The position numbers and the translations under genes were made by a program. Below, piece by piece: positions 1-64,000 of a DNA stretch of 64,000 nucleotides. Where the stretch lies: positions 124,001 to 188,000 of the forward strand of contig PAAG01000059.1 of the NCBI GenBank assembly GCA_002698785.1, in the 5' to 3' direction. The notes under the pieces were generated by a model, which saw nothing but the letters and a program-made list of their open reading frames with translations, ran no database searches and was not told where the DNA came from. Numbering within the stretch: position 1 is the first letter of the stretch; each line of letters begins with the position of its first letter. The DNA comes from Verrucomicrobiales bacterium (GTDB lineage: Bacteria > Verrucomicrobiota > Verrucomicrobiia > Verrucomicrobiales > DEV007).

Positions 1-2
1 TC

Positions 3-590
3 CATAATTTCGAGCAGACTGAAACGCTCGCTATCCACGCCGACTACCTCGTTCCCCAGCTCGGCTACACCAACGGCCTCTCCGACCTCTTCGAAGAAGA
101 CATTCACCTTCGCGATTTCTACCTCGGCTGCCAGCACACCACATACGACAACCTCTTCCTCGCCGGCTTCGCCCGCCCCATTATCGGCAACATCCCCACC
201 ATCAGCGAGCAAGTCGCCAAATACGTCACCGCCACCCTCGCCGGAAAAATCCCGCACCCCGAGAACATCACTCACCTCCAATCCGAAGACCGCGCCTATA
301 TGTCTGAGCGCTTCGCCCGCATCGACATCGACACCGTCTACCCCGTCGAGATGTTCCCCTACTGCGACCGACTCGCCACCCTGACAGGCACCCTACCCAC
401 CCGCAAAAAACTCGGATTCAAAAAGTGGCTCAAAATCCAACTCACTCCCGCCACGACCATGCACTACATGGATGACGACTTCGACCCCGCCGAACTCGAG
501 TCCGAAAAAATCTACACCCCACCCATTCTCAACACCCTCTTGGGCATCATTCGCTTCGTCGACCTCCTCACCCGAACCAACCGCCGTTAA
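3..590 (+). CDS. Flavin-containing monooxygenase, C-terminal part (5' end outside window)
   Basis: The frame is open from the left edge to TAA at 588-590, giving about 195 C-terminal residues. The stretch NLFLAGFARPIIGNIPTIS is the kind of conserved C-terminal block seen in FAD/NADPH-dependent flavin monooxygenases (FMO/Baeyer-Villiger type), where a disk-like loop closes the FAD site. The upstream Rossmann FAD and NADPH motifs would lie outside the window. An internal ATG at 300 would give only a 96-residue stub and is not the start. Substrate cannot be told. Family assignment is from recognised motif style, fairly confident; the exact subfamily is open. Confidence 0.75.
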   Translation, partial: HNFEQTETLAIHADYLVPQLGYTNGLSDLFEEDIHLRDFYLGCQHTTYDNLFLAGFARPIIGNIPTISEQVAKYVTATLAGKIPHPENITHLQSEDRAYMSERFARIDIDTVYPVEMFPYCDRLATLTGTLPTRKKLGFKKWLKIQLTPATTMHYMDDDFDPAELESEKIYTPPILNTLLGIIRFVDLLTRTNRR

Positions 591-680
591 CCCTGCGTAG
601 CGAAACTTGTTAAAGTTTCGAGACCGTAGCCTATCAAACCACAAAAGAAGGAAGGCATTCCCGCCCAACAACCGCTCCTC

Positions 681-1961
681 CTACCACTCTCTTACTACCC
701 CCGGTCGCTTCTTCTCAGAACAGGTCACTACCTCAGGCACCTTCCCAAGCGGCACATCGAAACCCGTCGAACCGAAAACCTCTTTATCCTTCCCCGCAAT
801 GCTCTTCAATTCCGCTAACGTTTTCGACCCTTCCAACACTGCCAAATCGTCCCGGTAATAGTCGAACCACGGCAGTCCTGCACTCTCATACTCCTTCGCC
901 GTGACCGGAGCCTGCGGCGGATTCGCCCCGGTGATCGCTCTCCAATCGAGCGCATTGCAAAGATGCACAAAGCACCTACTCGTCGTCTCCTGATCCCAGC
1001 AGTCCACACCATGTGGATCTTCATAAATTTCCTGCTGCATTCTTCCACCTTCTGCCAGGACCATCTCATCCACATTTGACTCTGAAAAAGCTCTCTCCCC
1101 ACTAAAATCGATCATATCTGATCCGTAACATATCAATTGCTTGAGATCGGGCAGCAGCATAGGGAGAAGAGGTTCCAGCGAGTATGGGATCTTGTTCTTC
1201 ACGTGAGTTTTAAAATAGTAATCCGCTTTCATCGGATACACCTGCAACTGCAAACCGCCCCATCGCGCTTCTCCCGTGATTTGCTCTTCCACTGAGTATC
1301 CCTTCCCAAGGGGCATTGCAACGAATTGCCGAATCTCTCCTTTCGCCACCGAAAACCCGTCGAGCCACGGTTGCCCTGGCACGACCATATAGTCCTGCGT
1401 CTCGGAGCCCAAGCCCGACTTCCATTCCTCTCCAGAAATAGCGTTGACTTTTCCGGCCCCAACCTTAACTGCACAGGGATACCGGTCCACAAAGTTCAAC
1501 CACATGGCTTCCGCCTGATACATCGGCATTATCACACCTCCTCGCAGCAGCCAGTGTGCAGGAACAGTATTTTCGAAGTCATCGACATGACGTAAGGGGA
1601 AAGCGTCCAAGCCTGGAGGCAACGGATAAGTTTTTTCATCGTCAGGAAGTCGCAAAGTCCGTTGGAGTTGGACATCACACGAAAACATGTGTGGCAACGT
1701 GTCCATTCCTCTTTCTAGGATTACCTTTTCAATGTCTTCAGCCCTGAGTTCTTTCAGTAGCTTCTTTAGTTTTCCTCTTCGATCATCGATCAGACTTTGG
1801 AAGTCAGCTCGGTTCCTGTAGAACGAAGCCAGAACCTTCTTTCGATTCTCACTGAGAATTGATGGCAATACTGATTCAGCATATTTCTTTACCAAAACCC
1901 TCAGTTCTTCCTTTATCTCTGGAAATGAGAATTCCAGTCCGTCGTTCTTTAATTCGATCAT
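681..1961 (-). CDS. Conserved hypothetical protein (426 aa)
   Basis: A long ORF starting at ATG 1961 and lying 35 bp downstream of the XRE regulator on the same strand, so probably one transcript. The N-terminal third is charged and helical. The middle carries motifs that look strongly conserved (KVGAGKVNAISGEEW and QDYMVVPGQPWLDGF), and the C-terminal half has many aromatic residues. I see no signal peptide and no transmembrane segment, so it is probably cytoplasmic. I recall similar sequences annotated only as hypothetical in other bacteria and cannot name a function. Its pairing with a repressor suggests regulated expression. Confidence 0.7.
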   Translation of the reverse strand: MIELKNDGLEFSFPEIKEELRVLVKKYAESVLPSILSENRKKVLASFYRNRADFQSLIDDRRGKLKKLLKELRAEDIEKVILERGMDTLPHMFSCDVQLQRTLRLPDDEKTYPLPPGLDAFPLRHVDDFENTVPAHWLLRGGVIMPMYQAEAMWLNFVDRYPCAVKVGAGKVNAISGEEWKSGLGSETQDYMVVPGQPWLDGFSVAKGEIRQFVAMPLGKGYSVEEQITGEARWGGLQLQVYPMKADYYFKTHVKNKIPYSLEPLLPMLLPDLKQLICYGSDMIDFSGERAFSESNVDEMVLAEGGRMQQEIYEDPHGVDCWDQETTSRCFVHLCNALDWRAITGANPPQAPVTAKEYESAGLPWFDYYRDDLAVLEGSKTLAELKSIAGKDKEVFGSTGFDVPLGKVPEVVTCSEKKRPGVVREW

Positions 1962-1996
1962 TTTTCTATCTTCGTGTTTGCATGTTAGTCAAAAAT

Positions 1997-2362
1997 CTAC
2001 CATTCCCCATCCCTCACCTCCCTCACGAGTCTCAGCACAGCCTTATCCGGAGTGTTCTTTAGCTCGCGAATCAGATCTGCAAACAACCGAGGCCTCGACC
2101 GGATCACCTCCAGAAGGTCCGACGACACCTTGCCCCCCATCGCCAGCATCACATCCGGGTCTTCCCCCAACTCCTCAGCAATCCGTGAGATCGTTTCCTC
2201 ACCCGGCGGTGGCTGCTGCCCCCTCTCGATCTTACTCAGATAAGAAGGCTCAATACCCACCCGTTCCGCCAGCTTACGCAGAGAAAAGCCCTTCTCCCCA
2301 CCGTCAGCCTTTAATTCCCGGCAGGAACGAACAAACTCTCCAAAACTGGCTTCTCGACCCAT
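1997..2362 (-). CDS. XRE-family helix-turn-helix transcriptional regulator
   Basis: 121 aa. Residues about 25-70 form a classical XRE/Cro-type HTH: FSLRKLAERVGIEPSYLSKIERG, followed by the recognition-side PPGEETISRIAEELGEDPDVML. The C-terminal about 45 residues are helical and could dimerise. The only good start is ATG at 2362. A perfect 9-bp inverted repeat begins one base upstream of it, leaving no room for a Shine-Dalgarno site, so the mRNA may be leaderless and the gene autorepressed. It precedes the 426-aa hypothetical gene and probably controls it. Not part of a recognisable toxin-antitoxin pair: no small toxin is adjacent. Confidence 0.85.
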   Translation of the reverse strand: MGREASFGEFVRSCRELKADGGEKGFSLRKLAERVGIEPSYLSKIERGQQPPPGEETISRIAEELGEDPDVMLAMGGKVSSDLLEVIRSRPRLFADLIRELKNTPDKAVLRLVREVRDGEW

Positions 2363-2363
2363 T

Positions 2364-2383
2364 TGTGTAGTATTTACTACACA
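2364..2383. promoter_or_regulatory. Perfect palindromic operator at the XRE gene start
   Basis: Seen directly: arms TGTGTAGTA and TACTACACA are exact reverse complements separated by TT. The site ends one base before the ATG of the XRE gene, on the upstream side. An AT-rich core inside it could act as the -10 element of the minus-strand promoter. Autoregulation is inferred from position and family habit. Confidence 0.75.
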
Positions 2384-2572
2384 CTACGCGAAGATACAAG
2401 GAAAACCTCTCCGTTTCTCTGCCCATTCGAGTATCGGAAGCGGCACAACACCACGCCGATCGCCGGTTTCTCCGGAGATTATGACGAAACTGCACGACGG
2501 AGTCGGCCTGCGATTCGAAACCACGAATTCCTTTGTAATCGCGCCAACACCTGAAATCCGGAACAGTGGCTG

Positions 2573-2971
2573 ATGCCACGAACGCTCGAACTCATTGGAG
2601 TATTCCTCAGGGATCTGGGAACCGGCATGCTCCACTATTTTGTCGTGATATCCAGGACTCTCGGCCTACACTACGTGGCCTTCGGAATTTGCTGGGTGCT
2701 TGTCCTGCCTTATAAAGCGTTCCTGAAACTATCCAACAAAGGCAAGGTATCGTTTGATCGGACCTACATTCGACCTCAAGACAGAGGAGTTGCTCTGCTC
2801 ATCGAACTTTTCTTTCTCCCCTACAACATGTATCGGGAGGGGTTCGTCGGAGAGGACGGTTCAAAATTCGATCAGCGAGTAATGGCAATATGTTTCTCCT
2901 TCGGCTGGACGGGCCTGATCGGATTCATCTGGTTTTTCCGCTACATTTGCAACTACGGCCAGTATCAATAA
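2573..2971 (+). CDS. Small membrane protein of unknown function (132 aa)
   Basis: ATG at 2573 to TAA at 2971. Hydrophobic stretches are visible at about residues 17-50 (GLHYVAFGICWVLVLPY) and 104-128 (ICFSFGWTGLIGFIWFF), with a charged middle segment, suggesting two or three inner-membrane helices. It stands alone, divergent from the XRE gene, and 59 bp upstream of a secreted esterase on the same strand. I do not recognise the family. Codon usage and membrane pattern make it a plausible real gene; function unknown. Confidence 0.55.
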   Translation: MPRTLELIGVFLRDLGTGMLHYFVVISRTLGLHYVAFGICWVLVLPYKAFLKLSNKGKVSFDRTYIRPQDRGVALLIELFFLPYNMYREGFVGEDGSKFDQRVMAICFSFGWTGLIGFIWFFRYICNYGQYQ

Positions 2972-3030
2972 TCACGGAGAAACGCTTGGATACGATATTC
3001 GAAAATGATACCACTTCGGAGTCAATCCCG

Positions 3031-3894
3031 ATGAAAAAGCTTCTCCCTCTTATTCTCCTATCCCTTCTCTCGGCACTCCCCCTCATCGCACAGGAGAAAC
3101 CCGACCGAGACGATCCGGAAACCTGGACCTGGGTCGTGGAGAAAGACTTCCCCGGTTACACCCATCTTGTATTGGAGAGCGACTCCATGCAGCGGAAGAT
3201 CGGGGTGAACCTCTATCTTCCACCCTCCTACGAATCAAGTCCCGACCGGCGCTATCCTGTCGTCTACTATCTCCACGGAGCGACCGGCACAGAAGGTTCT
3301 GTCTACGATTTGGGAAGCGTCGTGCAGCGAGGTATCCGCCAAGGGCGCCTTGAAGAAACGATTTACGTGTTCCCAAACGCCGGTCATTTCAGCGGCTACC
3401 GCGACTGGCCCGACAAAAACATCAAGGCGGAGACGTGGATCATTTCGGAACTCATCCCCTACATTGACACCAACTACCGCACCATCAATTCCCGCGATGG
3501 CCGTGCCCTGTCCGGCTGGTCAATGGGCGGCGGAGGTTCTCTCCGCTTCCTCACAAAATACCCGGAAATGTTCTGTGCCGCTGCCACATTTTCTGCAGCC
3601 ATCGGCTACCGCATCCCCGAAGAGATCACGACCGTACACAACCTCCGGAAAAACGCAGAGAAACTCCGCGGTCGCATCGGCATCTTCATGGTCGTCGGAG
3701 AAGAAGACCGCCTATTCGACTTGTACGAGCCCCTCATCGCCGAACTCGACAAACAGAAGCTCGAATACAAATTCATCACCGCCCCCGGAGTTCCCCACGA
3801 TCTCGGCAAAATGAAAGAACTCTACGCCGACCAGCTCGTAGAATTCCTCAACAGCCACCTTGCTCCCGCCACCAAAGGCCAAGCCAAAGAGTAA
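3031..3894 (+). CDS. Secreted esterase, alpha/beta hydrolase of the esterase D family (PF00756)
   Basis: The start at ATG 3031 gives a clear signal peptide (MKKLLPLILLSLLSALPLIA, then Q-E-K); longer in-frame starts would bury it. The mature part has KIGVNLYLPPSYES, PVVYYLHGATG (oxyanion loop), and the nucleophile elbow GWSMGGGG, giving Ser of GxSxG; the acid is probably in the GEEDRLF segment and the His in GVPHDLG. This is the pattern of feruloyl/acetyl-xylan esterases and related enzymes that release esters from plant or algal polysaccharides. Length 287 aa is normal. Exact substrate unknown. Confidence 0.85.
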   Translation: MKKLLPLILLSLLSALPLIAQEKPDRDDPETWTWVVEKDFPGYTHLVLESDSMQRKIGVNLYLPPSYESSPDRRYPVVYYLHGATGTEGSVYDLGSVVQRGIRQGRLEETIYVFPNAGHFSGYRDWPDKNIKAETWIISELIPYIDTNYRTINSRDGRALSGWSMGGGGSLRFLTKYPEMFCAAATFSAAIGYRIPEEITTVHNLRKNAEKLRGRIGIFMVVGEEDRLFDLYEPLIAELDKQKLEYKFITAPGVPHDLGKMKELYADQLVEFLNSHLAPATKGQAKE

Positions 3895-4004
3895 TCCCGA
3901 AGCCTCCCGCCCCAGTTGCGGAAGTGGCCACACTCTCGCTATTTCTTTCTGATTCTGTGAGAAGCCAAGAATAACCTGATTCCCGTTCGGAAGCAGAGCT
4001 TGGA

Positions 4005-4034
4005 GTCTGTCCCCACAGTCTGGTTTCCACAGAC
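4005..4034. repeat. Inverted-repeat stretch between convergent genes
   Basis: GTCTGT at 4005-4010 pairs with ACAGAC at 4029-4034, with a nested GTCTG (4018-4022) also complementary to CAGAC (4030-4034). It lies in the gap between the esterase (ending 3894) and the lipoprotein gene (ending 4038). There is no T-run typical of an intrinsic terminator, so it may be a bidirectional terminator of another sort or the remnant of a dispersed repeat. Confidence 0.35.
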
Positions 4035-4037
4035 CCT

Positions 4038-4463
4038 CTAATCATCGCCAATCGCCCCAATAGCATTTAAAGAACTTCCTTCCATTTCCGTCTCATCAAT
4101 CACACCTAAATGCCAGGTCTTGTATATCAGGAAACCGTTATGAGACTTCATCCAATGGGCGTGAACAGTCGGAATACTGTTCACGCGCAATCCGAGCGGT
4201 TGCTCTGGAACGTTCAGAGTAATCAGTTCGGCCCCACCATCATTTGGATACCGGCTCCTTTCAATAACAATAGGAAGTTTGGGGTGCCCCGGATAGAGTT
4301 CTTCCAACGTTTCGTTCAGTTTCTCAATGATCGAAACCAACGGCTCATCACTTGTTTCAGTCGCAGGAACAATAAGCTTATCCGGCGGAGTCTCCATGTA
4401 AGACAAATCCCGGCTGCATGAAACCAAGGACACCAGGACCGCTATCAGCATCAGACTCTTCAT
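4038..4463 (-). CDS. Putative lipoprotein of unknown function
   Basis: 141 aa from ATG 4463. The N-terminus MKSLMLIAVLVSLVSC is a lipoprotein signal with lipobox LVSC and acylated Cys16, so the product should be membrane-anchored outside the cytoplasm. The mature part is acidic and contains WHLGVIDETEMEG near the end; no catalytic motif is apparent. It is the first of seven small minus-strand genes between 4.0 and 7.5 kb. I do not recognise the family. Confidence 0.6.
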   Translation of the reverse strand: MKSLMLIAVLVSLVSCSRDLSYMETPPDKLIVPATETSDEPLVSIIEKLNETLEELYPGHPKLPIVIERSRYPNDGGAELITLNVPEQPLGLRVNSIPTVHAHWMKSHNGFLIYKTWHLGVIDETEMEGSSLNAIGAIGDD

Positions 4464-4525
4464 TCCTCCAGCTATAAAACTCGAAAACCAAACAGTAAAC
4501 CCGAGAATAACCTACTCCGCCACCA

Positions 4526-4996
4526 TCACCCACCAACCGGAAAGACAGGATCCCCAATCCGAATCCGCCCACCCGTCACAACCGAGGCACCAATCCCCGT
4601 CGATTTCGCAAGATATTGCATGATCTCGCTTCTCCCACTTTGCTTCACAATGTGCGAACACGGCGGCCACAACTTTCGTGTCTCAAGGACGACTTCGCTC
4701 CCAACTTGAAATCGTTTACCCACCAGAAAATCAAGACTGATTGACTCGACAACCAGATTTCGCCGAAGATCCGCGGGATCGATCTCAATCCCGTGTTTCG
4801 ATAGCAATTCATTGAACGGCTCAATCTGGATCAGCGTCACTTCCGCATCCCACTCTTTGACGCCCGTATAAAATCCTTTCCCGGTCGCATAGCGATCCCC
4901 TTCCAGACCTTCCTTCTCAATAACAGCAATCTCCGAATGCCTCCGCATCGGAAGCCCCGTCTCAGGAGAAGTATAAATCGCTTTGATCATCACCAC
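4526..4996 (-). CDS. MOSC domain-containing protein
   Basis: About 155 aa. The arrangement EGDRY...RRNLVVESISLDFLVGKRFQVG...LWPPCSHIVKQSG...VVTGGRIRIGDPV matches the stand-alone MOSC (molybdenum cofactor sulfurase C-terminal) domain, with the conserved Cys in the WPPC block. MOSC proteins bind or transfer sulfur in molybdoenzyme or thiol metabolism; which one this serves is not shown. The annotated start is GTG 4996, which overlaps by one base the TAG stop of the zinc-ribbon gene upstream; an in-frame ATG at 4990 is equally possible. The overlap suggests co-translation. Confidence 0.85.
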   Translation of the reverse strand: MVMIKAIYTSPETGLPMRRHSEIAVIEKEGLEGDRYATGKGFYTGVKEWDAEVTLIQIEPFNELLSKHGIEIDPADLRRNLVVESISLDFLVGKRFQVGSEVVLETRKLWPPCSHIVKQSGRSEIMQYLAKSTGIGASVVTGGRIRIGDPVFPVGG

Positions 4997-5313
4997 TAAT
5001 CCAACGTTCGCCCATCCGATTCACCAATGCGTTCAACCTCTCCGCTTCCGTGGCTGGCTTCTCGACAGTCACGGCAACGAACGGCAACCGCCCAGATGTG
5101 CCCTTTGGCCTCCTCGTAATACCACTTCTGACGTTCTGCTGTCCACACTTCAACCTTTCCGCACTCTCTACAGGCGAAAGAGTAGTCAACATAGAACTCC
5201 GGCAAATCGCCATAAGTATTGATGTGCGCAAGTTTCGACTGATTCGCTTCAACAGCTCCCTGCGGCGCCTCACCCGGTGGCATGTGAGGTGGCAGTAACG
5301 GTCCGTTATTCAT
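4996..5313 (-). CDS. Small zinc-ribbon protein
   Basis: 105 aa from ATG 5313. Two CxxC pairs, CREC and CRDC, separated by about 30 residues including AERQKWYYEEAKGHI, give the layout of a probable zinc-ribbon domain: Y/F-x-C-x-x-C-G, then an aromatic-rich loop, then RCxxC. No enzyme domain accompanies it. Such proteins are uncharacterised; zinc binding is inferred from the cysteines. The stop overlaps the start of the MOSC gene, so the two are probably one operon. Confidence 0.7.
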   Translation of the reverse strand: MNNGPLLPPHMPPGEAPQGAVEANQSKLAHINTYGDLPEFYVDYSFACRECGKVEVWTAERQKWYYEEAKGHIWAVAVRCRDCREASHGSGEVERIGESDGRTLD

Positions 5314-5379
5314 TTCTCGTCGTCGGTCTGTTCATCCCATCCGAGTATCGCAAAAACTTTATTGACCGAGCGTAAACCG

Positions 5380-5874
5380 CTAAGTCCCTATTGGATACAC
5401 GTAATTTCTTTCACCGTTAACACTCTGTGTTTCCATCGACCACGCAACCAGCCCTGACTCACCATCCTGTGAACACTCATTGAAGGTAAAGACAGCACCA
5501 CTCTGCGTTCTCACAAGTCGTTGAGAGGGATCATAATCGGGAGCGATAGTTTCGAAGGCAATCCCCGCCTCAAACAGAGCCGCCTGAAAAACCTGTCGAT
5601 CAAGCCCACGTCGAACAATCCAGGGATCAATACGGAGAAACTCTCCTCCGTCCGTCAAGTCATCATGATCCGAGAAGATTAGGTATACCTTCCAGTTGCT
5701 GAAGTGGAACTCGACATTTCCGTAACGCCAAATCTTCGCATTCTCAGGAGTCTTCTGAGGGCCCCAACTCGAAGGGGGACCAACCAATTCCTTGAGCCCA
5801 TCATGATCCACCCCATGACAACGCAGACCCAGTTCACCCGCGCTTGCGATATCGAACATCGACGTACCAATCAT
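5380..5874 (-). CDS. Hypothetical protein (164 aa)
   Basis: ATG 5874 to stop at 5380. No signal peptide or membrane helix. Residues about 46-65 (AKIWRYGNVEFHFSNWKVYLIF) form a short beta-rich motif also seen, in my recollection, in small bacterial proteins with SMI1/immunity-like or regulatory roles, but I cannot assign a family. Acidic overall. It lies 66 bp from its same-strand neighbour, without overlap. Function unknown. Confidence 0.5.
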   Translation of the reverse strand: MIGTSMFDIASAGELGLRCHGVDHDGLKELVGPPSSWGPQKTPENAKIWRYGNVEFHFSNWKVYLIFSDHDDLTDGGEFLRIDPWIVRRGLDRQVFQAALFEAGIAFETIAPDYDPSQRLVRTQSGAVFTFNECSQDGESGLVAWSMETQSVNGERNYVYPIGT

Positions 5875-5928
5875 GACTGGTTCATAATAAGTGATTTCTT
5901 CGCACTATACAGCCAACGCCACTCACAC

Positions 5929-6456
5929 TCACCAACCTTCCGTCTCTCGCACAACAACATACCCATAACTCCCAATCAAATCCTCGATTTCAGCCACATC
6001 ACTTTCCTTGAAAATCGTAAGGTGAAAATCCTGATACCATCGGTCGTCTTTCCAATGGTAGATCTCGTTCGCATCTTCTCCCATTCGACAGCCAGAGATC
6101 AACTTTCTCGCCTTCAGCTCTTTGATCATATCGGAGCGAATATCCCTGTCCCTCGACCGGATGCGAAGGTCGATAGACCCTCGAACTGGTTTATTCTCTT
6201 TGCAGATCCTCTCAGCCTCTTCCTTCGACACTTCCCACGACACGATATCCAGATCGCCCAACTTTGCTTCAAAACTTCCCCTGTCTTCCCCGCACACCCA
6301 AACCACCTGCGGAGCCACATCCGCCAGATCCAGAACAAACTGCTTCGCTTCCAATAACGAGCTGAAACACCCATGGTCGGACAATACCTTGATCAAAGGC
6401 ACACGACCAAACTTCTCAGACAACGGCTCAAGAGCGAAAGCAATTTTCTCAGGCAT
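5929..6456 (-). CDS. Hypothetical cytosolic protein (175 aa)
   Basis: ATG at 6456 is preferred; a GTG three codons upstream (6465) is the alternative. The sequence is charged, alternates helix and strand, and contains SIDLRIRSRDRDIRSDMIKE in the middle and a tryptophan/tyrosine-rich C-terminal part. No signal, membrane or metal motif is visible. It belongs to the run of small minus-strand genes at 4.0-7.5 kb. I do not recognise it. Confidence 0.5.
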   Translation of the reverse strand: MPEKIAFALEPLSEKFGRVPLIKVLSDHGCFSSLLEAKQFVLDLADVAPQVVWVCGEDRGSFEAKLGDLDIVSWEVSKEEAERICKENKPVRGSIDLRIRSRDRDIRSDMIKELKARKLISGCRMGEDANEIYHWKDDRWYQDFHLTIFKESDVAEIEDLIGSYGYVVVRETEGW

Positions 6457-6561
6457 TAAGCGCACCCTGATGATTCACCACTTCCACCAAGGGATGCTTT
6501 TCCGAATCCCCATCAGAACCAATCCATGAGCAATTTGACCCAACTCACACAATCTCCCCTC

Positions 6562-7002
6562 CTACTTCGTCGACGCCCTCAATTCGGATTTAGGACTGAA
6601 CAATCCATACAACCGATTACCTGCTCCATACGAAGATTCAATCCAATCTGCAATCTCGGACCGATTGGCGACAAACCACGGAGCTGGAATCGCAATCCAG
6701 CCCTTCCAATTCGCCTCAGGTGAATAAATCACGATAGCTGTCACTACGCTTTTGATATTCGCAGAAGCAATACCTTCCCACGAAACTGTCGACATACCCC
6801 GATGAACACCGTTCTCATCAATTCTGCATTCGACCGTCAAAGAAGCAAAGAACGCAAAAAAGATTCCAAATACAACAACGAACAGCGCAGGAATAATCAT
6901 ACCCATAGAAATTCCTTCAGTAGAAAGCAACACACCCCAGACAATGATGATGAAAACTCCGCTCACTGCCATCATTCTAAGTGGAGAAATCTTAATCTTC
7001 AT
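6562..7002 (-). CDS. Small membrane protein with two N-terminal helices
   Basis: 146 aa from ATG 7002; a TTG 36 bases upstream would add an unlikely leader. Two hydrophobic segments (AVSGVFIIIVWGVLL and IIPALFVVVFGIFFAFFA) are followed by a soluble part containing SWEGIASANIKSVV and IPAPWFVANRSEIADWI. That order, two helices then a PH-like beta domain with a terminal helix, is common in bacterial PH-domain membrane proteins. Function unknown; fold assignment is inference. Confidence 0.55.
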   Translation of the reverse strand: MKIKISPLRMMAVSGVFIIIVWGVLLSTEGISMGMIIPALFVVVFGIFFAFFASLTVECRIDENGVHRGMSTVSWEGIASANIKSVVTAIVIYSPEANWKGWIAIPAPWFVANRSEIADWIESSYGAGNRLYGLFSPKSELRASTK

Positions 7003-7065
7003 ACTCAAATCGAACTGCCCCCAGTATCCGAGAAACAACCTCGTATTTCAAGGTTTCGGTTCGCT

Positions 7066-7533
7066 TCAAGAATTACACTCAACGCTTCGAAGTTGCTCCC
7101 TCACCGTCATCAGAATCCTGCCGAGCATATTCTTTCCCGTTCCATCACCTCCATCCCCCCAATAGTCATCATTCACGGTATGCTCGACCAATTTTCGGTT
7201 GCCAGTAGAAATCAGAAGCTCTTTCAACTCCTTATACTGAGCGAACTTTTGGCTGACCGCCGTATGCATGACACTGTCTTTCGACTTTTCCCAATCTTTC
7301 TTTATCGGAACCTTTCGACTACGGCCAAGCCGCGCCGCTTCCATGGGAGACCGAGCATTGCGAATCTTTTTGATATGCGCCGAGTCCGTAAATTTCTGAG
7401 CTTGAAAATAGTGCTCTGATGTTGGCCACATCTTGCCCCCTACCTTGATAGGAAACGCAGCAAAGTTGGAAAACTCACCATACTTATCCGAAACGCTGTA
7501 AAACAGAATTGGACTGCCTGATTCGTCGCACAT
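7066..7533 (-). CDS. NADAR (YbiA-like) family protein
   Basis: 155 aa from ATG 7533. The conserved blocks of the NADAR/YbiA family are all present in order: FYSVSDKYGEFSNFAAFPI, WPTSEHYFQAQKF, ARSPMEAARLGR, and GTGKNMLGRILMTVRE at the C-terminus. Members hydrolyse N-glycosidic bonds of riboflavin-pathway intermediates or of ADP-ribose adducts on nucleic acid, and some occur in phage-host conflict loci. No partner such as a DarT-type ADP-ribosyltransferase is seen here. It ends the run of small minus-strand genes. Family call is confident; physiological role is not. Confidence 0.9.
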   Translation of the reverse strand: MCDESGSPILFYSVSDKYGEFSNFAAFPIKVGGKMWPTSEHYFQAQKFTDSAHIKKIRNARSPMEAARLGRSRKVPIKKDWEKSKDSVMHTAVSQKFAQYKELKELLISTGNRKLVEHTVNDDYWGDGGDGTGKNMLGRILMTVREQLRSVECNS

Positions 7534-7874
7534 AATGAAGCTACCAAAGCTAACACCATGTAATGCTGAAGTTCATCAGAAAACCCAATCCACTTTATTT
7601 CGAATCTACTTAGACAATCAGAACACCGGCGGAATCATCGAACAGTCTCCTATACCACCCCGAAAAATGAAATCGGCAGCAAAGCTCCGCTCACTTCCGT
7701 TCAACCTCGACATTTTCTTGTGGTTTTGATAGAATATCACAAAGCAAACCTCCCCTGATCCGCTGGTGAACCAATAATCCCAAGACATCACCCATTCTCC
7801 CCAAAAGACTAAAAAATCGCAAAATGATGACCGACAAAACCACACAACCCACTCAAAACCAACACATTCACTCC

Positions 7875-7917
7875 AAAATGATGAAAAAACGAAACCCCCA
7901 TCATTTCCCATCATTTT
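7875..7917 (-). repeat. Dispersed intergenic dyad repeat, copy 1
   Basis: Read on the minus strand it runs AAAATGATGGGAAATGATGG, then GGGTTTCG and a T-rich stretch, ending CATCATTTT. The outer AAAATGATG and CATCATTTT are reverse complements. Nearly the same sequence occurs at 63265-63307 on the plus strand. An extra AAAATGATG lies at 7821-7829. Confidence 0.8.
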
Positions 7918-7953
7918 CGCAAAACCACCCGTGACCCCACCTTTTCCCTGTAG

Positions 7954-7972
7954 CCGGGGTCTTTGACCCCGG
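7954..7972. repeat. Perfect 8-bp GC hairpin
   Basis: CCGGGGTC and GACCCCGG are exact inverted arms around a TTT loop. No run of T follows, so it is not a standard intrinsic terminator. The form tagCCGGGGTC-TTT-GACCCCGG resembles small dispersed hairpins I recall from PVC genomes, which is memory rather than proof. Confidence 0.6.
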
Positions 7973-8043
7973 ACGAACTCAGCAACGAAGTCCGAATCAC
8001 CAAATTCTTTCCCCCACGCACAATCATTATCCTCCTCATCCAC

Positions 8044-8081
8044 TTGAACGTTGAGAGTTAAAAGTTCGACGTTGAACGTTC
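8044..8081. repeat. AACGTT-rich inverted/direct repeat next to xylR
   Basis: TTGAACGTT occurs at 8044-8052 and again at 8072-8080, and GAACGTT (8046) pairs with AACGTTC (8075-8081). Between them lies GAGAGTTAAAAGTTCGACG. It ends 8 bp before the xylR stop. It could be a transcript end or an old mobile-element remnant. Confidence 0.5.
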
Positions 8082-8089
8082 CTCACCTT

Positions 8090-9235
8090 TCACCCGCTCC
8101 TCCTCTTCCGCCACCTCGTCGGCGGCATCCCTGTCTCTCTCTTGAAAACCACCGCCATCCTTTCTGGATCGTGAAACCCACACAACTCCGAAATCATCGA
8201 CACCGGATGGTTCGACTCCAGCAACAGACTCTTCGCTCGATTCACTCGCATCCGGCACAACATCTCCCACGGCGTGCAATGACAATGCTCCTGAAACTTC
8301 CGTTCCAGCGTTCGTCGAGCCACGCGCAACTCACGACACATCTGACCCACACTAACATTTTCCACCAATCGACTCGAAAGCCACGACATCGCACGTCGCA
8401 ACAAGGGATCTTCAATCGCCAGATGATTTGCAGAATGCCGCAGCACTACCCCACCCGGCGATACCAGCCGCGCCGCTTCAAAGTTCACTCCCTCCCGATT
8501 CAAAAGACGCTGCATCGACTCTCCCACGACCTCGCCAATCACGTTCCAGGGAATGGTCACACTCGACAACATCGGATACGTCAGGTTGCAGACCAGCTCA
8601 TCATTATTTGCCCCTATCACAGCCACCTCCTCAGGAACACGATGCCCCAGATCCCGACAAGCCCCACAGAGAAAACGCCCCAGCGGATCGTGCACCGCAA
8701 AAATCCCGACCGGCTTCGGCAATCCATTCAGCCAGTCCCGAAACGAGGCATCAGGCTCCACGAACGACTCGCTGTATCGAGCATTGTCAAAACCGGAAAC
8801 CGTATGAACCGACACCTCTACCTCTCCCTGAACTGCCTGCGAAAAGCCTTCGATCCGCTGGTCCGAATAGGGCTGGCCGTTTCCAACGCAGGCGAGGCTT
8901 TTCAATCCCGACTGACGAAACGCCAACGCCGCCTCACGACCGACGGCCCAGTCATCCACATCGACACTCACCACCCCCGGATAACAGAAATCCGTATCCA
9001 CGATCACCGTCGGCAGCCCGGGACACAGCTCACGCAACTCATCCGTCTTCCCCGCCAGCCACTCGGTGATCAGGCCATCGGGCTTCGACTCCTCCAGAAA
9101 CTCCCGCAGCTCATCATGCGATCGATGAATGCTCACCACGCGATAGTCCATCGCCCGCCCCACGAACGGAATCAGCGAAGGTGTCAGACGGCGCAAAAAC
9201 ACCTCCGACATGACAATGGCGACTCGATGGCTCAT
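8090..9235 (-). CDS. xylR: XylR-type regulator: PBP1-like sugar-binding domain plus AraC HTH
   Basis: 381 aa from ATG 9235. Residues about 1-270 form a LacI/periplasmic-binding-like sensor (HRVAIVMSE at the start, [39 protein letters not shown]). Residues about 280-381 are an AraC DNA-binding domain with two HTHs ([20 protein letters not shown] and [27 protein letters not shown]). This combination is the xylose activator XylR. It is divergent from xylA, and two direct half-sites 21 bp apart lie in the shared promoter region. It should sense D-xylose and activate xylA. No xylose kinase or xylose transporter is in the window. Confidence 0.88.
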
Positions 9236-9249
9236 TCCGTCCCAATTTG

Positions 9250-9279
9250 ACGCAAATCGACAGAAAATACACGCAAGAT
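9250..9279. promoter_or_regulatory. Probable XylR binding site (two half-sites)
   Basis: ACGCAAATC (9250-9258) and ACGCAAGAT (9271-9279) are direct repeats with a 21-bp period, two helical turns, the usual spacing of AraC-family half-sites. They sit between divergent xylR and xylA, 64 bp upstream of the xylA ATG. The match is seen; the role is inferred. Confidence 0.6.
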
Positions 9280-9342
9280 ACGGTTTTTCTTTTTTTCCAT
9301 CCCGCTACTGTAGCAAACTCAAAACCCGAACCTAAAACCACC

Positions 9343-10653
9343 ATGACCCAATATTTCGACTGCGACCCGATCCAATACGAAGGCCCACAATCCAAGAACC
9401 CGCTTTCTTTCAAACACTATAACGCAGAGGAACTCGTCGGCGGAAAGCCGATGAAAGAGCATCTCCGTTTTGCCGGTGCCTACTGGCACGTCATGCGCAA
9501 CGACCTCTCCGATCCCTTCGGCGGCGGCACAGCCCTCATGCCATGGGACGACGGCTCCACCTCAGTCGAGAACGCTCTTCGCCGGGTCGACGTCTTTTTC
9601 GAATTCCTCAACAAGACCGGTATCGAATACTACTGCTGGCACGACCGCGACATCGCTCCCGAACTCAATGACCTCGCTGCTTCCAACGCAGCACTCGACG
9701 AAGTCGTCGCAAATCTGAAAGACAAACAATCCGAAACCGGAGTGAAGCTTCTTTGGGGCACCGCTTGTCTCTTTGCTCATCCTCGCTACGCCCACGGCGC
9801 TGCCACATCACCCAGCGCGGAAGTCTATGCCTACGCCGCGGCTCAGGTGAAAAAGGCGATCACCGCCACCAAGGAACTCGACGGTCTCGGATACACCTTT
9901 TGGGGCGGACGCGAAGGCTACGCGACACTCCTGAATACAGACATGAAGCGTGAGCTGGACCATCTCGCTGCCTTCCTCCACATGGCGGTCGACTATGCGA
10001 AAGAGATCGGATTCGACGGTCCCTTTTACATCGAGCCCAAGCCACGCGAACCCTCAACCCACCAGTACGACAGCGACGCGGCTGCCTGCCTGAATTTCCT
10101 CCGTGAATATGACCTCATGGAGAAGTTCCGACTCAACATCGAGACCAACCACGCCACCCTCGCCGGGCACACCATGCAGCACGAGCTCACCGTCGCAGCA
10201 AACGCAGGAATGCTCGGTAGTATCGACGCAAACCGTGGTGACGAACTCATCGGCTGGGATACCGACCAGTTCCCGACCGACATTTCCCTCGCCACCCAGG
10301 TCATGCTCGTCGTCCTCGAAATGGGAGGATTTACCACTGGCGGTCTCAACTTCGACGCCAAGCGCCGTCGTGAGTCCCACGAACCGATCGACCTCATCCA
10401 CGCCCACATCGGCGGAATGGATGCGTTTGCCCGTGGCCTCAAGATCGCCCAGGCTATCCGCGAAGACGGTCGCCTCGCCAAGTTCGTCGACGAACGCTAC
10501 AGCAGCTTCGACAGCGACATCGGTGCCAAAGTCGAAGCAGGCCAATGCTCCTTCCACGATCTCGAAGCTTTCGCTCTCCAGAATGGCGAACCAACCCTCC
10601 CTAGCGGTCGTCAGGAAATGCTCGAAAACATGATCAACGAGTTTCTCGTCTAA
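9343..10653 (+). CDS. xylA: Xylose isomerase
   Basis: 436 aa from ATG 9343; an earlier in-frame start at 9247 would add a non-conserved leader. The family signatures are intact: WHDRD (catalytic His), [24 protein letters not shown] with the metal-binding Glu, [18 protein letters not shown], and [21 protein letters not shown] with metal ligands. It is a cytoplasmic tetramer that converts D-xylose to D-xylulose with two divalent metals. Length equals that of the usual class II enzyme. Expression is probably activated by the divergent XylR. An SDR gene follows 82 bp downstream. Confidence 0.97.
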
Positions 10654-10735
10654 AGCCCCCAGAAACGGCGCGCCCCTGTTCACGTCATCCAGCATTTTCT
10701 GGAATTCGATCTGACTTTCGATAGGATGCCCCACG

Positions 10736-11515
10736 ATGGAAGATTGGACTGATAAAATAGTGATAGTGACAGGCGGCGCCGGTGGCATGGGTCAAGCTGC
10801 TGCGAAGAAGTTCGCAGAGGCTGGAGCAAAAACCTTCATCTTCGGGCGTACCGTTGCCGCCTTGGAGGAAACGGCAGCGCTTTCCGAAAATATCGTCCCT
10901 GTTCCGTGCGATGTCTCCGATACATCAAGCATCGAGACAGCAATGAAGACAGTTCTGGAATCCGGCACTCCAGATGTCCTTGTCCATACCGCAGGGATCA
11001 ACACAGCCGATCGTTTCATCGCTCACGAGGATCCCTCCCGAATCGCCAGCGAAGAGTCCTGGCAGAACGTCATGGACATCAATGTGCTCGGTGCGGTCAA
11101 CATGATCCGAGCGGTATCCGGCCCCATGGCCGAAGCAGGCAAAGGAAAGATCGTCGTAGTCTCTTCCACTGCCGGTCACGGATTTGACTCCTTCGCAGGT
11201 GTCCCCTACACCGCCAGCAAATGGGCGCTCCACGGACTACTCTTCACAGCACGCCCTCAATTGGCCGCTCGCGGAATCGTGGTGTCAGAATACGCCCCTG
11301 GCGAAGCAAACACTCCCCTGGTCGACAAGCGTCCCGTCCTGCCAGAGCCAGAACACCGCGCCGCCATGATCCAGACCGAAGACTGTGGCGACACCATTTT
11401 CTTCATGGCCTCACAGCCCCACAGCATGAGCGTCATCCAGCTTCCCAACTACCAGCCATTCGGCGGCATGCCTCCAGAGATTCCCGCTCCCTGGATGAAA
11501 GGTCTCTTTGACTAG
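10736..11515 (+). CDS. Short-chain dehydrogenase/reductase
   Basis: 259 aa. Classical SDR layout: cofactor loop TGGAGGMGQAAA near residue 13, the adenine/NNAG-equivalent HTAGINTADRF, catalytic Ser in VVVSSTAGHG, and YTASK (Tyr and Lys of YxxxK). NAD(H) or NADP(H) oxidoreductase of unknown alcohol or sugar substrate; placement after xylA suggests sugar metabolism but a shared transcript is not proven. Its TAG stop overlaps the stop of the convergent phosphodiesterase in a single CTAG. Confidence 0.9.
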   Translation: MEDWTDKIVIVTGGAGGMGQAAAKKFAEAGAKTFIFGRTVAALEETAALSENIVPVPCDVSDTSSIETAMKTVLESGTPDVLVHTAGINTADRFIAHEDPSRIASEESWQNVMDINVLGAVNMIRAVSGPMAEAGKGKIVVVSSTAGHGFDSFAGVPYTASKWALHGLLFTARPQLAARGIVVSEYAPGEANTPLVDKRPVLPEPEHRAAMIQTEDCGDTIFFMASQPHSMSVIQLPNYQPFGGMPPEIPAPWMKGLFD

Positions 11516-12549
11516 TCCGTCACCACAAGGTCCTGCTCCGCGTTGATTGTAGAGCCAGGAATCGGGGGCAGGCCCAACAGCTTCAAAGCAAGGTTCCCCG
11601 CGTCACCATTTCGGATGGGAACGCTCCCGGAGCCATATGCAGGATTCTCTGTGCCCGGATTTTCCCGAGTCGGATTCAACTCATACAAATCCTTCCCAGC
11701 AGGCACTCCCGGTCCCCAGACGTAAAACGGTATCGTGTAATTATCCTGCTCCTTCGACTCCCCATGCCCTTTTGTGCCCGTAAGCCCACCATGATCCGCC
11801 GTCACGACCAACCAGGTCTGGCCTTTCAACTTTGGAGCGGTTTCGATGCCTGCGATCAGCTTCCCGATTAGTCCATCGACCTTCTTTGCCGTAGCCAGGT
11901 AAGGGCTACCAGAAGTCAGATTCCACGACTCGGCATGACCTGTCGAATCGCAGTCCTTCAGATGAAGCATCGCAAAATCAAAAGGCTCAGCAGTCTCTGC
12001 AGACAAAAAGGAATCAACGAGAATCGAAGTATCCGCATTCATCTCATAGACATCGATCTTGTCTTTCCCGTTGTCAGGCCCAGTGGTGTCTTCCTTCCCC
12101 GTGCGCTCATCATAACTGATATCATAAAGGGAAAACTTCGACTTGCTCGCATACAACGCCGTCCGCAATCCATGGTCGTGAGCCACTGCAAAGACACTTT
12201 CCAGATACGCCTTTTTGTTCCGGTGCAGATTCTGCCCGAGACGAGGATCACCATTCGCAATCCAATTGTGCCCATCTTTTCCGACCACCCCGCGACTCGT
12301 AACCATCGCAGTATGATTCGGCAGAGTCACGGTGTAGGTCGCATCCGTTCTCGCATTATCCGTAAATGCCCCTTCACGTCTGAGACGGTGAAAATTCGGC
12401 GCTCCCTCTTCGCCCAGAGCAGTAATCGCATCTGGTCTCAACCCATCGCAACTCACAAAGATCACCTGCTCAGCAAAAGAAGACGTTCCCCACAAGGAAA
12501 GCAAAGTGATCGAACAGCAGGTGAATGTCTTGGAAAGAATAGATTTCAT
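11512..12549 (-). CDS. Secreted alkaline-phosphatase-superfamily phosphodiesterase/pyrophosphatase
   Basis: 345 aa from ATG 12549, which gives a signal peptide MKSILSKTFTCCSITLLSLWGTSSFA; the longer start at 12603 hides it. The mature part shows VIFVSCDGLRPDAI (metal Asp), TYTVTLPNHTAMVTSRG (Thr nucleophile region), HLKDCDSTGHAESW and VVTADHGGLTG (metal ligands), the pattern of type I phosphodiesterase/nucleotide pyrophosphatase (PF01663). It probably hydrolyses phosphodiesters in the periplasm for phosphate supply. Substrate not determined. Confidence 0.85.
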   Translation of the reverse strand: MKSILSKTFTCCSITLLSLWGTSSFAEQVIFVSCDGLRPDAITALGEEGAPNFHRLRREGAFTDNARTDATYTVTLPNHTAMVTSRGVVGKDGHNWIANGDPRLGQNLHRNKKAYLESVFAVAHDHGLRTALYASKSKFSLYDISYDERTGKEDTTGPDNGKDKIDVYEMNADTSILVDSFLSAETAEPFDFAMLHLKDCDSTGHAESWNLTSGSPYLATAKKVDGLIGKLIAGIETAPKLKGQTWLVVTADHGGLTGTKGHGESKEQDNYTIPFYVWGPGVPAGKDLYELNPTRENPGTENPAYGSGSVPIRNGDAGNLALKLLGLPPIPGSTINAEQDLVVTD

Positions 12550-12622
12550 CTTTGACTCAGTCATCGATACGTAAATGCCTGACTGCCAGGCCGCAATTGG
12601 CACGATCCAGTTGACCTGGACC

Positions 12623-13516
12623 CTACTTTACCCCAGCAAAAGCCCTTTCATAAAAGGCCCAATTCTTATCACCCAACTTGTCGTAAATGACGTTCACTGC
12701 ATGCCCTGCCTCAGGAAAGGACTCATACTCATGGTCAATTCCCTTTTCCGTCATCGCATCGTGAAGCGCCTGATTTGGTTCCTGGATCTTTCCAACCGCC
12801 TGACGAATCACAGTTCGCCCTTTGATATCCGCACCATTCTTTTCCAAAAGGAAAAGAGGGTGCTCGGCTTCAAAGACCCCATCCTTTTCGTCGAAGATTT
12901 TCTTAAATAAGTGGGAATGTCGGCGTTTCATCATACCGAGGTCTATCAAAGCCCCATCGATGATCGAGACAGAACCAAAGAGTTCTGGATATTTGAATCC
13001 GAGATGCCCCGCACCGAAGCCACCCATGGAAAAACCTTCGATCATTCTTCCCTCCCGTGTAGCGACGGTTCGGTAAGTTTCGTCGACGTGAGGGATCAGA
13101 TCCTTGACGATCATTGACTCTACTGGACGATCTTCATTCAGCGAATCACAATAGAAACTGTCGACCATCCCATTCGCGAAAACGAAAATTGTCGCTGGCA
13201 TCTTCTTAGCCTTGATCGCTTTCGTGATGTTCGAACAAATCTGCGGAACACCCCTCTGTGAACCTCCGATACCATGCAGCCAGTAGACAACAGGAAAACG
13301 TTCCTCTTTCGCTTGTTCGTAACCGGGTGGGAGAAAGAGCAAGTAGCTCACTTCTTCCCCGGCGGATTCGCTCTCAAAAGTTTTGTAGGAAAGATTGGGG
13401 CCTTCAACTGGAGGCATTTTCCACGAAGGTTCCTTGGGCCGTTTCTGACCATAAACGCCCTCAAGAGAGAAGAACAAGACGACAACAATCAAAAACGAAG
13501 AGAAGGAGGATTTCAT
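12623..13516 (-). CDS. Secreted esterase of the esterase D family
   Basis: 297 aa from ATG 13516 (GTG two codons upstream is the alternative). A signal peptide ending near EGVYGQ is followed by SYLLFLPPGYEQ, PVVYWLHGIGG, the nucleophile elbow IEGFSMGGFGAGHL, and a late His in PEAGHAVNVIYDKLG. This is the same fold family as the esterase at 3031-3894, with limited identity, so a distant paralogue. Likely removes acyl or feruloyl groups from polysaccharides. Same strand as the phosphodiesterase and the sulfatase. Confidence 0.83.
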   Translation of the reverse strand: MKSSFSSFLIVVVLFFSLEGVYGQKRPKEPSWKMPPVEGPNLSYKTFESESAGEEVSYLLFLPPGYEQAKEERFPVVYWLHGIGGSQRGVPQICSNITKAIKAKKMPATIFVFANGMVDSFYCDSLNEDRPVESMIVKDLIPHVDETYRTVATREGRMIEGFSMGGFGAGHLGFKYPELFGSVSIIDGALIDLGMMKRRHSHLFKKIFDEKDGVFEAEHPLFLLEKNGADIKGRTVIRQAVGKIQEPNQALHDAMTEKGIDHEYESFPEAGHAVNVIYDKLGDKNWAFYERAFAGVK

Positions 13517-13589
13517 CGCCACGCACTCTAATCGATTTGCGACTCGACAGGAATCAATTTTCGAAATCCCCCTTCACAAATCTGATTTC

Positions 13590-14993
13590 CTATAGCCCCT
13601 CCCGCTCCGCAGAAAACACATCGCCGGTTGGTTCTTCCTGCAGGGTCGCCTGCCAAGCCTCGATTTTGCCGATCATCTCTTTCACCACCTCCGGCTTCTC
13701 TTCTTTCAAATCCGTCTTCTCATAGGGATCGCCGACGATGTCGTACAACTCCACATACTCAAGACCACGACTGGCATTGAGCTTCCAATTTCCATCAACG
13801 ACCGCCCATGACACCCAGTGATCGGTCTTACTCGAATCGACAGGCCACGGCGATTGCGATTTCCAGAAAAGCGACTTTTCACGGGTAGCGTGTTCTCCCT
13901 TGCCTAACAAGACATCTACCTGACTCACACCGTCGGGAACATACCCTTCTGGCATCTCCGCCCCAGCCAACTCACAAAAGGTCGGCAACAAATCCACTGC
14001 CGAAATCAATGAAACATCGTCGTTCTCACCTGCGGCAATCTTGCCCGGCCAACGCGCGATAAACGGAACATTGATCCCGCCTTCAAATAGCGAAGCTTTG
14101 TAGCCCTTCCGCCCGGCCGTGATTCCCTTCGCCGCATTGATCCCCCACCCGGCTCCGGTCGCGGTATCATACTGCAGCTTCAGCTCGCCAGGTTTCTTCG
14201 CCCGTGCCGGACCATTGTCGGAACTGAAAATCACAAGCGTATTCTCCTCGATACCGAGGCGATCGAGCGTATCGATCACCTCCCCAATCCGGTCGTCGGC
14301 ATGGGAAAGAACCGACGCATAGATCTGGTCGGGGCGACTTTCCATTTCCCGAAACCGCCACTCATACTTCGGCACGGTGTGAAACGGCGTATGCGGCTCG
14401 TGCATCCATAGATTCACAAAAAACGGTTTCCCATCCGCTACCGCTTTTTCAATGAATGCATTGGTGTGCATGGCATCCTCGTGCACTGGCATCTGCTCGC
14501 CCGCACAATTGAAGGCTCCGTATTCATCGTAGCCATATTCGCTCGGCAGAGGCGAATCGGGGATCATGTCATTCGCGAGGTGCCACTTCCCAAAATGAGC
14601 CGTCGCATACCCGGCTGCCTGTAGCATCTTTGGCAGGGTCGGAGCGCTCGTGTCGAGCCAGTCTGGCATACCTCGCTTTGCGTTGCTCGGAACCCAGGCA
14701 AAATGACCGTCGATATTGTAACGCGCTGGAAAATGACCTGTCATCACCGCTGTCCGACTCGGAGAACACACCCCGCTGGCCACGGTGAACCGATGGAAGT
14801 CCGTTCCTTCTTTCGCAAGCCGATCAATGTTCGGCGTTTTGACATATGGGTGTCCGTGACACCCCAGATCGCCCCATCCCCAGTCATCCGCAAAGATGAA
14901 GAGAATGTTAGGCTTTGTCTCTGATTGGCAATGTGCAGTGATCGCCGCAACGATTGCTGCCAAAAAAACGACTCGCCTCCGTACTCCGATCAT
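13590..14993 (-). CDS. Secreted sulfatase
   Basis: 467 aa. Start at ATG 14993 is fixed by a strong Shine-Dalgarno AAGGAGGA at 15001-15008 and by the signal peptide that follows (VVFLAAIVAAITAHCQS). Formylglycine motif CSPSRTAVMTG, metal ligands FADDWGWGD and FSSDNGPA, and KWHLA are all present, so it is a functional type I sulfatase of the arylsulfatase A kind. The Cys must be oxidised by a maturase not seen here. It probably desulfates algal polysaccharide. The SD overlaps the stop of the upstream hydrolase gene, so the two are coupled. Confidence 0.93.
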   Translation of the reverse strand: MIGVRRRVVFLAAIVAAITAHCQSETKPNILFIFADDWGWGDLGCHGHPYVKTPNIDRLAKEGTDFHRFTVASGVCSPSRTAVMTGHFPARYNIDGHFAWVPSNAKRGMPDWLDTSAPTLPKMLQAAGYATAHFGKWHLANDMIPDSPLPSEYGYDEYGAFNCAGEQMPVHEDAMHTNAFIEKAVADGKPFFVNLWMHEPHTPFHTVPKYEWRFREMESRPDQIYASVLSHADDRIGEVIDTLDRLGIEENTLVIFSSDNGPARAKKPGELKLQYDTATGAGWGINAAKGITAGRKGYKASLFEGGINVPFIARWPGKIAAGENDDVSLISAVDLLPTFCELAGAEMPEGYVPDGVSQVDVLLGKGEHATREKSLFWKSQSPWPVDSSKTDHWVSWAVVDGNWKLNASRGLEYVELYDIVGDPYEKTDLKEEKPEVVKEMIGKIEAWQATLQEEPTGDVFSAEREGL

Positions 14994-15006
14994 ACTCAGT
15001 TCCTCC

Positions 15007-16329
15007 TTACTTCTTCGATTCCAGTCCAACCGTATTTACGGTCACCACGTTGTATTTGTGAGTCGCGCCATCCTCCGCTTCTTCGTCGACATACTTCAGC
15101 TCTACAAGAGGAGCCAACGGTGTATCACTGTATTGCAGCCCTTGGAAAATAGGGCGACCAAATGGATTCTTTCCTCCATCGACCTTTGCGATCACCTCTC
15201 CATCGCGGTAAATCAGGAAATGAGCGATTCCGCTCTCAAGGTCGGCAATCGCATCCCACGTGACCTCATTGCCGTTTACTTCCACATTGGTGGGAGCAGG
15301 AGGTCGTGTTGTATCTGGAATCTCCGTGTCCTCCACATATTTCATCCAGGCTTTTGCTGTAGCTTTGTCAGGAAGCCACATCGCTTCGCTGGCATCTCCC
15401 GTGAAATCTGATGCCGGCACAGCGGTCTCGTCAAGCAGGTAGGAAAGCCAGGCATTATCGGTCGGCATTGGTTTCACGGTATCTCCAGACTTCTCGGGAA
15501 GCCTCGCAGTCAGGCAAGTGTCCATCCATCGAATCGCCATGTAGCGCTGATTTCCACACTCGTGTGCGGTCAATGGATCGACGGCCACTCCAATAAGGGC
15601 ACCCTCCCGGCGCATCGCCTTGAAAAACTTTTCATTGGCAGGCCACACACCGGCAAAACGCCCCTCCTTCACCGTGACCCCTTCTTTCGTTCCCGGATTA
15701 CACATGATCGGCACTCCCAAGGCCGCCTCTGGCACCTCGTGCGGCAGTATGGTATCACGATCAGGGTTGGCCTCTAACAAAGGCACTCCAGACCGCAGCC
15801 ACGCGGCAGCCACACGCTCGGGGTAGAGCAGAGCCATGCCGCCGCACCAATGCCCTCCGCCACTGTGTCCCCATAGTGCCCACGGGACGACGGACAGCTC
15901 CGGGTGTCCGCTCTGGTCTGCCAAATCAAACAGAGCCTTCTGAAAGGCATCACCCGAGCCATTTCGAGGATCGCACCACATCTGACAGTTGGCGTCCTGT
16001 GGCTGCTCGTAGGAAGGTGAAAGCAATGCACAGCCATGCTTCCGAGCCAACGCCTGCCAATGCAGGTCAAAAGCGCCTGTCTGCCCCGATTTACACGATC
16101 CCTCTCCGCATCCGTGTTGATGCACGACAATTCCCCGGAGTTTCTCGACCTCTTCTGGTATCCACACTGTGTATTGAACCGGAAAGATCAATTCCCCCGG
16201 TTTCTCGGACGCCTCGTAGCGAACCCGATAATAGGGAGGTTCGACCGCAGGAGGACTATCATACGGAGGGTTCTGAGCAGGTAGCAGAACAGGAAAAAAC
16301 AGCAGCAGGGCAATAAAAGCGGACTTCAT
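15007..16329 (-). CDS. Secreted alpha/beta hydrolase with C-terminal FN3-like domain
   Basis: 440 aa. Signal peptide ([19 protein letters not shown]). Residues about 45-330 look like an alpha/beta hydrolase of the PHB-depolymerase/esterase type: [13 protein letters not shown] oxyanion region, nucleophile elbow [12 protein letters not shown], and a late histidine in [13 protein letters not shown]. Residues about 345-440 ([19 protein letters not shown]...[13 protein letters not shown]) resemble a fibronectin type III module. 13 bp from the following sulfatase, so same operon; together they suggest combined de-esterification and desulfation. Substrate unknown. Confidence 0.75.
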
Positions 16330-16490
16330 TTATCGAGGATTTGGAAAAAGGATTCTCTCCCTCCTACCAATCGTGGTCAATAGCGCAACCGGGCTGAGAA
16401 AGCCGAATCCTGCAATCGATGGCGAGTCTGATTTCGCGCTGGTGAATCCTCACAATCGGTCGAAAATACTTCCACAACTCGATTTCCCCC

Positions 16491-17858
16491 GTGCGCAGTT
16501 CTAATCGAACTTTGGATCAAGAGGCCAAAGGTGTCGGCAACGTTTATTCGTTCGCTGCCGTTAACACGTTGTCTTTTCAGATGGTCATCGGGAGCCCGAT
16601 GATCCTCTATGCAAAAAGTCTTAATGCGAGCGCTACTGTGCTCGGAGTCATCGCAGGTATGCTTCCCCTGATGGTGATACTTCAGATACCTGCGGCTCGG
16701 TTTGTCGATGAAGTAGGTTACAAGAAATTCGTTCTCTCTGGCTGGAGCATTCGAACTGTTTTCGTCGGGCTGATGGTTATCGTCCCATTCACCGCCGGTT
16801 TTCTTCCAGAAGAGAGTCGGCTGGTTTTGATTCTGGTACTGCTATTTCTCTTCAATGTCTCGCGAGGGATCTCGAGCTGCGGCTGGCTTCCCTGGATTGC
16901 CTCGCTTTTCCCGGCAAAGATGAGAGGAAAATTCCTGACTCGCGAGGCAACCATGGTCAATCTTGCCAGTTTCTTTGCCTTCTGGCTTGCCGCATTTGTG
17001 CTCGGGGCTGAACCAGCACCGTGGCAGTTCGCGTCCCTGTTCTTTTTTAGCACCGTATGTGCGATCATCAGCCTGGCTTTCCTGAGACGAATTCCGGAAG
17101 AGGAAAAAGTGGAAGCTGATACGCGACCTCCTCGACCATCACTCTCTGAGATGCTATCGGCACGCCCCTTCCGAAAGCTGCTCGTGATGAATGTAGTCTG
17201 GGCCCTGGCCAACGGTGGAGTGCTTACCTTCCTCGTTGCTTGGCTAAAATCGGAAGGCTCGTGGACAGAAAGATCGATCCTGATGCTGACCTCTGTCACG
17301 TTTATCGGAGCACTGACCAATCAGATTATTTTCTCGCGCTATCTGGACCGCTTTGGCAGTCGCCCCCTTCTGCTCTCCGGAATGGTGATCTGGACAATTC
17401 TTTTGGGCTCGTGGACGATTATCGCGGGAGGAATGATTTCTTCCGAACCTCTCTTTATCATATCCCTGATGTTCGTTCTGGGACTCGGTGGATCGATGGT
17501 GAACCTCTCGAATGTCAGGCTTGCGATGCTGGCTGTTCCTGACGTAGGCCGCAGCCACTACTTTGCTATTTTCTCTGTGGTAAGCAGCGTGAGCCTGGGG
17601 CTGGCACCTGTGTTGTGGGGCATCTTAATCGACGGCGTTTCAGGTCTCAGCGTTCAGACAAAATTCCGCTTCGAATGGAACGAATGGACGGTGTTGTTCT
17701 CGCTACTCTCACTTCTTTTTGTCGTATCGTTCTTTCTCTGTTTACGACTGGAAGAGCCTCGAAGTGTTCGATGGGAGGCTCTCACTCGTTTTCTTCTCCG
17801 CCGCTCACGCGCACGTTACTGGATGAGAGCCTGGACACGGATGACGCCCAGATCCTGA
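16491..17858 (+). CDS. Major facilitator superfamily transporter
   Basis: 455 aa from GTG 16491; no better start exists before the first helix. About twelve hydrophobic helices, with the loop RFVDEVGYKKFVLSGWSIR between helices 2 and 3 (MFS motif A-like) and a counterpart RYLDRFGSRPLLLSG in the second half. A long central loop (EEEKVEADTRPPRPSLSE) separates the halves. Substrate unknown. It converges, seven bases apart, on the M20 hydrolase gene, and may carry that pair's product or substrate, which is only a suggestion. Confidence 0.88.
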   Translation: MRSSNRTLDQEAKGVGNVYSFAAVNTLSFQMVIGSPMILYAKSLNASATVLGVIAGMLPLMVILQIPAARFVDEVGYKKFVLSGWSIRTVFVGLMVIVPFTAGFLPEESRLVLILVLLFLFNVSRGISSCGWLPWIASLFPAKMRGKFLTREATMVNLASFFAFWLAAFVLGAEPAPWQFASLFFFSTVCAIISLAFLRRIPEEEKVEADTRPPRPSLSEMLSARPFRKLLVMNVVWALANGGVLTFLVAWLKSEGSWTERSILMLTSVTFIGALTNQIIFSRYLDRFGSRPLLLSGMVIWTILLGSWTIIAGGMISSEPLFIISLMFVLGLGGSMVNLSNVRLAMLAVPDVGRSHYFAIFSVVSSVSLGLAPVLWGILIDGVSGLSVQTKFRFEWNEWTVLFSLLSLLFVVSFFLCLRLEEPRSVRWEALTRFLLRRSRARYWMRAWTRMTPRS

Positions 17859-17865
17859 TCGAACA

Positions 17866-18990
17866 TCAGCCGATTGTTTTCAATATATAGCGACGGCAAA
17901 TTTCGAAATAGGACAGCATTGATTCGACCTCAATCCACTCATCTCTCCCGTGCAGATTCCCCACACGAGGTCGAGATAGAAGCACCGGAATATCGTGAGC
18001 ACAGAAAAAACGACCATCACTTCCGCCGCAAGCTCGAACCAAGCGAGCCTCTTCCCCTGTCACTTCACCAATCACTTCCAGAAACTCTTTGTCAGGCGCA
18101 AGGTGAGTGGGCTCTGCCGCGACGATTGGCTCTACTTCAAATCCCGATCCCAACAAAGAACTGATCTGCTCTAAAATGGTCGCGGAAGTTTCCGGTGGCA
18201 CGAATCGAATATCCAGCACCGCCCCTGCTTCTGCTGGGATTCTGTTAGGGCTGTCATTAGGTGTAGACAGCATTGTCAGGGCACAAGTGGGAAACCAGTG
18301 GGTTTCATTTTGGTCCGGATGAAGGTCGTCTGGTATAAACGAATCGAACCACTCCTGAACGCGAATCAATCCCAGCGATAAGTCATGAAGAGCATTGCTA
18401 CCCAGCCATGGCCTTGCCGCATGAGCAGCCTCCCCTTTTGCTCGAATGCGGAGATGAATGATACCCTTTTCTTCCACGGTGACATCCGTAAGAGATCCTC
18501 CATCGGGAATGATCGCACGCCCGCAACGGAGTTGTTCTTCTTCTACAAGAAATTTCACGCCGTTCTCTCCTCCCCTTTCTTCATCCGATGTGATCGCAAG
18601 GCCAACAGACAATCCTGGGTTTTCTCGACCCAGATGACGAATCAGCTCAATCATGATTGCTAGCTGCCCCTTCATGTCACCAGCTCCCGGCCCGTAGATT
18701 TTCCCGTCCCGTATTTCAGACCGATAGCTTCCGGGTTCGATATGCTTTACCACATCGAGATGGCCGCACAGTAAGATCTCAGGAACATCCTTTCCTTCCG
18801 GAAGCGCTATCAGAGATTCATACCCGTTCTTCTCCGCCATACGGATATTCAGGCCAGGCACCTCCTCGAGGTGGTTGCGCATCAATTGAAAACAGCGACG
18901 TCTCTCTGACGGAAGATCATCCGTACTCTCAATAAGAATTAAATCCCGGGTTAATTGGATAATGCGCTCCCGCAGTCTGTCTTTGTCCAT
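17866..18990 (-). CDS. M20-family metallohydrolase (ArgE/DapE/carboxypeptidase-like)
   Basis: 374 aa. M20 hallmarks: LCGHLDVV (metal His and Asp), GPGAGDMKGQLA (bridging Asp), TSDEERGGENG (catalytic Glu and metal Glu), dimerisation-domain AHAARPWLGSNA, and a C-terminal LHGRDEWIEVESM block with the last metal His. No signal peptide, so cytoplasmic. Cleaves an amide: N-acyl amino acid, dipeptide or similar. It follows the ATP-grasp gene by only 6 bp, so the pair probably act on related amides, one making and one cleaving. Confidence 0.88.
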   Translation of the reverse strand: MDKDRLRERIIQLTRDLILIESTDDLPSERRRCFQLMRNHLEEVPGLNIRMAEKNGYESLIALPEGKDVPEILLCGHLDVVKHIEPGSYRSEIRDGKIYGPGAGDMKGQLAIMIELIRHLGRENPGLSVGLAITSDEERGGENGVKFLVEEEQLRCGRAIIPDGGSLTDVTVEEKGIIHLRIRAKGEAAHAARPWLGSNALHDLSLGLIRVQEWFDSFIPDDLHPDQNETHWFPTCALTMLSTPNDSPNRIPAEAGAVLDIRFVPPETSATILEQISSLLGSGFEVEPIVAAEPTHLAPDKEFLEVIGEVTGEEARLVRACGGSDGRFFCAHDIPVLLSRPRVGNLHGRDEWIEVESMLSYFEICRRYILKTIG

Positions 18991-18996
18991 TCAATT

Positions 18997-20418
18997 TCAA
19001 TCTCGGTCGATCCGGCAAGGTAGGTCGAACTCTGCCATACGAAGCAACAACTTGCTCTGTCGAGGAGATGAAGCAAGGCAGAGAAATTGGCCTTTGTGCA
19101 CAAGACCGTCTTTGCCAAAATTAAAGTTCACGGGAAACACCCCGAACTCACTTTGGCCCGGAACAAAAAGGTCACCGGATGCACCCAGTAGATCGAGCAC
19201 TCCTTTTCCTGTCACTGGTTCGTCGAAACGCAAATTCCTCAATAGCCAGGAACCTTCCGGGAGAAAATGCCGAGCCAATACTGACGGATATGTCGCCCCG
19301 GTAACCCGCGCATTGATCTCGCAGATATAAACGGTGAAGGCACCGCCCTCGGTCCACGCGACCAGGAAATCCACGCTCGCAGTCCCTCTATACCCCTGCC
19401 GATAAAGCCAGCCTCCAGCAATGCCTGCCTGGCGAAGAAGCTCTTCGCGGAGTCCGTTGTTTTCCTCCAAATATCTCGGCGGAGATTCGTTCCCTTCGTG
19501 GATACTCGCTTTGCTGAGAATCTGTTCGGTAATGTCGTACATAGCGACCTCACTTTCTCTCAGGAACAATTGCACGCTCGGGCTACGAACTTCAGTCACT
19601 CCAAACTCCCCCGGACTCAACCAGCCCTGCACGAGGCACGGCCCCTCCGTGAAAAAGTGCCGGGGAACCGAACGGGCTATCTCGTCACAATCGGCAAGAT
19701 CGGGAATTTTAATCATTCCGATACCGGATGCTCCCAGCGGTGCCCGAACGACCGCGGCGGAAAAACCACGTTGCCTGAGTGAACCGAGTCCTTTCGAAAT
19801 CCCCTCCGCTGATTCGACTATCTCAGTAGCCGGGAAAGGCAGGCCCTGCTCCTCGATAAAGGAATGGAGCATCCACTTGTTGTTTCCAAACCGGCTGCCT
19901 TCATGTGAGGATATCGTTTGTTTTCCGGACTTTCGGGCCACTGCGCTCAAGATGCTATCGGTGACATACCCGTCTACGAATTCTGCGCTGTGTTCGCAAA
20001 TTCGGTAAATGAAGTCTATTTCAGAATCAGCGTTCCCGGATAATTCTTCTCCCAATTTCAGATAATCGGGATGCGACAAGATCTCCATTTCAGGGAGGGA
20101 AAGCCCAGCGGTTTCCGAGAAATATTCCACCAAATCGTCGTCGGGCGCTCTTTCAAGAATCAGGAGGTTTTCTCCCTTACCAGGGTATACCAGATCCAAA
20201 ATCGGAAGAAGCCTTCCACCGTAGGAGTCGACCTCGCCAACTTCATCGGAAAGCATTTGCGTTTGTTCCTCATTTCCAAAGAACAGTCCCAGGAGGTTGG
20301 CAAAGAAGATCACATTGCGATCCCAAAACTGCGGCGTCTTGCCGATCGTATCGAGCACAGCCACATCGGATCGCGAATCTGCATTTTCCGTGTCAGGTAG
20401 TGAAACAGGTAACGTCAT
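18997..20418 (-). CDS. ATP-grasp ligase, PGM1/peptide-ligase-like
   Basis: 473 aa. The N-terminal about 150 residues lack an obvious Rossmann motif (pre-ATP-grasp type). The ATP-grasp fold follows: GSRFGNNKWMLHSFIEEQGL, AAVVRAPLGASGIGMIKI (nucleotide loop), CLVQGWL, SVDFLV, and the metal motif YICEINARVTGATYPSVLA. The Glu-x-Asn pair is intact, so it should be active, forming an amide between a carboxylate and an amine. The C-terminal VFPVNFNFGKDGLVHKGQFL recalls PGM1-type peptide ligases. Substrates unknown. First gene of an operon with the M20 hydrolase. Confidence 0.75.
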   Translation of the reverse strand: MTLPVSLPDTENADSRSDVAVLDTIGKTPQFWDRNVIFFANLLGLFFGNEEQTQMLSDEVGEVDSYGGRLLPILDLVYPGKGENLLILERAPDDDLVEYFSETAGLSLPEMEILSHPDYLKLGEELSGNADSEIDFIYRICEHSAEFVDGYVTDSILSAVARKSGKQTISSHEGSRFGNNKWMLHSFIEEQGLPFPATEIVESAEGISKGLGSLRQRGFSAAVVRAPLGASGIGMIKIPDLADCDEIARSVPRHFFTEGPCLVQGWLSPGEFGVTEVRSPSVQLFLRESEVAMYDITEQILSKASIHEGNESPPRYLEENNGLREELLRQAGIAGGWLYRQGYRGTASVDFLVAWTEGGAFTVYICEINARVTGATYPSVLARHFLPEGSWLLRNLRFDEPVTGKGVLDLLGASGDLFVPGQSEFGVFPVNFNFGKDGLVHKGQFLCLASSPRQSKLLLRMAEFDLPCRIDRD

Positions 20419-20503
20419 TGGGAGGAACCACTCTATTACTTATAACCGCTTGCCGAGTCGCAGACCAGCCTACTGGTTCTGTGAGCGACAGAAATATAAA
20501 ATA

Positions 20504-20517
20504 TTCACACGTGTAAA
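20504..20517. promoter_or_regulatory. Short dyad around ACACGTGT in a divergent promoter region
   Basis: TTCACACGTGTAAA is a near-perfect 14-bp dyad with an 8-bp exact core. It lies between the divergent ATP-grasp and DUF3313-like genes, next to an AT-rich TATAAAATATT. It might be an operator for either gene. Statistical support is weak at this length. Confidence 0.3.
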
Positions 20518-20571
20518 TAAGGTGAAAATTCAGATTGCCTTTTCCTCATTTATACGCGAACCAGAATTGCG

Positions 20572-21438
20572 ATGACCTGCCGTCTTGTTTTGCTCATCCT
20601 GCCGTTGAGTCTGTTGATCAGTTGTGAGACCACTCAGCCGGAGAAACGTTACTACCTGAGTTCCTATTACGGAATGGAGGAGAAACCCAGCGGCCTTGCG
20701 AACAAGGCACTCGTCAAAGAGGGAGATCCCGACCGCTTAAAACGTTACAAGCGAGTCATCATCGAAGACGTAAAAGTCATTCGCTCCAAGAGTGACAATC
20801 CCAAGATTCAGGCAGTCACCCGTGCCGAGAGCGAAGAGCTTGCCGAGAAGTTCGAAGACATTCTCGAACAGGAATTGGGCAAGAAATACGAGATCACTCG
20901 TTATCGAAGCTACAGCACCTTGAGCGTTCGCGCAGCTCTTACAGAACTGAAGCCGAGTAATCCGGCCATGTTCGCAGTGAACTATCTCCCTTACGCTGGA
21001 ATGGCTGCAACAGGCGTCCAGCTTCTGAGCGGAGAAACCGTCGGAGCCGGTAGCACGACTGTGGAAATCGAAGTTGTTGATTCGCGCTCACGTCGCCAGC
21101 TTTTCGCTATGGTGGACCAGCTCAAAGGCGGCAAGCACAATATCGGCGGTCTTGAAAAGTGGGGCCAGACTCAAGGCGCCATGCGCATGTGGGCTCGCCA
21201 GGTTAGCCGCGGCATCCAAGCGAACACGACGAATGCGGCAGCAAGCCCTTCCGCATCCAAACCAAAGCCAAAACCGAAGCCGAAGCCTTCGACTTCCAAA
21301 AAGGAGAAGCCAGAGCCCAAGCCTCTTTTCGGCAAGAAGTCTGACGAGAAGTCTTCGACTCAGAAAAAGAAATCTTCTTCCTCTACCAAAAAAGATCAGG
21401 ACAAGAAACCTTTCTGGGGAAAGAAAGAAGAGGCCTGA
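20572..21438 (+). CDS. DUF3313-like lipoprotein with lysine/proline-rich tail
   Basis: 288 aa. Lipoprotein signal with lipobox LISC, Cys18. Residues about 60-215 resemble DUF3313-type outer-envelope proteins: KRVIIEDVKVI, an ELKPSNPAMFAVNYLPYAG segment and GAGSTTVEIEVVDSRSRRQL. The last about 60 residues are low-complexity: a run of KP dipeptides, then repeated FGKK/FWGKK and serine/lysine blocks. The tail could bind anionic polymer or nucleic acid. No enzyme motif. Its stop is one base from that of the convergent symporter gene. Confidence 0.65.
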   Translation: MTCRLVLLILPLSLLISCETTQPEKRYYLSSYYGMEEKPSGLANKALVKEGDPDRLKRYKRVIIEDVKVIRSKSDNPKIQAVTRAESEELAEKFEDILEQELGKKYEITRYRSYSTLSVRAALTELKPSNPAMFAVNYLPYAGMAATGVQLLSGETVGAGSTTVEIEVVDSRSRRQLFAMVDQLKGGKHNIGGLEKWGQTQGAMRMWARQVSRGIQANTTNAAASPSASKPKPKPKPKPSTSKKEKPEPKPLFGKKSDEKSSTQKKKSSSSTKKDQDKKPFWGKKEEA

Positions 21439-21439
21439 T

Positions 21440-23587
21440 CTAGTTTGCTCCGATTCCCGCTAACCAGACGAGGAATCCCACAACGACGAAGCAGACTGCT
21501 ACAGCAGCGAGAAAACCAAGAATGTCTTTCGGTCTTGGTCTTGTGAACTCCAAGCTGGATCCTGGAAACAGCTTTCGTGATTCGAACTGAGAAGGATCAG
21601 CGTAGGAACGTTCCAGTTCCGCCACATCTTCCAAGTGGTCTGCTTTGACCACCGTTTTCATCTTCGCGTAGTAACGGTCCAATGCTTCTTTGGAATTCGG
21701 TTTGGTGAATAGACTGACGAGGATCAGCACCAGGAACGGAAGCAAAACACGAGTGGGAAGACGCAATGTTTCCAGGGTGGCTTTTGACGCACGATTGAGA
21801 TCAATCCCCATCCAGTGATAGATCAGGAAATCGACATTAAAAGAGCCCGAGCCAATCAACTCGCCGGTCTGGTGCTCGACCAAGGTCACCGTGTCTCCGC
21901 CAGTAGTTTCTTCTAAAGTCTCAAAGACAGGCTCACCTTCCGCTGGCGAAACTCCCCCGCTCCAGAACAAAGAACGGCCTCCTGATTTTAAAATCACCTC
22001 GATGTTCTCGCCGACTTCAGCATTTGGTGGTTCCGGTCCGAGTTTTTTGATCAGGTCCGCATCTTCATTTTTCTGAGCGTCTGTCATCGCATTCGCCCAG
22101 GCCTCATGTTTTGCGACATCCGCTGCAGTAGCGGGTCGAGTAATCGTCTTCGTGATCACATCGGTGGTCTGCGAAAACGACTGGTTTTCCCGCATCCCGG
22201 GAACTTTTGATATGACTTCAGGGAGGATGAAAAAGAACGAAAGCGAAAACGCTACAGTCAGCCAGACGGCGGTTCGGTTCGCTCGCCGCCAATACATCCC
22301 AATCCAGAATGGAGCGGCGAAAAGAATCGGCAGCTCCACCGCGAGTTTGAACTGCCCGAACACATCGGACATCGTCAGCGAAACAACCGTCGCCCCCACG
22401 ATGATGATCAATCCAGTCAATCGGGCGACGAGCACGTATGTCTTTTCCGAAGCGTTTGGGTTTATGTAAGCGGCGAAGACATTTCGTGTGATCAAAGCCG
22501 AAGTCACAATCATGTAGGTATCAGCAGAGCTCATCATGGCGGCAAGGAGGCAAGCCAACATCAACCCGACCAAGCCGAGATTTAACGGTCCCAAAATCTC
22601 TCTCGCAGCCACTCCCCACACTCGGTCCGGATTCTCAGCGATCGATGCGTTGCCAGCCAAGAGAGCCAGAGCGATCAATGCCGTCAGCGCCCAGCCCACC
22701 GTGCAGAGGCGCTTGAGGAAATTCCCCACGACGAGACCAATTCGCGCTTCATCCTCACTTTTCGCAGATCCTCCGCCGGTAGCGATAAAGTGAGGTTGCA
22801 CGACGATCCCGACCAGAACTAACAGAGTGAGAGACACGATATACTGAGGTGGAAACTCACCGGCGCTTGGTCCGGTAAACAGCCCGAAAAAGTCCGGTGA
22901 GACTCGCTCGTGCATGATCCGAAATCCGTCGAGGATTCCCATGGTTTCCGGATCGCCAAATTCCTTCACCAACGCATTCAGCCCAAAGGGAATCAGAAGG
23001 ACTGACAAAAGAATGATGAATATCCCCTGAATGAGGTCAGTCCAATAAGCGGCAGTCAACCCACCGAGCACGCCGTATAAAATCACGATCACCGCGATGC
23101 TCGGAACAAGAATGTATTTCAGGTCAACTCCCCCGACTTGATCAATACCCATCAACGGCGCTGCAAAGGAAGCGATCGCCGTGAACATCGTCGACAAGTA
23201 GTACATGTAGAAGACGATCGCGAACAAAGAGTAGGCAGCACCAAGTCCTTTCGACTCGTATCGCTCCACATACCAATCCCCCAAAGTGAGGTGGCGCATC
23301 CGCCGATACCAGACAGCCGTGATCCAGTAGATCGGAGTAACGAACAGCCACATCAATGCCGACCACACTCCGCTCAGGCCGCTGGTCCAGCAGGTCCGCC
23401 CAACAGTGACGGGTTCATGGGCTCCTGTTCCAGCGCCGAATGCTGCAAAAGTTTGCAGTAATTTTCCAAAACCACGGCCTCCCATGAAGTAGTCCTCTTG
23501 CCCCTTCACTCTTCGCATCGCCCAGATGCCGATGACGATCATGACAATGAAATACGCGGCGAGCACGAAGTAATCGATCAGATTCAT
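21440..23587 (-). CDS. Sodium:solute symporter (SSS family) with large soluble insert
   Basis: 715 aa from ATG 23587; the longer frame from 23716 adds a non-hydrophobic leader. Begins MNLIDYFVLAAYFIVMIVIGIWAM and has the SSS pattern with LGGLTAAYWTDLIQGIFI and LLAAMMSSADTYMIVTSALITRNVF (sodium-site helix 8 with the SS pair). After the tenth or eleventh helix there is a hydrophilic stretch of roughly 110-130 residues (from about PGMRENQSF to VDFLIYHWMG) before the final helices. Substrate unknown, sugar or organic acid. Divergent from a second SSS gene. Confidence 0.9.
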   Translation of the reverse strand: MNLIDYFVLAAYFIVMIVIGIWAMRRVKGQEDYFMGGRGFGKLLQTFAAFGAGTGAHEPVTVGRTCWTSGLSGVWSALMWLFVTPIYWITAVWYRRMRHLTLGDWYVERYESKGLGAAYSLFAIVFYMYYLSTMFTAIASFAAPLMGIDQVGGVDLKYILVPSIAVIVILYGVLGGLTAAYWTDLIQGIFIILLSVLLIPFGLNALVKEFGDPETMGILDGFRIMHERVSPDFFGLFTGPSAGEFPPQYIVSLTLLVLVGIVVQPHFIATGGGSAKSEDEARIGLVVGNFLKRLCTVGWALTALIALALLAGNASIAENPDRVWGVAAREILGPLNLGLVGLMLACLLAAMMSSADTYMIVTSALITRNVFAAYINPNASEKTYVLVARLTGLIIIVGATVVSLTMSDVFGQFKLAVELPILFAAPFWIGMYWRRANRTAVWLTVAFSLSFFFILPEVISKVPGMRENQSFSQTTDVITKTITRPATAADVAKHEAWANAMTDAQKNEDADLIKKLGPEPPNAEVGENIEVILKSGGRSLFWSGGVSPAEGEPVFETLEETTGGDTVTLVEHQTGELIGSGSFNVDFLIYHWMGIDLNRASKATLETLRLPTRVLLPFLVLILVSLFTKPNSKEALDRYYAKMKTVVKADHLEDVAELERSYADPSQFESRKLFPGSSLEFTRPRPKDILGFLAAVAVCFVVVGFLVWLAGIGAN

Positions 23588-23726
23588 AGCGGTTCTCGGA
23601 ATCGTGATCAGATTACAGCGATTAGTCACTCGCAAAGGTAGCGAATCTGCGCCGTATATCTCGACGATCGGCTCTTGGCAAATCTCCAGCCATCTGCTCC
23701 CATGGAGCCGACCCACTTGTTTTCAA

Positions 23727-25244
23727 ATGCATGTGTTAGACATCGCAACGGTCGGAATCTACATGGCTGTGATTCTCGGCATCGGCTTTCTCTCCGGCAA
23801 ACACCAGTCTCGCCGCGAATTTTTTGTCGCCAGCGGTTCGATGGGATGGCTGGTCGTAGGACTGAGTGTCATGGCAACGCTGTTCTCCTCGAACAGCTTC
23901 GTATTTTACCCTTCGGCTGCTTTTGGAAACAGCCTCCGCATCGCTCTGTCACTCTTTGCCTTTCTCCTAATGACTCCGGTCGTGATCTGGGTGTTTATCC
24001 CGGTCTATGCTCGCCTGAATCTCGGCACAGCTTACGAGTACCTGGAACGTCGATACCATGTCTCGGTGCGAACTCTCGCGAGCGGGCTGTTCGTGCTCCT
24101 TCGAATTGGCTGGATGGCATCGGCCACGTATGCAGCTTCTCTTGTTGTGGCAGAGGTCGCAGGTGTCCCGCAGGATACCGTAATCATCATCCTCGGGATC
24201 GTAGCGATCGGATACACAGTTCTTGGCGGACTCAGGGCAGTGATGCTGACAGACGTCGTCCAGTTCTTCGTTTTCGCTGCAACGATTCTTGCCGCAGTAG
24301 GGCTGATTCTTTACAAAACAGAAGCTGGGTTTGGCCAAGTCTTTCATACCTATTTTGACGGGCGTGAAGGGCTGATCATCGACTTCGAACCTTCCCTAAC
24401 ACTTGCCTACGGAAGCTGGGCGATCATGATTGGAGTCTTCCTTGAAGCCCTCTCTGCCTTTGGCGTCGATCAAGTGGCCGTGCAGCGCTATTTGTCGGCG
24501 CGATCCGAGAGAACGTCGCAAATCGGAGCAGCAATCAACCTACTCGGGATGTGGATTGTTTTGCCTGGCTTATTAATGATCGGAGTCGCTCTGTACAGTT
24601 GGTATTCCTTGCACCCTGGCGAACTCGGTGCAGGAGCGACTGTTGCTGAAGTCCTGGAGAACGAGGGTGCTACCGTAGCAGACAAAGCCATGCCGCAATT
24701 CGTCCGGCTCCACTTTCCTCCCGGTCTCGCCGGACTTTTCCTTGCGGCATTAATTGCTGCTATCATGTCCAGCATTGATTCGGGAATCCACTCCGTGACA
24801 ACCGCACTGGTCGTGGATTTTCGAGACCGACTCCTGCCTTCGTTGAGACCGAATTCAGATAAGGCGGAACTTCGATCCATTCGCATGACACTTCTGGTGA
24901 TCGGTGCGCTCTCTGTCGGCCTTGCTTTGTTTGTTGGGACACTCGGAGACGTGTTCGCCATTGGAAAAAAACTCACGGCTGCTTTTGGTGGTCCTCTGTT
25001 AGCGATTTTCATTCTCGCTCTCTTTTCCCGGCGATCTACTTGGCAGGGTGTATTAATCAGCGTCGTGCTGGCAACGGTCCTGACACTGATCCTCATGTAT
25101 AAGACGGACTGGTTCTCGGTATGGTTCTGGCCCATTGGTTTCGGAACAGCCCTACTGCTTGGATTCATACTGAGTTTCCTGTTTCCCAATCAACCCACCC
25201 ATCTTACCTACAGGCAGGTTTTACGAGATCACCCCAAGTCATGA
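23727..25244 (+). CDS. Sodium:solute symporter (SSS family)
   Basis: 505 aa from ATG 23727; the longer frame from 23604 runs into the promoter region of its neighbour. Thirteen or so helices; diagnostic LGGLRAVMLTDVVQFFVF and AALIAAIMSSIDSGIHSVTTALVVDF (sodium-coordinating Ser residues). Its TGA overlaps the ATG of the creatininase-family gene (ATGA), so import of a small solute and its cytoplasmic amidohydrolysis are probably coupled. It differs from the divergent symporter by lacking the soluble insert. Confidence 0.92.
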   Translation: MHVLDIATVGIYMAVILGIGFLSGKHQSRREFFVASGSMGWLVVGLSVMATLFSSNSFVFYPSAAFGNSLRIALSLFAFLLMTPVVIWVFIPVYARLNLGTAYEYLERRYHVSVRTLASGLFVLLRIGWMASATYAASLVVAEVAGVPQDTVIIILGIVAIGYTVLGGLRAVMLTDVVQFFVFAATILAAVGLILYKTEAGFGQVFHTYFDGREGLIIDFEPSLTLAYGSWAIMIGVFLEALSAFGVDQVAVQRYLSARSERTSQIGAAINLLGMWIVLPGLLMIGVALYSWYSLHPGELGAGATVAEVLENEGATVADKAMPQFVRLHFPPGLAGLFLAALIAAIMSSIDSGIHSVTTALVVDFRDRLLPSLRPNSDKAELRSIRMTLLVIGALSVGLALFVGTLGDVFAIGKKLTAAFGGPLLAIFILALFSRRSTWQGVLISVVLATVLTLILMYKTDWFSVWFWPIGFGTALLLGFILSFLFPNQPTHLTYRQVLRDHPKS

Positions 25245-26005
25245 AATACCACGAACTCACCGCTACGCAGTTGGCTGAAATTGACAGAGAAAGCGTTCTC
25301 GTTGTTATCCCTATCGCTGCAGTCGAACAACATGGCCCCCACATGCCTACTGGGACGGACACGATTTTGTGTACGGCAGTTGCCGAGGAACTGGAGAAGC
25401 AACTGGAATCGCAAATCCTTCTTTTGCCGACGACATGGCTGGGAGCCAGCGCTCATCACCTTCGCTTCGGCGCAACAATCGACTCCTCACTCGACACTTA
25501 TATTTCCACCCTATGCGACATCGGTCGCTCGCTGCTCGATGATGGATTCAAACGTCTCTTCTTTCTGAATGGTCACGGAGGAAATATTGACCCGATGAAA
25601 ATCGCACTTCGCGACCTTCAGCTAGACTACCAAGATGCCCTACTCGTCGCCGGGTGCTACTGGTCGGTAGCAAATCACGAACGTGAGCAGGTTCTTGAAG
25701 GAGATCACAAGTTCGTCGGGCATGCCTGCGAGTTTGAGACATCTCTCATGCTCCACGTGCGTCCGGATCTGGTCGACATGGACAACCTGGAAGATGCTGG
25801 CGATCTTGTTCCTGATCAGATCGACGGGCTTTTCGTCAGTCGCGACATGATGCAACGGACGGCAAACGGATACACCGGTCGGCCGGATCTCGCGACGGCA
25901 GAAAAAGGAGTGAAGCTGTTTTCCTCGATACAGACCCGATTAGCATCCACAGTCGAAACACTTCTGGGCCAACCCTTGGGAACGACTTATTCGGACTTCG
26001 AGTAA
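25241..26005 (+). CDS. Creatininase-family amidohydrolase
   Basis: 254 aa from ATG 25241, overlapping the symporter stop by four bases. Family motifs: AVEQHGPHMPTGTDT (metal Glu, His, Asp) and LFFLNGHGGNIDPM (metal His), later CEFETSLMLHV with the second-metal Glu. The family covers creatininase, 3-dehydro-scyllo-inosose and F420/riboflavin-pathway formamide hydrolases, so creatinine should not be assumed. Coupling to an SSS transporter suggests catabolism of an imported cyclic amide or keto-inositol-like compound. Confidence 0.88.
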   Translation: MKYHELTATQLAEIDRESVLVVIPIAAVEQHGPHMPTGTDTILCTAVAEELEKQLESQILLLPTTWLGASAHHLRFGATIDSSLDTYISTLCDIGRSLLDDGFKRLFFLNGHGGNIDPMKIALRDLQLDYQDALLVAGCYWSVANHEREQVLEGDHKFVGHACEFETSLMLHVRPDLVDMDNLEDAGDLVPDQIDGLFVSRDMMQRTANGYTGRPDLATAEKGVKLFSSIQTRLASTVETLLGQPLGTTYSDFE

Positions 26006-26094
26006 GACGCTTCGATTCCCCCTCAGAGTTTCTCACGCGATCAGGCACGATGGCAGGCTGTGCGAGGTGCTCCCGGAGAGGCTAACTTCTCACT

Positions 26095-26823
26095 ATGAGA
26101 CAACTTGGCGTCGCCCTTTTCTTCTTCCTTAGCGGTTTCTCGCTTTCCAACGCGGAAGAACCTCAAATCGAAGAGACCGGCTTTGTCGATTTATTCAATG
26201 GCAAAGACCTCTCTGGATGGATCGATGTCAACACTTCGCCCGAGACCTGGTCTGTAGAGGACGGGCTACTCGTTTGCTCCGGCCAACCAATCGGCGTGAT
26301 GCGGTCAGAAAAGCAATATGAGAACTTCATCCTGATTGTCGAATGGCGCCATATGGATCCGGGCGGGAACTCCGGTGTTTTCATCTGGTGCGATGCCAAT
26401 CCTCGCGAAGAGAACCGACTGCCCAGCGGAATGGAAGTCCAGATGCTCGAGTTGGACTGGCCCAAGTTGAACCGTTACAAAGATGGATCGCTCCCTCCGA
26501 TAGCCTATGTGCATGGTGAGTTGTTTGGCGCAGGAACAGTCACCGCCGTCCCCGATAATCCGCGAGGAAAGCGAAGCAAATCGGTTGAAAACCGCTGCAA
26601 GCCTCGAGGCAAATGGAATCGCTATGTGGTCGTGGCAGTCGACGGAACGGTGAAGCTTTCCGTAAATGGGAAATTCGTGAACAGCATCCGAGAGTCGTCG
26701 ATCCGTAAGGGCTATCTTTGCCTCGAATCTGAGGGAGGCGAGATCCATTTTCGCAAGATCAAGATCATGGAACTCCCAGGCGGCATGGCAGATGAGAAAT
26801 CCACTGCACCTGTTCTAGATTAA
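26095..26823 (+). CDS. Secreted DUF1080 protein (3-keto-disaccharide hydrolase family)
   Basis: 242 aa. Signal peptide ([13 protein letters not shown]) then the standard opening [16 protein letters not shown], a concanavalin-like beta sandwich with [22 protein letters not shown], and a final [10 protein letters not shown] strand. PF06439 proteins are periplasmic and abundant in PVC and Bacteroidota; characterised members cleave 3-keto-glucosides. Carries an insertion with [19 protein letters not shown]. Lies between the creatininase and transglutaminase genes, spaced for its own promoter. Confidence 0.9.
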
Positions 26824-26867
26824 ACCGTGCTCGCGCTGGAATCGTATTATTCTCAAGAATCGAGAAA

Positions 26868-27725
26868 ATGCAGCGATACCGAATTCAGCACCGAACAGCC
26901 TATTATTTTAGTGAAATCGTCCAGTTAGGCGCTCACGATTTGCGCCTGCGCCCACGCGAAGGGCACGACCTGCGAATCGAATCCTCTAAGCTGGAAATGA
27001 CGCCGGATGCATCACTCCGCTGGAGAAGAGATGTGGAGGGAAATTCCGTCGCCACAGCTACATTCGCAAACGGAGCAAATGCACTGGAGATAAACAGCGA
27101 GGTCGTCATTCAGCAGTTCAATGAGAATCCGTTGGATTTCCTCCTCTTTGACAACGCCGTCCAGTTCCCTTTTCAATACGAAAACGAGTATTCGGTTCTG
27201 CTGGACCCTTACTTGAAACCGAGGAACGAGGTATTCTCCGACGAGTTGATTTCGTGGGTGGGAGAAATCTGGCAGCCAGACGAAGCGATCCAGACATACA
27301 CACTACTCGAACGCATCACGAAGAGGATCTTTGACACCTTTGAATACCAGATCAGAGAAGAGCCAGGGGTTCAAATGGCAGACGAGACTCTACAGAAAGG
27401 GACTGGCTCCTGCCGTGATTTCGCGAGCCTTATGATCGCGGCGACACGCCACCTTGGACTCGCAGCTCGATTTGTGAGTGGCTATATGTATACCCCTACG
27501 TCTTCCCGCATTTTTGGAACGACTCATGCCTGGATGGAAGTTTTCCTCCCGGGTGCCGGTTGGAAAGGCTTCGATCCGACCATAGGCGAGATCGTAGGGA
27601 AAGAGCACTTTCCTGTCGCTGTATCCCGCTTACCCGAATCCGTGCCACCCGTAGAAGGATCGTTCTTTGGTATTCCCGGAACGAGACTGGAAGTCGGCGT
27701 TCTCGTCGAAGAATTGCCTTCTTGA
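26868..27725 (+). CDS. Transglutaminase-like cysteine protease-fold protein, paralogue 1
   Basis: 285 aa. N-terminal about 85 residues are the BTLCP/Bact_transglu_N module (RIQHRTAYYFSEIVQLGAHD, LRLRPREGH); then the transglutaminase core with Cys in GTGSCRDFA (about residue 181), His in TTHAWMEVFLP (about 219) and Asp in GFDPT (about 236). No signal peptide. Usual partner genes (circularly permuted ATP-grasp and alpha-E) are absent. Clearly paralogous to the gene at 46466-47314. Role unknown, perhaps cleavage of an isopeptide or processing of a small peptide. Confidence 0.88.
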   Translation: MQRYRIQHRTAYYFSEIVQLGAHDLRLRPREGHDLRIESSKLEMTPDASLRWRRDVEGNSVATATFANGANALEINSEVVIQQFNENPLDFLLFDNAVQFPFQYENEYSVLLDPYLKPRNEVFSDELISWVGEIWQPDEAIQTYTLLERITKRIFDTFEYQIREEPGVQMADETLQKGTGSCRDFASLMIAATRHLGLAARFVSGYMYTPTSSRIFGTTHAWMEVFLPGAGWKGFDPTIGEIVGKEHFPVAVSRLPESVPPVEGSFFGIPGTRLEVGVLVEELPS

Positions 27726-27783
27726 TATCCGCATATTGACGAATGGCCGTTCTCAGAGTCAGACTTGGTGAATCAGACTCTCC

Positions 27784-29253
27784 ATGTATCGACTCTTTCT
27801 TTTTCTGATATTGTGTATTACCGGCACTGCAGCTCTCTCCTCGGAGCAAAAGCCTGATATCCTTGTTTTCCTATGCGACGACTTTAATCCCTTCTACACG
27901 GGAATATCCGGAGACCCAGATGCTGAGACACCTCATCTCGACAGCTTGGCAAAGGAGAGCGCTACATTTACCCGATGCTATTCAGCGAGCACGGTGTGTA
28001 TGCCAGCCCGGACTAGTTTAGTGACGGGGCTCTACCCTCATGACACAGGATGCTGGGGAAACTCGAATTCCCTCTTCGTTCCCCCTCCCTTGACCTCTCT
28101 GTTTTCAGACTTCAAGGCCACCGGCTACCAAACCGCGATGATTGGAAAGACCCACTGGTTTTCCGGTCCAGAATATAAACGGGAGTTCGAAACGCTTGAA
28201 GACTACTTCCACGGGATAGGCATCGACTACATTCAGGAAGTCGCCACCACCTTTGGCAGTCGAAATGGAGAGGGCATCTATCAGGATTACCTCCGATCGA
28301 TCAAGAAGTTCCAATCGCAGTCGAAGGATCTGACTCGTCGGCTCAAAGAAAATCAGTACGCCGCACGCCCCAGCCTTCTAAAGCCAGAAGAAACCTGCGA
28401 CTGGATGATGACGGACCTCGCCATTGAGTATCTCGATACCGCACCGAACACCGATCCTTTCTTCCTCATGATCGGGTATTCCAATCCGCACTCGCCAATG
28501 GATCCATCGGGCAAATACTCGACCCAATACAATCCTGAAGAAATCGAACTACGTCCCAACACAAAACCTTTTTCCAAGTATGGCACCGACTACGACGAGG
28601 CAGAAATTCGCAAAACACGCGCTGCTTACCTTGGCAAAATCAGTTTTCTGGATGACCAACTAGGAAGGCTTATCGCCCGATTGAAAGATCGAGGAACTTG
28701 GGACAATACCATTCTGGTATTTACCGCTGACCATGGACTAACAGTCGGCGAACATGCCAATATTTCGAAGGGCCGCTTTTGGGAGGAGATTGCTAGAGTT
28801 CCCATGGTCATCCGTATTCCCGGCGTGACCGACGCAGGCTTTCAAACCGATTCACTTGCCCAGCTTTTCGACATCTACCCAACGTTGGTCGAGGCCGCCG
28901 GAGGAAAACCTTCTCCCCATCTTTCCGCAAAGTCACTCATGCCCATTCTGAAGAATCCTGATACAGAAGTTCGAGACGTGGTCTTCAGCGAGATTCAGCA
29001 CAAGGGAAAGTTCAACTACCTTGTCAGTGAGAAGAGATTCAAATGGACCATCCAGGATGGCAAAGAAGCTCTTTTCGATTTGGAGAAAGATCCTTACGAA
29101 ATGAAGAACCTCATTTCGTCCAAAGAACACACTAACAAAGCAAATGAGCTGAAGGATCGCCTTCGCAAATTCCTGATGGAAGAGCAGCTGAGCTTTTCCG
29201 AGGGCTACGTTCCGCTTGCCGAACGAGTGAAGAAAAAAGAGTCCGAAGACTAA
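27784..29253 (+). CDS. Secreted sulfatase with CMPAR motif
   Basis: 489 aa; signal peptide LFLFLILCITGTAALSS. Sulfatase landmarks: ILVFLCDDFNPF (metal Asp pair), STVCMPARTSLVTGLYPHDTG (formylglycine Cys in CxPxR), KTHWFSG, and LVFTADHGLTVGEH. Needs a formylglycine maturase, none in the window. Similar in style to choline/iduronate-type sulfatases. It differs from the other two sulfatases in having Met-Pro-Ala in the active motif. Stop codon shares CTAA with the convergent CBM6-like gene. Confidence 0.92.
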   Translation: MYRLFLFLILCITGTAALSSEQKPDILVFLCDDFNPFYTGISGDPDAETPHLDSLAKESATFTRCYSASTVCMPARTSLVTGLYPHDTGCWGNSNSLFVPPPLTSLFSDFKATGYQTAMIGKTHWFSGPEYKREFETLEDYFHGIGIDYIQEVATTFGSRNGEGIYQDYLRSIKKFQSQSKDLTRRLKENQYAARPSLLKPEETCDWMMTDLAIEYLDTAPNTDPFFLMIGYSNPHSPMDPSGKYSTQYNPEEIELRPNTKPFSKYGTDYDEAEIRKTRAAYLGKISFLDDQLGRLIARLKDRGTWDNTILVFTADHGLTVGEHANISKGRFWEEIARVPMVIRIPGVTDAGFQTDSLAQLFDIYPTLVEAAGGKPSPHLSAKSLMPILKNPDTEVRDVVFSEIQHKGKFNYLVSEKRFKWTIQDGKEALFDLEKDPYEMKNLISSKEHTNKANELKDRLRKFLMEEQLSFSEGYVPLAERVKKKESED

Positions 29254-29813
29254 TCACCCGTCCGGACAAATCGAAAGCATTCGATGTCACCGATACCGCC
29301 CGATTCTCCTTTTTCAGGCATCGCGAGTTTCATTCGGAAAATTCCTTTCTTCAAGACGACTCCTTCCTTGGTGATCAATTGAAGAGTCTGCCATCCCCCG
29401 GTGTCCGGAATCCTCATAGGTCCGGTTACATCTTTCCCGTCAAATTCCAGGTGAATCAGCCCACCTTCCTTTTTCGACGCCACGGGAATTACGATTTTGT
29501 AGGTCCCACTTTCTTTCACTTCGACGGTATAGATCAACCACTCGCCCTCGCGCGTCCATCCCACACCGTGACCATTTGAGGCATCGGAACGCTTCTCGAT
29601 ATCCACCTCCGTTTTCTCTCGATAATCTTCGCCTCGATTTTCCCGATCGGTATCCGAGTAGGCAACTCCCGCAGGCCCTGTATCCCAGTGTTCTGCCTCA
29701 ATGGTTCCGGGTATCGAATGTGGCTCGCCATTCCATGGCTTCGTTTCCGAATAGGCCAATGGGGATAGAAAAGAGACCAAAAAGATGACTGCTGGGATTC
29801 GTGGAAATCTCAT
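29250..29813 (-). CDS. Secreted CBM6-like carbohydrate-binding protein
   Basis: 187 aa from ATG 29813, which gives the signal peptide RIPAVIFLVSFLSPLAYS. The mature part has the order of a family 6 carbohydrate-binding module: GTIEAEHWD at the start, GVAYSDTDRENRG, then GEWLIYTVEVKESGTYKIVIPVAS and a C-terminal GDIECFRF strand. No catalytic domain is attached, so it probably binds a sugar polymer at the cell surface. Convergent with the sulfatase, sharing overlapping stops. Confidence 0.75.
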   Translation of the reverse strand: MRFPRIPAVIFLVSFLSPLAYSETKPWNGEPHSIPGTIEAEHWDTGPAGVAYSDTDRENRGEDYREKTEVDIEKRSDASNGHGVGWTREGEWLIYTVEVKESGTYKIVIPVASKKEGGLIHLEFDGKDVTGPMRIPDTGGWQTLQLITKEGVVLKKGIFRMKLAMPEKGESGGIGDIECFRFVRTGD

Positions 29814-29915
29814 CCGTTGAAAGCTGATAGAATTCGTTGAAAACAGGTAGGAAAACCGGTTCCCTAATCGTGCCAATTTGCTCATGCACGGACCGTCTTT
29901 GAGAATTACCTTGCG

Positions 29916-29935
29916 TAGACCGACTAGTCAGTCTA
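29916..29935. promoter_or_regulatory. TetR-type operator upstream of the regulator
   Basis: TAGACCGAC and GTCAGTCTA arms around TA; one mismatch from a perfect dyad. It ends 10 bp before the TetR ATG. The same core recurs, extended and perfect, upstream of the methyltransferase gene. Confidence 0.8.
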
Positions 29936-29945
29936 ATTTTGCAGC

Positions 29946-30533
29946 ATGGCATCCAGCCGCGATAAACTGGTCCATACGGCCATCGATTTGATCCTGACCC
30001 GTGGATTCAATACCACCACGGTGGATGAGATCTGTGCCCGTGCGGAGGTCGCTAAAGGAAGCTTTTACTATGCTTTCAAATCGAAAGAAGACCTCGGAGT
30101 TGCAGCATTGGAAGCCTTTGATACCGAACATAACACGGAGTTTGCCAACAGCGGCTTCCTTGAAGAACCCGATCCGAAGAAGCGACTCAACATGTTCCTT
30201 AATTACCTGATCGACGAAGCAGGAACCCTGTTCGAAAAAGGATGTCTCCTCGGGAATATGTCCTTGGAGATCTCCGACGAGTTCCCGAAAATCCGCAAAC
30301 GGCTCGACGAGCTTTTCCAGCAGAATTTAGACAGTACCGAATTCCTCATCGGAGCCTACCTTGAGTCGCTGAAAAATCCCCCATCGCTTTCTCCCAAGAT
30401 ATTGGCAGAGAAGTTTGCGTCCGTCCTTGAGGGATCACTGGTCCTGGCTCGAGCAAGCGGTGACTGGGACTATTTGCCACGCATGCTTTCACTCTACCGT
30501 GACGAATTGATGGTTCTCAGTGAGACCAAATAA
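29946..30533 (+). CDS. TetR-family transcriptional regulator
   Basis: 195 aa. N-terminal TetR HTH: AIDLILTRGFNTTTVDEICARAEVAKGSFYYAFKSKEDL. The C-terminal ligand domain contains EKGCLLGNMSLEISDEFP, common in the TetR subgroup that senses electrophiles (NemR/AcuR-like, C-terminal TetR_C_16/33 type), where a Cys in GCLLGN is conserved; this is pattern memory. It lies between two copies of a related palindrome, so it probably represses itself and the downstream methyltransferase gene. Confidence 0.92.
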   Translation: MASSRDKLVHTAIDLILTRGFNTTTVDEICARAEVAKGSFYYAFKSKEDLGVAALEAFDTEHNTEFANSGFLEEPDPKKRLNMFLNYLIDEAGTLFEKGCLLGNMSLEISDEFPKIRKRLDELFQQNLDSTEFLIGAYLESLKNPPSLSPKILAEKFASVLEGSLVLARASGDWDYLPRMLSLYRDELMVLSETK

Positions 30534-30547
30534 AAAATTTTGCTGCA

Positions 30548-30575
30548 TAACTAGACTGACCAGTCAGTCTAGTTA
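30548..30575. promoter_or_regulatory. Perfect 28-bp TetR operator upstream of the methyltransferase
   Basis: Arms TAACTAGACTGAC and GTCAGTCTAGTTA are exact reverse complements around CA. Core TAGACTGAC matches the operator at 29916-29935. The last base is the A of an ATG at 30575, so translation most likely starts at 30611 instead and the operator covers the promoter. Confidence 0.85.
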
Positions 30576-30610
30576 TGAACTTTCCTACTAACCAACAAAA
30601 GAAAAACACG

Positions 30611-31738
30611 ATGAAAGAAACCACACTACCTAATCCAACCGAAGAAAAGCCCCACGCTCAGCAGTTTGATCCAGCGAAGCTTGAAGCACTCGCCGGGCAT
30701 GTGCTGACGGAAATTGGAGCTGCAGCCAACGCATCTCTTGTTCAGTCGGGATATGAACTGGGCCTCTTCGACAAGCTATCAGAAAATGGCCCCATGACAG
30801 CGGGCGAACTCGCCGCTTCCATCAGCGGAAATGAACGTCACCTCCGCGAATGGCTATCCAGCCAATATACCAGCGGAATGATTGATTACGATGACACTAC
30901 GGATAAGTTTTCGCTCACTCCCGAGCAGGAGATGGTACTCGTGAATCGAGACAGCCCTGTCTATCTGGGAGGTTCCTGGTATGGGGTTGCGAGCATGTAT
31001 CACGGAATTGATGCCATCACTCGATCGATGCAAACGGGAGAAGGTGTCGCCTGGGGAGACCAGTGCAGCTGTCTTTTCTGCAGCACGGCTGAATTTTACC
31101 GACCCGCCTATCAGAATGCTCTCTTATCAGAATGGATCCCAGCGCTGGAGGGAGTACATTTGAAACTGGAGTCTGGCGCTAACACACTCGACATCGGGTG
31201 CGGCTATGGCCACTCCACCGCAATACTTGCTGGCGCGTTCCCGAAATCACGCTTCACAGGTCTCGATCTCCACGAAAGTTCGATCGAAGAAGCTCGAAAG
31301 ATCGCAGTGGAAGCAGGCGCGTCGAACGCGTACTTTGAAGCAGGCGACGCCCGGACCTTCACGGGCAATCGCTACGACCTCGTCACGATGTTTGATGCTT
31401 TTCACGACATGGGCAATCCAGTGGAAATTGCGCGTCACATCAGGGAGGAGTTACTTGTGGAGGGAGGCACACTCATGATCGTTGAGCCCCGAGCTGGCGA
31501 TACTTTGAGCGAAAACAAAAATCCAATGGGTCGAGCATTCTACGCGTTTTCCACGGCTTTCTGCACAGCCAATGCTCTCAGCCAATTAAACGACGACACC
31601 AGAGCAACCGCTCACAATGCACTGGGTGCCCAAGCGGGAGAAGCTCGCCTTTCTTCTGTCTTGAGAGAGGCCGGTTTTTCACAGATTCGACGGGCAGCAG
31701 ACTCAATCGAACTGATGGTGCTGGAAGCGAAAGCGTAG
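30611..31738 (+). CDS. SAM-dependent methyltransferase with winged-helix N-domain, TetR-controlled
   Basis: 375 aa from ATG 30611; ATG 30575 is rejected because it overlaps the operator. Residues about 25-110 form a winged-helix-like N-domain (ELGLFDKLSENGPMTAGELAASI, REWLSSQYTSGMI). The class I fold follows: TLDIGCGYGHSTAILA (SAM loop), FTGLDLHESSI, YDLVTMFDAFHDMGNP and GGTLMIVEPRAGD. This layout matches O-methyltransferase/transcriptional-fusion-like enzymes (also annotated Rv2258c-like). Probably methylates a small toxic or signalling molecule sensed by the TetR protein. Contains CSCLFCS, an odd cysteine cluster. Confidence 0.85.
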   Translation: MKETTLPNPTEEKPHAQQFDPAKLEALAGHVLTEIGAAANASLVQSGYELGLFDKLSENGPMTAGELAASISGNERHLREWLSSQYTSGMIDYDDTTDKFSLTPEQEMVLVNRDSPVYLGGSWYGVASMYHGIDAITRSMQTGEGVAWGDQCSCLFCSTAEFYRPAYQNALLSEWIPALEGVHLKLESGANTLDIGCGYGHSTAILAGAFPKSRFTGLDLHESSIEEARKIAVEAGASNAYFEAGDARTFTGNRYDLVTMFDAFHDMGNPVEIARHIREELLVEGGTLMIVEPRAGDTLSENKNPMGRAFYAFSTAFCTANALSQLNDDTRATAHNALGAQAGEARLSSVLREAGFSQIRRAADSIELMVLEAKA

Positions 31739-32056
31739 TTTCCTAAACGCTTTCAGACACGGGCCCCGCGATCCGGAGCTGGCAGCTGCGCCAGCCTGGA
31801 GCCGGGGCTTCTTTCTGTAAATATGCCTGCGTCCCTAACGATTACTCATGCCGTAACCCTGCGTCAGCAGGAACTCATGCACAGAAACGGATCAATCATG
31901 CTCGCAGTGCCACGGGCATTCACCGACAAACAGATTCGTCCTCTGGCAGCTCAGCAGTGGTTTCCCAATCATAATCAGTCAAAAAATTTGGAGGCTACAA
32001 ACGTTCGGGTGCTCCCCACTTCGAAGTAACCTCCTGAACCATTCCCTTATTCGTCA
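31739..32056. other. Intergenic stretch with a long imperfect hairpin
   Basis: About 320 bp between two methyltransferase genes. A GC-rich hairpin occupies 31763-31808. The rest has no Shine-Dalgarno-preceded ORF with convincing composition; a 68-codon frame at 31823-32029 looks random. It presumably holds the promoter of the gene at 32057. Confidence 0.5.
31763..31808 (+). terminator. Probable terminator hairpin after the methyltransferase
   Basis: GCCCCG (31763-31768) pairs with CGGGGC (31803-31808); inside, GCTGGC pairs with GCCAGC. TTCTTTCTGT follows, a pyrimidine-rich but not pure T tract. It could also be a dispersed repeat. Confidence 0.5.
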
Positions 32057-32770
32057 ATGACAGCCCGTTCCGTTAGCCCTGAAATCCTGGACCAACTTCC
32101 TCACGAAGATCCACGCGCCAAAAAGGCGCGAAAAGACCTTCAGTTGATCAATCTTCTCATGGGAAACGCGAGATACATCGCCCGGAGGATTAAACTTAGC
32201 TGTTCCGAATCGTCCCCGACTTCAATCGTAGATATTGGATGCGGAGATGGTTCTCTCGCCCTTTCCATCCTACGTCATCTCCCCCAGCCAAAAGCAGGAA
32301 GCTCAATAATGCTCGTCGACCAGATTGACTGCATTCCTTCCACCACTCTAGAATCAATGTCCCAACTTGGTTGGGATGCGACTATCAGAACATCCGATGC
32401 AGAGGCTGCACTCGCCAGTCTCCCGGAATCGAGCTCGACCGTTGTTATTGCCAATCTCTTTCTCCACCATCTAGAAAAACAAACTCTGCAATCCCTTCTA
32501 AGGAAAGCCTCTGATACAGCAGATCTTTTTGTTGCGGTGGAACCCCGGCGATCGCGCGGACCTCTTTTCGCGACATCGCTCCTGGGTGCGATAGGTTGCA
32601 ACAACATCACTCGACACGACGCAGCTGTTAGCGTCCACGCAGGATTTCGAGATGGAGAACTCTCTGATCTTTGGCCAGAGCCTGATGGCTGGGAACTAAG
32701 CGAACACAAAAGTGGTCTTTTCTCTCACCTTTTTGCCGCACAAAAATCTGCGACTCTGCCTCCGACATGA
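32057..32770 (+). CDS. SAM-dependent methyltransferase (type III PKS-associated type)
   Basis: 237 aa. N-terminal DPRAKKARKDLQLINLLMG followed by the SAM motif IVDIGCGDGSLALSILRHL, then VVIANLFLHHLEKQTL and a hydrophobic SRGPLFATSLLGAIG segment. In my recollection this N-terminal signature is typical of methyltransferases encoded next to bacterial type III polyketide synthases. Here no synthase is adjacent. The stop overlaps the start of the FAD oxidoreductase gene by four bases (ATGA), so the two proteins probably modify the same lipid or polyketide. Confidence 0.82.
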   Translation: MTARSVSPEILDQLPHEDPRAKKARKDLQLINLLMGNARYIARRIKLSCSESSPTSIVDIGCGDGSLALSILRHLPQPKAGSSIMLVDQIDCIPSTTLESMSQLGWDATIRTSDAEAALASLPESSSTVVIANLFLHHLEKQTLQSLLRKASDTADLFVAVEPRRSRGPLFATSLLGAIGCNNITRHDAAVSVHAGFRDGELSDLWPEPDGWELSEHKSGLFSHLFAAQKSATLPPT

Positions 32771-33819
32771 GTCGGCCGATCGAAATCATTGGAGGAGGTC
32801 TCGCAGGGCTGACGCTTGGGATCGCGCTTCGGCGTTTCAACATTCCCGTGCGTATTCGAGATGTCGGCACCTACCCCCGCCATCGTGTCTGCGGAGAATT
32901 TCTCAGTGGGTCTGGTGTTGAACATCTCAGTAATCTCGGCGTTCTCTCACAAATCAAAGAAAAGGGAGCAAACTGGGCCAATGACTACGCCTTTTTCTCC
33001 GAAACATCACGACTCCATCACGACCAATTAGACACGCCAACACTGTGCCTATCCCGGTATGCTCTGGATGATTTGCTGCAAAAGCAATTCATCGAACTAG
33101 GAGGGACTCTGGAACAAAACTGCCGAGTATCAGTAACCAAAGAGTCTAACGTTCCTGGAACCGTTCTCGCCACAGGAAGGAAGCGAAAGGCGACTTCAGG
33201 TAAATGGCGCTGGTTCGGGTTGAAGGCTCATATCGAAGGGTTTGAGATGGAATCAGACCTAGAAATGCACCTTCATCCGGATATGTATGTTGGAGCAAAC
33301 CAAATCGAAAACGGACGAGTCAACCTCTGCGGTCTTTTTCGTAGTCCTGTAGATTCAAATGGTGAAAAAAAGCGCACACCTGAGCCTGAGGAATTATTGA
33401 GAGGGATGAAAGAATCCCTCCTCTACGACAGGACGAAAAACGCGACGTTTCTACCGGATTCGTTGTGTGCTGTCGCAGGCCTAGATCTTACTCCGGCTAC
33501 ATCGGCGGACACGGATCAGTTCAGAATCGGCGACTCCCTGACAATGATCCCTCCCTTTACAGGAAATGGCATGTCCATGGCCATCGAGTCTGCCGTCATC
33601 GCATCCGAACCACTTCGTCGATTTAGCTGCGATGAGATCTCCTGGGAAGATGCGCTTACTGAGGCGAGGACAAACCTGGAAACTCGCTTCTCGTCTCGTC
33701 TCTCATGGGCGACCCATATCCAGAGTCTGCTATTCTCCCCAACCGTGCGCCCAGCTCTACTTACGCTTGGCAAAAGCTGCGGTCTGATCTGGAAAATCGG
33801 GTTCGCCAAAACTCGCTAG
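32767..33819 (+). CDS. FAD-dependent oxidoreductase (geranylgeranyl reductase/monooxygenase type)
   Basis: 350 aa. Begins with the Rossmann FAD motif EIIGGGLAGLTLGIALRR, then RHRVCGEFLSGSG (the CGE-type motif of the geranylgeranyl-reductase/PHBH group), and the second FAD motif RIGDSLTMIPPFTGNGMSMAIESA. Soluble, perhaps with a hydrophobic tail. Co-translated with the methyltransferase. Family members oxidise or reduce polyketide quinones, alkylpyrones or isoprenoid lipids. With the PKS absent here, the substrate is unknown. Confidence 0.85.
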   Translation: MSRPIEIIGGGLAGLTLGIALRRFNIPVRIRDVGTYPRHRVCGEFLSGSGVEHLSNLGVLSQIKEKGANWANDYAFFSETSRLHHDQLDTPTLCLSRYALDDLLQKQFIELGGTLEQNCRVSVTKESNVPGTVLATGRKRKATSGKWRWFGLKAHIEGFEMESDLEMHLHPDMYVGANQIENGRVNLCGLFRSPVDSNGEKKRTPEPEELLRGMKESLLYDRTKNATFLPDSLCAVAGLDLTPATSADTDQFRIGDSLTMIPPFTGNGMSMAIESAVIASEPLRRFSCDEISWEDALTEARTNLETRFSSRLSWATHIQSLLFSPTVRPALLTLGKSCGLIWKIGFAKTR

Positions 33820-33827
33820 AGATCAGC

Positions 33828-36044
33828 TCAGCGAGTAGACGCAAGCCCCGCCTCGATCACAGGCACCATGTATTCGATATAACCGATCAGCATTTCGTCC
33901 ACCGTCTGGCTCCCCCACCCAACGGTCTTTGTCGGATCAGGATTTGCCTTGTTGTTCGTGCTGTTGTCGAAAACTCCGGTCACACGAATCGTACTTCCTT
34001 TTGGAATAATCTTCGGTTGCTTCAGATCGTAGCGAAGCTGCCAGTTGAAATCGTATCGCGGAATATCCAGCAGCGTCTCTGTTTCCCCATCAGGATATTC
34101 CACTTCGTATTTGAAGGCTGCCCCTCTGACGTGCATATGCGGCATAAAACTGACAATCGGAACATCGTTGTTAATCTTCCTGCTCGCCCCTTCCACATGG
34201 GCTTCGGCTCCCGGAGGGATCTCCAGCTTACGGTCTGCCAGGGGAAGCGTGCGGAGTTCATATTTGGGCGCCTCGTCCGCAAACTTCAGTCCAATCTTCA
34301 GCCGCTCCTTCTTTGCTTCACCGCTCGGAGTGTAGTGGATTTGGAACTGTAACTTTGCCCCTGCCGGGATCTTCTTGGCAAATCCATCGGGAAAGACATG
34401 CTCTCCATTTCCAGGAACGTAGGCTGCCCAATATCCGGTCGATCCCTCGCCCTGCTCACGAATCTTCGCCCCTTGCTCAAACACCTGAACCAGAACATGG
34501 TGAACGACGTCTCTTTCTGAAGGGAGGATCTCATACGCTTTGATCCACTTATCCTCGGTCAGGTTTGTTTCAATCGTGTCGTATTGATAGGGCATGAAGC
34601 CAGTCGCCTTGATGTCGTAGGCCTTGCTGAGTTGAAAAACGAGATCAGGTTCACCGATGCTCCATTCGTCCGTAAATACGAGCGGCTCGGGAGCATCTGC
34701 AGGATTGCCAATCGGCTTATCGGAAGACTCCAGCCATGCCAGCAAATCGGTTCGATCCCGCTCGGATAGAGAGTGGTCGTTCGCCCATGGGCTTGCCCCG
34801 CCATCTTCCTGTGGTGCCGCAAACCATGGAGGCATGGTTCCCTCTGAAACCACCCGCTTGATCACTCGCGTTCGGTCACTCACTTCGTCGTAATCATCGA
34901 GAGCGAAAGGAGCAATTCCACCGTCATAGTGACAACGAACGCAGTTCTGTTGCAGGATGCGTGCGACGTCTTTGTGATAGGTAACATCTGTTTTTGTTAG
35001 TGCCTCTGATGCAGATCCTGTTTCCAATTCACACCCGGGAGCAGCAGTTGCCTGGATTTCGGGAGTCTCATTCTTCAAGTGAGCCGCCACGGCATCCAAC
35101 AGATAATGGTGACGCGCCTCATTGACACTGTAGTCGATCCCATACTGATCGTTGAGTGCGCCTCGGTAATGGAGTGTTCGCTTCGAATCGAAGAAGAAGA
35201 CTTCAGTTGTGGTAGCCGCACCCAATGCGGTAGTTAGTTGCTTGCCTGTATCTCGAACATAAGGCGACTGAAAGGAATGAGCGGATAATTGCTCCCGCAC
35301 CTCTTCTTCGCTCTCGCTCGAGTATGGATTTACCAGCAAAAGGGAAATGCCCATCTCATTCAACTCCGGCTCCAGGCTCGCCAGGGTAGGAAGAAAGCGT
35401 TTGCTGACCGGACAGGTCGCACTGGTCATGGCCACTACGGTTCCTTTCTCTGTCGATAGATCTGAGAGCCGGTGCGCTTTGCCATCGATGTCAGTGAATT
35501 CCACATCAGGAATCATTCGCCCGATTCCAACGTCACCCGGCTTGAGGATTTCTGGCCCGCTGGTGATCTCTTTCAATTCCTCTTCGGTAATGTCAGTCTC
35601 CGGAATCGTGGGCAAAATCCCCTCTCCCAGACGCGAAATTAATTGGCGAACAGCCTCCAACTCCGCCGAGTCGATCTCCCCATTTTTGTCCTGATCCACA
35701 CGATTGAACCACCGAGCCCCTCCGCCGACTTCTTCCTTGGTTAATTTCCCATCTTTGTTCTTATCGGCGTATCGCACCAACTTAGCCAAGCGATCATTCT
35801 CTTCCTCAGAAGTGGCAATACCGACGGTTTTCTGAAATTCCTCCAATGAAACGTTCCCGTCTCCATTCTTGTCGAAACGAGCGCGAGTTGCTGCATCGGG
35901 AAGCTCTTCCGCTGTTATTACCTTGTCGCCGTCCTTGTCGTAGCGATGAAAAATCGCCTCGCGATCAATCGCGTGACTAATCAGACACCACGATACAATC
36001 GCTAATACCAAAACTGAAAAAATTGACTTCCTGGGAACTTTCAT
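33828..36044 (-). CDS. Secreted EF-hand / redoxin / cytochrome c-like / copper monooxygenase-like fusion
   Basis: 738 aa from ATG 36044, giving a signal peptide (SIFSVLVLAIVSWCLISHA). Four EF-hand loops at roughly residues 35-130: DKDGDKVITAEE, DKNGDGNVSLEE, DKNKDGKLTKEE, DQDKNGEIDSAE. A thioredoxin/peroxiredoxin-like domain follows with VAMTSATCPVSKRFLP. Then one heme motif, CVRCH, near residue 370, with GGIAPFALDDY after it. The C-terminal part has HH in ERDVVHHVLV, a His in QIHYTPSG, HMH in PHMHVRG and a DEM motif, in the order of PHM/DBM copper ligands. Probably a periplasmic redox enzyme. The combination is unusual; activity unknown. Confidence 0.85.
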   Translation of the reverse strand: MKVPRKSIFSVLVLAIVSWCLISHAIDREAIFHRYDKDGDKVITAEELPDAATRARFDKNGDGNVSLEEFQKTVGIATSEEENDRLAKLVRYADKNKDGKLTKEEVGGGARWFNRVDQDKNGEIDSAELEAVRQLISRLGEGILPTIPETDITEEELKEITSGPEILKPGDVGIGRMIPDVEFTDIDGKAHRLSDLSTEKGTVVAMTSATCPVSKRFLPTLASLEPELNEMGISLLLVNPYSSESEEEVREQLSAHSFQSPYVRDTGKQLTTALGAATTTEVFFFDSKRTLHYRGALNDQYGIDYSVNEARHHYLLDAVAAHLKNETPEIQATAAPGCELETGSASEALTKTDVTYHKDVARILQQNCVRCHYDGGIAPFALDDYDEVSDRTRVIKRVVSEGTMPPWFAAPQEDGGASPWANDHSLSERDRTDLLAWLESSDKPIGNPADAPEPLVFTDEWSIGEPDLVFQLSKAYDIKATGFMPYQYDTIETNLTEDKWIKAYEILPSERDVVHHVLVQVFEQGAKIREQGEGSTGYWAAYVPGNGEHVFPDGFAKKIPAGAKLQFQIHYTPSGEAKKERLKIGLKFADEAPKYELRTLPLADRKLEIPPGAEAHVEGASRKINNDVPIVSFMPHMHVRGAAFKYEVEYPDGETETLLDIPRYDFNWQLRYDLKQPKIIPKGSTIRVTGVFDNSTNNKANPDPTKTVGWGSQTVDEMLIGYIEYMVPVIEAGLASTR

Positions 36045-36210
36045 ATCTCTGCGGGCACTTAGAAACACCGGGTTGAAAAAATGGTTTCACTCTCTACAAC
36101 GATGCGAGGAGTAATTCGATTGGGATAGACGTGAATGTTTTCTATTCGGTTACACCGTTTCTTTGCGGAAAATCCCTCGCGTCATTTCCGAGGACGGCCC
36201 ATGTTCCCCC

Positions 36211-37419
36211 ATGCCAGTTGTCGTTCAGAAATATGGAGGTAGCTCTGTTGCCGATCCCGAAAAGCTAAAACAGGTGGCCGAGCGAGTAGTCGAGACGCAA
36301 CGCCAAGGGCACTCTGTGGTGGTCGTCGTATCGGCCATGGGAAAGACCACAGATGAACTCCTTTCTCTCTCCAAGCAGGTTTCCCCATCACCCGAACGAC
36401 GAGAGTTGGATATGCTTCTCACCGCCGGAGAGAGAATCAGCATGGCGCTGCTCAGTATGGCCATTCGAGAAGCAGGGGGAGATGCCATTTCCTTCACCGG
36501 AAGCCAGGCCGGAATCCTGACGAACGACCGACATATTGACGCTCGCATTATCGAAGTGCGTCCTATCCGTGTGGAAGATGAACTCGCCCGAGGCAAAATC
36601 GTCATTGTCGCCGGTTATCAGGGGATGTCCTATCGCCGTGAAATTACGACACTCGGCCGAGGGGGAAGCGACACGACTGCGGTTGCACTTGCCGCAGCCT
36701 TGGGCGCAGAGTGGTGTGAAATTTGTTCCGATGTCGACGGGGTATACTCTGCCGACCCGAGAATTGTCCCCGCAGCAAAAAGAATCCCCGAAATGTCTTA
36801 CGAGGAGACACAGGAAATGGCGGAGTCTGGAGCAAAGGTCCTCAACGCCCAGGCTGTCGAGTTTGCCAAAGAAGCCGGCATTGCAATTTATGCACGAGCG
36901 ACTTCGGGGCCCTTCCCGGGAGACGACCCTACAATCGACGGCACAGTTGTGCGCAAGTTTCCACCAAGAGGCCCGGGGAGCGTAACCGGCGTCGCCAGCG
37001 AGAAATCAATCGTCTTGCTAAGAGGCGAGCTCGATGATGCAAACCAGTTGCTCACCTACCTTGAGGAGATTTCGATCTGCACTAAGCAATTGCAGATTCT
37101 GAAAGGCCAAAGCGGCATGCAGCGAATCTCGATGGTTCTTTCAAAAGAGAACCTGCACCAGTTCGATACTTTGTCAGAAGGGCTGAAATCACGATTCGGA
37201 GACAATGTCAGACTCATCACCGGTAATGGAGCAGTCAGCGTCATCGGAGCAGGGATCAACGCAAATCATGCCAATCTTCTTCGAGGGCAATCGGTCCTGT
37301 CCGCCATGCCAGCGGAAGAGATTTTCACTTCGTCATTTCGCATCACCTGGATCGTTCCAGATGAATCCGTCGATGAGGTCGTCAGGATACTCCATGGAGA
37401 GTTTCTGGAGTCAGCCTGA
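36211..37419 (+). CDS. lysC: Aspartate kinase
   Basis: 402 aa from ATG 36211, the start that fits the family opening [18 protein letters not shown] 36163 would add 16 unrelated residues. Kinase domain features: [51 protein letters not shown]. Two C-terminal ACT domains (about residues 265-400) suggest feedback control by lysine or threonine. Catalyses the first step from aspartate to Lys, Met, Thr and diaminopimelate. Single gene, directly abutting the convergent GH18 gene. Confidence 0.96.
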
Positions 37420-38337
37420 TTACTTGGCTATCGAGTCAGACAAGTGCTTCAAAAGCGAATGCTCTGGATCAGGTGAATCGTGACCGTAGTCCCATACCAT
37501 TACGCCTCCCAGTCCGAATTCCTTCATCATCGACACGCGCATGTCACAGATATCTTTTCCGGTAGGCGAATAGCCGAACTCGGATGACGGAATCGCCAGG
37601 GAGTCTTCCCCGACCAGTTTCTTCCAGGAAATTGCCTTTCTCTCTCCTCCCATCTCTTTGATGTAAAAAGGCATTCCCAAGACCAGTTTGTCGGCAGGGA
37701 GACCAGAATCGAGCATCTCCTTCACAGCTTCCCTGAGCCACTCTTCATACGAGCCCCGCGGTGGATTCCACGGCTGATAGCTCATAACATGGACATAATC
37801 GATCGCCGCGTAAGCCTCAGCAGACAACGGTCGGTTGTAGCTGAGTGCGACGGTGAGTATCCGGTTATCACCATGCAGTTTCTCTGAAAGAGCGGTGAGA
37901 AAGAGGGTAAAATCTGAATGCTCACGTTCAGTTTTAGGATACTCCCAATCGATATCGATTCCGTCGAGTGAATGCTCCTCACAATAGCCTACTAACGAAT
38001 CAATAAATCTCTCACGACTTTCACTCGTTTCGACAGCCTTACCAAAAATATTGCCACGTCCCCACCCGCCAACGCTAACAGTAATCTTGAGATCAGGATT
38101 CGACTCTTTGGCCGCGTTTCCCATCTTGATCATTCTCTCGCTGATTCGGGAAAAATCTACCTCCCCACTTTCTTTGGGCACAGCGGAGAAGAGAATCAGG
38201 TTCGTCGTGCCGTAGAACTCCACTGGCTCACCTTCGCGAAACCGATAGTCTGGAAAATAGACGGCAAGCTCTTCCGCTCCAATAGGAGACAGAAAACCCA
38301 GACCAGCGACCACAAAAGCAATTTTCCACGCTCCCAT
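37420..38337 (-). CDS. Secreted GH18 chitinase-like glycoside hydrolase
   Basis: 305 aa with signal peptide ending near IGAEE. GH18 signatures: ITVSVGGWGRG (beta-3 SxGG) and LDGIDIDWEYP (DxxDxDxE with catalytic Glu), then HVMSYQPWNPP and GLGGVMVWDYGHD on late strands. Hydrolyses chitin, chitooligosaccharides or peptidoglycan-like N-acetylglucosamine linkages. Three bases downstream of the esterase-ThuA gene, so the same operon. A chitin-binding domain is absent. Confidence 0.92.
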   Translation of the reverse strand: MGAWKIAFVVAGLGFLSPIGAEELAVYFPDYRFREGEPVEFYGTTNLILFSAVPKESGEVDFSRISERMIKMGNAAKESNPDLKITVSVGGWGRGNIFGKAVETSESRERFIDSLVGYCEEHSLDGIDIDWEYPKTEREHSDFTLFLTALSEKLHGDNRILTVALSYNRPLSAEAYAAIDYVHVMSYQPWNPPRGSYEEWLREAVKEMLDSGLPADKLVLGMPFYIKEMGGERKAISWKKLVGEDSLAIPSSEFGYSPTGKDICDMRVSMMKEFGLGGVMVWDYGHDSPDPEHSLLKHLSDSIAK

Positions 38338-38340
38338 CGA

Positions 38341-40041
38341 TCACTTTTTCTTCTCAATCTTCTTCTTGGGCTTCGGGTCGAGAGACTCGGGGCGGAAGGT
38401 CATCAAATCGGGAAGAGTTGTGACAACACCGTCTTCGGGAACCTCCGCTCCAGCAGACCACACAATCGAATTCAGAATAAACCGGCGAAGCTCTTCCCTC
38501 TCCCAATTGCGATAGAAGTGCGGCATTGTGATGCCCGCCCCACGCCCTCCATCGGGACGATCGATCGCCCACGCCACGATCTCGGTCTTGGGGTCTTTCG
38601 GCGGATATTCCGCTGTCGCCAGAGCAATAGCACCATCTGCCAGTCCATCCTTCCCGAACCAAATTCGGGTGTATGGCTCATCTTTCACTTGGAAAGTATC
38701 CCATCCCCTACGAATCGGATGGGACGCAGGCGCAGCCGGAGTAATTGTCGCCTCAAAAATGGCGGCCTTCGACTGGTGATGATTGCACCTTGCTGCAAAA
38801 TATCCGCCCGTCCAATGGAGCAGTGGGTGATCTCCACTATCCAAGACATCATCTGCTGCGAGCCCGGTGGCATAGTGCACGCAAACAATCCCGCCACCAC
38901 GCGCAACAATTCCTGACAAATCATCCATCGCAGCATCCGCACTTCCCAAACGTTCTGCGGGAAATTGGTCTCCGATGAACACAATCGAGGAAGCATTCTG
39001 TAGAAAAGCATCATCGCTCCACTCATAGAACACCTGCGATTCAAACCCCGGAACGTTCTCCATGTGATTCAGGCACCATGCCATAAGACGTCCACCCGCA
39101 GCGACTTCGTGCGTGCCGGGGGGATGGTTCGCAGGTCCCACAACGATCGCTACCGTTTTTTCCGCCTTCTTCAGCAGGTGCTCCTTGAAGAATGACGAAA
39201 CTTTTTCCTCCAGTTCCTTGCCTCCTGCGCTGACTACATTGTGTTCTCCTCCCTCAACCACATACAATTCAGAATTGCCACCTGTCGCATCCAACTTCTC
39301 ATCCAGCACCTCAGCGTGCTCTAACGGGACGACACTGTCCGCATCTCCATGAACAAGAAGAACGGGCGGATCATCGGCAGAAGCGTGTGTAATCGGAGAA
39401 ACATTCGCCTTTTCCCCTTCATCCATTTCCAAAGCGGGAGTCCCCGGCTCATATCCAAGCAACTGGCGATAGGCAGGATGTTTATGTTCTATCGTATTTA
39501 AAAGCCCCCAGTCAGTCGGCCCTGCGAAACTCACGGCACAGGATACCCGTGAAGATTCTCTACTCACTGGATCCTCTGATTTCAGGTCAGCCATATCGTC
39601 GTGCAACGCCACCCAAAGAGAAAGATGCCCTCCAGCTGATCCCCCCGTCACACCGATACGAAGCGGGTCGATATTCCATTCATCCGCCTTGGACCTGACA
39701 AACTGGATCGCACGAATGCAATCATTCACCTGCGCCGGATGAACAGCCACATCGGTGAATCGATACTCAACCGAAACGACAGTATAAGTCCCCTCATTCA
39801 CCAGCTTGGCGAGGAATCCGGGAATAGCGTTTTTCGACCCCGCTCGCCAACCACCTCCGTGGATATATACGACAGCGGGAACAGGAGTTTCAGATTCAGC
39901 CTGATACACATCGAGAACTTGGGCAGCGTTCTGCTCGTCGTAGGGAACGTCTTTTAGTGTCGGCTCGGGTCGTTGCGCTAGAACGGTGGTAGCGAAAAAC
40001 GAAAGGAATGCGAAAAAACAGATCAAATTGGGGGATTTCAT
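38341..40041 (-). CDS. Secreted esterase/lipase-like domain fused to a ThuA domain
   Basis: 566 aa. Signal peptide (FFAFLSFFATTVLAQ). Residues about 30-285 are an alpha/beta hydrolase of the BD-FAE/HSL-like type: VYIHGGGWRAGS (HGGG oxyanion motif), nucleophile VTGGSAGGHLS, acid and base in VHGDADSVVP and EGGEHNVV. Residues about 300-530 are a ThuA (trehalose utilisation) glutamine-amidotransferase-like fold: VAIVVGPANHPPGTHEV, GGGIVCVHYA, HPIRRGWDTFQVKDEPY. Tail is KPKKKIEKKK. Both halves occur separately in PVC genomes; here they are one chain. Upstream of GH18. Confidence 0.88.
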   Translation of the reverse strand: MKSPNLICFFAFLSFFATTVLAQRPEPTLKDVPYDEQNAAQVLDVYQAESETPVPAVVYIHGGGWRAGSKNAIPGFLAKLVNEGTYTVVSVEYRFTDVAVHPAQVNDCIRAIQFVRSKADEWNIDPLRIGVTGGSAGGHLSLWVALHDDMADLKSEDPVSRESSRVSCAVSFAGPTDWGLLNTIEHKHPAYRQLLGYEPGTPALEMDEGEKANVSPITHASADDPPVLLVHGDADSVVPLEHAEVLDEKLDATGGNSELYVVEGGEHNVVSAGGKELEEKVSSFFKEHLLKKAEKTVAIVVGPANHPPGTHEVAAGGRLMAWCLNHMENVPGFESQVFYEWSDDAFLQNASSIVFIGDQFPAERLGSADAAMDDLSGIVARGGGIVCVHYATGLAADDVLDSGDHPLLHWTGGYFAARCNHHQSKAAIFEATITPAAPASHPIRRGWDTFQVKDEPYTRIWFGKDGLADGAIALATAEYPPKDPKTEIVAWAIDRPDGGRGAGITMPHFYRNWEREELRRFILNSIVWSAGAEVPEDGVVTTLPDLMTFRPESLDPKPKKKIEKKK

Positions 40042-40187
40042 ACTTTTGCAGTATCACACTAGCGATCAAAAAGTTTCCCGACAAGAAGTAGATGAGTTGA
40101 GATTTTTCTAGCCTCGCCCCGCATGGGAAACTTGATACTGACTTGCACTTCATTTACAGCGCACCGTTTTTGCGAGTAGTGTCAGTA

Positions 40188-40844
40188 ATGATTCTGGCCG
40201 GTTTCTTAAAGCCACTCATCGAGACTGGTAAGCCGGTCTTTGATTCGCCCGATCCTCCGCGCGATCTCGGAAAGCCCGCTTCCCGAACCGCAGATCTCTT
40301 ACAGGAAATCGAATTGCGCCGTCGTCTTGATGCCCCAGGCACTCCACCTCTATTTGACCTGAAATCCGCACACTTCGCTCTCGGGTGCCTCTGCCGCTTG
40401 GCCCAATACACAGTATATCGAGAGATACCGGAGGACCAGATCAAAAAAGAATGGACCGCCTTAGCCACACCACTACATCAGTTTCCTTCGAGTTCCGAAA
40501 CCATCTGATCAGTAGATGTCGTCTTTTCATATCTGCCATCCCTGTTTCGGATTGCGAATACCATAGGGGAAAATGATCTCCTTATTTCCCATATCCGGGA
40601 CCTGGCGAAGAAGTGGGCACTTTCAGGAGTTGGAATTCACGGGATTGAGTGGAAAGAAGAAGATTTCGCTCCTGTTCTTTCCCACGGAACACTATCGGGC
40701 CTTTTTGCAGATCGAATATTTGAGAGAAAAGATCGCACAATTGCAGCATTCCCCTCCATTCGTAGCCTTCTTGACCAGGCAACAGGAGAGCATCAGAAGC
40801 AGCTTGCTCCCTGGCTGGTAGATATTTCGAGTTCCTCCGCCTGA
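40188..40844 (+). pseudogene. Conserved hypothetical gene interrupted by one in-frame TGA
   Basis: The frame from ATG 40188 (or ATG 40143) runs 106 codons to TGA at 40506-40508. The same frame then continues with no further stop for 111 codons to TGA at 40842-40844. Both halves look coding: RRRLDAPGTPPLFDLKSAHFALGCL before the stop, and RIANTIGENDLLISHIRDLA, HGTLSGLFADRIFERKD after it. A 217-residue soluble protein is implied. I recall similar hypothetical proteins in PVC genomes, but cannot name the family. It may be a nonsense mutation, a sequencing error or translational readthrough. No SECIS-like hairpin was found. Confidence 0.65.
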
Positions 40845-41072
40845 TTTTTCTAATGATCCATTTGGATCGCATAGGAATGTGTTACCCGTCAGTTAGCGGC
40901 TGGAAATCTTCAGTGCGCTTGGATCAACGCTGGCAAGAAAATCGCAGTTAGAGCCTGGCACTCTGATCAAACCTCTGTGTATAGCTCCTAGGAAAAATCC
41001 AATGGAGTTCCTGATTGCCACTCCAAAGCAGATACTCAACCTTAAGCTTGAAAGCTAATTAGGAACCAGGGC

Positions 41073-42047
41073 TCACCGTAAACTTGCGGCATCCAAATTT
41101 GGAGTAATGAGCCTACGACCGTTTTCATCAAGAGTCGGGTGGTGCGGATCGCCTGAACCATAGCGAACAAAGGTCCATTTTCCATTCACCCATTTGTAGA
41201 CATTGTTCAGGGCATTGGTCCGCGTGCGAATATCGTCGGCACTAGATCCCACATAATCGGGGTGAGTCGGAGACCTGGGATCATTTGGAATCCTGCCAAT
41301 CGTATACCCCTTCCCTCTCATCTTCCCACTATTTCCACCCGACTCTGAGAGCTTTGCCAGCCTATCTCTTCGCCTCAGCTTTCGACGTGCCTCACTCAGA
41401 GCTTTCGTCCCTGGTGGGTCGAGACAAATAGCAAAAGGTTCTGGCCGAATTTCCAACTGAGTAAGCTGTGAAATGCGATACAACAAACGAGCTACAGTGA
41501 CCTGCTTCAGATCCAAGGAGACTGACATGTCAGGATCAACGTAGTGGTTGAACACCACATTAATTCCTCCCATCTCGGGATTCACCTCCACGCTGCGGTC
41601 CGAAATATATCGCACCACATCTTTGATAGGAACGTCAGCAAACTCGACGTGATCGAAGAGGCAACCCGCAGATTTACTCACATCCGGAAACCGGGCGATG
41701 CTTTCTGCCGGATGAGGCTTTCGTTTTCCCAACTCACCCTCCCATTTCGGAACGATCACAACAGCGTGCTCATCAAGTCGGTAGTCCAAGTCTGCATGGT
41801 CCAACAAACACATCAGTGCGTTCCCCATAGAGATGTGATTGAGGTACAGAGTCACCTTTCTTTCCGTGTCGATTCGAGGATCGCAGATGATGTTCCTCAT
41901 TCGAGGTTCCTTTGCTTTCTCTCGCATATACTCGACCACTTGGACCAGAGTCGCCCCATCAAACTGCAATTGATCCAAGTCCGACGAATTGACAGACTGA
42001 AAAGAACCAGTAACCAACGATGCGACTATTAGAAACCACAGCTTCAT
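41073..42047 (-). CDS. Hypothetical secreted protein with two STN-like (secretin/TonB N-terminal) repeats
   Basis: 324 aa, signal peptide (LWFLIVASLVTGSFQS). Two related segments, about residues 30-105 and 130-205, have the pattern of short N-domains of secretins: LDQLQFDGATLVQVVEYMREK...VTLYLNHISMGNALMCLLDHADLDYRL, and FDHVEFADVPIKDVVRYISDR...VSLDLKQVTVARLLYRISQLT. The remainder is basic and unstructured, with no secretin pore domain. It probably binds other envelope proteins. Role unknown; a stand-alone gene. Confidence 0.7.
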   Translation of the reverse strand: MKLWFLIVASLVTGSFQSVNSSDLDQLQFDGATLVQVVEYMREKAKEPRMRNIICDPRIDTERKVTLYLNHISMGNALMCLLDHADLDYRLDEHAVVIVPKWEGELGKRKPHPAESIARFPDVSKSAGCLFDHVEFADVPIKDVVRYISDRSVEVNPEMGGINVVFNHYVDPDMSVSLDLKQVTVARLLYRISQLTQLEIRPEPFAICLDPPGTKALSEARRKLRRRDRLAKLSESGGNSGKMRGKGYTIGRIPNDPRSPTHPDYVGSSADDIRTRTNALNNVYKWVNGKWTFVRYGSGDPHHPTLDENGRRLITPNLDAASLR

Positions 42048-42116
42048 CTATTGAAGATGGTCCCAAAAAACCACTGAATATCCAAGGCGAATACAACCGT
42101 TTACAGAACTTTTACG

Positions 42117-43523
42117 CTACATAGGAGCAACACGCTTCGAGCCCACGTCGGTAGTCAGAAGCACATGCTGATCGAAACTCTCAGCAATGAGCTTCGCCTT
42201 GAGATCCTTGTGCTCGGGAGAGTCCCACAAATTCTCGTGTTCCCATGGATCGTTTTCGAGATCGTAAAGCTCTCCCGTGTCGAAGCCATGGTAAACGCTG
42301 AGCTTGTATTGCCCTCGACGATACATGGTTCCGAACGCGCCCACACCTCCCGTGAAATATGAATCGAGAGAATCGAAGTATTCACACCGAACAAAAAGAC
42401 GGATCTCACTCCCATCCTCTTCGCCTTCAAGAACAGGCCTGAGGCTGCTGCCCTGAAAGTAATCTGGCAACTCAATGCCCGCAAGATCGAGAAGAGTAGC
42501 AGAAAGATCGAGCATCTCGACCAGCCCATCGGCTACTTTGCCCGGTTCAAATTGACCCGGCCAGCGAATGATGAGAGGCACCTTAATAAGGCCCTCATAG
42601 AATCGGCAGCCCTTATACATCAATCCATGGTCGCCAAGTGTTTCACCATGGTCGCTAGTGAAAATCACAACCGTGTTGTCCGCCTGACCAGTCGCCTCCA
42701 GCGCTTCCAATACTCGAGCGAACTGGTCATCAATCAGCGCGATCATCGCATAGTAGAGCGCCTGCTTTGTTTTCGCGTCATGCGTGTCAGGATCTTGAAT
42801 ATCATCCTGGAAATCGACTGCCTTTAGCTTCTCTTGGATAGCGAGATCGGACTCTTTAAAATGCGGCCCAGGCATGTCCTCTGGATCAAACATATCCGCA
42901 TACTCACGTGGAGGAATGAAAGGCGGATGCGGATCGTAGATATTCACCGAAAGGAACCAAGGTTCTCCCCCCGAACGCTCCTCAGAGAGAAACTCGATCG
43001 CTTTCTCACATCCCCAAGTCGTCTGGTGAAGTTCTGCCGGAACACGGTCTTCGCTTTCGCGCAGAGCATTCAAATCCCCGCCCTTCTCTTTCACCCAGTC
43101 GGCATAGTGATGACCGCTTTCCCAGTCATCGCGAGGCGCATGGCTGAACTGCCAATAGCGGTACCCATCGTCGAGACGCGGTTCGGTGCGCTTTCCTGAA
43201 CTTGTGAGGTGAAACTTTCCGATATTCCCACAATCGTATCCAGCATCGGCAATCAGTTTCGAAATAAGTGGCGGAGCCTCCAGCGGAAAGGTGTCGTTTC
43301 CATTTCGCGTATTGTGAAGCCGACTGGGATATAGCCCCGTCATAAAACTCGAACGGCTCGGAGTGCAAATAGGGCTCTGCACGTAACAGTTCGTAAAAGA
43401 AGTACCCTCAGAAACAAGACGATCGAGAGTGGGAGTTTTCACATACGGATTTCCCAACGCGCCAATGGTATCGAAGCGCTGTTGATCGGTGCAAAACCAG
43501 AGAATATTGGGCCTTTCAGACAT
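42117..43523 (-). CDS. Sulfatase without a signal peptide
   Basis: 468 aa from ATG 43523 (MSERPNILWFCTDQQRFDTIG). A TTG at 43559 that overlaps the TctA stop (TTGA) is an alternative start. Formylglycine motif PICTPSRSSFMTGLYP, metal site CTDQQ, KFHLTSSG and FTSDHGETLGDHG are intact. Without a leader the enzyme should be cytoplasmic, acting on a substrate imported by the transporter encoded just upstream. Related to choline-sulfatase/phosphonate-hydrolase-type enzymes. Confidence 0.92.
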   Translation of the reverse strand: MSERPNILWFCTDQQRFDTIGALGNPYVKTPTLDRLVSEGTSFTNCYVQSPICTPSRSSFMTGLYPSRLHNTRNGNDTFPLEAPPLISKLIADAGYDCGNIGKFHLTSSGKRTEPRLDDGYRYWQFSHAPRDDWESGHHYADWVKEKGGDLNALRESEDRVPAELHQTTWGCEKAIEFLSEERSGGEPWFLSVNIYDPHPPFIPPREYADMFDPEDMPGPHFKESDLAIQEKLKAVDFQDDIQDPDTHDAKTKQALYYAMIALIDDQFARVLEALEATGQADNTVVIFTSDHGETLGDHGLMYKGCRFYEGLIKVPLIIRWPGQFEPGKVADGLVEMLDLSATLLDLAGIELPDYFQGSSLRPVLEGEEDGSEIRLFVRCEYFDSLDSYFTGGVGAFGTMYRRGQYKLSVYHGFDTGELYDLENDPWEHENLWDSPEHKDLKAKLIAESFDQHVLLTTDVGSKRVAPM

Positions 43524-43555
43524 TGGAGCAGACTGTGGGTGATGTTGGTAACTTT

Positions 43556-44977
43556 TCAAGCTGGCTTCGACCTACGAAGAAATGGCCAAGCAACGATTCC
43601 TAAAATTAAGACAAACACGGTGATACTGAACCACCCGAAGGCCGACTGCCCAATCGCAAGCCCCTTCGCCAGGTTCGTTTCTGCCATGGGTGCAAGGATA
43701 AAACCGAGAACGAAAGGAGCCAGCGGTATGCGGAACCGCTGCATCAGCATCCCGAGGATTCCACAGCCCAACATCACCCAGACATCAAACATACGGTTCG
43801 CAAACGCATACGACCCTACAACGCAAAACGTCAGCACTGCCGGGAGCAGGATCCACTGGGGAATCTCCATTACGCGCCGAATGAGTCCCATTCCAAACCA
43901 CATGAAGACAAACATAGCGACATTGGCGAGGAGGTAACTTCCCGTGATCGTCGTGACAATGTCAGGGCTATTCGCAAAAAGCAAGGGACCCGGCTGCAGT
44001 CCATGAATGACAAACGCGCCGAGAAGAATCGCATCGATTACGCTACCGGGAATCCCAAGTGAAATCAGAGGAACAAGCGCTCCACCGACAGTGGCGTTAT
44101 TCGCCGACTCACTCGCGACGACGGCTGAGTCTGCCCCTGATCCAAATTTATCGCCATCCTTCGCTGAGGCCTTCGCACTGCCGTAGGCTATGAGCGATCC
44201 AATATTTGCCCCTATCCCTGGCAGAACCCCAATAAAGCTCCCAATCAACGAAGATCGAATCAAATTAGCGAGTTGATTCTTCCATTCACGCACTTTCAAA
44301 AACGCTCCGCCATCACCGGAGAGAATCTCCCCTTCTCCGCCTGCCCTGGTAGCGAGTCGAAAAGCTTCAGGCACAGCAAACAGACCAATTAGAACGGGCA
44401 GCTGTTTGAAACCATCACCCAACTCAGTGAGCCCAAACGTCAGTCTCGGCTGACCCGTAGATGGATCCAGTCCAGGCATGGAGAGAAGCATTCCCAGACA
44501 CACGCTGAATAACCCCGCCCACATATCCCCTTTGCTGATTACAACAACCAAAGCCAAGGCAAGAAGAACAAGCGCGAAAAAATCCATCGGCCCCATTCTC
44601 AGCGAAAATGTAGCAATAGGACGTGCTAGCCCTACAAGAATCCCCCACGAAATCAGCCCTCCCACCAATGACGAAAGAATCCCTATGGAAAGGGCTCGTT
44701 TTGCCTCTCCTCTCGCAGCCATCGGATACGCATCCAGCGTAGTCATGATCGAAGATGGTGTTCCCGGAATTCGCAGGAGTGTGGCAGTAATGAGACCGCC
44801 ACTTACTGATCCCACATACATAGACACAAGAAGAGCCAATGCATCATTCGCTTCCATCGCGAACGTGAGCGGAATCGAAAGCGCGATCACCATGGCTCCG
44901 GTAAGACCCGGAATTGCACCCACCACGATTCCAATGAGGGTGCCTAAAGCGACCCAGAGAATAAGGTCAAAACTCAT
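43556..44977 (-). CDS. tctA: Tripartite tricarboxylate transporter, large permease TctA
   Basis: 473 aa, about twelve helices. TctA landmarks: VVGAIPGLTGAMVIALSIPLTF and VGSVSGGLITATLLRIPGTPSSIMTTLDAYPMA early, then IGVLPGIGANIGSLIAYGSAKASAK and LVPLISLGIPGSVIDAILLGAF. Imports a carboxylate or related anion by sodium or proton coupling with TctB and the binding protein TctC. Overlaps the fused TctC-TctB gene by four bases. The following sulfatase probably processes the imported substrate. Confidence 0.93.
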   Translation of the reverse strand: MSFDLILWVALGTLIGIVVGAIPGLTGAMVIALSIPLTFAMEANDALALLVSMYVGSVSGGLITATLLRIPGTPSSIMTTLDAYPMAARGEAKRALSIGILSSLVGGLISWGILVGLARPIATFSLRMGPMDFFALVLLALALVVVISKGDMWAGLFSVCLGMLLSMPGLDPSTGQPRLTFGLTELGDGFKQLPVLIGLFAVPEAFRLATRAGGEGEILSGDGGAFLKVREWKNQLANLIRSSLIGSFIGVLPGIGANIGSLIAYGSAKASAKDGDKFGSGADSAVVASESANNATVGGALVPLISLGIPGSVIDAILLGAFVIHGLQPGPLLFANSPDIVTTITGSYLLANVAMFVFMWFGMGLIRRVMEIPQWILLPAVLTFCVVGSYAFANRMFDVWVMLGCGILGMLMQRFRIPLAPFVLGFILAPMAETNLAKGLAIGQSAFGWFSITVFVLILGIVAWPFLRRSKPA

Positions 44978-46275
44978 GGAAGATCGATCACGAGAACAGA
45001 TTTAAAGAGATAATTCAGCCCTACCCCGAGAACGATACCAATACCAACCGCGATCATTTTCCCACGAACCGACCTAACCAATACAACTCCGCTGATTGCA
45101 GCAAATGCTGAAGTTGAAGCCCAGTATGGCACGCCTCGAACCTGCAGGAGAAAAAGATAAGAAACTAACAGAACCGCCATTACCAATCCCATTCGAGAGA
45201 GCGCTTCCTTTTTCTCGGCCTGTTCAACACTGCGCTTTCCCAAAACCCAGTGCCCAAATCCAAAGACCACACACAGACCCGAGAGAAGAGGCACCAAAGG
45301 CAGTGACTCGGGCTTCGTCCCCGTATCCAGATCCAGCGCAGCCAGTTGTGCATCGGCAGCTTCAACGGATTCAACGAGGGCATCTCCTCGTAATAGAACC
45401 GGCTCGATACCCATTTCGCCGTATCGCTCCTGAACGAACTCTGACTGCATAGACGACTCCAGAATATCAGCCAGCTTATCAATGCGATCTTGCGAAGTCC
45501 CCTTGGGCGCCCACCAATACTGGGTCGTCCCCGTCACCAGATCGTATCCCTGCTCGGTCGCTGTGGGCAGGTCAGGAAACTCGCTATGCCTTTCCGGCGC
45601 TAGATAAACAATCCCTCGCAAACCCTCTGGGCGTTCAGGAGTTTTTCGAAACTCCTTGTATTCCGAAAGCGAGAAGATCGCGAGGTCGATATGCCCCCCC
45701 GCCAGCTTGGAATATCGTTCTGCACCTCCTCCCAAGGGGACAATTTTGAATTCTGCCCCTTCAACGAGATGCTCCAGCAACAAGCCTACAAAGTGACTCG
45801 GGGCACCCAGATTTCCTCCGTAAAGAAGTGTTCCGGGCTTTTCTTTTGCAGCCTTCAAAATCTGATCGAGCGAGGTCCATTGCGAATCTGGCCCCGTGCA
45901 AACCACGGTATGTGCCTGCCCTGTCGATGCAATTGGGACAAAGGCTTCAGGTCCGTATTCCACAGTTCCCGAATAACGAGCCGTCAAAATTCCTTCGTGA
46001 AGATTGAGAATCGTGTAGCCGTCAGGCCGGGCATTCTTGACCCGGCGACTACCAAGAGATCCCCCTACTCCGGGAACATTTACAATGACAAATGGCTCGG
46101 GCGAAACCTGCGATCGCCGAACGCCCTCCTGCACGACTCGGGCCAGAGTATCGCTCGCTCCCCCTGATCCGAAGGGGACTACCACCTTTATCGGTTTTCG
46201 GGGAAAATCACTATCCTGAGCACGACCGGCCGTCAAGACGGCCAGCCACACTGCTATCATCAGAACATATCTCAT
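44974..46275 (-). CDS. Fused TctC-TctB: solute-binding protein joined to small permease subunit
   Basis: 433 aa. Signal peptide (MLIAVWLAVLTAGRAQ-like, residues 1-20). Residues about 24-300 are a Bug/TctC binding protein: DFPRKPIKVVVPFGSGGASDTLARVV, GVGGSLGSRRVKNARPDGYT, GGNLGAPSHFVGLLLE, FPDLPTATEQGYD. Residues about 315-433 contain four or five hydrophobic helices (LVPLLSGLCVVFGFGHWVLG, MGLVMAVLLVSYLFLL, VGIGIVLGVGLNYLFKS) as in TctB. The binding protein would thus be tethered to the membrane complex. Overlaps tctA by four bases. Confidence 0.88.
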   Translation of the reverse strand: MRYVLMIAVWLAVLTAGRAQDSDFPRKPIKVVVPFGSGGASDTLARVVQEGVRRSQVSPEPFVIVNVPGVGGSLGSRRVKNARPDGYTILNLHEGILTARYSGTVEYGPEAFVPIASTGQAHTVVCTGPDSQWTSLDQILKAAKEKPGTLLYGGNLGAPSHFVGLLLEHLVEGAEFKIVPLGGGAERYSKLAGGHIDLAIFSLSEYKEFRKTPERPEGLRGIVYLAPERHSEFPDLPTATEQGYDLVTGTTQYWWAPKGTSQDRIDKLADILESSMQSEFVQERYGEMGIEPVLLRGDALVESVEAADAQLAALDLDTGTKPESLPLVPLLSGLCVVFGFGHWVLGKRSVEQAEKKEALSRMGLVMAVLLVSYLFLLQVRGVPYWASTSAFAAISGVVLVRSVRGKMIAVGIGIVLGVGLNYLFKSVLVIDLP

Positions 46276-46465
46276 TCTTGGGGCACGAGACTATCCAGTG
46301 TCACTCGTGAGGGCAAGTCACCAATACAATCCGAATATCCCAGTTGAGGCGAAATTGGTTTTCATCCTATCCATGGTAGAAAAACGGTTCCGGGTGTATG
46401 ATCAGTATGGAGAGGCATATCTCCCATCACCGAGACAGTTCCTCCATTCCGCAAGGTGACCGCCA

Positions 46466-47314
46466 ATGAAACGAATCAAAATCTTGCACCGCACCTACTA
46501 CAATTTCTCTGAACCAGTTCAGTTGGGGCCGCACGTGCTTAGGCTACGCCCCCGAGAAGGGCACAAGCTACACATCGAATCATCCAATCTGTCCATCACT
46601 CCAGCTTCCAGCCTATTCTGGCAAAGCGACGTTGAGGACAACTCAGTAGCGGTAGCTCACTTTTCAGCCCCCACTTCTCAGTTGGCTATCGAAAGCGAAG
46701 TGATCGTTCAGCAATTCAACGAAAACCCTTTCGACTTTCTCGTTTCCGACTACGCCATCAATTACCCTTTCAACTACAATTCGAACGATTGGCGCCTTCT
46801 GGACCCCTACGCTGAACTCCCGTTGGATCCAGACGGTTCACTCGCTAATTGGACTTCCAGCCTATGGACGCCGGGTCGATCAGTCGAGACAATCCCCCTG
46901 CTTCTGCAAGTCGGGCAACAGATTCAATCTAGTTTTCAATATTTCGTCAGGGAAGAGCCCGGAGTACAATCGCCAAGTGAAACATTGAGTCTAGGCACCG
47001 GCTCTTGCCGTGACTTCGCAAATCTATTTCTCGCTACCGTGCGAAAACTCGGTCTTGCCGCTCGTTTCGTGAGTGGATACTTGGTCACTGGCCCATCCGA
47101 TTTCGACTACGGCGCAACTCATGCCTGGGCAGAGGTCTACGTCCCTGGCGCCGGGTGGAAGGGCTTCGATCCCACCGTCGGTATCATGACAGGTGCTGAC
47201 CACATTCCTGTCGCAGTCGGTAGACTTCCGGAAGAACTCCCTCCCATTGAGGGAACCTATTCAGGTTTCGCCGACTCCAACATGGACGTGGGAGTATGGC
47301 TTACCCCCCTCTGA
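46466..47314 (+). CDS. Transglutaminase-like protein, paralogue 2
   Basis: 282 aa, same organisation as the gene at 26868-27725: BTLCP-type N-domain (LGPHVLRLRPREGH), Cys in GTGSCRDFA, His in ATHAWAEVYVPGAGWKGFDPT and Asp in the same block. Shared blocks such as VIQQFNENP and REEPGVQ show a duplication. No signal peptide. It stands alone between the transporter operon and the VTT gene, without the usual ATP-grasp/alpha-E partners. Function unknown. Confidence 0.88.
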   Translation: MKRIKILHRTYYNFSEPVQLGPHVLRLRPREGHKLHIESSNLSITPASSLFWQSDVEDNSVAVAHFSAPTSQLAIESEVIVQQFNENPFDFLVSDYAINYPFNYNSNDWRLLDPYAELPLDPDGSLANWTSSLWTPGRSVETIPLLLQVGQQIQSSFQYFVREEPGVQSPSETLSLGTGSCRDFANLFLATVRKLGLAARFVSGYLVTGPSDFDYGATHAWAEVYVPGAGWKGFDPTVGIMTGADHIPVAVGRLPEELPPIEGTYSGFADSNMDVGVWLTPL

Positions 47315-47468
47315 TCCTGAAAAGATCTTAGAATAGGCTTTCCCCGACTATCCCTCAATCGGCCGTTTCATTTGTCGAGAATTGAACAGCTTCCAAAGGC
47401 TCCCTCTCAGTAAACGGAATGCTAAAGAATTCAGAAGACCAAGAAAATGCGCGGAAAAACATGCGGCT

Positions 47469-48068
47469 TTACGCGTTAAACCAGAGCGCCACCAGCTTCG
47501 AGATTCCATAGAGAGCTCCAACGATGGAAAGGACGAGCAATCCAGCGAGGAGCTTATTTTTCTGCCAGATATCCGAAGCTTTTTCACCGAATTTCCAGAC
47601 CAGAAACGCCAGTCCGAAATATCGGATACCTCGCGCCATTGAGGCGGCGAGAAGAAACAGAGCGACAGGGTAATTTGTCGCACCTGCGGTCAACATGGCC
47701 AACTGGAATGGAATGGGAGATACTCCCGCCGTAAAAATGGCAACGAACCCATTCCGATGAAACTCCTCTTCGAAATTCCGCGAATTCGAACCTGCCATCC
47801 ATTCTCGTAACGTATTACCAAACGAATCGAGTAAACCGGCCCCGACGCCATAACCAAGCATTGCCCCGGCCAAACACCCAAGGAGAACGACAAATGAAGT
47901 TTTCCACAGCCGCTCCCGATGAGTCAGAAAGTAGGGGATCAGGATTGTCTCAAGCGGTATTGGAACCACGGTGGCTTCGAGGAAGGACGCGAGGAAAAGG
48001 GCCGTGTAGTGGCTACCCTCGCCCTCAATGCGTTCCTCCACGAATGTGCGAATCCGTCCCCTTGCCAT
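47469..48068 (-). CDS. VTT/DedA-like (YqaA-type) membrane protein
   Basis: 199 aa. Contains FLASFLEATVVPIPLETILIPYFL, GCLAGAMLGYGVGAGLL and GVSPIPFQLAMLTAGATNYPVALFLLAASMARGIRYF, the two re-entrant motifs of the VTT (formerly SNARE-associated/DedA) family. The E-A-T-V-V-P-I-P and S-P-I-P-x-x-x-x-M segments are the functional loops. Such proteins help lipid scrambling or undecaprenyl-phosphate flipping. Ten bases downstream of the baeRF gene on the same strand, so possibly co-transcribed. Confidence 0.85.
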   Translation of the reverse strand: MARGRIRTFVEERIEGEGSHYTALFLASFLEATVVPIPLETILIPYFLTHRERLWKTSFVVLLGCLAGAMLGYGVGAGLLDSFGNTLREWMAGSNSRNFEEEFHRNGFVAIFTAGVSPIPFQLAMLTAGATNYPVALFLLAASMARGIRYFGLAFLVWKFGEKASDIWQKNKLLAGLLVLSIVGALYGISKLVALWFNA

Positions 48069-48077
48069 ACAGTTCGA

Positions 48078-49301
48078 TCAGTAACGAAATTGTGCCGCGA
48101 TCTCGCTATCCTCGGGGAGAGCTACATCTTCGGGCAGCGATATGATCCGCGCTCCTGTAGACTCCGCTTTTCTGATTGAGAAGGCCACCAGATCGGTATC
48201 GCTCTCATCCTTCGATCCTGCCGACTCGACTTGGAGACTTTCCATATCGACCTTCCCGTATTTCACGGCACCTTCCTTCGCATACACTGCCTTGATCCGG
48301 CCTTCCAAGCTGGCACGCGCGATCTCTTCAATGTCATCTGATGCCGTCCCGAGAGCAATCTGGTCGGATAGTTCCGAAATCTCCTCCTTGAGTTTCTCCG
48401 CTTCGATTTCGTCGATTCGTTCGCGTATAGAAGCAAACAGCTCGGGAGCTTTCTTGCTCGAAGGATTCAGACTAATCTCTTCCATGCTCAAATTCTCATA
48501 GCGATTCTTCTCGCGGTATCTGGACCTTTCGTGATCCGGTCCCAAAACGATAAGGGGAGTTTTCCTGTCTGGGAGTTCCTGCGGAAGACCTCCAGCTACC
48601 AACTCGAAATAGCGATCTATCTGGCGGTCCTGATTCTCATCGCCGGCACCGCCATGACCATGAAAAGAAACATCTCCCCCACCTGCTCCGGTCGCATTGC
48701 TCTGTGATACGGTGTGGAACTGAAGGCTTTTTTCAGGATCGTCGTATTTCATCGCTTCATCCACACTCGTGGGGATTTGCGATAACATGAGTTCCCGCAC
48801 CCACCACCGACTTGCCTCATAAAGCTTGAGATCACTTAAATCGAGAGCGAGCACGAAATAACGTGACGGGTTCTGCAGGCGCCAGAGTGGAGATAGCATA
48901 GGTGTGCTTCCAACCGACACATTCCCCTTCGGTGAGAAAGGTAAACCCAAGCATACCGGCTCACTTGCCTCGCCCAGGTACACGACCAGCCCAGAATCCT
49001 GACATTGCCAGAACTCAAGAGACTCGTCTTCACAAAGGGACTCCAGTTTCGTGAGTTGTCGATTGAGGTCTCCTGCGCTCTCGTCGTTCGCGCCGAGCAT
49101 TTCTTTCGCCTCTCGGATCGCGTTTTTAAATCGGATTGGGTTCTGTCGGGTCTCGACTCCGGCCTTTTCCATAGGCAGGACAATGGAGACGACAGAATCG
49201 CAGTCCCCGAAAGCCTCATCGATCCTGTTTAGCACGGCCCGGTCTACCGTGCCTATCGTTTCCAAATGTAAGGTTTCTTCTGCAATTGCTTCTGTTGACA
49301 T
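48078..49301 (-). CDS. baeRF family 3-like protein (eRF1/Pelota-related)
   Basis: 407 aa, cytoplasmic. Matches the layout of bacterial archaeo-eukaryotic release-factor homologues: VSIVLPMEKAGVETRQNPIRFKNAI at the start (RNase H-like domain 2 region), FWQCQDSGLVVYL, LYEASRW, FHGHGGAGDE in the loop that replaces GGQ, and a C-terminal L7Ae/eL30-like VAFSIRKAESTGARIISL. Predicted to bind ribosomes or tRNA under stress. Not experimentally understood. Family call is from memory of the motif layout. Confidence 0.78.
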   Translation of the reverse strand: MSTEAIAEETLHLETIGTVDRAVLNRIDEAFGDCDSVVSIVLPMEKAGVETRQNPIRFKNAIREAKEMLGANDESAGDLNRQLTKLESLCEDESLEFWQCQDSGLVVYLGEASEPVCLGLPFSPKGNVSVGSTPMLSPLWRLQNPSRYFVLALDLSDLKLYEASRWWVRELMLSQIPTSVDEAMKYDDPEKSLQFHTVSQSNATGAGGGDVSFHGHGGAGDENQDRQIDRYFELVAGGLPQELPDRKTPLIVLGPDHERSRYREKNRYENLSMEEISLNPSSKKAPELFASIRERIDEIEAEKLKEEISELSDQIALGTASDDIEEIARASLEGRIKAVYAKEGAVKYGKVDMESLQVESAGSKDESDTDLVAFSIRKAESTGARIISLPEDVALPEDSEIAAQFRY

Positions 49302-49463
49302 AATAATACGAGGGTTAATTCACCCGATTACAATTGCATGTGGCATACCAAGGCCCCCGGCCGCTCTATAGCAGGGATCTCAGTCACACCACGCAAGTTT
49401 TCTGATGCAACACGCATTATTTGCCCGCCTGCGGACGTGCAGGCTGCAAGCCAGTCGAAATTC

Positions 49464-50498
49464 TCACTCCCTGAAGACAGGCACCGCCGGTAACTCTTTC
49501 GCCTCTATGTAGTCTCGCGAAACGACCAGGTGGGCGCCATTCGGGACCACCTCTACCTCAAAGGGAGTTTCACCGATCGGTTCTCCATCAATCTCAAGTT
49601 TCAAAGGTGGGTGAGCTTCTACCTTCAAGTGAGAAGCAGACAAGTACTTCAGATCTGGCGAACCAGTAAACCGACCGAATAGAATACGGAATAGAAGCTT
49701 TATGAAACCCCAGGCCGTGTGCGACATGGCAACGGCAAGATCCAACTTTCCATCATGCGGACTCACCGATTTCCCGATTGCAAGGCCGGTTCCATAAATT
49801 TCCCCGATATTGATTACCATCACGGTGTGAGCGAGAAACAAATACTCCTTCTCGTCAGCTTTGATCCTGACCCGAGATCTGCGTAGGTCGAAGAGGTGCC
49901 GGAAACCCGACACAATATACGCGAAGAAGCCTAACTTGTTCTTCATTTCACGATCCGCATCCTGGATCATATTTGCGTCCCATCCCGAACCAGCCACAAT
50001 CGCAAAATAGCGGTCATATTCAGGCAAATACCCAACATCCAGTTTGGCAACCAGGCCTTGTTCCAGCGCCAAGTCGAGCGCATTTTCCAGTTTGGTTGGA
50101 ATTGCCAGCGAGCGAGCGAGAAGATTGGCGGTTCCCATGGGTAATTGCGCCAGGGGAATAGGTTTCGGATTTTTTATCATCCCTGACAAGCCCTCCATAA
50201 TAGTCCCGTCTCCACCACCAACTATCACGAGGTCAAATCCCACTGCCTCTTTCGTCCAGCGAAAAGCATCCCCCTCCCCCTGCGTCTCACGAATTTCGTA
50301 AGTGCGCCCGATTTGATCGAGGTAGGCCACTATCTTCTTCTTGGACTTTTCGTAGTCGAGTTGCCCTGAGACAGGATTCAGAATCAATAAAATCGAGTTC
50401 GACATGTTGGATTGATCCGTTTCAGGGAAATCATTTTGAGAGTTGTTTTCTATTACACGTTTTCCCATAGTTTCGCCATTGGATTTCATCTGGATCAT
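49464..50498 (-). CDS. Diacylglycerol kinase/YegS-type lipid kinase
   Basis: 344 aa from ATG 50498, which overlaps the upstream stop in ATGA; an internal ATG 50405 (MSNSILLILNPVSG) is an alternative, closer to the usual family start. Motifs: ILNPVSG, VIVGGGDGTIMEGLSG (GGDG nucleotide loop), LPMGTANLLARSL, and a late HDGKLDLAV. Phosphorylates diacylglycerol or a sphingoid-like base using ATP. Pairs with the membrane-associated gene at 50495-51301, so lipid metabolism at the membrane is likely. Confidence 0.9.
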   Translation of the reverse strand: MIQMKSNGETMGKRVIENNSQNDFPETDQSNMSNSILLILNPVSGQLDYEKSKKKIVAYLDQIGRTYEIRETQGEGDAFRWTKEAVGFDLVIVGGGDGTIMEGLSGMIKNPKPIPLAQLPMGTANLLARSLAIPTKLENALDLALEQGLVAKLDVGYLPEYDRYFAIVAGSGWDANMIQDADREMKNKLGFFAYIVSGFRHLFDLRRSRVRIKADEKEYLFLAHTVMVINIGEIYGTGLAIGKSVSPHDGKLDLAVAMSHTAWGFIKLLFRILFGRFTGSPDLKYLSASHLKVEAHPPLKLEIDGEPIGETPFEVEVVPNGAHLVVSRDYIEAKELPAVPVFRE

Positions 50499-51301
50499 GA
50501 GACCGAGTTTTCACTCTGGAAAATTTGAGAGGTGCTTTTTTCATCTTTGGAAGATTCCTCCAATTCGTTCTCGAGGTATCTGTCGAAACGCTCATCAAAC
50601 TTCGCCAGGAACTCCTGAACTTCTTTCTGCCGCAGTTGCCGGTTTACAGACTTCTCGCCCTCTTCGACGACTCTCCTGTCTTCACTCGTGAGATCTTCCT
50701 CTCCTACCTCCGGCGAAGACTTGGAGCCCCTAACCAAGTGCTTGGCAAGCCTCTTAACGACCGACTTACTCGATGCAGCCCCTCTCCAGACGGCTTTCAT
50801 TGCTTTCACGAAAACACGTCCATCTGTCCCGTTCATTGCCTTATTGAAAGCGGCCCGTGTGTGAAGTGCCTGCTCTCGGCAGGTATCGGGATCTGAGTAC
50901 CATCCCCTTTCAGCGCAACGTATGACGACTCTCCCGAGCAGATAAGTCTCAGTCATTTCCAATGCCGCACCTCTAACGGCAAAAATAAAGAATATGGTCC
51001 GGAATAACTTTTTGAATATTTTAACGACGAGAGAGCCAGCTAGGCCGATCACGGTAAGGAAACAACCTTTCGAGATACCCGCATAGACAACTTTCATCCT
51101 TCTCGGGTCCGTCAAGACACCATTCTCGCGCAAGACTCGATGCACCATTCCTTTCCTGACCTTCGCCAGGAGAATGTCATCGAGAAATGGAACAGGAACG
51201 AGAGCACATGGCGCACTCAAAACGGTCCCGACTACCGTTGCTCGCGATGAGTATCCATCAGAAGGGACCTGCCGTTCCTGAATATCGAAATTTTTCTCCA
51301 T
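50495..51301 (-). CDS. Membrane-associated hypothetical protein, lipid-kinase partner
   Basis: 268 aa from ATG 51301. A hydrophobic N-terminal part (VVGTVLSAPCALVPVPFLDDILLA and VIGLAGSLVVKIFKKLFRTIFFIFAV) is followed by a charged helical C-terminal half, likely coiled (FLAKFDERFDRYLENELEESSKDEK). No enzyme motif. The stop overlaps the lipid kinase start, so the two are translated together and may form a complex. I do not recognise the family with certainty. Confidence 0.65.
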   Translation of the reverse strand: MEKNFDIQERQVPSDGYSSRATVVGTVLSAPCALVPVPFLDDILLAKVRKGMVHRVLRENGVLTDPRRMKVVYAGISKGCFLTVIGLAGSLVVKIFKKLFRTIFFIFAVRGAALEMTETYLLGRVVIRCAERGWYSDPDTCREQALHTRAAFNKAMNGTDGRVFVKAMKAVWRGAASSKSVVKRLAKHLVRGSKSSPEVGEEDLTSEDRRVVEEGEKSVNRQLRQKEVQEFLAKFDERFDRYLENELEESSKDEKSTSQIFQSENSVS

Positions 51302-51557
51302 ATCTGTTCACTTTTCCTGGAACATCCTTAGTGATTCTCGTCGGAAAACTGTGCATTATGCAATAAATGCAGCCACTTTTGCATCGTGGTAATTGGGCAC
51401 CTTTGCGTCGTCCCCTAGTGACACCAGCGTTCTCGGCGATAACCTGTCCGGTCATTGCCCGAGTCATTGCATGATTACTACCAGATGGAGCATGACCAAC
51501 GGCCACCGAATTCCGGACCTTTACTTTTTTCCGAATTTCCCGGTAATCTTCGATAGA

Positions 51558-54065
51558 ATGATTCGCCTGCGAACCATTGCCGTTGCTTGTTTGTCTATCG
51601 TTTCCGCAGGAGTCGCTGACGACAAGGCTGCGTTTTTCGAGGAGCACGTCCGGCCGCTTCTGCTGGATCGCTGCTCCAAATGCCATGATGGCTCTCCAGA
51701 GGCCAGGTCGGAGCTTTCTGTTTTGTCGCGTGCCACACTCATGGAAGGTGGCGATTTTGGTCCAGCCATTGCGCCTGGAAAAGCAGAGGAAAGCCTTCTC
51801 ATCGAGGCCATGCGCCACACTCACAAAGAACTCCATATGCCGCCCAAAGGGAAAGCCCGCCTTACCCCAGACGAGATCTCCATATTTGTGAAGTGGATAA
51901 ACGAAGGTGCTGTATGGCCGGGCGACACTCCCAGAAAGGAACTTACCCATGCGAAGAAAGACACAGGTCCCAAGATTCCTTTTGATCCTGAAGAAGATTG
52001 GTCTCTCCTGCCTCGCCAAGTAGTATCGCCGCCCGAGTCAAACGATCCGCGCTGGAATCAAAATGAAATCGACCGCTTCGTCGCAGCGGAGAGAGAAAAC
52101 AGCGGCCTTCAAGCGAATGGTCGAGCCGACCGACGCACGCTGATACGCAGAGCCACCTTCGACTTGACCGGGCTGCCTCCCCTGCAGGAAGATGTGGACA
52201 ATTTCCTGGGTGATCGCGACCAAGACCATGTGGCATTCAGGAAAGTTGTAGACCGATTGCTCGGATCGCCCGAATACGGGCAAAGAGCAGCCCGTCTCTG
52301 GCTTGATGTCGCACGGTATGCTGATACCCAAGGGGACGTAGGCGATTATCCTATTCCAACCGCGTATTTGTATCGGAACTGGGTTGTGGATTCTTTCAAT
52401 CGAGACCTTCCATTCGATCAATTCCTGATGGCTCAGCTTGCCGGGGATATTCTGGCAACCGAAGCTGAAGACGAAACTCTCGCGAGAGAACTGACCATTG
52501 CGACCGGATTCATTTCCTTATCGAGACGGTTCGGAAACAGTAAGAAGGATAATATTCATCTCACAATCGAAGACACTCTCGACACTTTAGGACGAGGTGT
52601 GTTGGGCATGACACTTCGGTGCGCTCGCTGTCACGACCACAAGTTCGACCCCGTATCGAATGAGGATTACTACGCTCTCTACGGAATCTTTGAGAGCACG
52701 ATTTACCCTTGGATGGGAATGTCTGTGGAAAAGTCACCCAGCGACCTTAGCCCCGCAATTCCCAATCCTGAGTCGAGGAAGAAGGTGACAGAGTTTTTCG
52801 ATCTCATCACTCACTACGAATACCAAATCAACAACCACTTTCGCCCCTGGTTAAAACCGACTCTGGATGAATACAAAGACGTCTGTGGCGAAATGGACCG
52901 CCTCACAAAAGCATCGGTAAAAGACGAATTGGAGGTGGCGGCACTGGAAGAAAAGCGAGATGAACTGCTCGAATTCCGCGGCGGGAAATTTCGAGAACTG
53001 ATGAAACACGGATTGAAGTGGGTGAAGGATGAGAAGACACGCCTCGCTAAGGACCCCGGAATGGAATTGATCTTCGCCGTCGGAGAGGGAAAACCCGGTG
53101 ACACGAAACTCCACCGACGCGGGAATCCAGAGCAGACGGGCGATCTGGTCCCACGAGGATTCATTGGGGCAATACAAGGAGCTGAGAAGCCCCCGATTGA
53201 CAGTGGATCGGGGCGACTTGAGCTGGCTCAGTGGCTGACCGATCCACAACATCCCCTTACAGCACGCGTTTTCGTAAACCGAATCTGGCAACAGCACTTC
53301 GGACAAGGCCTAGTGAATACTCCGGATAACTTTGGTCGCCAGGGATCACAGCCGTCTCATCCGGAACTCCTCGACTGGCTGGCAGAGAATTTCATCAATA
53401 ATGGCTGGTCGGTGAAGGAGCTGCACCGCCGCATTCTGTTGACAGAATCGTATCAACTGGCCTCGCTCGGTGAGAATCCGGAAGCAGAAACCAAAGATCC
53501 AACTAACATTTATCTATGGAAATATCCACGTCGCCGCCTCGACGCAGAATCGATTCGCGACAGCATGCTGGCTGTGAGCGGCGAATTGGACAAGTCACAA
53601 CCACAGGGGCACGACATTCCACCTTGGTATAACAAGCGCTACGGACTGAACGGACCATTTCACCAGGAAATCGAGACGAATCACCGTAGCGTTTACTTGC
53701 TCACCCAGCGTATTTACCGCCATTCGCAGTTGGGACTCTTTGACGCTCCCGATCGCAACACGAGCACATCATCACGCACGAGCTCAAATGTCCCGGCACA
53801 GGCTCTTTTCCTGATGAATTCAGATTTTGTCAAAGAACGAGCCGAGGCGCTTGCCAGTCGAATCCAGAAAGTAGCAAGCAATGACGATGGCAGAATTGAA
53901 GCTTTGTATTCTCTCGTATTGAATCGGACTCCTGGAGAAACAGAAAGAGTACGGATCGTGCAGTTTATCGAATCATACAGAAGATCTGCAGCCAAAGAGA
54001 GGAATGAATGGGTAGGGCTCAGCCGGGCAATTCTAACAGGCAACGAATTTTTCTTTTTCGAGTAA
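51558..54065 (+). CDS. PSCyt1 / DUF1549 (PSCyt2) / DUF1553 (PSD1) protein
   Basis: 835 aa from ATG 51558, giving a short signal peptide (TIAVACLSIVSAGVA). Residues about 25-120 are a planctomycete cytochrome c-like domain with heme site CSKCH and DFGPAIAPGKAEES...HMPPKG. Residues about 170-380 are DUF1549 with LARFIRRATFDLTGLPP-type RRATFDLTGLPP, RLWLDVARYADTQG and CARCHDHKFDPV. The C-terminal part is DUF1553 (ARVFVNRIWQQHFGQGLV, SHPELLDWLAENFI). Widespread in PVC genomes; predicted periplasmic electron-transfer or degradative role. Directly followed by the DUF1501 gene. Confidence 0.93.
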   Translation: MIRLRTIAVACLSIVSAGVADDKAAFFEEHVRPLLLDRCSKCHDGSPEARSELSVLSRATLMEGGDFGPAIAPGKAEESLLIEAMRHTHKELHMPPKGKARLTPDEISIFVKWINEGAVWPGDTPRKELTHAKKDTGPKIPFDPEEDWSLLPRQVVSPPESNDPRWNQNEIDRFVAAERENSGLQANGRADRRTLIRRATFDLTGLPPLQEDVDNFLGDRDQDHVAFRKVVDRLLGSPEYGQRAARLWLDVARYADTQGDVGDYPIPTAYLYRNWVVDSFNRDLPFDQFLMAQLAGDILATEAEDETLARELTIATGFISLSRRFGNSKKDNIHLTIEDTLDTLGRGVLGMTLRCARCHDHKFDPVSNEDYYALYGIFESTIYPWMGMSVEKSPSDLSPAIPNPESRKKVTEFFDLITHYEYQINNHFRPWLKPTLDEYKDVCGEMDRLTKASVKDELEVAALEEKRDELLEFRGGKFRELMKHGLKWVKDEKTRLAKDPGMELIFAVGEGKPGDTKLHRRGNPEQTGDLVPRGFIGAIQGAEKPPIDSGSGRLELAQWLTDPQHPLTARVFVNRIWQQHFGQGLVNTPDNFGRQGSQPSHPELLDWLAENFINNGWSVKELHRRILLTESYQLASLGENPEAETKDPTNIYLWKYPRRRLDAESIRDSMLAVSGELDKSQPQGHDIPPWYNKRYGLNGPFHQEIETNHRSVYLLTQRIYRHSQLGLFDAPDRNTSTSSRTSSNVPAQALFLMNSDFVKERAEALASRIQKVASNDDGRIEALYSLVLNRTPGETERVRIVQFIESYRRSAAKERNEWVGLSRAILTGNEFFFFE

Positions 54066-55433
54066 ATGAAAAGCGGCAACCACATTACACGCCGAAAGGC
54101 ACTCCAGACCGCTTTTGGTGTGCTGCCTGCTGCAGTTGGCCTGCCTCAACTTACCGCCGCCACGACTGCCCACATCCAACCGCGGGCCAAACATGTAATC
54201 GTCCTTTACATGTCAGGGGGATATTCGCATGTCGACACTTTCGACCCGAAGCCCAGACTAACACGTGACCATGACATCTCGATTGGCAGCGATCTCAAGC
54301 GGCCCGGTTTCGAACGCTACCTGAAAGGAGCAGACTGGGATTTCAAACCCAACCGATATTGTGGAACCGAAGTGAGCGATCTTTTTCCACATATCCGGGA
54401 GATGATGCACGAAGTCGCCCTGATTCGATCGATGAACTGTGATCACAGCGACCACGGCGAAGCCACGTTACAATTGCACACATGGAGCACAGGTTTCGCC
54501 ATGCCCTCGCTGGGATCGTGGTTGTCCTATGGGTTGGGATCTTTCAATCCGAATCTTCCCAGTCATGTTGTCATTTCAGAGCATCGCCCTTACAGCGGAC
54601 CGCAGATCTGGGATTCCAATTTTCTTCCCGGTGTGCATGCAGGTGTGCAGATCATGCCGGGAGATGAACCTCTCCCAAATCTCACACCTGCCTCCCCTGG
54701 CGATCTTCAGAATTTGGAGCTTTCGTTACTGGACACGTTGAATCGTGAACATTCACGGAAACGGCCTGTAGATGCGCAGCTTGTTGCCAGAAATGAATCT
54801 TTCAAAACAGCCAAGGGCCTCCAAGATCTCGCGCCCGAAGCACTCGATCTAACGAAAGAGTCAAAAGCCACACTGGACCTGTATGGAGCCCAAGCGGGAA
54901 ATACAACGTCATACGCAGCTCAAGCAATCATGGCGAGACGACTTGTCGAACGCGGGGTCCGCTTTGTCGAAATCATCGATGCAGTCGGTGCCTGCCGTGA
55001 CAACTGGGACGCTGCACATCGGGACATGGCCTCTCATGAGAAGTATGCCAGCCGAGTCGACAAACCCGTAGCGGGTCTCATCAAGGACTTGAAGCAACGC
55101 GGGATGCTTGACGATGTCCTTTTGGTGTTCTGCACTGAATTTGGTCGAACTCCATGGGCCCAGGAAGGCAAGGGAACGAAGAGCCGTAACCATCATCCCA
55201 GCGCCTTTTCCTGCTGGCTCGCCGGTGGCGGCGTGAAGCCGGGAGTCGTTTACGGTAAGACCGACGATATCGGAAATCGCATTATCGAGGATTCCGTGCA
55301 CATACACGATTTTCATGCCACGATTCTTCACATCATGGGACTGAACCATGAAAAGCTCACGTTCCGGCACGCAGGACGGGACTTTAGACTAACCGACATA
55401 CACGGGAGGATCGTGGACGATATCCTCCTTTGA
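54066..55433 (+). CDS. DUF1501 protein (sulfatase-like fold), probable Tat substrate
   Basis: 455 aa. Starts right after the preceding stop codon. The N-terminus ITRRKALQTAFGVLPAAVGLPQLTA resembles a twin-arginine signal (RRKAL). The mature part has KHVIVLYMSGGYSHVDTFDPKP, MNCDHSDHGEATLQLHTWSTG, VFCTEFGRTPWAQ and GKGTKSRNHHP, the metal-binding blocks of DUF1501, an alkaline-phosphatase-fold family. It is nearly always next to DUF1549/1553 in PVC genomes, implying a common pathway in the periplasm. Confidence 0.93.
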   Translation: MKSGNHITRRKALQTAFGVLPAAVGLPQLTAATTAHIQPRAKHVIVLYMSGGYSHVDTFDPKPRLTRDHDISIGSDLKRPGFERYLKGADWDFKPNRYCGTEVSDLFPHIREMMHEVALIRSMNCDHSDHGEATLQLHTWSTGFAMPSLGSWLSYGLGSFNPNLPSHVVISEHRPYSGPQIWDSNFLPGVHAGVQIMPGDEPLPNLTPASPGDLQNLELSLLDTLNREHSRKRPVDAQLVARNESFKTAKGLQDLAPEALDLTKESKATLDLYGAQAGNTTSYAAQAIMARRLVERGVRFVEIIDAVGACRDNWDAAHRDMASHEKYASRVDKPVAGLIKDLKQRGMLDDVLLVFCTEFGRTPWAQEGKGTKSRNHHPSAFSCWLAGGGVKPGVVYGKTDDIGNRIIEDSVHIHDFHATILHIMGLNHEKLTFRHAGRDFRLTDIHGRIVDDILL

Positions 55434-55761
55434 GTTTCTTGTGACAATTCGGAGAAATTCCGGAAACTATTTGAAACCGGAGTGCAATTACACTACTTCT
55501 AGTATTACTTAGATCGGGATGTGAATTCCATGTGCTCGCTCCCGACTTACACCATAACAGGAACTTCTTGTGTTGTGATTTCCTGAATTTGAATCCAACG
55601 CAGGAAGCGGGTTTATGCCGTTTGCGCTTTCAACACATCTCCCCATCATCCAGTTGGATCATTGCTTCTCTGCAACGATCTGGTCATCGCTGACCCCACC
55701 CTGCTTCCCGACGAGCAGTGTCTTTCAACCCACCTTTCCGCCAACCATCGGGAACTGAACT
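55434..55761. other. Intergenic region before the polyamine operon
   Basis: About 330 bp with no convincing gene. A weak hairpin CGGA-GAAAT-TCCG lies near the start, after the DUF1501 stop. The remainder may hold the operon promoter and a leader, but I see no recognisable riboswitch or repeat. Confidence 0.4.
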
Positions 55762-56442
55762 ATGCTGTTGTATATACTAACATTCTCCCTCGCTTTCTGC
55801 AGCATCGTTTACGAACTACTGCTCGCGCAAACCCTCTCCGCTTTTCTCGGCAACACAGTTCTTCGCTTCAGTGTCACTATTGGACTCTATCTTCTCTCGA
55901 TGGGAATCGGTCCACTTCTGATGCGGGGAAATACGACAAAGAACCCCGTCACGACTCTCCAGAAAGTCGAACTCGGTCTGGCATTAGGAGGAGCTGGTTC
56001 GGTAGCTTCTCTTTTTCTTCTCGACTGGGCCGGCATGCCATCCATTGGGCTTTCGATTTTTGCCCATTCACTGATCCTCGGAATCGGATTTCTAACAGGG
56101 CTGGAGATTCCGCTCTTGATTGAGATTCGGAATCGAAAGAAGAAAGACTCCGAAGCCGGTGTCCTCGGTATCGACTACCTGGGAGCATTTGCAGGAACAT
56201 TGATATTTGCCTTTCTCTTTTATCCGAAGATCGGACTGGTTCCCACCTCGTTCATCATCGCAACGGTCAACTCAGTTGCTGGTATTTTCCTGATTCGCTA
56301 TTCCTCCCTGGTTGCGCGCGAGCGGAAGAAACTGTTCACCGGCTTGGTTCTCACGCAGGTTGTTCTCGCCTGTTTGTTTATCTACGGAATTTTCATGTCC
56401 GAATCTGTTAACGACTTTCTCATTCAACTTTACCTAACGTAA
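55762..56442 (+). CDS. Membrane protein homologous to the N-terminal domain of membrane-bound spermidine synthase
   Basis: 226 aa, about seven helices. Its opening (FSLAFCSIVYELLLAQTLSAFLG) and later SVTIGLYLLSMGIG, GFLTGLEIPLLIEI and GIDYLGAFAGTLIFA are clearly related to the N-terminal part of the 639-aa gene two places downstream (FLVAICSILYQLTIAQTLS, SVTVGLFLLGMGFG, GILTGIELPLLMRI, GIDYIGSLVGAVVF). There is no aminopropyltransferase domain. It may pair with the full-length protein as a heterodimeric membrane component or be a transporter-like module. Confidence 0.8.
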   Translation: MLLYILTFSLAFCSIVYELLLAQTLSAFLGNTVLRFSVTIGLYLLSMGIGPLLMRGNTTKNPVTTLQKVELGLALGGAGSVASLFLLDWAGMPSIGLSIFAHSLILGIGFLTGLEIPLLIEIRNRKKKDSEAGVLGIDYLGAFAGTLIFAFLFYPKIGLVPTSFIIATVNSVAGIFLIRYSSLVARERKKLFTGLVLTQVVLACLFIYGIFMSESVNDFLIQLYLT

Positions 56443-56456
56443 CGCTATTGCATTCC

Positions 56457-56816
56457 ATGGATCACGAAATTGGAGAGCACCACTTGATCGAGTTTGTCGG
56501 CTGCCCGGCAGAGAAACTCAAATATAAGTCACTGATCGAACCGGTATTGATGGAAGCGGTTCATCGATCTGGAGCAGAATCCATTGGCCAGTTGTCACAC
56601 CAGTTCAAACCGTTTGGTGTGACCTGTATGGTACTGATAGCAGAATCGCACTTCTCCCTGCACACCTGGCCCGAGAAAGGGTACGCCGCAATGGACATCT
56701 TCACCTGCGGAGAGATGGATTCCGAAGCTGCCATCGCTTATGTGGCGAAACATCTGGAGGCGGAAAGTTACGCGAAGAAAACAATCCCGCGTATCGCTGA
56801 GGGGGTGACCGCGTAA
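56457..56816 (+). CDS. speD: S-adenosylmethionine decarboxylase proenzyme (class 1B)
   Basis: 119 aa from ATG 56457; TTG 56448 is an in-frame alternative. The motif IAESHFSLHTWPEKGYAAMD carries the self-cleavage Glu-Ser site (the Ser becomes pyruvoyl), a catalytic His 5 residues later, and DIFTCG with Cys 20 residues after the Ser, the same spacing as in Thermotoga SpeD. Makes decarboxylated SAM, the aminopropyl donor. Ends in TAATG overlapping the spermidine synthase start. Confidence 0.95.
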   Translation: MDHEIGEHHLIEFVGCPAEKLKYKSLIEPVLMEAVHRSGAESIGQLSHQFKPFGVTCMVLIAESHFSLHTWPEKGYAAMDIFTCGEMDSEAAIAYVAKHLEAESYAKKTIPRIAEGVTA

Positions 56817-58735
56817 TGGATGATTCCGATACCAGATCTCAACGAATCGGGTTATTCGCCTCGACCTTCCTGGTCGCGATATGCAGCATCCTCTATCAAC
56901 TGACAATTGCTCAAACACTGTCGCTGCTCGCAGCGAACACGGTGATCTGGTACAGCGTCACGGTGGGCCTTTTTCTTCTGGGGATGGGCTTCGGTTCTTT
57001 TCTGAGCGAGAAACTCTGCAAGATCAATCCCCCGTGGAATGCTCTGATCTATGTTGAAACTTTGCTCTGCCTGGTTGGATCGCTGTCTTCCCCGCTGATT
57101 CACATAGGGCACACGGTGACAGGATATGAGATGCTGAGCACTACCTCGGTATTTGCCGTTTTCCCCTTTTTTGGCGGTGCGTTCCTTTTAACGATTTTAA
57201 TAGGAATCCTGACCGGAATCGAACTCCCTTTGTTGATGCGAATCGGAAAGTCGCTATCGAACGATCCTCAAATCACGTATCGCATCCTGGGTATCGATTA
57301 CATTGGCTCCCTTGTCGGCGCTGTTGTCTTTCCACTGTTTCTCGTTCCTCATCTTGAAGTGATCACGATCGGGTTCACGGTTGCGGTGCTCAATATTTCT
57401 GTCGCTCTCTTTCTGAACTGGAAGCGCCGAAACAAGAGGCTTCCCATGTTTATCCGAGCCGGGATAGCTGTCCTACTTGCTGCCGGAGTCGCTCTTGCGC
57501 TTCTCAACAGCGATTCGATCAATAAATACTTTATCCGAAAATACTATTATCTGACCGAGCTCGCCTATGGAGGGGGACTGAAAGATGTTTTCACGTTTGA
57601 AAAAAAATTCCCTGATGTCTTTCGAGCCAGCTCCCCTTATCAGAAGATCGACCTCATGGAGGATCCCGCGGTAGATCCCTCGAAAGATTTTATTGATGCT
57701 TACAGCACCAAGTTCATCGAGAACCCTGATTACCCAAAGAAGAACATTCTGTTCCTCAATGGCGATTTTCAACTTACCTCAAGCTACGAAGAGATTTACC
57801 ACGAGTATTTTGCTCACGTTCCTATTATTGCGAGCGGAAAAGTGCCGAAGAAGGTATTGCTGCTAGGAGGAGGTGACGGGCTTCTCGCTAGAGAGCTTGT
57901 TAAGTATGAGGAGATCGAGTCAATCACCCACGTCGACCTCGATAAAACTCTCGTCGAACTCGCCAATACTCATCCGATTCTCTCGAAGATGAACGAAGGT
58001 TCCTTTCAAGATCCCCGAGTAACGACGATCTTTGGGGACGCCTATCAGTATGTGCGGCGCTCGGAAGAAAAGTTCGACGCCATCTACATCGATTTTCCCA
58101 TGCCCGCCGACTATGACCTGGCTAAACTCTACAGCCGGGAGTTCTTCCATTTCACGAGGGAGCGTATCAAAGAGGACGGCTACGTAGTTTTCGACGCGAC
58201 AGGGACGGGGTATTTGAGCGGTCCCGACAGACAGGGAGGACAGGTAGTCAACAGCGACAACGACTGGCCATATTATTACGCCACGCTCAAGGCGGCGGGT
58301 TTTCCAGAGATACAGCCCTACATTACAACATTGGAACTCGATAACCCTGTTGTAGATGAAATCCTGAGTCGCCCGGACACCAACCTGATTCTCAGTCCGG
58401 AAGTGATGCAAATGTTCGAGTTTGTGAATACTCCTGCAGAGGAGCAAGCGGTCACCGATGCTGTAGTACGGCTAGCCAAACACAACATGGTTGCCGATCA
58501 CATCATGCCGTTGCAGCAAGGCTTCATACTGTTGGGAAATATGATTGGTGGTTTCTCCGGAGAATTTGGAGACGGTCCCGGCGTGCCGCTTCACATTCTG
58601 AACGAGAAACGTTACGAACTCGCTTTCCTGGTTGATTTTCCCAAGCCGAAAGAAATCGACGAGGACAAGTTGAACTCGATCATGCGACCAACGTTTCCGA
58701 CACTTCCGCTGTGGCAACCTAGAACCGCATTCTAA
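56816..58735 (+). CDS. Spermidine synthase fused to an N-terminal membrane domain
   Basis: 639 aa. Residues about 1-215 form a seven-helix membrane domain; residues about 240-600 are the aminopropyltransferase: NGDFQLTSSYEEIYHEYFAHVP, VLLLGGGDGLLARELVKYEEI (dcSAM loop), HVDLDKTLVELA, DAYQYVRRSEEKFDAIYIDFPMPAD (catalytic Asp region). Transfers the aminopropyl group to putrescine or a similar amine at the membrane. Co-translated with speD. A membrane domain of this kind is shared with the 226-aa gene two places upstream. Stop overlaps that of the beta-helix gene in CTAA. Confidence 0.93.
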   Translation: MDDSDTRSQRIGLFASTFLVAICSILYQLTIAQTLSLLAANTVIWYSVTVGLFLLGMGFGSFLSEKLCKINPPWNALIYVETLLCLVGSLSSPLIHIGHTVTGYEMLSTTSVFAVFPFFGGAFLLTILIGILTGIELPLLMRIGKSLSNDPQITYRILGIDYIGSLVGAVVFPLFLVPHLEVITIGFTVAVLNISVALFLNWKRRNKRLPMFIRAGIAVLLAAGVALALLNSDSINKYFIRKYYYLTELAYGGGLKDVFTFEKKFPDVFRASSPYQKIDLMEDPAVDPSKDFIDAYSTKFIENPDYPKKNILFLNGDFQLTSSYEEIYHEYFAHVPIIASGKVPKKVLLLGGGDGLLARELVKYEEIESITHVDLDKTLVELANTHPILSKMNEGSFQDPRVTTIFGDAYQYVRRSEEKFDAIYIDFPMPADYDLAKLYSREFFHFTRERIKEDGYVVFDATGTGYLSGPDRQGGQVVNSDNDWPYYYATLKAAGFPEIQPYITTLELDNPVVDEILSRPDTNLILSPEVMQMFEFVNTPAEEQAVTDAVVRLAKHNMVADHIMPLQQGFILLGNMIGGFSGEFGDGPGVPLHILNEKRYELAFLVDFPKPKEIDEDKLNSIMRPTFPTLPLWQPRTAF

Positions 58736-59937
58736 GGATTGTCGATGAGGTTGCCGTCTACCTGGTGTCCTTTCCCGTCCGGCAAATCAAGCGGAATGGC
58801 TCCTTCTTCGTGACGCCCGAAATCGGTGATAATATTTCCGCGCACGAGGCACTTTGACGCAGCATCGTCAGCAACTACCGCCGAACCGGAAATCCCCGAA
58901 AAGGTGTTCCCACTTATGGTGACTAATGACGCGCCTTCCAAGACTACGCCAGTTCCCATGTCTATTTTGATCGGGTTCTGATCTTCTATCGGGCGCTTGA
59001 TTTCGCCATTTCCGATATAGGAATTTGAAAAGCTGTTTCCAGTAATCGTGATGCGTCCGCTTTCGGACCCGACTCGGACTCCGTGACGATGGACGAGCGT
59101 GAAGGTATTGGCAGAAACGGAACAACCGTGAGCGTCACGCAAGTCGACTCCGCCTTCCATGTCGTGGGCGATGACGTTTGCACTGAGCGTAATACCATAA
59201 CAATCTCGGTCGAGGATAATGGCGGTGCCCTGACATTCTTCGATCATGTTACCCGAAACTACTGATCCATAGGTGTTTTCGATTACCACTCCGTTTCCAA
59301 GATGGTCGTCGAGATTGTTACCGTTCATGCACAGATTGAAGGCGTCGGTGCAGAAGACCGCATCATCGTTCTCCTCAAAGTGGTTCGCATTGACGACGAT
59401 GTCATGACAACCGTCGATGAACAGTCCTGCAGCTTTATTGTAGGTGATGATTGAATCATTCACCCGGGGATCCTCGTAGCAGTCGATAAGGGCAATTCCG
59501 TGGCCGCCATGATGGTCGACGGAGAGTCCCTGGATAAAGATCTCCTGAATTCCCGTCGCCTGAATACCGTGGCCGCTTTTCTCATTTCCGGAGATACGGA
59601 AGTTTCCCAGTTGGATTCGCCAGAGCCGGGCATTCGGATCCTCTGCGATGGTCGAAGGCTCAATGACAAATGCGGGTTTTCCCTCTTCATTGGTGTTTTT
59701 GATGTGAGTCGATGCCCCTGAACCCTCGATTCGAGTTTCTGCCCTGAAGATTCGCAAGGGTTCGGAAATCTCAAATGTTCCGGGAGGCATTTTCACAATC
59801 CCCCCTGATTCGGGTAGCGCATCGAAAGCTTTCTGTATCGAATCGAAGTCAGAACTATCCAAAACTACCGGAACTGGCTCTTGAGCAGCTCCATTCATCA
59901 GGATAAAAACAAATCCGAGATGGAAAAATTTCTTCAT
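58732..59937 (-). CDS. Secreted right-handed beta-helix protein
   Basis: 401 aa. Signal peptide (MKKFFHLGFVFILMNGAAQ). The entry segment DFDSIQKAFDALPESGGIVKMPPGTFEI is the pectate-lyase-3-like cap. About ten coils follow, each with a xxNxFxxxxxGxxIxx pattern (VVNANHFEENDDAVF, VVSGNMIEECQGTAI, TISGNTFSGISGSAV). Family PF13229/NosD-like. Binds or cleaves polysaccharide at the cell surface; catalytic residues are not obvious. Convergent with the spermidine synthase. Confidence 0.85.
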   Translation of the reverse strand: MKKFFHLGFVFILMNGAAQEPVPVVLDSSDFDSIQKAFDALPESGGIVKMPPGTFEISEPLRIFRAETRIEGSGASTHIKNTNEEGKPAFVIEPSTIAEDPNARLWRIQLGNFRISGNEKSGHGIQATGIQEIFIQGLSVDHHGGHGIALIDCYEDPRVNDSIITYNKAAGLFIDGCHDIVVNANHFEENDDAVFCTDAFNLCMNGNNLDDHLGNGVVIENTYGSVVSGNMIEECQGTAIILDRDCYGITLSANVIAHDMEGGVDLRDAHGCSVSANTFTLVHRHGVRVGSESGRITITGNSFSNSYIGNGEIKRPIEDQNPIKIDMGTGVVLEGASLVTISGNTFSGISGSAVVADDAASKCLVRGNIITDFGRHEEGAIPLDLPDGKGHQVDGNLIDNP

Positions 59938-60011
59938 TCTTTACTGACGATGAGATAGTGAAAATCAGCCAATTGAGAACTGGGCGTATCTGCGGAAAGA
60001 ACAGTTTTGTA

Positions 60012-60611
60012 TCATAAATGAATCTCTTCTACGGGAGCGTCCCCCATTTCTCTCCAAACGTAGCGGTCCATCACCCATTTTACGTTGTGCGGCCAACTTG
60101 GTTCCGGCACTTCGATTGAAACTCGAATTTTCTTCTTCTCAGTTCGATCTTCCAAGCTTTTGCGTTCCAACTCCGCGTTGAAACTCTTTTCTCCACATCG
60201 CATGGCATATCGATGGTTCGCAACCAGTATGGGTGCGAAAAAGGCCACCCATGTTTTGATTCGAACACGCCAATCGATTTCGACTTCCACGAGGTCGTTG
60301 CCAAGTTCCCTTCCCGATATTACGACAAGCCCTACCAAGTCCCCCCAAGTTCTTGCAATGATTCTTCCAGGGAGTTGGCATTCGTCGATTCGGACCATCA
60401 GTTGAAATGTGTATGGCAACCAACCTTTGCTGTGTAAACGGACCACTTTTCCAGTCAAATTTTCATCTCCGGGAAATACAAGTTCACTACGAAGAAATAC
60501 AGAAGGCCACCAAGAGGAAATATCTTCAGTTGAAGAGATCATGTCGAAAATGTGGTCGGAGTTACCCTCCAATACCCAGTTAGAGACAATACGATATTCT
60601 CTTTCTTTCAT
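60012..60611 (-). CDS. SRPBCC (polyketide cyclase/START-like) protein
   Basis: 199 aa, no signal peptide. The N-terminal strand SNWVLEGNSDHIFDMISSTEDISSWWPSVF is the hallmark opening of ligand-binding SRPBCC folds; then VVRLHSKGWLPYTFQLMVRIDE and a C-terminal long helix. Binds a hydrophobic small molecule. The start overlaps the stop of the amidohydrolase gene by four bases, so they are an operon. The ligand may be related to the amidohydrolase substrate. Confidence 0.75.
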   Translation of the reverse strand: MKEREYRIVSNWVLEGNSDHIFDMISSTEDISSWWPSVFLRSELVFPGDENLTGKVVRLHSKGWLPYTFQLMVRIDECQLPGRIIARTWGDLVGLVVISGRELGNDLVEVEIDWRVRIKTWVAFFAPILVANHRYAMRCGEKSFNAELERKSLEDRTEKKKIRVSIEVPEPSWPHNVKWVMDRYVWREMGDAPVEEIHL

Positions 60612-63172
60612 TCGGCCTGAAACATACTCACTGACCAGCCTGGTTTATCAACTCGTATTCGAAGAACCTCGCGGTTTTCGACTTCTGTGATGTAAAGGGT
60701 TTTTCCATCCGGGCCGCCGAAGCAGAGGTTGCTGGGCATACCCCCGGGGAGTTCGATGGTTCGGAGTATCTCGCCAGTTGGCGAAAGTTTCAGGACTTTT
60801 GCAGCACCGTGACGGGTGACATAGAGGTTGCCGTCGATGTCGCAACGCATTCCATCGAGGAGGTGATCTTCAAACTCGATCAGAATCTCTTCGTTTGAGA
60901 TACCATCCTCGGACAAGTCGTAGGAAAGAATACGACGCTGCTTGCTTTCTGCGACGTAGAGCTTCTTCCCATCCGGACTGACTTCGATGCCGTTTGTTGT
61001 GCCCTTTCCATCCGCCAACAATGTCACTTCGCCAGACGAGGAGATTCGCCAGAGGGCACCATCGCCGTTTTTCCAATCAGGGTCACTCGCATACAGGGTG
61101 CCATCGGGACCGATAGCGAGGTCGTTGGGCTGGTGCATTTTCGGCTCGTGGGCGAACACAATAATTTCTTTGGTGGCGGGATCGATCTTTAGGATGTTGT
61201 GCCCCGTATAGTCGGCGACATACATTTGACCATCTGCGTCGAAACGAATTCCATTTCCCGTGCTTCCCTCGGGTAGCTTCACCCAAAGTTCTGCCTCTCC
61301 TTGAGGAGAGATTTTTCCAATTGTTCCCTGTTCACCAAAATTCACGACGTAGAGATTTCCCTCTTTGTCGCAGGCCGGACCTTCAATTCCGGAAGTGAAG
61401 GCACCTTTGTCACTCCACGACGATATGGTCCACGGAGTCTCCCTATCAAAGACCGTCTTTCCCCCCAGCCAAGTTTGTTTGACGCGGATGTCTTTCACAT
61501 CCTCAACCGGACATTCGAGAATGTCGCGATCGAGGATGACGAAATCAGCCAGTTTCCCCGGTTCGATTGAGCCACGATCGGCTTCGCTGAAAGTGATGAA
61601 GGCATTGTTGATCGTATAGAGGCGAAGAACCTCTTCCCGCGTGATCTTCTGCTCGGGATGAAGTGGGCCATCCATTCTCTTTGGCTGGCGTGTCAGGGCG
61701 ATCCACATCCCGAGAAATGGATTGTAGGGATTTACGGAACGGACACCTCCCAGTTTCTGCATGTGGTCAGACCCGCCTCCCACGACAACTCCTTTTTCGA
61801 ACAGGGTTTTGTAGGGTTGAAACCAAGTTAATCGCTCATCTCCAAAATGGTGTGTCAGGGTGGATCCATCGAGCCAAAGCCAGGCGGGCTGGAGATCAGC
61901 AACAATTCCGTATTTCGCCATCTTGTCGATGGCATCCAGACTCATGAAATTGCAGTGAGTCACACAAGGACGATGATCGCGGATCGGAAAATCGTTCTCG
62001 GCGATACGAGAATAAGCATTCACGAGCGTTTCCACCCCGGCGTCTCCCACGGCATGTGCGGTAAACTGCATGTCTTTGGACAGGGCGTATTTCGCCATTT
62101 CGTAAAGCTTATCCGGCTCGACGTAGCGCACCCCCCGGTATTCCGGATCAACGATGCCGTAGGATTCACTGAGCCCCCACGGTTCCTTCATGTAGGCGCT
62201 GCCAGTGAGCATGCCACCGTCGAGGAAGATCTTGATCCCACGCACCCAGAGCATGTCGTCTTTTTCCCGCAATGGGTGGGTAGCAATCTTGTCGATTTTC
62301 TTCTTCAGGTCTTCGAGTTCTCCCCGGTTGCTGAGCCCGTGATACAGATAAGAACGGCAAGTCAACTCTCCTCGATCCTTCAGCGTCTGGTAGATTCGGA
62401 TAGAGCTGTCGCTGACATTGCGGTCGGCAAGACCTGTGAGACCGACCCGGTTGTAATCTGCCAGAAGCTTTTTCATGCCCTCGACTCGATCTTCGAAATC
62501 TGCTCCTATTGACTTACGACTCGGGGTCACTTTCACGACGCCACCGTGGCTGCGAATGATGCCTGTCGGTTCGCCGGTCTCGGGATCTCGCTCAACACGT
62601 GTGCTGGAGCCTTCGGGCGGCTGGTAATCTTTGTCGATACCCGACAACTCAAGCGCTAGCGAGTTCACCGCAGCATCCGGCCCCGTTCGGAAAAGTACGG
62701 GATTCTTCGGTGCGACTCGATCCATTTCCTCCCGCGTTGGGAATCGGCGTTCTTCGAGGCGTGTGATGAATACCTGAGACATGGTGATCCAATCCCCCTC
62801 TTCAGCGGCATCTGCCCGCTGTTTGATGTATGCGAGCACATCCTTCACCGTCTCAAAGCTGGGGACGCGGTTCTCGAATTCATACATCGCTGCACTGGTG
62901 GAATGAACGTGTGTGTCGATGAGCCCGGGAATCACGGTTGCGCCCTGTAGATCGACTTTTTCCGCCCCTTCCGCCGCGAACTCTGTTGCTTCCTCTTCCG
63001 TTCCAACCAATGCGAACCGACCGTTCCGCACCACGAATGCTTCTGCCACGGAGAAGTTTTCATCAACCGTTACCACATTGCCATCCACGAAAACGCGGTC
63101 GGAGACCTCCTGAGGCCATGCCTGGCTACAAAGGGCACTAGTCAGAAATACGAATAGAGTGAGAAACTTCAT
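60608..63172 (-). CDS. Secreted YtcJ-type amidohydrolase fused to SMP-30/gluconolactonase-like propeller
   Basis: 854 aa. Signal peptide (LTLFVFLTSALCSQA). Residues about 22-560 are an amidohydrolase-3 (YtcJ-like) domain: GATVIPGLIDTHVHSTS (metal HxH), IKIFLDGGMLTGSAYM, FTAHAVGDAGVETLV, GGGSDHM and ADFVILDRDI. Residues about 570-854 form a beta-propeller: GIEGPACDKEGNLYVVNFG, STGNGIRFDADGQMYVADY, HQPNDLAIGPDGTLYASDP, TNGIEVSPDGKKLYVAES, as in SMP-30/gluconolactonase. One polypeptide could couple hydrolysis of an amide or ester to a lactone. Co-translated with the SRPBCC gene. Confidence 0.92.
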   Translation of the reverse strand: MKFLTLFVFLTSALCSQAWPQEVSDRVFVDGNVVTVDENFSVAEAFVVRNGRFALVGTEEEATEFAAEGAEKVDLQGATVIPGLIDTHVHSTSAAMYEFENRVPSFETVKDVLAYIKQRADAAEEGDWITMSQVFITRLEERRFPTREEMDRVAPKNPVLFRTGPDAAVNSLALELSGIDKDYQPPEGSSTRVERDPETGEPTGIIRSHGGVVKVTPSRKSIGADFEDRVEGMKKLLADYNRVGLTGLADRNVSDSSIRIYQTLKDRGELTCRSYLYHGLSNRGELEDLKKKIDKIATHPLREKDDMLWVRGIKIFLDGGMLTGSAYMKEPWGLSESYGIVDPEYRGVRYVEPDKLYEMAKYALSKDMQFTAHAVGDAGVETLVNAYSRIAENDFPIRDHRPCVTHCNFMSLDAIDKMAKYGIVADLQPAWLWLDGSTLTHHFGDERLTWFQPYKTLFEKGVVVGGGSDHMQKLGGVRSVNPYNPFLGMWIALTRQPKRMDGPLHPEQKITREEVLRLYTINNAFITFSEADRGSIEPGKLADFVILDRDILECPVEDVKDIRVKQTWLGGKTVFDRETPWTISSWSDKGAFTSGIEGPACDKEGNLYVVNFGEQGTIGKISPQGEAELWVKLPEGSTGNGIRFDADGQMYVADYTGHNILKIDPATKEIIVFAHEPKMHQPNDLAIGPDGTLYASDPDWKNGDGALWRISSSGEVTLLADGKGTTNGIEVSPDGKKLYVAESKQRRILSYDLSEDGISNEEILIEFEDHLLDGMRCDIDGNLYVTRHGAAKVLKLSPTGEILRTIELPGGMPSNLCFGGPDGKTLYITEVENREVLRIRVDKPGWSVSMFQAE

Positions 63173-63633
63173 TGTGACGAAATGAGATCACAGATTTGGC
63201 AGTCGGCTCAACCGGAACCGATCCGCAATCCTGTATCCCAGCCTCCACGAGAGGTACGTTTTCCAAAATGATGGGAAATGATGGGAGTTTCCGTTTCTCA
63301 TCATTTTCCGGTAAACTGGCAGCTCACAACACGGTATCCCCAAGTAGTTCAACCAATTACAAATCTTAGCAGAAGCGATTTCTTCCGGACATTTTCTCAT
63401 TTTCCCTATCATTTGATGCTTTTCCCGACCACTGGAGAAGATGTGTGAACCAATCCAGCGGGACTTTGCGCAAAGATCGATAAGCGCCGTGCCTATCACT
63501 AGAATACTAGCACAACACCCAACGAAATAGAAGCCTAATCTCTTCAACCAAGACGGGATGAGAATCACGATTGACTCTGCTTTTTCGTCTCGCCTCACTC
63601 GTTCGATATCTGAGAGAATCACGGAACTGAAAT
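63173..63633. other. Intergenic stretch with a dispersed repeat
   Basis: About 460 bp between the divergent amidohydrolase and DUF1080 genes. It holds the second copy of the AAAATGATG dyad at 63265-63307. A 144-codon minus-strand frame (63188-63622) runs across the repeat and contains one hydrophobic stretch, but its composition is poor and I do not call it a gene. Confidence 0.5.
63265..63307 (+). repeat. Dispersed intergenic dyad repeat, copy 2
   Basis: Runs AAAATGATGGGAAATGATGG, GAGTTTCCGTTTCT and CATCATTTT; outer arms are reverse complements. It matches the reverse complement of 7875-7917 over nearly its full length, with a few substitutions in the loop. Confidence 0.8.
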
Positions 63634-64000
63634 ATGAAGTATTTGTTTTTGTTTCTTGGTGTTTTACTTGGTTCTGAACTCGTTTTTGGGAGTGAAATTT
63701 GGATTCCCCTGTTTAACGGGAAAGATCTATCGGGTTGGAAGGCAAACGCAGACCCTGGGGCGTTTTCAGTAAAGGACGGTGTGCTAACGGCCCATGCTAC
63801 CCACCCGAAGAACCGGGGCCACCTTTTCACGGTAGATAGGTCGGGAGAACTGCGAAGATTTGCGAATTTTGAGTTGGTCGTGGAGGCGCGGGGGGAAGAG
63901 AACTCGAATAGCGGCATTTTCTTCCACACCGATATGGAAACACGAGACGGTGTTCTCCACCTGAAGAACGGCTACGAGATCCAGCTAAACAGCACAAAGA
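63634..64000 (+). CDS. DUF1080 (3-keto-disaccharide hydrolase family) protein, 3' end outside window
   Basis: ATG 63634, open to the right edge (about 122 codons seen). Signal peptide (YLFLFLGVLLGSELVFG), then the family opening [16 protein letters not shown], later FELVVEARGEENSNSGIFFH and NGYEIQLNSTK. Same family as the gene at 26095-26823 but from a different subgroup (it has the GHLFTVDRSGELRRFANF segment). Periplasmic. The rest is not visible. Confidence 0.9.
   Translation, partial: MKYLFLFLGVLLGSELVFGSEIWIPLFNGKDLSGWKANADPGAFSVKDGVLTAHATHPKNRGHLFTVDRSGELRRFANFELVVEARGEENSNSGIFFHTDMETRDGVLHLKNGYEIQLNSTK

Follow-up and report, generated by a model that had tools for sequence, protein, structure and literature searches.

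Why would an S-adenosylmethionine decarboxylase gene be placed between the genes of a small membrane protein and of a spermidine synthase-like protein, when both of these carry related membrane modules? For this locus, found in a window of 64,000 nucleotides of DNA from a Verrucomicrobiales bacterium, the original prediction was a heteromeric membrane complex that couples polyamine synthesis to transport. Our preferred reading, with a probability of about 0.5, is that the products of the operon form a membrane aminopropyltransferase of three parts, composed of an MFS-like unit of the two membrane modules, a docked SpeD, and a catalytic domain that is placed across the membrane from SpeD and serves an extracytoplasmic acceptor.

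All three genes are on the plus strand. The stand-alone membrane protein S (P0001, 226 aa; 55762..56442) was defined by its open reading frame, its AlphaFold2 model and its paralogy to the SpeE-like protein, and the model (pLDDT 91.5) shows a six-helix half-MFS module to which a seventh helix and, at the C-terminus, a short one are added. SpeD (56457..56816) is by sequence a class 1b S-adenosylmethionine decarboxylase that matches PF02675 with 117 bits and TIGR03330 with 122.4 bits, above the cut-off of 75.65 bits for the latter. Its start was set at the ATG at 56457; an in-frame TTG is present at 56448, and the gap to S is 5 or 14 bp depending on which start is chosen. The SpeE-like protein E (P0003, 639 aa; open reading frame 56816-58735) consists of a membrane part with the second module copy, a seventh helix and an amphipathic linker (residues 1-250; 56816..57565), which is 35% identical to S, and an aminopropyltransferase-fold domain (residues 255-639; 57578..58732) that matches PF01564 with 99.8 bits against a cut-off of 22.9. 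Because the SpeD stop overlaps the E start (TAATG) and the gap between S and SpeD is short, we read the three genes as a single operon. A search of positions 54000-60000 with Rfam gathering thresholds gave no match.

In the alignment SpeD has the processing and catalytic residues Ser67, His72 and Cys87 as well as Pro55 and Pro75, both prolines being invariant in 22 aligned sequences. Neofunctionalised SpeD proteins acting on arginine or ornithine instead of AdoMet exist, and one proline separates AdoMet decarboxylases from arginine decarboxylases, according to PMC10407285. In the genome assembly this SpeD is the only PF02675 match found, E ranks first among three PF01564 matches (102, 50 and 45 bits), and there are two matches to the ornithine/arginine/DAP decarboxylase family.

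The claim that S and the N-terminus of E share sequence motifs, with SpeD in between, was confirmed by the positions of the open reading frames, by the presence of all four motif pairs (LAQTLS/IAQTLS, SVTIGL/SVTVGL, GLEIPLL/GIELPLL and GIDYLG/GIDYIG in S and E, respectively) and by pairwise BLASTP (35% identity over 192 columns, 82.8 bits, E 1e-22). The similarity spans residues 3-177 of S and 13-200 of E, which is most of the membrane module, and an alignment of this length and significance rules out that the likeness is limited to a few shared motifs. S also matches the membrane part of NF002956/PRK03612 (profile positions 21-235, E 1.2e-39). Pfam gave just a chance-level DUF2148 match for S (E 0.18), and an assignment of S as DUF350 was ruled out since S has no Pfam DUF350 match. 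Over 19 S sequences 43 columns are invariant, including Glu18, Glu70 and Glu115. Each of these three membrane glutamates is present in 19/19 S proteins, and the matching positions in E have glutamate in 23/24, 24/24 and 24/24 sequences. The window's own E has a glutamine at the first of the three sites.

A wide occurrence of S in the absence of spermidine synthase genes would speak against the original prediction, and this is not what we found. In the contig scan a membrane-bound E was present at 25/25 S loci and SpeD at 23/25, and in scans of three phyla (521 genomes) E was found in the genome for all 54 counted copies of S or SpeD-S, 46 of which had E adjacent or within about 3 kb. Two hits were set aside before counting, i.e., a weak 42.6-bit match in G636 (whose 3.5-kb locus, L081, contains no SpeE) and G489:C224, an E truncated by the end of its contig; two incomplete cases were counted, G495:C376, where the contig edge cuts the partner module, and G1000, where the partner is represented by a catalytic fragment at the end of a contig. 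E lies apart from S and SpeD in six Bacteriovoracota genomes. Membrane SpeE-like proteins are often found in the absence of S, which indicates that E does not always need S. A canonical soluble SpeE is additionally present in 7 of the 22 S-bearing genomes. Among the neighbours, those that recur are another MFS-SpdSyn-type protein (6 loci) and membrane proteins without assignment; no acceptor could be read from the neighbour genes of the S loci. Matches in plasmid records (21 records) were all below 60% identity.

In the tree, the S proteins, although drawn from several phyla, gather in a single clade with support 0.96, whose 28 tips are all S. S and E from the window each join their counterpart of an outside genome, G821 (0.77 support for S, 0.88 for E; the two S proteins are 56% identical), and this grouping, together with the multi-phylum S clade, does not favour a recent local duplication in this genome. 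The E clade is weak (support 0.15) and includes two truncated contig-edge modules that the script labelled S; the E of L035 falls near S. Of the proposed duplication with loss of the catalytic domain, the paralogy of S and E stands. Loss of the catalytic domain is one possible direction of change; S could equally descend from a separate first half of an MFS-like ancestor. Distances among S proteins mirror those among E proteins (r 0.93, with 0/2000 shuffles higher) over the 15 loci left after others were dropped on merging identical segments, which points to co-inheritance, not to contact.

SpeD is fused in front of S at 5 loci in the contig scan and in 10 of the 54 copies from the phylum scans. 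At L178:4999-7194 a single chain contains an S-type module, an E-type module and the catalytic domain, and in the tree one module groups with an S (support 0.84) and the other with an E (0.89). We saw this tandem fusion in a single genome, with 4/4 others of the same family lacking it. Between its two modules the fused chain has no seventh helix, which is what an N-inside topology requires. With co-occurrence at 25/25 loci and for 54/54 copies, the SpeD-S fusions and the one S-E tandem fusion, the predicted heteromeric membrane complex is well supported, and on these sequence grounds a complex of S, SpeD and E is likely. Within it, we infer that S and E pair as a heterodimer. Three long related proteins each have two tandem module copies (hhalign against the S profile, probability 97 and 80); among these three, a SpeE-like match within the stretch covered was found only in L021. 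The genome's own 993-aa MFS-SpdSyn protein gave a weak two-copy match. In the 12-helix neighbours of the L024 type hhalign found no match to the module, so the two-module structure is documented for the other long proteins only.

The fold of the module was examined with the S model, which over residues 1-185 superposes on one half of an MFS transporter (best Z 18.1, rmsd 2.5 over 172 residues). The 50 structure matches listed are all MFS proteins with Z 16.0-18.1, some of which we take to be MFS from the protein name, the only information in their titles. Foldseek alone gave no match for the S model at E 0.001, where the second aligner did find MFS proteins, and the S profile gave only chance-level matches to sequences of solved structures (best E 0.019). 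Since the S model corresponds to one six-helix MFS half, S and E resemble the two halves of a split MFS protein, with the fold evidence coming from the S model. Compared to MFS transporters, the modelled S has half a transporter per chain and an extra seventh helix; the two repeats of an MFS protein are not found in either S or E, which carry one module each.

Topology was predicted from loop charges. Lysine plus arginine counts on the N-terminal and opposite sides were 9.3 vs 1.7 for S and 10.3 vs 1.5 for E, indicating an N-inside orientation in 19/19 and 24/24 sequences, respectively. The E model has seven long helices followed by the linker, and with the N-terminus inside the catalytic domain would then lie outside; it is therefore predicted to be extracytoplasmic. 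The hydropathy threshold was reached by helix 7 in 18/24 E sequences, by helix 2 in 8/24 and by helix 5 in 11/24, and helix 2 of S reaches it in 0/19. Directly following helix 7, E has a rather basic stretch of 21 residues (2.67 K+R), which, viewed by itself, would suit the cytosolic side. The tested membrane SpeE-like proteins without S also appeared N-inside, with a hydrophobic helix 7 (19/19).

The catalytic domain of E matches Thermus thermophilus SpeE in fold (3anx; Z 26.1, rmsd 2.4 over 272 residues). In the window's E the dcAdoMet-binding Asp354 and the catalytic Asp426 are kept, the second Asp of the D-x-x-D motif is replaced by Met429, and there is no cysteine in this domain. Across E proteins from S-bearing loci and the window, the donor Asp (GxGD) is kept in 26/26, and the second Asp, on the acceptor side, is present in 6/26. 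Among 37 other aligned proteins, the second Asp is found in all 19 of the PRK03612 type, is Gly or Ser in 11 archaeal or Cloacimonadota fusions and is missing in 7 more distant proteins. Cysteine is scarce in the catalytic part of E (4 in 8506 residues vs 96 in 6095 in the membrane part). In seven same-genome comparisons the E catalytic part had 1 cysteine in 2461 residues and soluble SpeE 23 in 2096; one of the seven runs in the opposite direction (E 1 vs soluble SpeE 0). One to three cysteines occur in 11 of 55 E proteins encoded beside S, including five from Bacteriovoracota with 2-3, and six E from genomes with unlinked S (L181-L186) have 2 each. Membrane SpeE-like proteins without S were intermediate (0.47 per 100 aa), in a class that also took in L181-L186 and cysteine-free E proteins with a distant S (the window copy L001, L108, L173 and L196). 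The predicted topology, the nearly cysteine-free domain and the lost acceptor-side Asp together argue for extracytoplasmic aminopropylation of some acceptor.

Several known families resemble parts of this system. PRK03612/NF002956 proteins share with E a seven-helix membrane module, an aminopropyltransferase domain and an N-inside orientation by loop charges, and whole E matches them at 5.9e-90; with 302.1 bits for E and 136.1 for S, both score below the NF002956 cut-off of 472. E differs from the PRK03612 type by a longer C-terminal domain that lacks the second Asp and cysteine, and by having a separate S subunit. Fused MFS/spermidine synthase proteins (NF037959), often accompanied by SpeD, likewise combine an MFS-like membrane part with a SpdSyn-like domain, and their long forms have two module copies, whereas in our case each half has its own chain; E and S score 20.7 and 16.5 bits against a cut-off of 40. 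E keeps the donor-binding Asp, while two fused MFS-SpdSyn neighbours read GxGxG without it. Work by Li et al. in 2019 reportedly proposed a polyamine-independent role for membrane SpdSyn-like fusions with SpeD and DUF350, with the acceptor unknown. That study is cited in PMC12803844 and PMC11237479, and according to the former, following Li et al. 2019, bacterial homologues of a fungal membrane-aminopropyltransferase fusion take no part in spermidine synthesis. The fungal N-terminal histidine methyltransferase NHMT, which is located in the ER and acts on secreted proteins, also has a seven-helix module and a SpdSyn-like domain; it differs by being a methyltransferase with Ile replacing the donor Asp, and the authors report its 7TM region as unique to filamentous fungi (PMC10349129).

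In the three-part aminopropyltransferase that we propose, SpeD would make decarboxylated AdoMet (dcAdoMet) in the cytosol, and S and the membrane part of E, as two homologous half-MFS modules, would combine to form one MFS-like unit, and SpeD would dock to the cytosolic face of this unit. E's catalytic domain would take dcAdoMet passed through or along this unit and transfer the aminopropyl group to an extracytoplasmic acceptor, which may be a lipid, polymer, protein or amine. To our knowledge no dcAdoMet transport has been described; its passage and a non-putrescine acceptor are what we infer. A bolder form, a transmembrane aminopropylation machine in which a SpeD-fed split half-MFS transporter hands dcAdoMet to an extracytoplasmic domain that decorates an envelope component, is put forward only tentatively.

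The strongest competitor, which we consider rather unlikely, is a cytosolic metabolon in which S and the membrane part of E just anchor SpeD and a cytosolic catalytic domain, with dcAdoMet channelled without transport to a cytosolic or inner-leaflet acceptor. The SpeD-S fusions, the basic segment following helix 7, the complete aminopropyltransferase fold of E and the cysteines in some E domains all fit such an arrangement. It is at odds with the seven predicted helices and N-inside charges and with most catalytic domains being nearly devoid of cysteine compared to same-genome soluble SpeE, and a half-MFS fold would be an elaborate anchor.

Less probable still is that S, derived from a truncated copy, serves as an accessory subunit for assembly, stability or regulation of E, in a pair without transport role. 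The many E-type proteins lacking S and the separate location of E in the six Bacteriovoracota genomes agree with this. Against it stand the invariant S columns, including the three glutamates mirrored in E; the tandem modules found within single chains also suggest a unit made of two modules.

Least convincing is a polyamine synthase and exporter, in which E turns putrescine into spermidine and the S:E unit exports it: the MFS half-fold, the aminopropyltransferase fold and donor site of E, its rank among the PF01564 matches, the sole SpeD and the two decarboxylase-family matches would suit it, but the acceptor-side Asp is lost in 20/26 E, some S-bearing genomes have a canonical SpeE besides, and PMC12803844 states that neither spermidine nor spermine synthesis involves the bacterial homologues of the fungal fusion. 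The predicted coupling of polyamine synthesis to transport is supported only in part: the half-MFS fold agrees with the transport part, whereas the topology, scarce cysteine and lost second Asp favour extracytoplasmic aminopropylation over cytosolic synthesis and export.

If the catalytic domain of membrane-fused SpdSyn-like proteins is extracytoplasmic, as the three-part aminopropyltransferase would have it for E, the absence of a role in spermidine synthesis would be explained and the acceptor would have to be sought in the envelope and not in the cytosol. With a separable S, SpeD fused to S on the inside and the catalytic domain on the outside, the split form offers a simple handle for this. 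If S and E pair, they would be a natural MFS-like unit built from two encoded halves, which bears on the origin of the MFS by duplication, and if the bolder machine reading holds, one system would combine the export of dcAdoMet with a heteromeric MFS that is split by nature. Cells with this operon may thus chemically modify something beyond their membrane, using an aminopropyl donor made inside.

The gene for the stand-alone 226-aa membrane protein (S, 55762-56442) is followed in compact order by those for S-adenosylmethionine decarboxylase (SpeD, ending at 56816) and for the 639-aa SpeE-like protein (E, 56816-58735), the SpeD stop overlapping the E start. The N-terminus of E is a paralogue of S over the greater part of the membrane module (35% identity, 82.8 bits, E-value 1e-22). 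The original prediction of polyamine-type genes with a duplicated membrane module was thus right, as were its gene positions. S also matches the membrane part of PRK03612, the model of membrane-fused polyamine aminopropyltransferases (E-value 1.2e-39). Its predicted structure (pLDDT 91.5, pTM 0.88) resembles one half of MFS transporters from residue 1 to about 185. All 50 matches listed are MFS proteins (Z 16.0-18.1, rmsd 2.4-3.6 Å over 169-187 residues), with Z values above the tool's level for unclear helical models; Foldseek by itself found none at E 0.001. In the model of E (pLDDT 89.8), seven long helices are accompanied by a linker helix; the structure nearest to its catalytic domain is the Thermus thermophilus aminopropyltransferase (Z 26.1).

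The association of the three genes is conserved across distant genomes. Searching genome contigs with S yielded 36 loci from Omnitrophota, gammaproteobacteria, Bdellovibrionales, Deltaproteobacteria, Bacteriovoracaceae, Dehalococcoidales and others. S, alone or fused to SpeD, occurs in 25 of these, always with a membrane-bound E (25/25) and mostly with SpeD (23/25); the remaining 11 are E-type fusions whose membrane part itself matched the query. We then counted S or SpeD-S copies with an S profile in three phylum scans, centred via the loci L025 (Omnitrophota, 285 genomes), L057 (Bdellovibrionales, 45 genomes) and L042 (Bacteriovorax, 191 genomes), leaving out a weak match with no SpeE beside it (G636) and one truncated E. 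The scans gave 9, 9 and 36 copies, respectively, and E is present in the same genome for all 54. It is adjacent or within about 3 kb in 46, including one (G495:C376) whose partner module is truncated at the end of the contig, with a full E elsewhere in the genome. The other eight comprise two genomes with E less than 2 kb away on the opposite strand (in G1000 just the catalytic fragment, at the end of a contig) and six related genomes in which E is unlinked and SpeD stands beside S. In these six (L162, L166, L167, L168, L169 and L171, Bacteriovorax-centred scan), S is divergent from SpeD, and the three downstream genes tested encode OppA-like substrate-binding proteins. The reverse is not true, as E-type proteins without S are common: among 293 genomes in an order-level scan around HTCC2080, one has S with E and eight have E-type proteins only.

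Gene fusions also link the three proteins. SpeD-S fusions, with SpeD first, occur in Bacteriovoracaceae (5 loci in the contig scan and 10 copies in the Bacteriovorax-centred scan, partly from the same genomes). One genome encodes a single 731-aa chain in which the catalytic domain follows an S-type and an E-type module, and in the tree one module groups with an S (support 0.84) and the other with an E (0.89); this fusion was not found in four further genomes of its family. Two module copies were also found in three long related proteins (775-886 aa frames; hhalign probabilities 97 and 80 against the S profile, 96.5 and 91.7 against the E profile) and, weakly, in a 993-aa MFS-SpdSyn protein of the window's genome. 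Fusions and two-module chains of this kind classically indicate that S, SpeD and E act together, with the two modules making up a single unit.

SpeD has intact processing and catalytic residues, and no other PF02675 match turned up in the assembly (about 96% complete). In E, the Asp of the GxGD motif that binds decarboxylated AdoMet (dcAdoMet), the aminopropyl donor, is present in 26/26 proteins, and the catalytic Asp is also kept. The second Asp of the D-x-x-D motif, which lines the acceptor site, is retained in no more than 6/26 E as compared to 19/19 PRK03612-type proteins; the rest of the 37 proteins compared (18, archaeal or from Cloacimonadota or more distant) also lack it. Furthermore, 7 of 22 S-bearing genomes, a count that leaves the genome of L030 outside, encode a canonical soluble SpeE besides (301-328-aa frames, >170 bits). 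From these residue patterns and the separate SpeE, E probably transfers aminopropyl groups from dcAdoMet, and not necessarily to putrescine as the acceptor. Published work touches on related proteins: bacterial homologues of a fungal membrane-aminopropyltransferase fusion are stated to have been shown to play no part in spermidine or spermine synthesis (PMC12803844, citing Li et al. 2019), and for the fusions of SpdSyn-like domains with a 7TM transporter-like domain that occur in PspA operons, aminopropylation of other substrates is suggested (PMC11237479). Among the papers listed for membrane or fused spermidine synthases (in one case 12 of 355), for DUF350 (20 of 41), for split half-size MFS heterodimers and for envelope dcAdoMet or aminopropyl chemistry, from a collection that covers few subscription journals, no title or abstract opening describes the S-SpeD-E arrangement; this is short of proof of absence.

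Other proteins accompany the set or share its domains. The window's genome has two more distant SpdSyn-like proteins, the 993-aa one (L002, G000:C22) and one of 292 aa (L003, G000:C20) with a single N-terminal hydrophobic segment and GLGGG in place of GGGDG. At six loci (L024:2968-5004, L029:3230-5329, L030, L050, L027 and L028) a second MFS-SpdSyn-type protein of about 680-740 aa lies beside or inside the set; the two examined have GxGxG without the donor-binding Asp, which suggests that they use another donor or act as non-catalytic partners. Membrane proteins adjoining several loci (L042:3501-4631, without a Pfam or NCBIfam match, L025:3916-4956 and L057:8571-9659) resemble membrane acyltransferases by eye.

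Within the window's phylum (387 genomes, and also 114 relatives), a strong S was found in the window's genome only. Two genomes of the same family (L014:1393-3552 and L015:1-2133) have a weakly matching, diverged half-module of 219-229 aa, separately encoded and with a SpeE-like ORF downstream; here an MFS-SpdSyn protein may have been split independently. In the tree, the window's S and E group with S and E, respectively, of G821, a genome from the Bdellovibrionales-centred scan (S, 56% identity over 224 residues), which suggests horizontal acquisition of the set. Base composition is uninformative on origin, since the operon GC (0.496) falls inside the range of the window's 3-kb stretches (0.482-0.571).

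Lys and Arg are concentrated in the N-terminal-side loops of both proteins (S, 9.3 versus 1.7 on the opposite side, in 19/19; E, 10.3 versus 1.5, in 24/24), so the N-termini of S and E should be cytosolic. The position of SpeD at the N-terminus of S in fusions is consistent with this, and the 731-aa chain lacks a seventh helix between its modules, as the N-inside arrangement requires. With seven helices, the modeled catalytic domain of E should then lie on the far side of the membrane. An independent sign is the low cysteine content of this domain across the aligned E proteins, 4 in 8506 residues against 96 in 6095 in the membrane part; within the same genomes, seven soluble canonical SpeE have 23 Cys in 2096 residues and the membrane-E catalytic parts 1 in 2461, with one of the seven pairs showing the opposite trend. 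Counting against an outside catalytic domain are the fairly basic segment behind helix 7 of E, hydropathy below threshold for some helices, among them S helix 2 (19/19) and E helix 7 (6/24), the 1-3 Cys found in 11 of the 55 S-adjacent E of a wider set, and the two Cys in the catalytic part of each of the six unlinked E.

In the mechanism that we propose, SpeD would act in the cytosol, the membrane modules of S and E would pair as MFS halves, and the outside aminopropyltransferase domain would use dcAdoMet passed across the membrane. Glu18, Glu70 and Glu115 in the membrane helices of S are each conserved in 19/19, and the matching acidic sites of E in 23/24, 24/24 and 24/24, the exception being the window's E with Gln28; these residues would suit a cationic donor. 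S:E pairing and sidedness are predictions, and dcAdoMet passage and the acceptor are inferred. Because PRK03612-type proteins without S also look N-inside (19/19, with intermediate Cys content), an outside catalytic domain may be more widespread, extending beyond the S-linked E.
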